From: a virus
DNA: 27,068 nt
Strand: one strand, 5' to 3'
Virus record (IMG/VR): IMGVR_UViG_3300044844_001322
Span: 1 to 27,068 of that record
The stretch's first letter is position 1; each line of letters starts with the position of its first letter. A program made the position numbers and the translations under genes. Of the stretch, positions 1 through 27,068 are shown piece by piece. The notes under the pieces were generated by a model. That model ran no database searches. It saw only the letters and a list, made by a program, of their open reading frames with translations, and was not told the DNA's origin.

Positions 1-179
1 CGGCGGATGCGCCGGGCGGGCGAGGTGCGCCCGTAGCGGCGGATGCGCCGGGCGGGCGAGGTGCGCCCGTAGCGGCGGATGCGCCGGGCGGGCGAGGTGC
101 GCCCGTAGCGGCGGATGCGCCGGGCGGGCGAGGTGCGCCCGTAGCGGCGGATGCGCCGGGCGGATGCCGGGCGGATGCC
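1..179. repeat. 36-bp GC-rich tandem repeat array, truncated by window edge
   Basis: Four identical 36-bp units (starting at 1, 37, 73 and 109) are followed by a degenerate fifth from 145 that decays into ATGCCGGGCGG echoes. Each unit contains the inverted repeat CGGGCG-AGGTG-CGCCCG, a 6-bp stem with a 5-nt loop. The composition is far more GC-rich than the rest of the window. One plus frame (ADAPGGRGAPVA per unit) is open and ends at TAA 183-185, just before a hairpin, so this could be the 3' end of a repeat-protein gene. Several other frames are open too, so coding is not shown. The array reaches base 1, so its true length is unknown. Confidence 0.9.
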
Positions 180-185
180 GTCTAA
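3..185 (+). CDS. possible 3' end of a low-complexity Ala/Gly/Pro repeat protein (partial)
   Basis: Frame 3 is open from the window edge to TAA at 183-185 and encodes repeats of ADAPGGRGAPVA. The stop is followed at once by a C5/G5 hairpin that could end transcription. In favour are the 36-bp period, a multiple of three, and the stop-hairpin arrangement. Against are the other open frames in the same repeat, normal for sequence this GC-rich, and the lack of any visible start or conserved domain. The residues are collagen-like in content but lack a strict G-X-Y rhythm. Confidence 0.2.
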   Translation, partial: ADAPGGRGAPVAADAPGGRGAPVAADAPGGRGAPVAADAPGGRGAPVAADAPGGCRADAV

Positions 186-212
186 CCCCCTGATCTCATT
201 GCAGATCGGGGG
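186..212 (+). terminator. hairpin with bulged T, possible terminator without U-tract
   Basis: CCCCC(186-190)-T-GATCT(192-196), a 6-nt loop, then AGATC(203-207)-GGGGG(208-212) gives a 10-bp stem with one bulged T. It starts right after the TAA at 183-185. No T-run follows, so it is a weak intrinsic terminator at best. The 13-mer TAACCCCCTGATC at its left arm recurs at 267-279. Confidence 0.4.
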
Positions 213-445
213 AATTTGGCCCGATCGGAAGGGTAGAAAACAGGGCTAATACCCTGAAATCTGGTGTAACCCCCTGATCCGTGGTTGGTAAACCCTTGTT
301 TTGCGCCACGGGCGAACGATGTCTCATTTTGACCTGTATTCAGGTACTTAAGGTTAGGGGGGGTACCCCCGAAAATCGAATCTGGGAATTTTCTCTAATA
401 TATTTTGAAATGGTTTTACGTTTTTTGGAAATTTCCCCCAGAGAT

Positions 446-480
446 AGTTGACACCTTTTATCATTGTGAGGTAATCATAG
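446..480 (+). promoter_or_regulatory. putative promoter / AGTTGACAC site upstream of the first rightward gene
   Basis: A consensus -35 TTGACA (448-453) lies inside AGTTGACAC (446-454). At 17-18 bp spacing the -10 would be GTAATC or TAATCA (about 471-477), a poor match. Transcription would then start close to the hairpin at 486, placing that hairpin at the mRNA 5' end. AGTTGACAC recurs in other intergenic regions and may also be a repressor half-site. Confidence 0.4.
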
Positions 481-485
481 CAGTA

Positions 486-505
486 GAGAGTGACGTGAAG
501 CTCTC
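486..505 (+). promoter_or_regulatory. 5' UTR hairpin with TGACGTGA loop (copy 1)
   Basis: GAGAGU-GACGUGAA-GCUCUC forms a 6-bp stem, counting a U-G closing pair, 17 nt before the ATG at 523 and next to TAGGAGGCAA. A near-identical element is at 1600-1619, and one with a different stem but the same TGACGTGA is at 18697-18715. The stem changes while pairing and loop are kept, which suggests a functional RNA element. Confidence 0.6.
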
Positions 506-522
506 GTTTTTAGGAGGCAAAC

Positions 523-1380
523 ATGACAAGCGTACGAACAGACATTCATAGACCATCTGCAATTCAGCCTGAGAACTACGATTTCGTAGGCATCTGGTAT
601 GACCCAGAGGCGACTGAAGTGGTAATGGGCTCTGAGCTCCTCTTCGAAGAGCAAGAGACAATTCGAGAGCACATGAAGAGCAGCGGTGGGCGTTGGTCGT
701 CTCACGAGCACGGCGGAACGTGCGACTGCTGCGGGGCTCATGCCGTATATCTCGCTACGTTCCACCACGCTCTCACAAACACATATATCAACGTAGGCGA
801 AGAGTGCGCCAACAAGCTTCACATGGGCGAGGGTGAGCGATTCGCAAAGGCTCGAAAAGCAGCTAAGGGCGCTCGTGAGGCAATAGCAGGAAAGAGGAAG
901 GCTGAGGCTACGCTCTCGAGCCTTGGACTTTCCCAGGCATGGGCGCTTTTCAACGATAAGGAGAGGGCCTCTTTTTACGAAGAGACCACAGTATGCGACA
1001 TGGTCCGCAACCTCATTCGCTACGGGGATATGTCCGAGAAGCAGATTGCATTCATGCGCTCGCTCCTTCACAAGATTACAAACCGAGAGGAGATAGCGGC
1101 GCAGCGAGAGAGAGAGAAAGAGGCCGCACTCCCATGTCCTACAGGACGCCTTCAGGTAACGGGCACGGTGCTCACCACTAAGTGGTCAGATGGAACCTAC
1201 GGGAGCGTGTTGAAGATGCTTGTGAAGACCACAGAAGGCTACACGCTCTGGGGCACAGTGCCGTCAGCGTTCGAAGTTCCTGAGAGGGGGACTGTGGTTA
1301 CCTTCAAGGCTACTATCGAGCCAGCGAAGAACGACCCAAAGCACGGCTTTTTTTCACGACCGATCGCGCAAAAGCAGTAA
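523..1380 (+). CDS. zinc-ribbon-like phage protein, possible nucleic-acid-binding
   Basis: 285 aa. The start is fixed by TAGGAGGCAA 2 nt before the ATG. Residues about 65-95 hold a likely metal site: GTCDCCG with three cysteines, then a second knuckle around GEECANKL. A basic, helical Lys/Arg/Ala-rich stretch follows (about 105-130). Near 170 there is a helical segment ending in SEKQIAFMRSLL. The last ~75 residues look beta-rich (GRLQVTGTVL onward), like the small OB-type tail of related phage and plasmid proteins. The architecture is familiar from phages, but I cannot name a function. It is first in the rightward run and is preceded by a TGACGTGA hairpin. The precise fold is inference. Confidence 0.85.
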   Translation: MTSVRTDIHRPSAIQPENYDFVGIWYDPEATEVVMGSELLFEEQETIREHMKSSGGRWSSHEHGGTCDCCGAHAVYLATFHHALTNTYINVGEECANKLHMGEGERFAKARKAAKGAREAIAGKRKAEATLSSLGLSQAWALFNDKERASFYEETTVCDMVRNLIRYGDMSEKQIAFMRSLLHKITNREEIAAQREREKEAALPCPTGRLQVTGTVLTTKWSDGTYGSVLKMLVKTTEGYTLWGTVPSAFEVPERGTVVTFKATIEPAKNDPKHGFFSRPIAQKQ

Positions 1381-1388
1381 AGGTTTTG

Positions 1389-1418
1389 GCCCACACACTC
1401 GATAAGGGGTGTGTGGGC
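1389..1418 (+). terminator. 10-bp perfect hairpin after the zinc-ribbon gene
   Basis: GCCCACACAC (1389-1398) pairs perfectly with GTGTGTGGGC (1409-1418) around a 10-nt loop. There is no U-tract; AGTTAATGAC follows. It may be a weak or factor-assisted terminator, or an mRNA 3'-end stabiliser between two genes of one transcript. Confidence 0.5.
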
Positions 1419-1440
1419 AGTTAATGACTAAGGGGCAAAT

Positions 1441-1581
1441 ATGAGAACAGCAAACATCATCATGGGAACTATTACCGCAATATTGTTCACAATCTGGTGC
1501 ATCCAGAAGGTAGAATATTCTCTGAGGCCAGAAGGAATGAAAAAGTCTTCTTATTCCGTTGACACATTAGTGGAGGTGTGA
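1441..1581 (+). CDS. 46-aa small membrane protein
   Basis: The ATG at 1441 is preceded by AAGGGGCAAAT, a weak SD resembling the local AGGAGGCAA type. The protein has one hydrophobic segment at about residues 5-21 (ANIIMGTITAILFTIW region), then a short polar tail with basic residues, ending at TGA 1579-1581. It would be a single-pass membrane peptide of unknown role. It lies between the zinc-ribbon gene and the next hairpin-led gene. Short length makes the call moderate; the SD, the membrane segment and the good fit of the gap support it. Confidence 0.5.
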   Translation: MRTANIIMGTITAILFTIWCIQKVEYSLRPEGMKKSSYSVDTLVEV

Positions 1582-1599
1582 GAAGGTTGGGCCACGCTA

Positions 1600-1619
1600 G
1601 AGAGTGACGTGACGCTCTC
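1600..1619 (+). promoter_or_regulatory. 5' UTR hairpin with TGACGTGA loop (copy 2)
   Basis: GAGAGU-GACGUGAC-GCUCUC ends 21 nt before the ATG at 1641 and upstream of TTTTAGGAGGCAAG. It matches the 486-505 element over TAGAGAGTGACGTGA and the closing arm, with one loop change (A to C). Confidence 0.6.
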
Positions 1620-1640
1620 GAGCAATTTTAGGAGGCAAGT

Positions 1641-1925
1641 ATGACAATCGCACAGACAATCTTTGAGCAGTTAGGTGGAGGGCGCTTCGTCGTCATGACG
1701 GGTGCCAAAGCATTCGTATCGACGGGCAAGGGCTTGAGGTTCCGGCTCCCGTGCCGCAAGGCAAACGTGGTGGAGATTACCCTTACGCCATCCGACGAGT
1801 ACGATATGCGGTTCTCGCTCGTTCGTGCAGGGAACGTGAAGGTAGTGCAGGAGTACAACGGCGTTTACTTCGACCAGCTGCAATCGCTCTTCACGAGCGT
1901 AACAGGACTTTACACAAAGCTATAG
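1641..1925 (+). CDS. conserved small phage protein (LGGG-F..MTGAK type)
   Basis: 94 aa, start set by TTAGGAGGCAAGTATG. It belongs to a small protein type I recognise from many phages, with an N-terminal LGGGRFVVMTGAK, a central beta-rich KANVVEITLTPSDEYDMRF, and a C-terminal YNGVYFDQLQSLFTSVTGLY. Those conserved blocks make it a firm gene. No biochemical function is known to me. It is followed closely by the next gene (9-nt gap that contains ATAGGAGGCAACT). Confidence 0.85.
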   Translation: MTIAQTIFEQLGGGRFVVMTGAKAFVSTGKGLRFRLPCRKANVVEITLTPSDEYDMRFSLVRAGNVKVVQEYNGVYFDQLQSLFTSVTGLYTKL

Positions 1926-1934
1926 GAGGCAACT

Positions 1935-2447
1935 ATGAGACTAAAAATAGACAGAGACTACAAGCGGTCACGGGAGCTCGCTCCGTACCTATGCTGGGAC
2001 GGCGACGTGCCCCGCCCGGTCATGCTGACGGTGGACATGAGCAACGGCGAGGCGTTCCTCGCCACACTGCCTGACGGAGGCGTAGAACTCCCCGAGGGCC
2101 TGAAGACGTTCCCGGTCGACCCATGCCTGACCATCAACGGCATCGACCAATTCTTCGCCTACCCAGGGATCGAGGAGGCGCTGCAAGGCGTCATCGACGG
2201 CGACAAGGAGTCTGAGGCGTTCCTGTGGGAGATAAGCTCCTCCGGCGTTTACGAGCGCCTTGAGGGCCTGCAGCCGATGGAACCTTGGGAGTACGCACAG
2301 GGCCATACACTGGAGGTCAAAGAGGGTGAGAGCATCGAAGAGGCGGCTGAGCGCATCACTCAAGAAGCTCTCGAGGACCTCGTGTACCTTCGGGCCTTGG
2401 ACGTCGAGTTCCACCTAGAAGTGGATGACCTCGAGGGCAATGAGTAG
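1935..2447 (+). CDS. hypothetical acidic protein, 170 aa
   Basis: The start at ATG 1935 follows ATAGGAGGCAACT, whose SD overlaps the end of the previous gene. The protein is strongly acidic, with a predicted mixed alpha/beta N-terminal part that includes a Pro/Asp-rich loop (VDPCLTINGIDQFF), and a Glu-rich helical C-terminal third (about 130-170). I do not recognise the family. The third-position GC is higher than in the right half of the window, as in its neighbours up to 3466. A G/C-rich hairpin follows the stop. Confidence 0.75.
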   Translation: MRLKIDRDYKRSRELAPYLCWDGDVPRPVMLTVDMSNGEAFLATLPDGGVELPEGLKTFPVDPCLTINGIDQFFAYPGIEEALQGVIDGDKESEAFLWEISSSGVYERLEGLQPMEPWEYAQGHTLEVKEGESIEEAAERITQEALEDLVYLRALDVEFHLEVDDLEGNE

Positions 2448-2448
2448 T

Positions 2449-2480
2449 GGGGGCACCCCCCCGTTTTTAGACGGTGGGGG
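2449..2480 (+). terminator. G/C-tract hairpin between genes
   Basis: CCCCC-CCGT (2456-2464), loop TTTTAG, then ACGG-T-GGGGG (2471-2480) makes a 9-bp stem with a bulged T. It competes with an upstream GGGG-GCAC-CCCC fold (2450-2460 region). Two exclusive folds 30 nt ahead of the next SD could act as an attenuator; equally it may just be a stabilising hairpin. Confidence 0.4.
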
Positions 2481-2510
2481 CCTAATGGCTAATATATTTT
2501 GGAGGCAATT

Positions 2511-3284
2511 ATGAATCTTGTGAATTTTATGGACTTGAGTCAGAAAGAGACCGTAAGGGCATTGAGTCCTTACGAGCGCATGAGCGATGAGTACTCGATG
2601 GTCTCAACGGCAGATATCCTCGAGACCTTTCGGGCGGACGGCTGGGTGCCTACGGACTATCGGGAGAAGAAGGTTCGTGTGGCAGAGCGCATCGGCAAGC
2701 AGCAGCATTGCGTTGTTCTCACACGCACGGATGCTGAGGGCTCTATGGGCTCTACGGTTCCACGCATCATGCTGAAGAATAGCCATGATGGGACCAGTAG
2801 CCTCCGATTGCTCTCGGGTCTCTTTGAGCGCATCTGTGCCAACGGCCTAGTGGTAGGTGCGAGCGCTGAGGACGTCCGGTTTCGTCACCTCGGCTTGACC
2901 GAGGAGTTTATCCGGGCTGGGATTCAGAGGGTGACTTCGTCGCTTGAGAGGGCCATCAATCTTTCGGACAGGATGAAGGCCATCACTCTCGACGGACGTC
3001 AGCAGTTGGAGTTCTCCCAGCGTGTTATCGACATGGTATGGGATGGAAGCGGCTATCGGATATCTCCGAATGCCCTCCTCTGGAACCATCGCCAGGACCA
3101 GCGGGTGCCGACACTCTGGAACACGTTCAACACCGTGCAGGAGCGAATCATCCGAGGTGGCGTGACGCAGTATCGAGATAATGGTACTTCGATACGCTCG
3201 AGGGAGGTCAAGGCGATTGACCGCTCGATATCGCTCAACCAGGGTATGTGGGACATTGCGGAGGCTGTATGCATGAGTTGTTAG
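2511..3284 (+). CDS. DUF932-type phage/plasmid protein
   Basis: 257 aa from ATG 2511, chosen because TTTTGGAGGCAATT sits directly before it; an in-frame TTG at 2499 is part of that SD region. It has the layout of the DUF932 family common on phages and plasmids: an N-terminal region about finding the upper half of the domain, then the signature block at about residues 95-125 (LLSGLFERICANGLVVGAS), followed by a long helical region with Arg/Glu-rich repeats. DUF932 proteins have no settled biochemical role; many lie near replication or anti-defence genes. The stop overlaps the next gene. Family call fairly sure, function unknown. Confidence 0.75.
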   Translation: MNLVNFMDLSQKETVRALSPYERMSDEYSMVSTADILETFRADGWVPTDYREKKVRVAERIGKQQHCVVLTRTDAEGSMGSTVPRIMLKNSHDGTSSLRLLSGLFERICANGLVVGASAEDVRFRHLGLTEEFIRAGIQRVTSSLERAINLSDRMKAITLDGRQQLEFSQRVIDMVWDGSGYRISPNALLWNHRQDQRVPTLWNTFNTVQERIIRGGVTQYRDNGTSIRSREVKAIDRSISLNQGMWDIAEAVCMSC

Positions 3285-3466
3285 AGTTAGCTAAGAAGAG
3301 TGAAATTCCCGAGGTGCTTGAAGCGGTGGCTGCGGCCATCTCCTATCACGCCTCCACCGGGCCGATGGATGAGAAATTCGACTGGTACCGAATCGTCCAC
3401 GAGCTCCGAGAATTGGCGGACTGTGCTCGAGAGTATGAGCAGCATTTTGCGGGTAGGAGGGGATAG
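3269..3466 (+). CDS. hypothetical helical protein, 65 aa
   Basis: Starts at ATG 3269 behind TGCGGAGGCTGT, inside the end of the DUF932 gene (16-nt overlap), which suggests translational coupling. An in-frame GTG at 3248 is possible but has no SD. The protein is almost all helix (LLELAKKSEIPEVLEAVAAA, then WYRIVHELRELADCAREY) and ends in a basic GRRG. No family recognised. It is the last gene before the long origin-like region. Confidence 0.65.
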   Translation: MHELLELAKKSEIPEVLEAVAAAISYHASTGPMDEKFDWYRIVHELRELADCAREYEQHFAGRRG

Positions 3467-3482
3467 TGAAGGGGGCTTAGGT

Positions 3483-3533
3483 GGGCTTAGGGGGGGGGCA
3501 CCCCCCTTATTTCCACCCCTCCCCCCTAAGCCC
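3483..3533 (+). repeat. 13-bp inverted repeat GGGCTTAGGGGGG / CCCCCCTAAGCCC
   Basis: 3483-3495 pairs perfectly with 3521-3533. The left arm is preceded by a second GGGCTTAG-like copy (GGGGCTTAG, 3472-3480), and the interior contains G8-CA-C6. It lies just after the last early gene and before the terminator at 3549, so it may strengthen termination or fold alternatively. Confidence 0.65.
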
Positions 3534-3548
3534 CTCTATATTTCCCAC

Positions 3549-3573
3549 AGGCCCTCTTCGGAGGGCCTTTTTT
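3549..3573 (+). terminator. canonical intrinsic terminator with UUCG tetraloop
   Basis: AGGCCCTC (3549-3556), tetraloop TTCG (3557-3560), GAGGGCCT (3561-3568), then TTTTT. Eight perfect pairs, a stable UUCG loop and a U-tract make it a textbook rho-independent terminator for the 523-3466 rightward unit. Confidence 0.92.
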
Positions 3574-3579
3574 GTGCAA

Positions 3580-3614
3580 TTTTCACGGTAAGTATCAACA
3601 GATTACCGTGAAAA
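3580..3614. repeat. 12-bp perfect inverted repeat at the left of the iterons
   Basis: TTTTCACGGTAA (3580-3591) and TTACCGTGAAAA (3603-3614) are exact reverse complements with an 11-bp centre. The right arm with the centre is an inverted iteron (TATCAACAGATTACCG, 3593-3608). Such an operator-like palindrome beside iterons is typical of the autoregulatory site of a replication initiator. Confidence 0.7.
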
Positions 3615-3640
3615 TAAAACAACGTATCAACGTATTCCCA

Positions 3641-3697
3641 CGGTAATCTGTTGACAATCTACGGTAATCTGTTGACTCTTTCGCGGTAATCTGTTGA
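3641..3697 (+). repeat. three direct iterons CGGTAATCTGTTGA
   Basis: Perfect 14-mers begin at 3641, 3662 and 3684, so the spacing is 21 and 22 bp, about two helical turns. Two are followed by CA or CT extending the TTGAC. The third runs into AGTTGACAC at 3699-3707. Inverted copies lie at 3595-3608 and 3811-3824, and a partial one near 3753. Confidence 0.85.
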
Positions 3698-3837
3698 TAG
3701 TTGACACACAATAAATCTGTAACTACTTGAATTTAGGTTCACTTTTGACACTTATTACCGTAGGATGTTGACACACGACAACACAATTTCAGGTACTTAC
3801 AGGAAAATTGTCAACAGATTACCGCAAAAGAGTCAAC
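3671..3837. repeat. 27-bp inverted repeat bracketing the origin centre
   Basis: The 27 bases at 3671-3697 (GTTGACTCTTTCGCGG... ending in TCTGTTGA) recur as reverse complement at 3811-3837 with one mismatch. Each arm contains a full iteron plus an extra GTTGAC half-site. The interval holds TTGACAC at 3745 and 3768 and the decamer CAGGTACTTA. Confidence 0.75.
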
Positions 3838-3936
3838 TTATTTAACAAAATAAAAAAACGTGTAGGGGGGGGAGGGTAACCTTCCGTCAGGTACTTAGGT
3901 CGTTTTTCTCTGCCAGGGTTGCCAGAGGTCTGCCAG

Positions 3937-4330
3937 ACCCCTGGCAGAGTTATCCACAGGTTTAAGTAAGCGAAAGCATTCTTCTTTTCTCTAAAATACC
4001 CTTACTTATCCACAGGCTGCCAGAGGTTACTCAAACTAAACTACCTTTTTTTTCTACGATATTGTGGTGACACTTAAAAAAAACATGAGGTGCATAAAAA
4101 AAAAGAGGGCCTTTCCCCCTTTTGGCCAAACCTCTGGCAGAGTTATCCACAGGTAACCCTCTTTCTCGAATGATATGGCACCCTTAGCCCTGTGGATAAC
4201 TCTGCCAGAGGTCTAAAAACCTCTGGCAGACCTCTGGCAGGGCTGGCAGAAAAATGAGCGGGTGTCTAATTATTACGAGCAGTTATGGCGTAAGTGCCTG
4301 TTTTCGACCTCTGGCAGAGTTATCCACAGG
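3937..4330. repeat. DnaA-box repeat family (GGCAGAGTTATCCACAGG)
   Basis: A 24-bp repeat ends in a perfect DnaA box. Copies are at 3937-3960 (one mismatch), 4130-4153 and 4307-4330 (identical), and inverted and identical at 4189-4212. A fifth TTATCCACA without the left half is at 4006-4014. DnaA boxes: 3950-3958, 4006-4014, 4143-4151, 4191-4199 (minus), 4320-4328. Extra CTGGCAGA/TCTGCCAG elements without a DnaA box lie at 3908-3948, 4017-4026 and 4218-4251; 4201-4212 and 4219-4230 form a 12-bp inverted repeat. Confidence 0.9.
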
Positions 4331-4397
4331 CGGCCTTCGGGCCCCTTTCGGGCCCCCCTTGTTGCCCTCGCCGTCCTCTGGTGCTAGGTCCGCTCGT

Positions 4398-4766
4398 ATG
4401 GGGCATACACCCTCCGAACATCTTGAGCAGTCTCGGTTTTTCGCCATCCTTCGACGGCTCAAGCAGCCATGGGCCAAGTATGCCTTCGCCATCCCCAACG
4501 GCTTCCTGGACTCCAAGTCGAAGAGAATCCGAGCCTGGAGGGAGGGAATGCTCTCTGGCACTCCCGACGTCTTCGTCCCTTTGCCTTCTAAGGGCTTCCA
4601 CGGCCTCTTCATTGAGTTTAAAGCGCAAGGGGGCACCCTCTCTATGGCTCAGAAGGAATTTCTCGCCTACGCTCGTTCTACGGGCTATAAAGCCGAAGTG
4701 GTCTTTTCCCTCCGACAGGCCCTCGAGGTGCTCAAAGACTACGCCGAGCCCGGAGGCCCGTCATGA
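4398..4766 (+). CDS. VRR-NUC domain nuclease
   Basis: 122 aa. VRR-NUC proteins are PD-(D/E)XK-type nucleases found in phages and in FAN1, often acting on branched DNA. Visible here: Glu near residue 7-10, PNG at about 34-36, the GTPDVFVPLPS block (catalytic Asp at about 56-58), then GLFIEFKAQGG with the E-x-K pair, and a Gln in SMAQKEF. Length is typical of stand-alone phage VRR-NUC proteins. ATG 4398 is chosen because upstream in-frame codons fall in the DnaA-box repeat; its SD is weak. The TGA stop overlaps the ATG of a mini-gene in a GGAGGCCCGTCATGAG junction. The position beside an origin, primase and helicase fits a replication or junction-processing role. Confidence 0.85.
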   Translation: MGHTPSEHLEQSRFFAILRRLKQPWAKYAFAIPNGFLDSKSKRIRAWREGMLSGTPDVFVPLPSKGFHGLFIEFKAQGGTLSMAQKEFLAYARSTGYKAEVVFSLRQALEVLKDYAEPGGPS

Positions 4767-4819
4767 GCAAAGAGCCCAAAGCGCCCATGGGTCCACGCAC
4801 CCCCGGAGGCCCGTCATGA
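4763..4819 (+). CDS. 18-aa mini-gene 1 from duplicated initiation region
   Basis: ATG 4763 overlaps the VRR-NUC stop and encodes MSKEPKAPMGPRTPGGPS, ending at the TGA that overlaps the next ATG. The SD GGAGG lies 8 nt upstream. Its first residues copy the start of the 4869 gene and its last residues copy the end of the VRR-NUC protein, so it arose by duplication of the junction. Translation is likely given the intact signals; a function for the peptide is not implied. Confidence 0.5.
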   Translation: MSKEPKAPMGPRTPGGPS

Positions 4820-4872
4820 GCAAAGAGCCCAAAGCGCCCATGGGCCCACGCACCCCCGGAGGCCCGTCATGA
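4816..4872 (+). CDS. 18-aa mini-gene 2, same peptide
   Basis: ATG 4816 through TGA 4870-4872 gives the same 18-residue peptide as mini-gene 1; the one base difference is silent (GGT/GGC, Gly). It keeps the same SD, the same ATGA overlap on both sides and the same spacing. A ribosome would terminate and restart twice between VRR-NUC and the gene at 4869, which could tune expression of the downstream genes. Confidence 0.5.
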   Translation: MSKEPKAPMGPRTPGGPS

Positions 4873-5180
4873 GCAAAGAGCCCAAGACGCCCTACATCGA
4901 CTACGATGAGCCCTACGAGCCTCAGCTGCCCGAGAAGCGGCTCTTGGTAGCCGTCATCCAGCGAGCCATCATCGACTACTCTGTGCCCATATACGACCGA
5001 CCGCACCTTCGGTACTGGGCGTCCGCTTGGCTCTTCTCAGACTCTCGAGAGGTCATGAGTCTTTACTGGATATGCGCCCATCTGTCCGAGGACCCAGACT
5101 TCTTTCAGACGGCAATCCGCAAGTCTTTAGAGACCAGAAAGCCTGGTAAAAACAGTGTTATAGTGAGGGTCGATAAGTGA
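4869..5180 (+). CDS. small phage protein with 'AVIQRAI..WLFS..WIC' pattern
   Basis: 103 aa, ATG overlapping the mini-gene 2 stop, SD GGAGG. After an acidic Tyr/Glu/Pro N-terminus (about 1-24) the core reads LLVAVIQRAIIDYSVP, then ASAWLFSDS, then LYWICAHLSEDPDFF, and a basic tail. The gene at 11727 has the same order of elements (AVLQRAVLDLITP, then IEWISGNF, then LSFSRIVEGF), so the two look like distant paralogues. Proteins of this shape are frequent in phage replication/accessory regions; function unknown. GTGA overlap with the next gene. Confidence 0.75.
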   Translation: MSKEPKTPYIDYDEPYEPQLPEKRLLVAVIQRAIIDYSVPIYDRPHLRYWASAWLFSDSREVMSLYWICAHLSEDPDFFQTAIRKSLETRKPGKNSVIVRVDK

Positions 5181-5347
5181 TAATAGGCCTCATTCTCCAC
5201 ATTGTGCTCACGGTCATGGCCCTCTGTTATCTTTCACGGCAACTAAGGGCCCACAGTTTGGCCATCCTAGCGATGGCAAAGGCTATGGTTCTCTTGGCAG
5301 AAAAGTCTAAACATGCCGAAATGCCTTCTAAGGACTTATGGACGTAG
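5177..5347 (+). CDS. 56-aa small membrane protein, GTG start
   Basis: GTG 5177 overlaps the TGA of the previous gene (GTGA). The first ~18 residues (IIGLILHIVLTVMALCYL) form a membrane segment, followed by an amphipathic Ala/Leu/Met helix and a polar C-terminus. The stop TAG (5345-5347) overlaps the start of the next gene by 10 nt. Overlaps on both sides with coherent direction support it despite the weak start codon. No family recognised. Confidence 0.55.
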   Translation: MIIGLILHIVLTVMALCYLSRQLRAHSLAILAMAKAMVLLAEKSKHAEMPSKDLWT

Positions 5348-5799
5348 ACCAATGCGTAGGCTGTCAAAGGTGCCTCCAGAGAAAGCCAGGGAAGCAAAAG
5401 AGCTACCCGTGCGAAGAGGCCTTTAGAGCCCCTCTGCTTTCCCTTCTGGAGCTCCTCAAAAAGCTCTTCTCCAAGAAGCGCTGGCGGGAACTTCGAGGCC
5501 GCATGAAACCCGGAACACACCGGAGGGAGAAGGCGAGTTATCGACCGGAGAGAGTAAAAAGGCAGAAAGGTCCGTCAGCTTGGCAGACGGCTAGGAAAAC
5601 CACCGTTCCTTCCGGCTACGAGATCTCTTCGGAGTCCCCACGGATTGTCACCGCCGCCATTTATGGGCCTAATGCCATGGCCCGTAACTTCTTCCCAGAT
5701 GTCCTTGAGGCTCCCCGCATCCAGTTAACGGAGAAAGAGGCCCTGCGCCTCACCATCGAGGACCAAAGACACAAGCTTCGAAAGATGTATCGGCGATGA
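5338..5799 (+). CDS. hypothetical basic protein, 153 aa
   Basis: Starts at ATG 5338 inside the previous gene and ends in TGA overlapping the next ATG. The N-terminus has closely spaced cysteines (CVGCQRC at 6-12, another Cys at 25). The middle is rich in Arg/Lys, and the C-terminal helix (LTEKEALRLTIEDQRHKLRKMYRR in part) looks coiled-coil. I do not recognise it. Its place directly before a terminase-small-subunit-like gene and its basic charge would suit a DNA- or packaging-related protein, but that is only context. Confidence 0.65.
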   Translation: MDVDQCVGCQRCLQRKPGKQKSYPCEEAFRAPLLSLLELLKKLFSKKRWRELRGRMKPGTHRREKASYRPERVKRQKGPSAWQTARKTTVPSGYEISSESPRIVTAAIYGPNAMARNFFPDVLEAPRIQLTEKEALRLTIEDQRHKLRKMYRR

Positions 5800-6368
5800 G
5801 TAAAAAAGCGACAGAGAAGTACATCAATCAACTGCTGGGCGTGGAAGAACCGTTCTCATCTGCCGTTGAAAAAACATCTCCGCTGTCCGTCGACCAACAA
5901 AAATTCATCGATGCTTACACGACAAACGGCGGGATAACCAAGAGCGCCCTGCGCTCCTCCGGCGTCCCCAGAGCCTCACTGGAACGCTGGAAAACAGAAG
6001 ACCAAGAGTTCAAAAAGGCAATGAAGATTGCCGAGGAGCATTGGGTCGAAGAGCTCCGAAAAGCCGCCTTTATGAGGGCTCAGGCTAAAAGCGACGTCCT
6101 CTTGATGTTCCTCTTGAAGGCCATGAAGCCCGAGGAGTTTGACGATGACGTTCGCAAGACTCAGTACGTCGGCCTGAATAGTAACCCGGATAATATACCC
6201 GTGAGGGCGACACTCGTGCGGGATAATAATATACTGGTACAGAATATATCCCTGGGTACGGAGCAGAGCGACCGCCTCCGTGACATCCTGAAAGAAGAAG
6301 AAGCGCTGGAGATAGAAGGGTTACCAACACCCCTACCCGACGACGACCCAATGGACCCACAGTTCTAA
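5796..6368 (+). CDS. terminase small subunit-like HTH protein
   Basis: 190 aa, ATGA overlap with the previous stop. Residues about 30-65 contain QQKFIDAYTTNGGITKSALR then SGVPRASLERWK, a helix-turn-helix of the kind at the N-terminus of many phage small terminases, where it binds the packaging site. Residues 66-120 (WVEELRKAAFMRAQAKSDVL, then LLKAMKPEEF) also match that type. The acidic C-terminal 60 residues are variable. The large terminase is not adjacent: the next gene is convergent. So it could instead be a terminase-like HTH regulator. A possible antisense gene overlaps its 3' half. Confidence 0.65.
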   Translation: MSKKATEKYINQLLGVEEPFSSAVEKTSPLSVDQQKFIDAYTTNGGITKSALRSSGVPRASLERWKTEDQEFKKAMKIAEEHWVEELRKAAFMRAQAKSDVLLMFLLKAMKPEEFDDDVRKTQYVGLNSNPDNIPVRATLVRDNNILVQNISLGTEQSDRLRDILKEEEALEIEGLPTPLPDDDPMDPQF

Positions 6369-6375
6369 TATTCAT
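6085..6375 (-). CDS. candidate overprinted lipoprotein gene, antisense to terminase-like gene
   Basis: On the minus strand ATG 6375 follows TCTAGGAGGCTTT, the same SD and 4-nt spacing that the phage uses elsewhere. The 96-aa frame starts with basic residues, then a hydrophobic run (VGVLVTLLSPALLLLSGC) ending in a lipobox, then a Gly/Tyr/Pro-rich segment. It would be downstream of the primase-helicase gene (stop 6438) in the same direction. Against it: it lies wholly antisense to a well-supported gene and its last ~25 residues look like random Arg/Ser-rich sequence. I rate it a real possibility, not a secure gene. Confidence 0.35.
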   Translation of the reverse strand: MNIRTVGPLGRRRVGVLVTLLSPALLLLSGCHGGGRSAPYPGIYSVPVYYYPARVSPSRVYYPGYYSGRRTESCERHRQTPRASWPSRGTSRGRRF

Positions 6376-6437
6376 AAAGCCTCCTAGAGAACACACACAC
6401 TCAGTATCCCCCCGGAAGCTTGTCGGTGTCAACGAAA

Positions 6438-8714
6438 TTAGAACGGAGGGTCGCCTGCATCGTCCTCACCGACCGCAGCGAAGACATCATTCGTCACTCG
6501 AATGCCATGAAAACCACGGCGATTGTTCCTCCGTTCCTTTCGCTTCATGAGCGAAGGATGCTGAGATATCTCCTGGAAAAACCGCTGCTTATGCTTTGTA
6601 TGTCGTCCTGAGTCCTTGCACCACTCCTTGTACGAAGCCCATAGGTCGTCAGCTGTGACGAAGCTATGACCCATATCAGTTACTTCTACGCACTCAGAGA
6701 TATATCCTTGGACGCTATCCAACTGCTCCGTTATTTCCTGTATGGCTTCTAAACCTTTTTGCGCTGTGAACAACTTATCGCCCCTCAACAGCCTTCGAGC
6801 TCCTACGAGCGCCCAGTTAAAGATGCCCTGCGTCTCCTTCGCCAGCCGCTCCTTCAAGCTTGTGTCTTCCTGCCCTAAGAAAGACTTCCAGAAAGGAAAC
6901 ACCACCATTCTATTGGTCAGAGCGTTCTCGTCGTTCAGGAAGTTCGGCAGTTTGTTGCACACAAACGCAATCTTTACGCCGAGGCGTTGGAACACAACAG
7001 TTTGGCCCTTTCTGTTAATCCCCACTGGGTCGTTACTCGCCAAACTTTTAATGCGCTCCGTAGCCACGCCCATGCGATCCAAACTCGCTCTCTCTGCATC
7101 TTGGAAAACGCAAAGCTTACGGCCCATGAGGTTCTCAAGACCAAAGTCACTTCCGATGAGAGACAGACTTGTCGACGCCGTATTTTCTCGACCTACGATG
7201 TTCTCGATGACCGAGGCGAGTGTGCTCTTTCCGGCCCTGCTGGCACCTTTGAAAACTGCAAACTTCTCCATGCTGCAGGAGGTCAACAAGCAATACCCCA
7301 TCCACAATCTTAACGACTCGATGAGCTCGCTGTCCCCTTCCCAGATGGTCTCAAGAAAGGAAAGAAACTCAGGGCATCCACCCTGCTCAACGTACACCAT
7401 CGGCAAGGAGTGGAAGCAGAACCACTCTTTCTGGTGGGGCAAAAGTTCTCCCGTCGACACATCCAGAATGCCATTCTTTACCGTGATAAAGTCCGTGCCC
7501 TCTACGCCCTCTTTTCGCCAGCAGACATCGGGGATTCCGTGGGGCTTACTAAGTTCCATCTTCACAATCTTTCGGACATCAGAGAACATCGACGCTTTTA
7601 TCGTCTGGGTAACCTCTTGCGGCATGTCACGAAAGACAAGACTCTCGATGGCACCGTCCGTGATAACTCTCCACCGTTTTTCATTTGTGTCATAATGTAC
7701 AAATTGCCCATCAAAACAATCGACAGTGCCTTTCATTCTTTCAATGAACACTCGAGCATTATGCACTGCATGCTTCTTCGAGTACGCCAGAACTCTTTGC
7801 TCTTCCACTACCACTGGCTCCTCATCAAACACATGCTCTATCGACATATTGCCTTGTCCCCTTTGGGCGTACTTGAATGCGTTTTTAACCTTGTCCGCCA
7901 AATCCCGTGTGCCCCATGGCGGGCTGCATCGGTGATTATACTCTTCGGCCATAAGATCGAATACCTGCCGCTGCGACAATCCGTAATCTCGACACATCAT
8001 AGCAGCCTTCAACGTCTGCAGGTCTCCTCCTCCGCCCTCTACAGCTGGAGGGAACGAGCGGATTGCAAGTCGTGCGGCATGAAGGTCTAAGTTACCGCCA
8101 AGTTTGTCTTCTTCCCTCTTTTTTTCTACGGGCCGAGGGGTGGAGGTCATCTCATCAACTATCCACTGCGGGAGCTCGTCTGCCTCCTCGAGCGCATCGA
8201 GGAGATCAAGGCCTCTATCGAAAGTGTACATACCATTGCCACTCTGATGCACCGATGGCCACGTAACTACCTGGTTACCACCGTCGGCAAGGATGTCGAC
8301 ACCTTTAAAGATACGTGCGGCGCTGCTCCGACTCTTTAGCTCTCCGTCGATGTTGGTCGGGTAGCGGTAGTAGAGATGCATACCGCCACTTGGGCTTTGC
8401 TCAACTATTGGATTGCCGAGGTGCATCTCGTGCTCCTCGTACCAACCTGGCTCATCAATATCGACGCACACAAGCCCCGAAGCTTTTCCGGTCACCACGC
8501 CGATGTTGCATCCGCCTTCTTTGGCCCATACTCTCTCAAGTTCTTTAGACAACTCCTCCCACGTCTGCTTCTTTTTCTGCCAGCCGTATTGGGTTGGAGC
8601 CTTGCCTCGTTTGACCGAGTTCTGACACTTGGCACTATGAACTGCAACAATCTGCAGTCCTGCGGCCACGTATTTTTGCGCTACTTCGAAGAGTAGTTCC
8701 TTTACTTGATTCAT
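6438..8714 (-). CDS. bifunctional primase-polymerase / SF3 helicase (D5-type)
   Basis: 758 aa from ATG 8714, chosen for GTGAGGCAAACC before it; a GTG 12 nt upstream is that SD. N-terminal Prim-Pol (archaeo-eukaryotic primase) domain at about 5-190: GVVTGKASGLVCVDIDEPG with the D-x-D metal pair, SPSGGMHLYY with the G-x-H motif, and GVDILADGGNQVVTWPS. The C-terminal part, about 430-690, is a D5/P4-like SF3 helicase: Walker A GASRAGKST, Walker B region LCVFQDAE, motif C ending in CNKLPNF, and an Arg finger near LTNRMVVFPF. The tail (about 700-758) looks like a small DNA-binding domain. It should prime and unwind DNA at the phage origin. Leftward, downstream of the 8732-9253 gene with a 17-nt gap. 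Confidence 0.93.
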   Translation of the reverse strand: MNQVKELLFEVAQKYVAAGLQIVAVHSAKCQNSVKRGKAPTQYGWQKKKQTWEELSKELERVWAKEGGCNIGVVTGKASGLVCVDIDEPGWYEEHEMHLGNPIVEQSPSGGMHLYYRYPTNIDGELKSRSSAARIFKGVDILADGGNQVVTWPSVHQSGNGMYTFDRGLDLLDALEEADELPQWIVDEMTSTPRPVEKKREEDKLGGNLDLHAARLAIRSFPPAVEGGGGDLQTLKAAMMCRDYGLSQRQVFDLMAEEYNHRCSPPWGTRDLADKVKNAFKYAQRGQGNMSIEHVFDEEPVVVEEQRVLAYSKKHAVHNARVFIERMKGTVDCFDGQFVHYDTNEKRWRVITDGAIESLVFRDMPQEVTQTIKASMFSDVRKIVKMELSKPHGIPDVCWRKEGVEGTDFITVKNGILDVSTGELLPHQKEWFCFHSLPMVYVEQGGCPEFLSFLETIWEGDSELIESLRLWMGYCLLTSCSMEKFAVFKGASRAGKSTLASVIENIVGRENTASTSLSLIGSDFGLENLMGRKLCVFQDAERASLDRMGVATERIKSLASNDPVGINRKGQTVVFQRLGVKIAFVCNKLPNFLNDENALTNRMVVFPFWKSFLGQEDTSLKERLAKETQGIFNWALVGARRLLRGDKLFTAQKGLEAIQEITEQLDSVQGYISECVEVTDMGHSFVTADDLWASYKEWCKDSGRHTKHKQRFFQEISQHPSLMKRKERRNNRRGFHGIRVTNDVFAAVGEDDAGDPPF

Positions 8715-8731
8715 GGTTTGCCTCACCTACA

Positions 8732-9253
8732 CTATTCTTTACCGACGTCTTCTTCGGCCTCAACAAGCACCGTGGCCACTTTCCTCTTTTTTACGTAATC
8801 ACGCACGGGCTTTTTTGCATTGTATCGCCAAATAGTTCCCACTTCGTCAGTACGCTGGAAGCCTCGCTTATCGTTTTGAGCGTAAAACTTTAGTTTGTTG
8901 TTTTTTTTTCTTTCGGCAACAAACTCTTTTTGCTCAAGCCGATAAAGACGTACCGACTCTAGTTTGTCCTCGTAGTCCTTCAACCTTTCGAGTCCAACAG
9001 AGTCTGCGACTTCTTGCCACAGTAGATTGATGGCATGAAGGATAAGATCGTTGCGAGAGATTCCGAAGTGAAGGCACAAAATATTCATGTAGTGCTCAGT
9101 CTCTTCAGATAGTTTGAGCTCTGTTCGAACTTTAACGACGTTCCATAATTTCTTTCTAAACGACTTTGGAAGCTCTGGAACCTTAACTCCACGCCCGAGT
9201 TCTTCGAGCTTCGGAGTTTTTTCCTTGAATTCTTTCTTAACTCCTCGTGTCAT
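8732..9253 (-). CDS. possible ribbon-helix-helix-like partner of the primase-helicase
   Basis: 173 aa, very basic. Residues about 45-75 (ELKLSEETEHYMNILCLHFG, then ISRNDLILHAINLLWQ) resemble a ribbon-helix-helix: a strand with Ser/Glu, a helix, a turn and a second helix. A charged coiled-coil-like region and a Lys-rich C-terminal part follow. It is first in a leftward pair with the primase-helicase, divergent from the SNF2-like helicase. A DNA-binding or origin-recognition role is plausible from charge and position only. SD is AAAGGG upstream of the ATG. Confidence 0.65.
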   Translation of the reverse strand: MTRGVKKEFKEKTPKLEELGRGVKVPELPKSFRKKLWNVVKVRTELKLSEETEHYMNILCLHFGISRNDLILHAINLLWQEVADSVGLERLKDYEDKLESVRLYRLEQKEFVAERKKNNKLKFYAQNDKRGFQRTDEVGTIWRYNAKKPVRDYVKKRKVATVLVEAEEDVGKE

Positions 9254-9300
9254 TTATACCCTTTGCAAACGTGTCAACTTTTGATACCACAGAGATATTC
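9254..9300. promoter_or_regulatory. divergent promoter region with GTGTCAACT site
   Basis: Only 47 bp separate the two divergent genes. It contains GTGTCAACT at 9271-9279, the reverse complement of AGTTGACAC, giving a leftward TTGACA. A good -10 at 16-18 bp is not seen, so the site may serve a regulator or a promoter with a weak -10. Confidence 0.35.
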
Positions 9301-10578
9301 ATGTCGCTATACAAATATCAGCTCGAGGGAATAGAGAAACTTTTTTCCATCGTTACCCAGCGAGATGAACGTGCTGCAATGCTCTGCGACCCTCCTGGTG
9401 CTGGAAAGACACCACAGGCTATTGGGTTGCTCAATAGACTAAGAGCAAAGAGCGCTCTCATAGTTTGCCCCGCAAGCTTAAAAGAGAACTGGAAGCGAGA
9501 GGTTAACAAGTGGTCGTCGTATCCTCTGACGGTCCAGGTGGTAAACTCATCGTCTGAAAAGCTCGATGGGTCCGACGTCACCATCGTGTCGTACAACCTT
9601 GCTGTTAGGATACACGAAGAGCTCTGCAAGCGGTCATACGATCTTTTAGTTTGCGACGAGTCGCACCTTATGAAGTCTGCAAGCTCGCAGACGGCTCGCA
9701 TCATCCTTGTGCCCATCTGGGGCCGCTGCACCTATCGACTCCTTATGACTGGAACGCCGTTACCAAATGGGAGGGCGGTCGAAGCGTATACATCTTTCTC
9801 CAGATGTTGCCGAGAACACTTTGCTACCTGGGAAGCCTTCAAGAGTCGCTACTGCGTCGAAGAACGCACGAGGTGGGGCGTGACCTATCCGCATTCCAAG
9901 AACCTGACGGAGCTCAAAGAGTTCTCTACGCCATTCATGGTGCGCCGAAGTAAATCTGAAGTACTCGGAGAGCTACCTGGGCTTGTGCGTCAGAATGTTT
10001 ATATCAGATTGCCTGAATTGGACGTTTTCAACGCCGAAGAGGGCATCGATGTCGATGCGATTGTCGAAGCAGTTGAGAACGGAGTGCCGCTAGAGAGCGA
10101 ACATATAACAACGGTTCGAAGAAAACTTTCGATGCTGAAAGCTCCGCTTATCGTTGAAGCAATCAAAGATGCTCTCGAAGAAGTCGAACAACTCGTCGTT
10201 TTTGTGCACCACAGAGAGCTGTACGAGCATCTCATGAAAAATATTTCTGACGCTGTTGGAATAAATGGGTTGACACATCCAACAGAAAGACAGCAGAATG
10301 TTGATACTTTCCAGGATGGGAAAGCGAAAGTTTTTATCGCATCGTTGAAAGCCGCAAATACAGGGCTAACGCTTACAAAAGCACACACTCTGTTTATGGC
10401 TGAATACGATTGGGTACCCTCTACTAATGAACAAGCAGAGGGGAGAATTTTTCGTGTTACGCAGAATGAAATTTGCCGAGTGAAGTACTTAGTAGCGGCT
10501 GACAGTCTTGATGAAAAAGTCTTGAAGGTCGTCCAGAGGAAGCAACGTCAAATTGAAAAGGCATTAGGCGAGACGTGA
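9301..10578 (+). CDS. SNF2-like superfamily 2 helicase/ATPase
   Basis: 425 aa from ATG 9301 (an in-frame GTG at 9247 exists but would overlap the divergent gene). Helicase motifs in order: Q-like YKYQLEGIEK, Walker A CDPPGAGKT, motif Ia ALIVCPASL, DEAH-type box CDESHLMK, motif III LMTGTPLPNG, C-terminal lobe with FVHHREL, SLKAANTGLTL, and motif VI QAEGRIFRVTQ. This is the short single-polypeptide SNF2 helicase common in phage replication modules; such proteins translocate on dsDNA and likely remodel or recombine DNA. The stop overlaps the next gene by GTGA. SD is weak. Confidence 0.93.
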   Translation: MSLYKYQLEGIEKLFSIVTQRDERAAMLCDPPGAGKTPQAIGLLNRLRAKSALIVCPASLKENWKREVNKWSSYPLTVQVVNSSSEKLDGSDVTIVSYNLAVRIHEELCKRSYDLLVCDESHLMKSASSQTARIILVPIWGRCTYRLLMTGTPLPNGRAVEAYTSFSRCCREHFATWEAFKSRYCVEERTRWGVTYPHSKNLTELKEFSTPFMVRRSKSEVLGELPGLVRQNVYIRLPELDVFNAEEGIDVDAIVEAVENGVPLESEHITTVRRKLSMLKAPLIVEAIKDALEEVEQLVVFVHHRELYEHLMKNISDAVGINGLTHPTERQQNVDTFQDGKAKVFIASLKAANTGLTLTKAHTLFMAEYDWVPSTNEQAEGRIFRVTQNEICRVKYLVAADSLDEKVLKVVQRKQRQIEKALGET

Positions 10579-11177
10579 GAAAAAGATCCAGCGGTATGAG
10601 CCAAACAGATTGTGGGATACGAGCCCTAAAGATAATTGATATCGTATCTCGCTACGCTCTGCTTCATGCGTACGGAATTGGCTTAGATGTATTTAGGCAG
10701 CTTCCTGACCAGCAGAGAATGAGAGGAATTGAGTATGCGAAGTGGATGTTGGCCTTCGCACTCGATGATGAGATTGACTCAGCCTTCTTGTTCTTTAAAG
10801 CATTGCACTGTGATCGCTTTAAACCAAAGTCGGAAAATTTCGTGTGTAGCGCATACTTGGAATACATGTATGGGTATTGGAGGCAATTATCAGGTACCTG
10901 CGAGAAGACTGTGCCGCTTGGCGCATATATCGTCGCAGGATTACTCAGCGGTCAGCGCATCTTCTTTACTAAGAAAAGTAAGCCAGGGTTCTACATGACG
11001 ATACCTCCAAAGCGCCGAGTCGCTATTGAGTCGTATCTCGAAAGGAATTACGACTTTAAGCGATGGCCAGAAGAGGAATTTAAATTTATGGAAATTGATG
11101 ATCGAGTAGGCGATGTGAAGAATGAGCTTCAAAGCGCCGATGCGGTCGAAATAGTGAAGGAAGAAGAAAATGGGTAG
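10575..11177 (+). CDS. hypothetical protein, 200 aa
   Basis: GTG 10575 overlaps the helicase stop (GTGA); an ATG at 10596 is the alternative start and neither has a strong SD. The protein is helical with many aromatics (YAKWMLAFALDDEIDSAFLFF region) and ends in an acidic Glu-rich tail. I do not recognise a family. Its place between the SNF2-like helicase and the ssDNA-binding protein, with overlaps on both sides, suggests a DNA-metabolism role. Confidence 0.7.
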   Translation: MRKRSSGMSQTDCGIRALKIIDIVSRYALLHAYGIGLDVFRQLPDQQRMRGIEYAKWMLAFALDDEIDSAFLFFKALHCDRFKPKSENFVCSAYLEYMYGYWRQLSGTCEKTVPLGAYIVAGLLSGQRIFFTKKSKPGFYMTIPPKRRVAIESYLERNYDFKRWPEEEFKFMEIDDRVGDVKNELQSADAVEIVKEEENG

Positions 11178-11727
11178 CGTATTTGGCGATAAGATGACGA
11201 CTCCGACAGGACGAGTATCATTCCCGTATGTTTTCGAGAAGGCGAAAGCTATGGAAGCAGGGAAGGAAGGAAAGTATGAGATCACTCTCTACATTCCTAA
11301 GACTGAGGATATCTCAGCGCTTCGCAAGAACTTGGAGAAGGTTGCTAAAGAGGCTTTCGGAGCAAAGTTCGTAAGCCTTGAGAAGCTCAAGCACCCTCCA
11401 ATAAAGGACGGCGATGACAAAGACCCGTCAGACCCTGCATACGGCCACTGGATCGTTCGAGCAAAGTCCGCAAAGCGTCCAGTTGTAGTAGACGCATCAC
11501 GGACCCCTGTAGAGTCCAAGGATGCGCTCTACGGTGGTTGCTACGGGCGCATCAACATCACTCCTGCTTCGTATGCCATCCCAACTGGCTGGGGCGTCAC
11601 GCTGTACTTAAACGCAGTACAGAAGGTGAAGGATGGTGAGCGATTCGGCGGTGGCGGAGTAAGCGCCGAGGAGGTTTTCGAGGCACTTGCTGTATCTGAA
11701 CCAGTAGGTATTGAGGATAACTTCTAA
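11170..11727 (+). CDS. DUF2815 ssDNA-binding protein
   Basis: 185 aa. Family hallmarks are all present: PYVFEKAKAM..GKEGKYEITLYIPK near the start, PIKDGDDKD in the middle, VRAKSAKRPVVVD, then CYGRINITP and a Gly-rich GGGGVSAEEVFEAL. DUF2815 proteins are OB-fold ssDNA-binding proteins like T7 gp2.5. The C-terminus ends in acidic residues and an aromatic (VGIEDNF), the usual protein-docking tail of SSBs. It should coat ssDNA at the fork and pair with the DUF2800 nuclease encoded later in the same unit. The TAATG overlap joins it to the next gene. Confidence 0.93.
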   Translation: MGSVFGDKMTTPTGRVSFPYVFEKAKAMEAGKEGKYEITLYIPKTEDISALRKNLEKVAKEAFGAKFVSLEKLKHPPIKDGDDKDPSDPAYGHWIVRAKSAKRPVVVDASRTPVESKDALYGGCYGRINITPASYAIPTGWGVTLYLNAVQKVKDGERFGGGGVSAEEVFEALAVSEPVGIEDNF

Positions 11728-12131
11728 TGAAAAAACCATTCGTGCTGTACAAGATGAAGAAGAACGCTTCGGTTGCTAGGTCACGTAGACTGATTGCGCC
11801 GATGCAGAAACAAGTCACGCAGTGCGAGTGGTTTGAGCCGCATTCCGGGAGCTGCCCTGAAAGCGCTCTCGGAATGGCGGTTCTACAACGTGCCGTGCTC
11901 GACTTAATCACTCCAGGTATCCATGCAAAAGATAGACATAACGCTATAGAGTGGATATCAGGCAATTTCGGAGAAGACTATGAGCGTGATTATGCTCTGT
12001 CGTTCTCTCGGATTGTCGAGGGGTTCACGAATATTGGCGTAGACGAATTTAGAAATAAGATTTTTTCTTTCGCCGAAACTGCTCAGCAGAAGCAAGAGGT
12101 CGCAGATGGGTTCAGGTTTCAGCGCAGTTAG
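11727..12131 (+). CDS. phage protein, distant paralogue of the 4869 gene
   Basis: 134 aa, start overlapping the SSB stop (TAATG). After a basic N-terminus with a Cys at about 33 the core reads GMAVLQRAVLDLITP, then IEWISGNFGED, then LSFSRIVEGF, matching in order the AVIQRAIIDYSVP / WLFSDS / LYWICAHL elements of the 103-aa protein at 4869. That relation is read by eye. Function unknown. The end overlaps the next gene by 26 nt. Confidence 0.75.
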   Translation: MKKPFVLYKMKKNASVARSRRLIAPMQKQVTQCEWFEPHSGSCPESALGMAVLQRAVLDLITPGIHAKDRHNAIEWISGNFGEDYERDYALSFSRIVEGFTNIGVDEFRNKIFSFAETAQQKQEVADGFRFQRS

Positions 12132-12330
12132 CGACAAGAATGTGATGCGATGTCCAATGTGCGGATGGGTCAGTGTGACAAAAATCGCATTCGATTCTCC
12201 TCACATTGGATTGATGTTTAATGCAATCAGTGACCATTTTATTTGCACTAATCTGCAATGTAAGGTCGAGAAAATCTTTGGCGATAACGCTGTAATGGTA
12301 ATGAAAAATGCTACACAAGAAGAAGCCTAG
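12106..12330 (+). CDS. zinc-ribbon small protein, 74 aa
   Basis: Starts at ATG 12106 (SD GAGGTCGC) inside the previous gene. Two Cys pairs, CPMC (about 16-19) and CTNLQC (about 47-52), form a treble/zinc-ribbon spacing of about 28 residues. The rest is hydrophobic-polar alternating. Likely a small nucleic-acid-binding or adaptor protein; no named family. Confidence 0.65.
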   Translation: MGSGFSAVSDKNVMRCPMCGWVSVTKIAFDSPHIGLMFNAISDHFICTNLQCKVEKIFGDNAVMVMKNATQEEA

Positions 12331-12475
12331 AAACTACTACGAGATGGCAAGCGGTGAGAGAATCACGGCACCTTGGTGGAAGGTGCTTATTGTTCGTCTG
12401 TTTGGTGAAGAAGTTATGAGTACAAACACTGCAAAAATCTACAAATTTCTTGGAGTTTTTTATGTGCTTAAATAG
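12308..12475 (+). CDS. 55-aa small protein, possibly a known phage microprotein type
   Basis: ATG 12308 overlaps the previous gene's end. The product is basic with aromatics: residues about 20-35 (TAPWWKVLIVRLFGEEV) and IYKFLGVFYVLK at the end, a W-x-x-F..Y-K-x-x-G-x-x-Y-V-L layout seen in small phage proteins of unknown function. A second ATG at 12344 would give 43 aa. The SD is weak, so the start is uncertain. Overlaps the next tiny gene by 14 nt. Confidence 0.5.
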   Translation: MLHKKKPRNYYEMASGERITAPWWKVLIVRLFGEEVMSTNTAKIYKFLGVFYVLK

Positions 12476-12578
12476 CAATGACTGTTGGAAGACTAAAGAG
12501 GTTGTAATGCTGCTTTGCACTTTCGCCCTCTCAATAATTACTCCAATCTTGTTGTTTGTCTGGTTGGTGACGCAATGA
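12462..12578 (+). CDS. 38-aa small membrane protein
   Basis: ATG 12462 with SD CTTGGAGTTTTTT (GGAG) ahead. The second half (VVMLLCTFALSIITPILLFV) is a membrane segment; the N-terminal 15 residues are polar. TGA 12576-12578 overlaps the next ATG (ATGA). A single-pass membrane peptide of unknown role; the overlaps on both sides support it. Confidence 0.55.
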   Translation: MCLNSNDCWKTKEVVMLLCTFALSIITPILLFVWLVTQ

Positions 12579-12769
12579 ACGATGTTGAGATATCCCTCGA
12601 AGAGCGCATAGAAGCCCTTGAGCAATACATGAACGTAGCGCAGATGAAGATTATGGCGTTGCAAAATGCCACGCAATCAATGGCATTCAATCTCTTGATG
12701 TATCTAGGAGAAGAAAAAACAAAAAGTATTATGGAAGACGTAATGAAAAACTTTGGGAGGCATAAGTAA
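12575..12769 (+). CDS. 64-aa coiled-coil-like protein
   Basis: ATG 12575 overlaps the membrane peptide stop. The product is helical throughout (SLEERIEALEQYMNVAQMKI, then AFNLLMYLGEEK), with heptad-like Leu/Ile/Met. No family recognised. Being coupled to a membrane peptide, the two may act together; that is inference from the overlap. Confidence 0.6.
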   Translation: MNDVEISLEERIEALEQYMNVAQMKIMALQNATQSMAFNLLMYLGEEKTKSIMEDVMKNFGRHK

Positions 12770-12771
12770 GT

Positions 12772-13002
12772 ATGAAAAGCGTGTTGGAGGCAATAGACAA
12801 TAGGTTTCCGTGTAGGCCGAACATAAAGTTCATTAAGCCGCATAGAAGGCTATCGATGACAAGCCATGAAGGGACATTAGCTTTCGAAAGCCATATCGAA
12901 GGAATGTACGACTTTATCGAAGTCCCCTACGAGATTGTTAAGCACATTTACGAGCTCGGCTGGACTGATGCAAAGTACGCTGTGAAGGAGGCAATATCAT
13001 GA
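12772..13002 (+). CDS. hypothetical protein, 76 aa
   Basis: Starts at ATG 12772, 2 nt after the previous stop, with SD GGGAGGCATAAGT. Basic N-terminal half and a helical C-terminal half (YEIVKHIYELGWTDAKYA). Its last codons contain AAGGAGGCAATATC, the SD for the next gene, and its stop overlaps that start (ATGA). Not recognised. Confidence 0.65.
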   Translation: MKSVLEAIDNRFPCRPNIKFIKPHRRLSMTSHEGTLAFESHIEGMYDFIEVPYEIVKHIYELGWTDAKYAVKEAIS

Positions 13003-13313
13003 GCGACTCAAAAGTAGTTGACCTTGTGGGCTATAGGTATGCCAAGAGGGTAAAAGAGGACTCACACACTCTTGACGCTCTCAAGTATCTTTTTGCCAAG
13101 CAGATGCAGAAGAAAACCACTGTCATTGAGTGGACGAGCGTGAATGACAGATTGCCGGAGACTAGCAAGCGCTGGTTTGTCGTGCTGATCGATAACCTCG
13201 GAAGTTTTCGCACTATTGGGAGTTCACAGTTTGTCTATGGCGAGTGGCTGCAAGTGCGAGAAGGGTTTGTCAGCGTTACCCATTGGGCAGAGATGCCGGA
13301 GGAGTTGCCATGA
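12999..13313 (+). CDS. DUF551-domain protein, 104 aa
   Basis: ATG 12999 behind AAGGAGGCAATATC. The C-terminal ~60 residues are a DUF551 domain: EWTSVNDRLPE at the start and VTHWAEMPEELP at the end, with the conserved W...P and THW...P. The N-terminal ~40 residues are a basic helical extension. DUF551 proteins are common, small and functionally unknown; this window has up to four such domains. ATGA overlap to the next gene. Confidence 0.8.
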   Translation: MSDSKVVDLVGYRYAKRVKEDSHTLDALKYLFAKQMQKKTTVIEWTSVNDRLPETSKRWFVVLIDNLGSFRTIGSSQFVYGEWLQVREGFVSVTHWAEMPEELP

Positions 13314-13531
13314 GCGACAAGACTCACGAAGCTATGAAAGAACTCCATGCGTGGGCAAAGAAGCATAAAGCTTTTATAGAGCCTTATGATTCGCCAGATC
13401 ACTTTACTGTTACGTTCTACGATGCTGTTGGGATAGGAGTATCTGGCAAGCGAGAAGCTATTCATGTCTATGAAGTATCGCCAAATGCTACAAAATACGA
13501 ACGAAGAGAATATTTAGCGATTAGGGACTAA
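13310..13531 (+). CDS. hypothetical protein, 73 aa
   Basis: ATG 13310 overlaps the DUF551 stop, with SD CGGAGGAGTTGCC. N-terminal amphipathic helix (HEAMKELHAWAKKH), then a beta-rich half (FTVTFYDAVGIGVSG). I do not recognise it. Next gene begins directly after its stop. Confidence 0.65.
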   Translation: MSDKTHEAMKELHAWAKKHKAFIEPYDSPDHFTVTFYDAVGIGVSGKREAIHVYEVSPNATKYERREYLAIRD

Positions 13532-13645
13532 ATGGACGATCTAGTACTCGCAATGGCCATAGTGTTTGGCCTCGCATCAATTGGCTCTGACATTCGTGAC
13601 GGACTCTACAGGATTGCCGAGATAATGAATCTGAGGTGGAGGTAG
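13532..13645 (+). CDS. 37-aa small membrane protein
   Basis: ATG 13532 follows the previous TAA with no gap. Residues about 4-19 (LVLAMAIVFGLASIGS) are hydrophobic; the C-terminus is basic and its last codons (AGG TGG AGG TAG) serve as SD of the next gene at 13648. Tight packing and the shared SD support it; its own SD (TTAGGG) is modest. Confidence 0.5.
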   Translation: MDDLVLAMAIVFGLASIGSDIRDGLYRIAEIMNLRWR

Positions 13646-13647
13646 AT

Positions 13648-13830
13648 ATGAGCAAGACACCTGAAGAATTAGTAGAAGAATGGATACGCAGTAATGCCTC
13701 ATATCTTATGCCAATGCGTATTAGAGACACATTTTTCGCGGGCTATCACTCAAGAGACGAAGAAGTCGCAAAGCTAAAAGAAGAGATTGCGATGTGGAAG
13801 GCAGAGCTCAAAGAGGTTGGAAGTGAGTAA
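13648..13830 (+). CDS. KTPEEL-family small protein 1
   Basis: 60 aa from ATG 13648 (SD GGTGGAGGTAGAT). Opens with MSKTPEELVEEW, then TFFAGYHS, then a coiled-coil (EEVAKLKEEIAMWKAELKEV). Same layout as the next three genes: a KTPEEL-like opening and a (F/A)..AGY motif at about residue 30-38. Tandem paralogues by duplication. The AGY-containing helix is frequent in small phage proteins of unknown function. Confidence 0.7.
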   Translation: MSKTPEELVEEWIRSNASYLMPMRIRDTFFAGYHSRDEEVAKLKEEIAMWKAELKEVGSE

Positions 13831-14026
13831 AACGCTAATAGATTTGTTTCACTCCTGGTTAAATACGCAGCCTCCTTCGCCTGAGTTGTGTTATGGGTGC
13901 GCCTGTAAAGGATTTGAGGCTGGCTATAAAACCGCACATAACGCTCTATATGACCAGATACAATTCCTGGAAGCGCAGCTACGACAAGCTAATGGGATGG
14001 TTATGAGATTGGAGGCAGAGAAATGA
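13823..14026 (+). CDS. KTPEEL-family small protein 2, GTG start
   Basis: 67 aa. GTG 13823 with SD AGAGGTTGG, overlapping the previous stop; the deduced start MSKTLIDLFHSW aligns with the MSKTPEEL opening of its neighbours, and GFEAGYKTA matches their AGY motif. A Cys pair (CYGCACK) and a C-terminal coiled coil follow. ATGA overlap with the next gene. The alignment with its paralogues is what decides the GTG start. Confidence 0.65.
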   Translation: MSKTLIDLFHSWLNTQPPSPELCYGCACKGFEAGYKTAHNALYDQIQFLEAQLRQANGMVMRLEAEK

Positions 14027-14490
14027 GCAAGACACCTGAAGAGTTGGCGGATCGCATTGAACGACAAGCGATACTATACGTTAGTTTGTTAGCTAAGAAT
14101 GATCGCGAGTACTTTGCTACAAAGAGGGCATATATAGCTGGCTACGAAGAGGCAGAAGCTAGACACGAGGCTTATATACTAGCAGCAGAGAAAAACTTTA
14201 AGCGATTGCAGGCAAAGCTGGATCACTTTGCTAACGCCGATAAGGTAATCAACTCCCCGGAAAAACCGGATGGTTGCAACTCTTCGAATAATTCGAACGG
14301 TTGGATTTCGGTGAAGGATAGGTTGCCGGAGGATGGTGAAAACTACTTGGTACTCTTTAGAGTTAGAGGGGATAAGCATTCGCCATTTCAATTTGAGATC
14401 ACCTGGTTTGATAATACTTGGGATTTTCCAAGTACGCTTGAAGTCACCCACTACCTGCCGCTACCTGCCGCACCGAAGGAGGCACCATGA
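14023..14490 (+). CDS. KTPEEL-family protein 3 fused to DUF551
   Basis: 155 aa; SD TTGGAGGCAGAGAA, ATGA overlap. N-terminus MSKTPEELADRI, then AYIAGYEEA and a coiled-coil helix (to about 80). A Ser/Asn/Pro linker leads into a DUF551 domain at about 90-155: GWISVKDRLPEDG at its start and VTHYLPLPAAP at its end. This joins in one chain two modules that are separate in neighbouring genes, which suggests they act together. Function unknown. Confidence 0.8.
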   Translation: MSKTPEELADRIERQAILYVSLLAKNDREYFATKRAYIAGYEEAEARHEAYILAAEKNFKRLQAKLDHFANADKVINSPEKPDGCNSSNNSNGWISVKDRLPEDGENYLVLFRVRGDKHSPFQFEITWFDNTWDFPSTLEVTHYLPLPAAPKEAP

Positions 14491-14693
14491 CTAAGACGCC
14501 AGAACAACTAGCGGATGAATTCACGCAAGATTGGTGGGGGCATTATCGTGAGGACAACATGACTCTGGCTACACGGCAAGCATTCCTCGCTGGCTATAAG
14601 GCTGCCAAGCCAGAAATTGGAACGAGTGATTATCTGCAGTATCTTTACGTTACTTATTTATGCATCAAAGCAAAGGCCGAGAACGAGAAGTAA
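14487..14693 (+). CDS. KTPEEL-family small protein 4
   Basis: 68 aa, SD GAAGGAGGCACC, ATGA overlap with the previous stop. Opens MTKTPEQLADEF and contains AFLAGYKAAK, the closest match to the general phage AGY motif. It ends in a short helix. It is followed by an overlapping DUF551-like gene, repeating as two genes the arrangement fused in 14023-14490. Confidence 0.75.
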   Translation: MTKTPEQLADEFTQDWWGHYREDNMTLATRQAFLAGYKAAKPEIGTSDYLQYLYVTYLCIKAKAENEK

Positions 14694-14911
14694 AGTATGA
14701 GGGTTGGATGCTTGTCGAACAGGATCCGCCTGTGACAGGGAATTATATTGTTGCCGTTGAGCCCTATGAGCCTGTCATCGCTCTGTTCATTAAAGGCAAA
14801 GGATGGGACTTATGGGATACAATTCACACGGGGCTAGAACGCTACATAGTGGCGTGGATGCCATTACCAGAGATTAGTTATGGCAGAAGAAATAAACCAC
14901 AGCGCTCGTAA
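14660..14911 (+). CDS. DUF551-like protein
   Basis: Up to 83 aa. The stop is at 14911. Two starts compete: ATG 14660 has no SD but keeps the domain's first Trp (EGWMLVEQDPPVTGNY); ATG 14708 has SD GAGGG but loses it. The end (VAWMPLPE) matches the DUF551 signature T-H-W-M-P-L-P-E with His replaced by Ala. Its end overlaps the DUF2800 gene by 32 nt. Confidence 0.5.
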   Translation: MHQSKGREREVKYEGWMLVEQDPPVTGNYIVAVEPYEPVIALFIKGKGWDLWDTIHTGLERYIVAWMPLPEISYGRRNKPQRS

Positions 14912-15668
14912 ACACGCCCTCTGCTCTGCAAGCTCTGCGGAGCGGTGGCTAGAGTGCCCTGGCTCTGTCGGGCTCTCTATGACCGTCCCAGAGCCTCCTA
15001 CAAGCTCCTATGCGCTCGAGGGTACGGAGGCGCACGAGCTCTCAGAGAAGATTCTCGACCACTGGCTAAAGAATAACTACGACCTTAAGGACGAGTTTCT
15101 TCAGAGCACACGAGAGGGCCGTGAGGATATGTTCGACTTTGTGATGCAGTACGTTTACGCATGCGTTGAGGAAGCCATGGCGTTCGATAACACGCCGACT
15201 ATCCGCATCGAGCAGCGGCTTACGTTTAACGAGGACATGAAGATGTTCGGGACTGCTGACTTTATCGCCACAGGTGTTCAGGACGGAAAAGCCACGGGCG
15301 TTATCGTCGACCTTAAGTACGGGCGTGGCAAGAAGGTTAAGACTGAAGGGAATCCACAGCTTGCCTATTATGCGGTCGCCCTGCGCTCGTGCTCGAAGAA
15401 GAAGCTTGAGCAGATAAAGGTTCGGATCGTGCAGCCACGGGTAGAAGATGCTTCGACGTCTATTACATTTTCCAAAGACGACCTGGACGCTTGGGGCCTG
15501 AAACTTACACTAGGGGCGGAGCAAGCTTTATGGATGGCAGGAAAAGCAAAAGCCCCAATGTACAAGGAAGGTGGCTGGTGTTGGTTCTGTCCAGCGAAAC
15601 AGGTTTGTCCAGAGATCGCCAAGAAACTGAGCGAGAAGCTCGTTGACCAGTTCCCTGACGACCTCTAA
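14880..15668 (+). CDS. DUF2800 PD-(D/E)XK-type nuclease
   Basis: 262 aa. DUF2800 proteins are RecB/Cas4-like phage nucleases. Seen here: HALCSASSAERWLECPGS near the N-terminus, GTEAHELSE (helix with the conserved Glu/His), GTADFIATG (catalytic Asp), VIVDLKYGRGKKV (D-x-K pair), NPQLAYYA (Gln motif), and a C-terminal CWFCPAKQVCPE cysteine cluster that with Cys15 or Cys26 could hold a metal or Fe-S cluster. In many phages it pairs with DUF2815 SSB, also here. Likely role is recombination or end processing. Last gene of the rightward unit; its stop lies 3 nt from the convergent regulator. Confidence 0.9.
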   Translation: MAEEINHSARKHALCSASSAERWLECPGSVGLSMTVPEPPTSSYALEGTEAHELSEKILDHWLKNNYDLKDEFLQSTREGREDMFDFVMQYVYACVEEAMAFDNTPTIRIEQRLTFNEDMKMFGTADFIATGVQDGKATGVIVDLKYGRGKKVKTEGNPQLAYYAVALRSCSKKKLEQIKVRIVQPRVEDASTSITFSKDDLDAWGLKLTLGAEQALWMAGKAKAPMYKEGGWCWFCPAKQVCPEIAKKLSEKLVDQFPDDL

Positions 15669-15671
15669 ACA

Positions 15672-15950
15672 TCACTCGGGCGTAGCCGCCATATCGAAGT
15701 GCTCTCGAGCGATGGCCTCGATGCGAACAAGAGGAAGGCCTGAGAGCCGTGCGAGAGTCTTCCAGTGCTTCGACGGAATTGGCCGTGTGAGCCACATGCG
15801 GACTGCATAGACCGAGATGTCCTCTTCGTATGCAATGACCACATCACCACGCCGTTTGCCGCCTTTCTTTGCTATAACAGTAAGGAGCTCCTCGATTCCC
15901 TCTTGGTGCTCCTTCTCGCTCAGACACTTTGCTACTCCTATCTTTGGCAT
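15672..15950 (-). CDS. Cro/YdaS-like HTH regulator
   Basis: 92 aa; SD AAGGAGGCGAA, directly after the stop of the partner gene. Residues about 35-80 are a helix-turn-helix: DVVIAYEEDISVYAVRMWLT, then RPIPSKHWKTLARLSGLP, close to the Cro/YdaS pattern (V..W..R.IP..HW..L). N-terminal 30 residues are an extra charged helix. It is the only clear phage transcription regulator in the window. Its promoter region at 16150-16205 contains a palindrome overlapping the -10 and a second half-site, so autorepression is likely. The AGTTGACAC sites elsewhere may be its operators; untested. Confidence 0.8.
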   Translation of the reverse strand: MPKIGVAKCLSEKEHQEGIEELLTVIAKKGGKRRGDVVIAYEEDISVYAVRMWLTRPIPSKHWKTLARLSGLPLVRIEAIAREHFDMAATPE

Positions 15951-15959
15951 TTCGCCTCC

Positions 15960-16139
15960 TTATCCAAATATCGTTTCCATAACTAGGTCAAAGAGGTCTT
16001 CGGGATGTGTGTTCGTTTCAGCTGCTAGTTTGTCAAAGCTGCCGCTCACAACAACGCCTATCCCAGTTCTTTCCGCTATAAACTCAAACCCCTCATGTTC
16101 AATGAGGTATTTGCCATCTTTAGCTTCAAGTATTTTCAC
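15960..16139 (-). CDS. 59-aa small protein cotranscribed with the HTH regulator
   Basis: GTG 16139 follows CAGGGGGCAAGA (G-rich SD). The product opens KILEAKDGKYLIEHEGFEFI, a beta-rich segment, then VVVSGSFDKLAAE and a short helix. The TAA is followed immediately by GGAGGCGAAATG of the regulator, so both are one leftward operon. It might be a regulator partner or inhibitor; no family recognised. The gene is easy to miss because it starts with GTG. Confidence 0.65.
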   Translation of the reverse strand: MKILEAKDGKYLIEHEGFEFIAERTGIGVVVSGSFDKLAAETNTHPEDLFDLVMETIFG

Positions 16140-16156
16140 TCTTGCCCCCTGTATTT

Positions 16157-16205
16157 AGTTGATACATTGTGTCAACTATGCCAGTGTATAGATGCAGTGT
16201 CAACT
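16157..16205 (-). promoter_or_regulatory. leftward promoter and operator palindrome
   Basis: On the minus strand TTGACA (16203-16198), 17-bp spacer, CATAGT (16180-16175) is a good sigma70-type promoter for the regulator pair. A 21-bp near-perfect palindrome, AGTTGA-N9-TCAACT (16157-16177), overlaps its -10 and start, and a further half-site GTGTCAACT (16197-16205) covers the -35. This layout fits an autorepressed divergent control region. Confidence 0.65.
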
Positions 16206-16223
16206 TTTTTAGGAGGCTTAAAT

Positions 16224-16301
16224 ATGATGGCGGTTATATTCTCACTATTATCTCTGCTCGTAATCGACGTGCTTTTGGCTATCGCATTCTTTAGGAGGTA
16301 A
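16224..16301 (+). CDS. 25-aa membrane micropeptide that carries the next gene's SD
   Basis: ATG 16224 follows TTTTTTAGGAGGCTTAAAT, a full-strength SD. The peptide is almost all hydrophobic (MAVIFSLLSLLVIDVLLAIAFF region) ending in RR; the last codons TTT AGG AGG TAA are themselves the SD for ATG 16307. A strong SD, a coherent membrane segment and the shared downstream SD make it credible despite its size. It may be a real single-pass micropeptide or mainly a coupling leader. Confidence 0.6.
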   Translation: MMAVIFSLLSLLVIDVLLAIAFFRR

Positions 16302-16306
16302 GGCGT

Positions 16307-17206
16307 ATGGAATTCTACAAATACACAGACTCGTGGAGCTTCCTAAAGCAGTTCAATCTTCAAACACACTTTGAGAGCCGAGAGCAGTGGTGGGAGCTTC
16401 AAGAGTACATATCGGAAATGCACGATTCTCCGTTCATGTACCGCAGGGTGCTGCTGGAGAAGAAGTGGATTGCCAACGAGCGCCCGTACTACCATTGCTA
16501 TCCGGCAATCCTGCCGATGCTGATGAAGCTAAAGCTCGACATTCCCTGCTCATCGTTGAGGGGGGTGGAGGTTGAGCCCATCGAAGTGCGGTTGCCGAAA
16601 GACCAAAAAGACGGCCCGTTTGCCTGGGGGAATCACCATGTTCGCACGGTTTTCTTCGGCATTCAGCCGATGCCAAGGGAAGTTGGAAGCGAAGAGCTCA
16701 TCGACGGCATCTGCATCTGCTTTGATATCGGAGAGGTTTCAGAACTCAACGAACCGATATACTCATTTCGGTTCTTTCCACTCAGAGACGACCTGACAAT
16801 CGACGAGGCGTCCAAGCTATTCACCAAACATCACACAGCGGATGAGGGAATGCAGATACCATCTGAGATTGCCGAGAACATAATTAAATTATGCGCTTGC
16901 CTTGCTCTAATTTCCCAAGATTCTGACATCATCACGCCCGATGTGCTGAAGAGGCATGAGAAGGAGTGGATTGAGGCGAGCGAGGAGCGAAAGGCGCAGA
17001 TGGTAGAAATGGCCAAGAGCCGAGGCAAGAACGGCTGGAACGTAGGCGCAGAGATAGAGTACTCGCCACACTATAGGCGACCCCACCCAGCTCTTGTGCG
17101 AGTCGGAAAAGGGCGTATATCTGCTCGTATAGTCATGCGACGTGGGTCAGTAGTTCATAGGGCTAAGATAGTGAACGTACCGAGCGGATTCGATGGGAAT
17201 AGTTAG
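16307..17206 (+). CDS. conserved hypothetical protein with 'YSPHYRRPH' C-terminal motif
   Basis: 299 aa, SD TTAGGAGGTAAGGCGT. The C-terminal region (about 235-299) has a block I recognise from proteins in phages, plasmids and genomic islands: EIEYSPHYRRPHPALV, then VGKGR, then MRRGSVVHRAKIVNVPSGF. The N-terminal 230 residues are mixed alpha/beta with FFPLRDDLTIDEA. The conserved Tyr/Arg/His and basic block suggests RNA or nucleotide binding, but no function is known to me. It is the main gene of the 16224-17872 unit and overlaps the next gene by 14 nt. Confidence 0.8.
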   Translation: MEFYKYTDSWSFLKQFNLQTHFESREQWWELQEYISEMHDSPFMYRRVLLEKKWIANERPYYHCYPAILPMLMKLKLDIPCSSLRGVEVEPIEVRLPKDQKDGPFAWGNHHVRTVFFGIQPMPREVGSEELIDGICICFDIGEVSELNEPIYSFRFFPLRDDLTIDEASKLFTKHHTADEGMQIPSEIAENIIKLCACLALISQDSDIITPDVLKRHEKEWIEASEERKAQMVEMAKSRGKNGWNVGAEIEYSPHYRRPHPALVRVGKGRISARIVMRRGSVVHRAKIVNVPSGFDGNS

Positions 17207-17423
17207 CGTCTTAAATTTCTCTACTCCAAGGTATAAGGTCTGTGTATGGAGAGCAGTCCCATACGAGCCTACAGGATTTACAGATATTCAGATGCTCGCC
17301 ATGAGGCTTCAAGATACCCACGCCCTGCAGGAGCTTGCCGAGGAGCTCTGTAGGCAGCCTGGTGTTTTGCAAGTAGAGGTTCTCGATTGGGACAATAACG
17401 GAGTACACTGTTTTAATGAGTAG
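17193..17423 (+). CDS. hypothetical protein, 76 aa
   Basis: ATG 17193 in the end of the previous gene, SD GAGCGGA. Beta-rich start (VLNFSTPRYKVCVWRAV), then a helix (LQDTHALQELAEELCRQ) and a final strand. This beta-alpha-beta pattern could be a small ferredoxin-like fold, but nothing decisive is seen. Overlaps the next gene by 8 nt. Confidence 0.65.
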   Translation: MGIVSVLNFSTPRYKVCVWRAVPYEPTGFTDIQMLAMRLQDTHALQELAEELCRQPGVLQVEVLDWDNNGVHCFNE

Positions 17424-17679
17424 AAGCTGGACCGAATCTGAATACACCTGCTCTCAGGATATCTGGGAGTTTATTGACCTACAGGTTGCACGTCTTGAGC
17501 TGCAGCAGGAGGAAGGTTTCGTTACCTCTTCCGAAGCTTGTAAGCTTATATTGTTTGGCAAGAAGGAGATGTTAGATGCCTTTGCCAGTTTTGTTCATGA
17601 ACATTCGAAAAGATTAAAGGAGATCGCAGATGACCATAGTATCCCCCTATCAGAAGACCCAGAAGACCAGTACTCCTAA
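17416..17679 (+). CDS. hypothetical protein, 87 aa
   Basis: ATG 17416 overlaps the previous stop. Mostly helical and acidic (WEFIDLQVARLELQQEEGFV, then MLDAFASFVHEHSKRLKEIA). No family recognised. Overlaps the following DUF551-like gene by 50 nt, large for this phage, so one of the two ends may be of low importance. Confidence 0.6.
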   Translation: MSRSWTESEYTCSQDIWEFIDLQVARLELQQEEGFVTSSEACKLILFGKKEMLDAFASFVHEHSKRLKEIADDHSIPLSEDPEDQYS

Positions 17680-17872
17680 AGATGATTTCTGGAAAGAAGT
17701 GTCTGAAGGTTTGCCGAGCGAGGAAGAGGCTCTCTACCTTGTAGTGCAGAAATTCGGAGGCTCGCAATATCTCGGATTCGCATACCTTAGAAAGAACGGC
17801 GATGGCGTACTTCAGTTCACTAAGGAAGATGTAACGCATTGGGCTCCTCCTCCTCGCTTCCCGCAGGAATAG
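17630..17872 (+). CDS. DUF551-like protein, 80 aa
   Basis: ATG 17630 with SD AAGGAGATCGCAG. The second half resembles DUF551: FWKEVSEGLPSEEEALYLVV at the start and DVTHWAPPPRFP at the end, with the THW..P signature. The first ~18 residues are a polar Thr/Lys/Ser leader. It is the fourth DUF551-type domain of the window. SD and signature both support the start. Confidence 0.7.
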   Translation: MTIVSPYQKTQKTSTPKDDFWKEVSEGLPSEEEALYLVVQKFGGSQYLGFAYLRKNGDGVLQFTKEDVTHWAPPPRFPQE

Positions 17873-17874
17873 TT

Positions 17875-18156
17875 ATGGCCGAAACCAGAGATGGTAAAAA
17901 AGTCACGCTCAACAAACCGTTCAGAACTCCTGACGGGCCGAAAAAGTTTGCGGTTTACGTCAAGAATGATAAAGGTAATGTCGTTCGGGTTAACTTTGGA
18001 GATCCAGAAATGGAAATCAAAAGAGATGACCCAGACCGTAGAAGAAACTTCAGGGCTAGGCATAACTGCGATAACCCAGGCCCTAAGTGGGGCGCTCGGT
18101 GGTGGAGCTGCAAATTCTGGAGCGCTAAATCTGTGTCGGATATTTTAGATGACTGA
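17875..18156 (+). CDS. conserved phage protein, Cys/Trp-rich 'RARHNCDNPGP' type
   Basis: 93 aa from ATG 17875 (SD GCAGGAATAGTT). It matches a small protein known from many large phages: GKKVTLNKPFRTP, then KKFAVYVKNDKGNVVRVNFG, then EIKRDDPDRRRNFRARH, then NCDNPGPKWGARWWSCKFW. The Cys...Cys/His spacing could bind a metal. In related phages this module also occurs as part of larger proteins. I know it only as a domain of unknown function, possibly DUF6321, but I am not certain of the number. Confidence 0.75.
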   Translation: MAETRDGKKVTLNKPFRTPDGPKKFAVYVKNDKGNVVRVNFGDPEMEIKRDDPDRRRNFRARHNCDNPGPKWGARWWSCKFWSAKSVSDILDD

Positions 18157-18235
18157 ATTATACATCTTAAGATCCATAATCATCTTCCTGCTTGAAGTTT
18201 CGAGCGGGACCTATACTTACGAAGGATTAAAAACC

Positions 18236-18394
18236 ATGCCGCTTACAAAGAAAGGTAAAACCATTAAGAAAGAACTCCAGAAAGAATATGGCAAGAAGAA
18301 GGGCGAAAGCATTCTTTACGCTATGGAAAAGAAGGGTACTGCAAAGGGCATCACTAAGAAGACTGCCAAGAAGAAAACAAGTAAGAGAAAATAA
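18236..18394 (+). CDS. 52-aa Lys-rich phage protein (MPLTKKGKTI type)
   Basis: ATG 18236 chosen because the product then begins MPLTKKGKTIKKELQKEYG, the usual start of a small phage protein type with YGKKKGESILYAMEKKGT and a Lys-rich tail. The SD AAGGA is 11 nt upstream. An in-frame ATG at 18149 would add a hydrophobic 29-residue extension that overlaps the previous stop (ATGACTGA); it is less likely. Strong positive charge suggests DNA or RNA contact; function unknown. Confidence 0.7.
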   Translation: MPLTKKGKTIKKELQKEYGKKKGESILYAMEKKGTAKGITKKTAKKKTSKRK

Positions 18395-18403
18395 CTTTTC
18401 CTT

Positions 18404-18637
18404 ATGACAGTTAAAAAGAAAACTAAATCTTCCTCCGAGAGCCCTAAAGAGCTCTCGGAGCTTCTCCTTCTCGGGCACCTCATCAAATACAATCTGTACA
18501 TGCTCGGGAAAGCAACGGTATTTGCCGCTGTGATGGCAAAGTCGAAAGATCTTAACACAGCGTTATTGGACACCGAAAAAGCCATGTCGGAACTCGACTT
18601 AGACACCAAAATGCGAAAAGAGCAAAAAGACTCTTAA
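18404..18637 (+). CDS. hypothetical protein, 77 aa
   Basis: ATG 18404, no clear SD. Basic start, then two helices (LSELLLLGHLIKYNLYML and ATVFAAVMAKSKDLNTALL), the first partly hydrophobic, and a charged end. Contains a 10-bp inverted repeat at 18433-18442/18451-18460 in its own coding sequence. No family recognised; coding is supported mainly by position and composition. Confidence 0.55.
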   Translation: MTVKKKTKSSSESPKELSELLLLGHLIKYNLYMLGKATVFAAVMAKSKDLNTALLDTEKAMSELDLDTKMRKEQKDS

Positions 18638-18696
18638 GCTTTCGCTGATATTCTCCGAAACTCTTTAAGCAAGAAGGACATCAAAGTTCTTCAGTG

Positions 18697-18715
18697 ATGT
18701 TGACGTGAACAACAT
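18697..18715 (+). promoter_or_regulatory. 5' UTR hairpin with TGACGTGA loop (copy 3)
   Basis: AUGUUG-ACGUGAA-CAACAU is a perfect 6-bp stem ending 14 nt before ATG 18730, next to CTTAGGAGGCAAT. It keeps TGACGTGA of the 486 and 1600 copies, but the stem sequence is wholly different, so pairing is maintained by different bases. Confidence 0.6.
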
Positions 18716-18729
18716 GCTTAGGAGGCAAT

Positions 18730-18999
18730 ATGAGAATAGTTCTTTTCCTTACAACCACAATCGCTATGACGGGCTGCATGAGCTTTGCGCCGTCTCCCTT
18801 TCAGAAAGGCTCAGTAGTGCTCGCAGGAGACGCAGAGGGCGTAGAAGCCCTTATGGATGGCCTAAACGGCTTTGTAGCCAACGGTCACACCCAGGACCCT
18901 ATGGGCGACTCTGCACACTGGAAGCACCGCAAAGAGCAGGAGACCCAGCGCACAAGGCGCTCTGGGCTCTTCCAAAAGATTACTGGTACGGAGAAATAG
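18730..18999 (+). CDS. small lipoprotein, 89 aa
   Basis: ATG 18730 behind CTTAGGAGGCAAT, which is the SD with the longest match (13 nt) to the predicted small RNA at 20250-20378. Residues 1-16 form a signal peptide ending in a lipobox, AMTGC, so the mature protein would be lipid-anchored at Cys16. The rest is polar, rich in His/Gln/Arg. A lipoprotein next to a membrane protein gene suggests an envelope pair. Function unknown; an outer-membrane spanin cannot be excluded but lies outside the lysis cluster. Confidence 0.75.
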   Translation: MRIVLFLTTTIAMTGCMSFAPSPFQKGSVVLAGDAEGVEALMDGLNGFVANGHTQDPMGDSAHWKHRKEQETQRTRRSGLFQKITGTEK

Positions 19000-19001
19000 G
19001 T

Positions 19002-19208
19002 ATGAAGGCAGCGCTACATTGGTATTCACAAACCGCACGGCTTGTCGGCTACCCAATTCTCTTCATCATTCTCATGACCGCAGTCGAGAAGATGATGTTT
19101 ACAGTAACGTGCTCACTAGGAGGCTATCAGTGCGAGTACAGCCTGATGGCACAAAAAGGAGTGCAGGACTATGTTGGGGATCTTGTGACGAGCAGACCTA
19201 AAGAATAA
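19002..19208 (+). CDS. 68-aa membrane protein next to the lipoprotein
   Basis: ATG 19002, 2 nt after the lipoprotein stop, weak SD. Residues about 13-31 (LVGYPILFIILMTAVEKMM region) are a membrane segment; two cysteines (TCSLGGYQCEY) follow on the far side and could form a disulfide. Probably acts at the inner membrane with the preceding lipoprotein; no family recognised. The hairpin at 19214-19234 follows. Confidence 0.65.
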   Translation: MKAALHWYSQTARLVGYPILFIILMTAVEKMMFTVTCSLGGYQCEYSLMAQKGVQDYVGDLVTSRPKE

Positions 19209-19213
19209 TATCC

Positions 19214-19234
19214 CAGTGGGGGCGGAAGTCGCCC
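19214..19234 (+). terminator. 8-bp G/C hairpin ahead of an SD
   Basis: TGGGGGCG, loop GAAGT, CGCCCCCA is a perfect 8-bp stem. It is followed by TCTTTAGGAGGCTCT and ATG 19253. It may end the lipoprotein transcript or shield the 5' end of the next one; there is only a very short T-run. Confidence 0.5.
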
Positions 19235-19252
19235 CCATCTTTAGGAGGCTCT

Positions 19253-19474
19253 ATGAATCGAGGCGCACGAGCCCTTTACGAAAAGTATGGATTTCGCTCA
19301 AAGCACGACAAGAAATCATTTGAGCACGGCACTCTCTCGCTTAAAAAAGAGCTCGAGGAATGGATCAAGGATAAGATGAAGGGAGAGCGAGGAGATGCGT
19401 TCTCCTTGGGCCAAGACGATGGCCTCCAGTGGGTTCTTGACCACCTACAGTTTATTTTTGACGAAGAGCAATAA
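19253..19474 (+). CDS. hypothetical protein, 73 aa
   Basis: ATG 19253 after TTTAGGAGGCTCT. A helical protein with many Lys/Glu/Asp (LKKELEEWIKDKMKGERGD, then DDGLQWVLDHLQFIF). No family recognised. Its 3' end overlaps the end of the convergent 19452-20009 gene by 23 nt. Confidence 0.65.
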   Translation: MNRGARALYEKYGFRSKHDKKSFEHGTLSLKKELEEWIKDKMKGERGDAFSLGQDDGLQWVLDHLQFIFDEEQ

Positions 19475-20009
19475 AGCTTTTTTGAAATTTGTTGAACTCT
19501 CTTCGCATTGCATCAACATCACTGCAAGCCTTTGTTGTAAAGCGACAAATCACTTTGCGAATAAAGTCCTCTGCCGTGTGTACGCAGATGAGTGGCATCT
19601 CCCCATAAGCTGGATGAGCTGAGAGAACTTGCCCTCTTCGCTTGGCATATTGAGCCTCAAGCTCTCCTGCAACTGCTTTTAATATTTCAACTTTTTTTGA
19701 CTTTGGTAAACTTTGAATCGCTGATGATATCTCTCGCATCCCATCAGTTATGAACTCTCGTCTTAATGATACGGGGTGATATTCAACAAAAGTATCGTAG
19801 ACTCTAAAATCAAAATAAGTTCTACCAATCTTAATTTGACATGTAGCGCCATTAACCCCTTTCCAATCTGTATATTTTTCAAGGAGCTTTGCACACGCAT
19901 ACTCACTAGCACTTTGAAACTCAATCATCTCGAGAGGCACTGGCGGAAGTGTCGCACGTTCTACGGCTTTTCTTTCTCTCATAGTTTTGGAGATGTCCTC
20001 TTTAGCCAA
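19452..20009 (-). CDS. possible PD-(D/E)XK-like endonuclease, 185 aa
   Basis: The N-terminal half contains SASEYACAKLLEKYTDWKG, then GATCQIKIGRTYFDFRVY with a central FDF, then DTFVEYHPV, a D-x(n)-E-x-H layout like several small phage nucleases where H replaces the usual Lys. The C-terminal half has AVAGELEAQYAKRRGQVLSA and a strand-helix VHTAEDFIRKVICRF. I read this as a nuclease-like fold with low to moderate trust. It is the second gene of a leftward pair, overlapping the first by 31 nt, and has no strong SD (coupled). Confidence 0.6.
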   Translation of the reverse strand: MAKEDISKTMRERKAVERATLPPVPLEMIEFQSASEYACAKLLEKYTDWKGVNGATCQIKIGRTYFDFRVYDTFVEYHPVSLRREFITDGMREISSAIQSLPKSKKVEILKAVAGELEAQYAKRRGQVLSAHPAYGEMPLICVHTAEDFIRKVICRFTTKACSDVDAMRREFNKFQKSFIALRQK

Positions 20010-20221
20010 TCCTCGTGGACCTTATTGACCACCTCAGTAGCAGTGTCAGCATTTGCCGAAATGACGAGACGTTCTTGTTGATCAAACATCTGCATAATCC
20101 AAAGATTCCCCAGGAAATCTAAGGAAACTGCGAGGCTATATTCTTTGGCAATGCTAATGACAGTTGAGAGTTTGTCGAGAGCTGCAATATCGAGAATCCT
20201 ATTAGACACCTTGATCTCCAT
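19979..20221 (-). CDS. hypothetical protein, 80 aa
   Basis: ATG 20221 on the minus strand, with no visible SD. Alternating strand-helix content (LDIAALDKLSTVISIAKEYS, then AVSLDFLGNLWIMQMF). It overlaps and precedes the nuclease-like gene, so the two are a leftward unit starting beside the predicted small RNA on the opposite strand. Not recognised. Confidence 0.6.
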   Translation of the reverse strand: MEIKVSNRILDIAALDKLSTVISIAKEYSLAVSLDFLGNLWIMQMFDQQERLVISANADTATEVVNKVHEDWLKRTSPKL

Positions 20222-20243
20222 GTGTCATCATATAAGGTATAGA

Positions 20244-20249
20244 TATAAT
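20244..20249 (+). promoter_or_regulatory. perfect -10 box TATAAT of the small RNA
   Basis: TATAAT at 20244-20249 is a consensus -10. The -35 position (about 20221-20227, TGTGTC/GTGTCA) is poor. Transcription would start near 20256. A 10-bp inverted repeat (20249-20258/20283-20292) starts in the -10, so it could also be an operator. Confidence 0.5.
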
Positions 20250-20378
20250 ATCTCACAAGTAGACCATGGGCCGTCAGCCTGATTGTGAGATAGGGAACAG
20301 ATTTCTTATGGATTGCCTCCTAAGAAAACGTGGTTTTGCCCAGCTTTCCACAACACGAAAAAAGCTGGGCACTTTTTT
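20250..20378 (+). ncRNA. predicted small RNA with anti-Shine-Dalgarno loop
   Basis: About 125 nt without a coding frame, bounded by TATAAT and an intrinsic terminator. Three hairpins are seen: 5' arm TATCTCACAA (20249-20258) with TTGTGAGATA (20283-20292), only partly transcribed if +1 is near 20256; a middle stem TTTCTTA (20302-20308)/TAAGAAA (20321-20327) whose 12-nt loop is TGGATTGCCTCC; and the terminator. ATTGCCTCCTAAG (20312-20324) is complementary to CTTAGGAGGCAAT upstream of 18730 over 13 nt and to the AGGAGGCAA-type SDs of several other genes over 9-11 nt. It also matches the 16S rRNA 3' end in 11 of 14 positions. A trans-acting translational regulator is the leading reading; an attenuator leader for 20381 or a decayed minus-strand initiation site are alternatives. 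Confidence 0.55.
20338..20378 (+). terminator. strong intrinsic terminator
   Basis: GCCCAGCTTT (20338-20347) pairs perfectly with AAAGCTGGGC (20361-20370) around a 13-nt loop, followed by AC and six T (20373-20378). It is oriented rightward only; on the other strand no T-run follows. Confidence 0.92.
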
Positions 20379-20380
20379 AT

Positions 20381-20617
20381 ATGAAGCGCCAAAAACCTAT
20401 CGCTGCCACGCACTACTTCAACCGAGCACGATGGGATATCATCAATGAGCTCACTGCAGATAACTGGGGCTGGGAGTTTGTCATTGGGGTAAAGCACATT
20501 GGCTCTTCTGACTTTAAGAACGAATTTCCAGAATTTGAAATAATAGCTGAGTATCGGCCTTCAGCTCGTGATAGAAAGAGCCGATATGCAGTCTACGGAC
20601 GGCAGTTACTTTTTTAA
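20381..20617 (+). CDS. hypothetical protein, 78 aa, no SD
   Basis: ATG 20381 is just 2 nt after the terminator's T-run and has no purine-rich SD. The protein is basic and aromatic (HYFNRARWDIINELTADNWG, then FVIGVKHIG, then EFEIIAEYRPSARDR). I do not recognise it. Expression would need terminator read-through and an unusual initiation, or the true start is different. It is followed by TCAGGAGGCAAT of the next gene. Confidence 0.55.
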   Translation: MKRQKPIAATHYFNRARWDIINELTADNWGWEFVIGVKHIGSSDFKNEFPEFEIIAEYRPSARDRKSRYAVYGRQLLF

Positions 20618-20638
20618 TCGTGTAAATCAGGAGGCAAT

Positions 20639-20887
20639 ATGAATAATGCAAAAGCAAATGTGATCATCGCTATGAAGATGTGCGGCATGGAAGCAATCAG
20701 CGAAGGCGGTATGTACCATGCCCTTTTCTCGCAAGGACTAGGAACAGACGAGGCAACAATGGTGGTCAAGGAGCTCTTAGAAGAGGGCAGGGTCACTCGT
20801 TCTGGTTGTGCCTTTATTCTAAATCGCTATGTTCGCCCTCATGGCGAAGAAAATCCCGCTCGGGCATGGGCAGTTTGCAATAGTTGA
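20639..20887 (+). CDS. small winged-helix-like protein, 82 aa
   Basis: ATG 20639 after ATCAGGAGGCAAT. Residues about 22-65 (GGMYHALFSQGLGTDEATMV, then VKELLEEGRVTRSGCAFIL) resemble the last two helices and wing of a winged-helix domain: helix, turn, recognition helix, then a beta hairpin. A DNA-binding role is possible. Its end overlaps the HNH endonuclease gene, which starts within it in another frame. Confidence 0.6.
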   Translation: MNNAKANVIIAMKMCGMEAISEGGMYHALFSQGLGTDEATMVVKELLEEGRVTRSGCAFILNRYVRPHGEENPARAWAVCNS

Positions 20888-21305
20888 TGATGAGGACTTT
20901 GAGTTCATCTCGAAGTACAAGTGGCATATCCTCCCATGTCCAAATAGAGAGGGAGGATATGCTGTCACAAAGATACGAATGCATCGTCTTATAATAGACG
21001 CACCTAAAGATATGTTCGTCGACCATATCAACGGAGACCCGCTCGACAATAGGCAATGCAATCTAAGGCTCTGCACAAACGCTCAGAATCAGCAGAATAC
21101 TGGTAGCCGTGGAGGTTCTTCACGTCATAAGGGCGTAAGTTTCATTAAGAAATCAGGGAAATGGAAGGCTTCATTTTTATTTGAAGGACGACACTATTAC
21201 TGTGGCCTGTGGGATAACGAGGATGATGCTGCTCGTGCAGTAGATAAAAAAAGAGGCGAAGTATGTGGAACCTTCGCCTCAAAAAACCTATACGATGAAG
21301 ATTAG
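20841..21305 (+). CDS. HNH homing-type endonuclease with AP2-like domain
   Basis: 154 aa from ATG 20841, where the product opens MAKKIPLGHGQFAIVDDEDF, the usual start of this type; ATG 20829 adds four residues. HNH part: RMHRLI, then VDHINGDPLDNRQCNLRLCT (the H-N-...-N core), then AQNQQNT. Residues 110-150 are a DNA-binding AP2/ERF-like region: SSRHKGVSFIKKSGKWKASF, then YCGLWDNEDDAARA. Such free-standing genes cut unoccupied alleles and are mobile. No SD. It is convergent with the late genes, overlapping tail to tail by 4 nt. Confidence 0.9.
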   Translation: MAKKIPLGHGQFAIVDDEDFEFISKYKWHILPCPNREGGYAVTKIRMHRLIIDAPKDMFVDHINGDPLDNRQCNLRLCTNAQNQQNTGSRGGSSRHKGVSFIKKSGKWKASFLFEGRHYYCGLWDNEDDAARAVDKKRGEVCGTFASKNLYDED

Positions 21306-21937
21306 CCGTTTGTTCTCTGATAGAGAATAGCTGCTAATCGAACCATCGCATCTTTTGCGTAGGTTTCTGCAGCTGGCCCTTGGCCATTGTACTGACGGAA
21401 TATCTCTCTGAGACGGTGTTCTGTGGCTTTAGCCTTAACTGTCTCGTCGATCCTACGAACAATCCGTGCGGCGCACATAGCGCTCTTCTCAGTGTCGTAC
21501 AGCTTAGAGAAATGAAGCCCACACTCTCGCTCAGCCGTAAGGCCAAGGATGTGAAAGACCCCGTGCGAGCTGGCAAGCATTCGCACCTCGCTATCGCTTA
21601 GCTCTCGATAGTTCCTATCGCCACGCAGCCGAGAAAAGAGATGTGGCTCAAAGCGATAAAGAGCCCTCTGATTCCCTCCAGAGCTCTCTTTATCAGAGAT
21701 AACGTGAAGAATAAGAGGGTCTACTCCGTTTGTCTTGGAGGCCTTTACTATCGACTCTTCAAGGTTCAATGAACGCTGTGCGACTTCTTTCTTCGGAAGC
21801 ACGTCAACGATCTTCTCTTTTGCCTGCAGTGCTTTTGCGACAGTAAAGTTGAGCGCAATCTTTAGGCCTGTAGTGACCAACACGCAGATGGCCATGCCAA
21901 CAACAACTTTACCCAGGAACGTAGTTATCTTTCTCAT
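21302..21937 (-). CDS. membrane-anchored muramidase/transglycosylase-like endolysin
   Basis: 211 aa from ATG 21937, fixed by TATGGAGGTATC; upstream in-frame codons are not needed. Residues about 5-27 (TTFLGKVVVGMAICVLVTTG region) are a signal-anchor. The catalytic part reads ILHVISDKESSGG (candidate catalytic Glu), RFEPHLFSRLRG, SSHGVFHILGL (as in lysozyme-like transglycosylases), then a helical end with RQYNGQG. This resembles peptidoglycan-cleaving enzymes. Last gene of the lysis cluster. A signal-anchor start recalls SAR endolysins, exported without needing a holin pore. Function in wall lysis likely; exact family unsure. Confidence 0.7.
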   Translation of the reverse strand: MRKITTFLGKVVVGMAICVLVTTGLKIALNFTVAKALQAKEKIVDVLPKKEVAQRSLNLEESIVKASKTNGVDPLILHVISDKESSGGNQRALYRFEPHLFSRLRGDRNYRELSDSEVRMLASSHGVFHILGLTAERECGLHFSKLYDTEKSAMCAARIVRRIDETVKAKATEHRLREIFRQYNGQGPAAETYAKDAMVRLAAILYQRTNG

Positions 21938-21958
21938 GATACCTCCATATAAAAAACG

Positions 21959-21982
21959 GCAAAAAGCCGACACGAGCGGCTT
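21959..21982 (-). terminator. leftward terminator/attenuator before the muramidase gene
   Basis: On the minus strand AAGCCG (21982-21977), a 7-nt loop, CGGCTT (21969-21964) then TTTTT. A 6-bp stem with a T-run lies between the holin-like gene and the muramidase SD, so some leftward transcription may end here. Confidence 0.65.
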
Positions 21983-22044
21983 AGCCTTCTCTATAAGATT
22001 CATGGAAAACATATTCAGTGGCAACAAAAAAGTATCAAACGCAG

Positions 22045-22332
22045 TTACTCGCTAGGAGGTAACTTAGCCTTTGCACCTTTATGCAGTACGCCAATGGTAA
22101 GGAAGCTTAGCCCAAGGGCATCAAGCACTGGCTCGGATGCCTTTACAGCGTCTCCAAGGCTCTTTGAAGCATCCTTGAGCCATGGGTATTGCGGGAACAG
22201 AGGGGCAATCTGCTCAAGGGCATGAAGGGCCGCTGCGACGATTATAAGAAAAGCTCCGATGAGAGTCTTTTTACCATCAATAAACTTTCCAAACTTAGTT
22301 TGAGAAAAGATGTAGATCAGTATTCTGTTCAT
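22045..22332 (-). CDS. holin-like membrane protein, 95 aa
   Basis: ATG 22332 behind TTAAGGAAGCTT. Two hydrophobic segments: KTLIGAFLIIVAAALHAL (about 20-38) and ALGLSFLTIGVLHKG (about 70-84), with a short linker rich in Pro/Ala/Lys. Size, two membrane segments and position between lipoprotein and muramidase genes fit a class II-like holin. No strict family motif, so holin is by topology and context. Confidence 0.7.
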   Translation of the reverse strand: MNRILIYIFSQTKFGKFIDGKKTLIGAFLIIVAAALHALEQIAPLFPQYPWLKDASKSLGDAVKASEPVLDALGLSFLTIGVLHKGAKAKLPPSE

Positions 22333-22340
22333 AAGCTTCC

Positions 22341-22544
22341 TTAAAAACGGCGGTTTATAGAGACAAGCCCTCCTGTGCCCATTTTGCACAGTCCTAGCTT
22401 TGGCTTCACATTACCACCATTGTCATAATCACTATCTGGACACTGACCTTGACTTGGGCTTCCTGAGTTATCCCAGAGCTCAACACCAATGCCTAAACAT
22501 CCAGAGAGTAAAATACATAGACAAAGCGCTACTGCTTTATACAC
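22341..22544 (-). CDS. small Cys-containing lipoprotein, lysis cluster
   Basis: 67 aa from GTG 22544 (SD CCAAGG), overlapping the previous gene by 16 nt. Signal peptide with lipobox LLSGC, mature Cys16. The mature part is rich in Gly/Asn/Asp with two further cysteines. Could be an outer-membrane spanin (Rz1-like) by position and anchor, though it lacks the usual Pro-rich tract. Confidence 0.65.
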   Translation of the reverse strand: MYKAVALCLCILLSGCLGIGVELWDNSGSPSQGQCPDSDYDNGGNVKPKLGLCKMGTGGLVSINRRF

Positions 22545-23347
22545 GCCTTGGCCCCTTCGAATTCCAAATCTTCTGCCCTCTTTGTACGCTTATATGGCGG
22601 GATAAATTGCCCGCTATATTTATAGGGGAGAAGATTAAAGCCAGTAGTCCAATAGAATATAGCTTCGCATTGTTCTGAGTTTGTCTTCAACCTTTCTAAA
22701 TTTGCATCAAATAGAGAGATCCCATCTGTGTCAGAAATGCATCGTTGGCCTGTTTTATAAGACATTGAATCCCCATGCTTTTCGCAGATAAGTCCTCGTA
22801 AGCACTCATAATGCATGGGGGAATCGACGATAGAGTCTTGAGGAAAATACTTAAGCGCCTCATTCAGTAAAACCCTGCGAGCCTTATCTGATATTTTACA
22901 CTCAAGGCATAAAGAATAACGGATAGTTAGATCTTTTTTTGACTCTCCTAGAATAGCTTTCGTCCGCATGATACTCGCTCGATAACGCTGCAGAAGCTTG
23001 CGATCCTTGTTCTCCAACTTTTTCTGAGCCGTCTTCTGACTCTCCCCATAAAACACGTCGTATTTGCTGCAGCTTCTTCCACGCTCTGGAAAGCACGTGC
23101 CATTCGCCAGGTGGACTCTGACATACTTTCCCCCAGGCACCTTGAGGAACTTTCTGACGCAACTGCACTCATGTCCAAATGCATCCGCTAAATATCCAAT
23201 TGCTTTTGTATGTGAGCTCTCGAGAGCTTTTAGCGATCGCCCGCATGGGAAATTTGGGTTACACATTCCAATGTAGCTTGCCCCGCCAAGCGGTTCGGCA
23301 AGCGCCATGATAGGTAAAATGAGACTAAGAATAAGGAAAAGTTTCAT
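22529..23347 (-). CDS. secreted Cys-rich protein in the lysis cluster
   Basis: 272 aa, with an N-terminal signal peptide (MKLFLILSLILPIMALA, cleavage near residue 17). About 12 cysteines in the mature part: MCNPNFPCGRS, ECSCVRKF, ANGTCFPERGRSCSKYD, SLCLECKISD, YECLRGLICEKHG. It may be a periplasmic disulfide-bonded enzyme; YSLCLECKISDKARRVLLNE resembles a 'LGLE.N....A...L' block in secreted phage proteins of unknown activity. It starts in the tail of the lysozyme gene (23-nt overlap). Lysis role from context only. Confidence 0.65.
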   Translation of the reverse strand: MKLFLILSLILPIMALAEPLGGASYIGMCNPNFPCGRSLKALESSHTKAIGYLADAFGHECSCVRKFLKVPGGKYVRVHLANGTCFPERGRSCSKYDVFYGESQKTAQKKLENKDRKLLQRYRASIMRTKAILGESKKDLTIRYSLCLECKISDKARRVLLNEALKYFPQDSIVDSPMHYECLRGLICEKHGDSMSYKTGQRCISDTDGISLFDANLERLKTNSEQCEAIFYWTTGFNLLPYKYSGQFIPPYKRTKRAEDLEFEGAKACIKQ

Positions 23348-23813
23348 GGCATATCATCCCAATTACTCGTTCTGCTCGGCCTTTGACCTGCTTGAACCAG
23401 AGTGATTGCCGTAGCCCTGTCTCAACCTCAAACCAGTCTTCGATCTGAGCTGCTCTGATTGTATTCTTGAACTTCAAAAGTCGTGCACGGCCTAAGTTGA
23501 ATGCGAGGTTAACCCACCCCAGCTGACGATTCTCTGACCATGTAGAAAAGAGCTCGCCGAAGATATCGGCGCATATTTTTTGTGCGACCTGCACATCTTC
23601 GTCCAACCACTGCAAGGCCATTTCCCGAGTTATACCTACGGTGCGATATCGCTGAAGTTCTTCTTCTGTAATGCGACGATCTGAAAGGTTACGGCCACAC
23701 CCTATCGTCCAAGCATTCGCCGTACATTTATATGCTTTGAGTCGAAGCCCCTCATCTTTGATGAGCATTGAATGAGTGGCCCGACACCAATTTTTGGTAT
23801 TATTCTTTATCAT
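23325..23813 (-). CDS. T4-type lysozyme (GH24 endolysin)
   Basis: 162 aa from ATG 23813, overlapping the HNH gene stop (TGATG). The GH24 catalytic stretch is clear: MLIKDEGLRLKAYKCTANAW followed by TIGCGRNL. The first Glu (in DEG) and the Thr of TIG match E11 and T26 of T4 lysozyme; the D20 position is Cys here, as in some natural GH24 enzymes. The rest has NLAFNLG and the C-terminal helices (LWFKQVKGRAERVIGMICHE). It cleaves the MurNAc-GlcNAc bond; no signal peptide is seen, so it likely needs the holin. Confidence 0.9.
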   Translation of the reverse strand: MIKNNTKNWCRATHSMLIKDEGLRLKAYKCTANAWTIGCGRNLSDRRITEEELQRYRTVGITREMALQWLDEDVQVAQKICADIFGELFSTWSENRQLGWVNLAFNLGRARLLKFKNTIRAAQIEDWFEVETGLRQSLWFKQVKGRAERVIGMICHETFPYS

Positions 23814-24394
23814 CAATCAGTTTTTATATGGCCCCATACCTTTCCTAATCTTACTCTTGATACTGTATTTTCAGCTACTCCAAGATTTCTAGCTATCTTG
23901 CGCTGTAGTCCATGCGGCCATTCCTTAATGCCCTTGATGTATTTGACATCTTCAATTTTTAACTTTGAATTAGGGTGTGCTTCCCCAATGTGTATTGGCG
24001 GGGGTGAATAAGTCTTATGCTTTTTAATGTCGCCCATATTATTCTGATGGGTATCCCATCTTAAATTATCAAGGCGATTATCAAGCGGATTGCCATTATT
24101 ATGGCACCCTTCGAATCCTGAAGGGCATGGGCCTATGAATGTTGAGAGAACTAATTGATGTACTTTGCAGTGCTTATTTTCACCATTAACTCTAAGTACA
24201 ACAATCTTACATATTGGCTTTTCTTTTCGCATTCGTACCCAGCCATCAAGAGGTTTTGGCTTGATATTTATTACTTGGCTAAATTTGGGATGCTTTGGGT
24301 TCTTTCGCTCAAATGTGCGACCTAATTGTCTAACTCCTCCAAGGTTACTAACTTGATAATTCGGAGCCCATTCAATCGTTTTCCAATGTTCCAT
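23813..24394 (-). CDS. HNH endonuclease with NUMOD4 and HTH modules
   Basis: 194 aa from ATG 24394. N-terminal NUMOD4-like segment: WKTIEWAPNYQVSNLGGVRQ. Then the HNH core: CKVHQLVLSTFIGPCPSGFE, CHNNGNPLDNRLDNLRWDT with H-N-N, then NNMGDIKKH. C-terminal DNA-binding helix-turn-helix: SKLKIEDVKYIKGIKEW, then IARNLGVAENTVSRVRLGKVW. This is a typical free-standing phage homing endonuclease; it sits directly before the lysozyme gene, whose start overlaps its stop. Confidence 0.9.
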   Translation of the reverse strand: MEHWKTIEWAPNYQVSNLGGVRQLGRTFERKNPKHPKFSQVINIKPKPLDGWVRMRKEKPICKIVVLRVNGENKHCKVHQLVLSTFIGPCPSGFEGCHNNGNPLDNRLDNLRWDTHQNNMGDIKKHKTYSPPPIHIGEAHPNSKLKIEDVKYIKGIKEWPHGLQRKIARNLGVAENTVSRVRLGKVWGHIKTD

Positions 24395-24474
24395 CTGCAA
24401 GCCATAAAGAAATTATAACTTACATTAAACAGCCTCTCTAGATTTCGTCAAGCCAACGGTTAGGATTACTGGCC

Positions 24475-24969
24475 CTATACCCAAGCTACTAAAGCATTGG
24501 CACCAGTGGCAGTTCCGAGCGAGAAAATGACTTCAACAAATACACATCCTCGAGTTTGCAGTTGGAAGCTACCAATCGTGTCATTTGCTGGACTTGAAAG
24601 CTTTGAGTCTACGTTAGCTTGAACTTGAGTAAGAACTATCGTGTCGGCAAACCGTTGAGACGCTATGACCTCATAGCCAGCTACACCTACCGCAGTTGAT
24701 AGCGTACAAGCTGCCTGGCCTAGTATTGTTGGCGTCCAAAGACCAAGGTCAGATACCTTCCAGCCAATAACTCGGAGGTCAAAAGTAGCGTTGTCTGCGC
24801 CATCGCCGAATGGAACAATCTGAACCCAGTCTGGCGCTGCCTGTCCAACTACTGGGTCTGAAACTATGCCAGCACCAGATGGTTGTGTTGCTGTCGGAAC
24901 TCTAGCTGGGAATGCGCCAGTGGCTGAAGTGGCCCTAGCCCTTTGAAGTTTTGAAACGTATGCGCCCAT
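24475..24969 (-). CDS. probable virion protein, 164 aa
   Basis: Begins 1 nt after the upstream gene's stop. Beta-rich, low in charge and rich in Ala/Thr/Val/Gly (ATSATGAFPARVPTATQPS, then VGQAAPDWVQIVPFG), the style of minor capsid, neck or decoration proteins. It resembles small phage structural proteins whose detailed role is not known to me. The short sequence 24395-24474 before the HNH gene has no gene. Confidence 0.6.
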   Translation of the reverse strand: MGAYVSKLQRARATSATGAFPARVPTATQPSGAGIVSDPVVGQAAPDWVQIVPFGDGADNATFDLRVIGWKVSDLGLWTPTILGQAACTLSTAVGVAGYEVIASQRFADTIVLTQVQANVDSKLSSPANDTIGSFQLQTRGCVFVEVIFSLGTATGANALVAWV

Positions 24970-24970
24970 G

Positions 24971-25231
24971 TTATTTTGCCTTGCCTTGAATTAAGTAGTC
25001 TATCTTGCCTTCAATTCTATCAAGACGACGATTAACGCCATCTACATTTGCCTCAAGAGCACTGATACGCCCGTTACGCTCTGAAATATCAGAAACCATC
25101 GTATCTATGCGGCTTGTAAGATGCGACAGCCAAAACCCACCAATAGAGCTTATAAGGCCAATCAACCCGCCCATTATCCAGCGGAATGTGTCGTTATCCA
25201 CGCCCAAGATGCTCCATAGAATATCCTTCAC
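24971..25231 (-). CDS. membrane coiled-coil protein, 86 aa
   Basis: GTG 25231 start, no strong SD. Residues about 17-37 (WIMGGLIGLISSIGGFWLSH) are a membrane helix; the rest is a coiled coil (DISERNGRISALEANVDGV, then NRRLDRIEGKIDYLI). A membrane anchor plus RIEGKID coiled coil resembles XhlA-like hemolysin/holin-associated proteins or an inner-membrane spanin. It may belong to lysis despite lying among virion genes. Confidence 0.65.
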   Translation of the reverse strand: MKDILWSILGVDNDTFRWIMGGLIGLISSIGGFWLSHLTSRIDTMVSDISERNGRISALEANVDGVNRRLDRIEGKIDYLIQGKAK

Positions 25232-25272
25232 AGCGTAAAGAATATCAGGAATTCACAGTACTTTTCCAGATA

Positions 25273-25650
25273 TTAAATCCCCATGATTGTCAGCGAGTTT
25301 TCACTCGACGCCAGAGCCATTCCCGTCATGTTCTTAATAGTGAAACTACTAAGAAAGGAGGCTGGAATATTATTGAATTCCAGTCGCTTGGCCGCTATTC
25401 CTGACGCAACCGATTGCTCGTAATAGTCGGTTCCGTTGTCAATTCTAATAGTGCCGCTTACCACCTCAATCTCGCCAAGGATTATAATTACCTTAGCGTT
25501 TGTCGCTCCTGATGGGTTGGAGTACGACAGCGTTCCTGTATCTGCTCCGTCAGCAAGGCTATTAAGTTGAGGGTCTAGGAATACGACCTCTTTCTTAGTA
25601 ATAGTAGTGTTTTCCGAAGAACTCCCCGACGGGACAACAATCATTGCCAT
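25273..25650 (-). CDS. probable virion protein, 125 aa
   Basis: ATG 25650 with SD TAGGAGCTTATCA. Beta-rich protein with SSSENTTITKKEVVFLDPQL, then GTIRIDNGTDYYEQSV, then SFTIKNMTGMALASSENS. Jelly-roll-like in look, as in tail or decoration proteins. It resembles the 26662 partial protein in ending with a short beta unit. Function in the virion by context. Confidence 0.6.
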   Translation of the reverse strand: MAMIVVPSGSSSENTTITKKEVVFLDPQLNSLADGADTGTLSYSNPSGATNAKVIIILGEIEVVSGTIRIDNGTDYYEQSVASGIAAKRLEFNNIPASFLSSFTIKNMTGMALASSENSLTIMGI

Positions 25651-25660
25651 TGATAAGCTC

Positions 25661-25825
25661 CTATTTCCATACTCCAGTTACCTTTAACTTCGGAGTTGCT
25701 GTTTTCCAAACTCCAGCAACTTTTATCCAGACCGTAGCCTGTTTCCACACCCCAGCAACCTTTATCCAGGCTATGGTGCCTGTCGGCGGTGCTGGTGCTA
25801 TAAGTGGCTGTCTAATCCGAAGCAT
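25661..25825 (-). CDS. 54-aa repeat peptide with WIKVAGVWK units
   Basis: ATG 25825 (SD AAGGATTATCA) to TAG 25661-25663. The sequence has three tandem units: IAWIKVAGVWKQATV, then WIKVAGVWKTATP, then KLKVTGVWK, about 13 residues each, after a Pro-rich start. Similar W-K-V-x-G-x-W-K repeats occur in small phage structural proteins and at ends of tail proteins. The DNA repeats are visible as AAAGTTGCTGG copies. Short, but between two well-packed virion genes and with a good SD. Confidence 0.7.
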   Translation of the reverse strand: MLRIRQPLIAPAPPTGTIAWIKVAGVWKQATVWIKVAGVWKTATPKLKVTGVWK

Positions 25826-25834
25826 TGATAATCC

Positions 25835-26662
25835 TTAGATTAGAGGCGGTCGATTGATATATGGATGATTGGAGGCTAAGAGAGTTTGGATACCCCACTT
25901 CCACGCAAGATACCCTTCCACAAGCTGACTTTCAGCAAACGAAATATCTGTGGTAAGTATAATTTCACCCATCCACGAGTTAAATGTTGAAGTATTCAAT
26001 GTACCAACGTCCGAGCCAATTCTAATGCCAGTAGTGCTCAATACTCCAGTTTGTCCTCCAAGACTAACAATTGTACCTCCATTCGCAGATATTGAAGAAG
26101 TGTCTGCCGCCACTCCCGCTGTGCCGAATCTTCCTGACAATAACACCGGAAGAGTAACTGATAGACCAGTTACTTGCGGTGATACAATGTTATTACTACC
26201 CGCAATAAGCATAGCGGTGTTGTTTGCTGAACATTGTCCAAGGTATCCTTGTGGAAATGTTCCCGGCGCTTGCGAATCTCCAGTACCTTTTGTAACCCAA
26301 ATTCGTGGGTAAGCATTTATTCCGGCCGCTAATCCTGCGCCAGAAATTACGGCAAAAGAGCAAAACTGACGATTTGGTGCAATGCTAAAATTAGGAGTAT
26401 CCAGTTTGTGCGCTGAAAGTTTAGTGAACGAAATACCATTCAATCCATTATATACGTTAAAAGTATATGTTGGTTGTCGAACGGCGGTAGCTGCGTGTCT
26501 ACCATTGTTGCTTTTGTCTCGCCACTCTGAAACTGCACCTGAGACTGTTGAGATAGTCGATAAATCAGAAGCATCGAGCCAGAGCGATGGCAACAAAACA
26601 GCGGGAGTCCACAACCTCCCTTGAATTATTGCTGTATCGCTAATGCTTACGCCACGAGGCAT
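25835..26662 (-). CDS. LamG/concanavalin-like tail or receptor-binding protein
   Basis: 275 aa. SD GAGGATATTGCG, start overlapping the upstream stop (TAATG). N-terminal block LPSLWLDASDLSTISTVSGAV then SEWRDKSNNGRHA is the classic opening of concanavalin/LamG-like jelly-roll domains in phage tail and bacterial surface proteins; the closing block is FNSWMGEIILTTDISF and LVEGYLAWKWG...LASNHPY. Such domains bind sugars, so a receptor-binding role is likely. About 28 initial residues link to other virion parts. Confidence 0.85.
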   Translation of the reverse strand: MPRGVSISDTAIIQGRLWTPAVLLPSLWLDASDLSTISTVSGAVSEWRDKSNNGRHAATAVRQPTYTFNVYNGLNGISFTKLSAHKLDTPNFSIAPNRQFCSFAVISGAGLAAGINAYPRIWVTKGTGDSQAPGTFPQGYLGQCSANNTAMLIAGSNNIVSPQVTGLSVTLPVLLSGRFGTAGVAADTSSISANGGTIVSLGGQTGVLSTTGIRIGSDVGTLNTSTFNSWMGEIILTTDISFAESQLVEGYLAWKWGIQTLLASNHPYINRPPLI

Positions 26663-27068
26663 TACGCAATATCCTCGTTGAAAGTACGAACATAAAGTTC
26701 ATTTCCAGATGCTGCAAAAGCAACTCCAGCGTTATTTACAACGGAAAGTCGTAGCGAGAACGGATACAATCGAACCATTGGAATATTTACAACTTTTGCA
26801 CTTGCTCCCGATAACAATTGAACAACGTAAACATCTCCACCAACTTTGTCAGCCGTATCGGTCCCATCATTCAAAGTTACTCGAAGCGAAATACTTCCTG
26901 CGGTGGCTGGAGTAATCGACCCCAATTTAATTGTAACGGTTGCATACAAGGCCAATGCACTAGAGTTATCGTAAGTGACCACGGCTGATTCTGAGCCAGA
27001 AGCAAGCGAGTTGAGAACTGTTGATGCAATGTTACTTGAGCGTGTTGCTGGTGTTGACCATTTTGCTA
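26662..27068 (-). CDS. virion protein, 5' end beyond the window (partial)
   Basis: The frame stays open to the right edge, reading PATRSSNIASTVLNSLASGS then ESAVVTYDNSSALALYATVT, so the start is beyond 27068; the internal GTG near 26982 is not the start. It has the beta-rich TIKLGSITPATAGSISLRV and DVYVVQLLSG typical of phage structural (neck/tail) proteins. Stop 26662-26664 overlaps the LamG gene start. Confidence 0.75.
   Translation of the reverse strand, partial: AKWSTPATRSSNIASTVLNSLASGSESAVVTYDNSSALALYATVTIKLGSITPATAGSISLRVTLNDGTDTADKVGGDVYVVQLLSGASAKVVNIPMVRLYPFSLRLSVVNNAGVAFAASGNELYVRTFNEDIA

Follow-up and report, generated by a model that had tools for sequence, protein, structure and literature searches.

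A short intergenic element in a viral genome was found to carry a hairpin whose loop is complementary to a particular form of the Shine-Dalgarno (SD) sequence, TTAGGAGGCA, present before genes of the same genome. The DNA analysed, referred to as the window, was a 27,068-base IMG/VR virus record. The element spans about 129 nucleotides (20250-20378) between a minus-strand gene of 80 amino acids and a plus-strand gene of 78 amino acids. The sequence of the element was conserved in related records, the base pairs of its first and third hairpins covaried, and the bases on either side of its CCUCC core matched the SD flanks of the phage. We regard it as about an even chance, judging from sequence, that the element is a phage small RNA or leader RNA that blocks the translation of non-structural genes by pairing with the phage-type SD.

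The proteins encoded by the window included a D5-type primase, a SNF2 helicase, a DUF2800 exonuclease and an HNH nuclease. A 51.7 kb relative (G005) overlapped the window with 23 mismatches over 23,370 aligned bases and encoded a terminase, a phrog_145-family portal and a tail protein, and the window phage was therefore taken to be a tailed phage. The element was present once each in five further IMG/VR records, at 87–100% identity to the window copy. Together with the window the six records gave four distinct element sequences, the three others being 87–93% identical to that of the window; G005 and the window are nearly one phage, so that counts over records are not fully separate. Scans of viral contigs, six with protein queries and two with DNA patterns, gave no relatives beyond these five records, two of the protein scans recovering three and four of them; an exact match to 23 bases of the second hairpin was absent from the genome contigs searched, and DNA searches of phage records returned no near match and a single chance-like match of 27 nt. 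Among the phage-protein matches listed the best were 23–32% identical, with mixed hosts, and a scan of genomes with the primase gave one fragment of a Treponema MAG at 24% identity. A scan for second copies of the element, run on the window, its five relatives, six control stretches and the Treponema fragment, found none; its sole extra match was the reverse strand of these hairpins, which are self-symmetric.

The element and its surroundings are composed of the following features:

19979-20221, minus strand: divergent conserved ORF of 80 amino acids, with a GTG (first base 20209) as a possible true start
20222-20249, plus strand: promoter-like stretch, with the invariant block GTGTCATCATATAAGGTATA at 20222-20241 followed by TATAAT at 20244-20249
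20250-20378, plus strand: element of about 129 nt, three hairpins and then a terminator
20250-20291, plus strand: hairpin H1, 9-bp stem of 20250-20258 with 20283-20291
20268-20271 with 20277-20280, plus strand: inner mini-hairpin of H1, enclosing the invariant GGCCGTCAGCC
20302-20327, plus strand: hairpin H2, 7-bp stem TTTCTTA/TAAGAAA around TGGATTGCCTCC
20312-20324, plus strand: antisense segment AUUGCCUCCUAAG, complement of CTTAGGAGGCAAT, with the putative seed UUGCC at 20313-20317
20338-20378, plus strand: H3 and T run, an intrinsic terminator, 20338-20347 paired with 20361-20370 and T run at 20373-20378
20381-20617, plus strand: conserved ORF of 78 amino acids, a candidate cis-regulated gene

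The three hairpins and terminator described in the earlier note were recovered by folding, which gave a minimum free energy of -39.1 kcal/mol and a z score of -2.36, at least equalled by 4 of 200 shuffles. H2 has the 7-bp stem described there. Its loop had been given as 12 nt; in the predicted fold GGA:UCC pairs close it further, leaving UUGCC (20313-20317) exposed and hiding much of CCUCC. The statement that the interval holds no coding frame had to be qualified, as a 60-aa ORF (20266-20448) spans the element. The frame of this ORF is not conserved, and its ATG is missing in relatives L002-L005. Searches against 4227 Rfam models gave no match in the window or in relatives L002, L003 and L005 at the gathering score, nor in 20150-20660 at E values up to 1, and by these searches the element was unlike a member of a known RNA family. 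The c4 RNA of phages, by comparison, has an Rfam model. No tRNA or tmRNA was found.

The four distinct sequences paired in 97.5% of cells, with five of the 30 pairs changed on both sides, and none of 500 shuffles reached either the paired-cell value or the value for two-sided changes. H1 contained one compensatory change from C-G to U-A and one A-U/G-U pair, while four pairs of H3 were altered on both sides and two showed a one-sided change to G-U. All three one-sided changes in H1 and H3 were thus to G-U on the plus strand; the innermost listed pair of H3 is C-A in three of the four sequences, and a strand can therefore not be argued from the wobble changes. None of the H2 pairs varied, so that covariation is silent for or against the H2 stem. 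Pairwise identity was 98% in H2, 95% in the promoter-like block, 94% in the H1 arms and 79% in H3, compared with 67% in the spacer before H2 and 68% at the third codon positions of gene 20381. It seems from this pattern that sequence is what is maintained in H2, and structure in H3. Invariance by itself is weak evidence, because only four sequences are available and other parts of the region also have long stretches without change: the promoter-like block and H1 have runs of 21 and 20 bases, and coding gene 20381 has one of 26. The earlier note had stated that relatives lacking the hairpin, or changing the loop independently of their SDs, would refute its proposal; in all five relatives both hairpin and loop were kept. 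The SD extension does vary in the relatives, from CAAT to CACT, CAGT and CTCT, while the loop stays constant, and since the loop never changes no co-variation between loop and SDs is visible. The full 13-nt match described below is special to the window lineage.

Conservation of H2 could also arise if the hairpin were the relic of a minus-strand start site, a working site of that kind, or the carrier of a short leader peptide. The minus strand reads CTTAGGAGGCAAT at H2, and a plus-strand ATG at 20308-20310 is present in 6/6 records. By eye there is no ATG, GTG or TTG at a normal distance after the minus-strand SD, and in L003 the minus-strand frame that overlaps it is interrupted; a relic, moreover, should not remain invariant. 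The plus-strand leader peptide frame lacks a conserved SD and diverges after six codons, so is not conserved, and this group of explanations was judged very improbable. A coding reading through the frame of the H2 ATG was rejected, as that frame stops early in L003/L004 and L005.

The complementarity of H2 to start sites was found as the earlier note had claimed. All 13 nt of ATTGCCTCCTAAG (20312-20324) are exactly complementary to 18717-18729, and the shorter matches of 11, 10 and 9 nt were found before all eight starts that had been listed. The candidate targets are:

510-520, plus strand: SD of gene 523, 11-nt complement
1628-1638, plus strand: SD of gene 1641, 11-nt complement
1923-1932, plus strand: SD of gene 1935, 10-nt complement
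2501-2509, plus strand: SD of gene 2511 (DUF932 family), 9-nt complement
12986-12995, plus strand: SD of gene 12999 (DUF551-like), 10-nt complement
16209-16217, plus strand: SD of 16224 (25-aa hydrophobic peptide), 9-nt complement
18717-18729, plus strand: SD of gene 18730, 13-nt complement
19241-19249, plus strand: SD of gene 19253, 9-nt complement
20629-20638, plus strand: SD of gene 20639 (the second gene after the element), 10-nt complement

Searches with the putative targets assigned no function beyond DUF932 (2511) and DUF551-like (12999). The start at 16224 is believable as that of a 25-aa hydrophobic peptide (16224-16301, plus strand), possibly a small membrane or lysis protein, and TTAGGAGGC also precedes ATGs in similar positions at 16470 in G001 and 8793 in G003. 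When the 13-mer was searched with up to two mismatches, 8 matches were obtained in the window compared with 0.74 expected, a number reached by none of 100 shuffles. One was the element itself, five were antisense to start sites, and two (4580 and 5320, plus strand) were neither. Counted over both strands of the six records, TTAGGAGGC occurred 26 times, 20 of them just before an ATG (16 distinct contexts) and the remaining 6 as the antisense of H2. The 9-nt GGAGGCAAT is also found away from starts, inside genes, at 10879 and 12786. By these counts and the flank ranks given below, the putative seed is complementary to translation initiation regions beyond chance.

The fit of the bases flanking the core was measured by fixing CCUCC and scoring all 256 possible four-base flanks on each side against 36 gene clusters with a GGAGG start. 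Gene calls were home-made, with starts chosen by the SD core and without use of the flanks, and orthogroups had to be represented in at least two distinct genomes. Scored by Watson-Crick extension, the flanks of the element itself, AUUG (5') and UAAG (3'), ranked 1 and 2 of 256, compared with ranks of 169 and 19 for the 16S-like flanks AUCA and UUAA. Among the 36 clusters 4 are likely shadow ORFs, and three genes are each divided between two clusters; dropping the former and merging the latter left 29 clusters, over which the ranks were again 1 and 2, as they were over the 20 starts of the window alone. Duplex prediction against the phage start regions, proposed in the earlier note, was carried out with wobble pairs over 19 orthogroups and placed the real flanks at ranks 4 and 13 of 256, with AUCA at 159 and UUAA at 73. 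The element had been described as a phage-encoded anti-SD mimic; the part of this claim that the loop fits the phage form of the SD and not the host 16S form held, while repression in trans would follow from pairing that we infer. The interpretation in the earlier note is partly supported, and the case for specificity is stronger than that note could make it.

The SDs themselves were unusual in the base that follows GGAGG. At ATG starts in the window this base was C in 14 of 21 cases; the proportion was 20 of 61 at GGAGG sites away from starts (p 0.010) and 9 of 45 at the starts of control phages (p 0.0006), in Fisher tests that assume independent sites and with one start (17839) counted twice among the 21, the recount using 20. 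CAA followed GGAGG at 7/21 window starts, 3/61 non-start sites and 0/45 control-phage starts; the control consisted of six phages, T4 and D29 in part, and is narrow because T7 contributes 26 of the 45 sites and two of the six phages give no GGAGG start. The base after GGAGG was also the best-kept flank position, being identical in 38 of 47 ortholog pairs, a figure that ranged from 24 to 33 across the ten remaining positions. Among 5-mers upstream of starts, enrichment was 13.2-fold for TAGGA, 8.1-fold for AGGCA, 7.3-fold for GAGGC and 3.5-fold for GGCAA, and weaker for AGGTG (1.9-fold) and GGTGA (1.5-fold). The canonical 5-mers AAGGA (7.4-fold) and GAGGT (6.0-fold) were enriched as well. Canonical 16S would favour T after GGAGG, because most of the tabulated antiSD groups have A before CCUCC, and C in this position seems to be favoured by something besides ordinary 16S pairing.

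One explanation for such a preference would be a host whose own 16S rRNA has the loop-like ending AUUGCCUCCUAA, in which case the phage SDs would be host-optimal and the element would mimic the rRNA tail. This would account both for GGAGGCAA at starts and for the resemblance of the element to 16S rRNA. The E. coli tail is given as GAUCACCUCCUUA (PMC6107228), and the match of 11 in 14 positions claimed for it was correct by inspection. Tail and element have in common the order UGGAU-NN-CCUCCU, as the tail is described in PMC6107228 and PMC10783764; the difference is that the element has UG for CA and UAA for UUA, in each case towards the phage SDs. The GAUCACCUCC of the 16S tail is not copied in the element, which has GAUUGCCUCC in 6/6 records. 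Of the 15 antiSD groups as set out in PMC10783764, 11 show A before CCUCC and the remaining four give no base there, and GCCUCC is absent from the main text of PMC10783764 and PMC6107228.

The distribution of C between gene classes bears on the same explanation. With 'structural' assigned from gene content and strand, C was the majority base in 0 of 6 clusters belonging to the structural block, compared with 20 of 30 elsewhere (p 0.004). Once split genes were merged and likely shadow ORFs removed, the figures were 0 of 6 and 18 of 23 (p 0.001). This split weakens the explanation by a host 16S with a GCCUCC end, which we consider extremely unlikely. The mean duplex advantage over the 16S tail was -3.9 kcal/mol outside the block compared with -0.1 kcal/mol inside it (p 0.016), as calculated with an 18-nt loop query and a 14-nt tail. 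Exceptions were seen in both classes: the non-structural genes 13310, 13648 and 16307 have GGAGG without C, and a 211-aa gene of the structural block has GGAGGC in G002 and G003 and GGAGGT in the other records.

In the mechanism that we infer, the element would be transcribed into a phage RNA of about 120–130 nt that ends at the terminator, and H2 would act in trans as an antisense hairpin directed at the SD family of the phage itself. The exposed UUGCC of H2 would serve as the seed by pairing with GGCAA, which stands in the phage SD where the canonical form has GGUGA, and pairing would next invade the H2 stem via CCUAAG to give a duplex of 9–13 bp. Computed energies were -20.4 kcal/mol for the perfect 13-pair target, -10.2 kcal/mol for the 16S tail at the same site and -6.7 kcal/mol for the H2 fold alone. 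Pairing with a target RNA would cover UUGCCUCC, and the paired start site would be closed to the 30S subunit, blocking the start. The targets would be the non-structural genes listed above (523 to 20639). Structural genes would be spared because their GGAGG sites mostly lack the following C, and such sparing would suit a shift towards the structural genes. A broader proposal, tentative and somewhat short of an even chance, is that a private SD form, TTAGGAGGCA, marks the non-structural genes, a form that host ribosomes could read and that one phage RNA could address as a class.

The region upstream of H1 contains the TATAAT reported in the earlier note, which is present in the window and replaced by TACACT, TATAGT or TACATT in relatives, with TANANT kept throughout. 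Used as a -10 element it would give a start near 20255-20257, within the 5' arm of H1, so that the only promoter candidate is at odds with an intact H1. The true promoter would then be located further upstream, or H1 would be in part a DNA dyad. A promoter scan found sites no commoner than in shuffles (17 compared with 21.0). The invariant block GTGTCATCATATAAGGTATA has no second copy in the window at up to 6 mismatches, and it overlaps the expected promoter position of the minus-strand gene. The ATG of that gene is ACG in L005/L011, and the GTG at 20209 stands behind a conserved GGAG.

Another explanation is that H2 is kept for a different reason, for example as a protein-binding hairpin or as a DNA element close to a promoter for divergent transcription. 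Its likeness to SDs would then be coincidental. All support for pairing is by sequence, H1 is likewise a 9-bp dyad adjoining the likely transcription start, a 20-nt invariant block of no assigned role lies upstream, and the evidence for a strand is mixed, with the three plus-strand G-U changes set against the C-A pair innermost in H3. Coincidence would have to extend to flanks that rank 1 and 2 of 256 on both sides of the core, and we consider it rather improbable.

In a further explanation the element is the cis-acting 5' leader of a 20381-20639-20829 operon, with H3 ending most transcripts and readthrough giving the operon mRNA. H2 would then sense a protein, or pair with the SD of 20639, itself part of this operon, much as c4 of P1 acts on ant. 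The terminator stands upstream of the co-directional gene 20381, as it would in an attenuator leader. The ATG of this gene follows the T run almost directly and without an SD in 6/6 records, so that the gene seems to need readthrough; Pfam and PHROGs gave no family for its product. Complementarity of about 10 nt is retained at the SD of 20639 in 6/6 records (by eye), and the c4 RNA, whose loops are described as blocking a ribosome-binding site, is a phage precedent (PMC12197685). Against this, a conserved strong antiterminator was not seen by eye in the six-record alignment: UGGGC, which could pair with GCCCA, is found only in the window lineage, and a weak GUGG/CCAC pairing is kept. A cis leader also leaves the fit of H2 to SDs across the genome unexplained. 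We consider this explanation unlikely, though less so than the other alternatives, and a cis leader role could coexist with a genome-wide SD role. In the same region (20331-20357), the GTGG before H3 and the CCAC..ACACG in the terminator loop are kept while the intervening stem diverges, and may represent a weak alternative pairing or a binding site.

Pairing of C-rich single-stranded motifs with SD regions is known in Gram-positive bacteria for the CiaR-dependent csRNAs and the LhrC family. These belong to chromosomal regulons, and we know of no case in which they fit a distinct SD form of one replicon. Two RNAs are more closely comparable with the proposed SD-pairing RNA. In phages P1 and P7, translation of ant is blocked by c4 RNA, which pairs around the ribosome-binding site of the mRNA through letters that probably lie in loops (PMC12197685). 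Like c4, the element would be a phage RNA with a loop complementary to a phage ribosome-binding region, fitting several SDs including that of 20639; the difference is that c4 is described there with one target, ant, whereas the complement in the element fits an SD family (PMC12197685). NfeR1 (alpha-r14, 'cuckoo') of alpha-proteobacteria is described as having CCUCCUCCC unpaired in three hairpins and as silencing several targets at translation initiation regions in reporter assays (PMC10746234). The likeness lies in a short RNA with three hairpins and an antiSD motif (PMC10746234). NfeR1 as described there has the motif in all three hairpins and acts on host mRNAs, whereas GCCUCC is present in only one hairpin of the element, with flanks fitted to the phage SDs. 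The element was not filed as a member of NfeR1 or c4 because it has one motif, other letters and no Rfam match, although by analogy it may work like both. What distinguishes the element from these RNAs, as read from the sequence, is that both flanks fit an SD form common to many genes of the same genome. OOP, VpdS, 24B_1, PreS and aQ are phage-encoded RNAs that tune phage or host genes, and differ in being described as single-gene antisense or Hfq-linked rather than SD-wide (PMC12197685). No class-wide SD-targeting RNA of phages was found among the literature matches listed.

If the proposed mechanism is true, one RNA would shut off a whole gene class while largely sparing structural genes and host mRNAs, and a virus would regulate a gene class by a shared altered ribosome-binding sequence together with one RNA that reads the alteration. 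The choice of SD flanks in phages would then be tied to regulation, and a simple two-sided genetic test would be available.

Three further features of the window were observed. The minus-strand ORF at 21305-21937 encodes a 211-aa protein that has an N-terminal stretch like a membrane anchor and no Pfam match, and looks lysozyme/transglycosylase-like by eye. A 53-base repeat at 4749-4892 (2.7 copies, 96%) has GGAGG and ATG in each copy and bridges ORFs 4254-4766 and 4869-5180, covering the end of the first and the start of the second. At the contig end (1-163) there is a perfect 36-base tandem repeat of 4.5 copies, which may be an assembly end effect.
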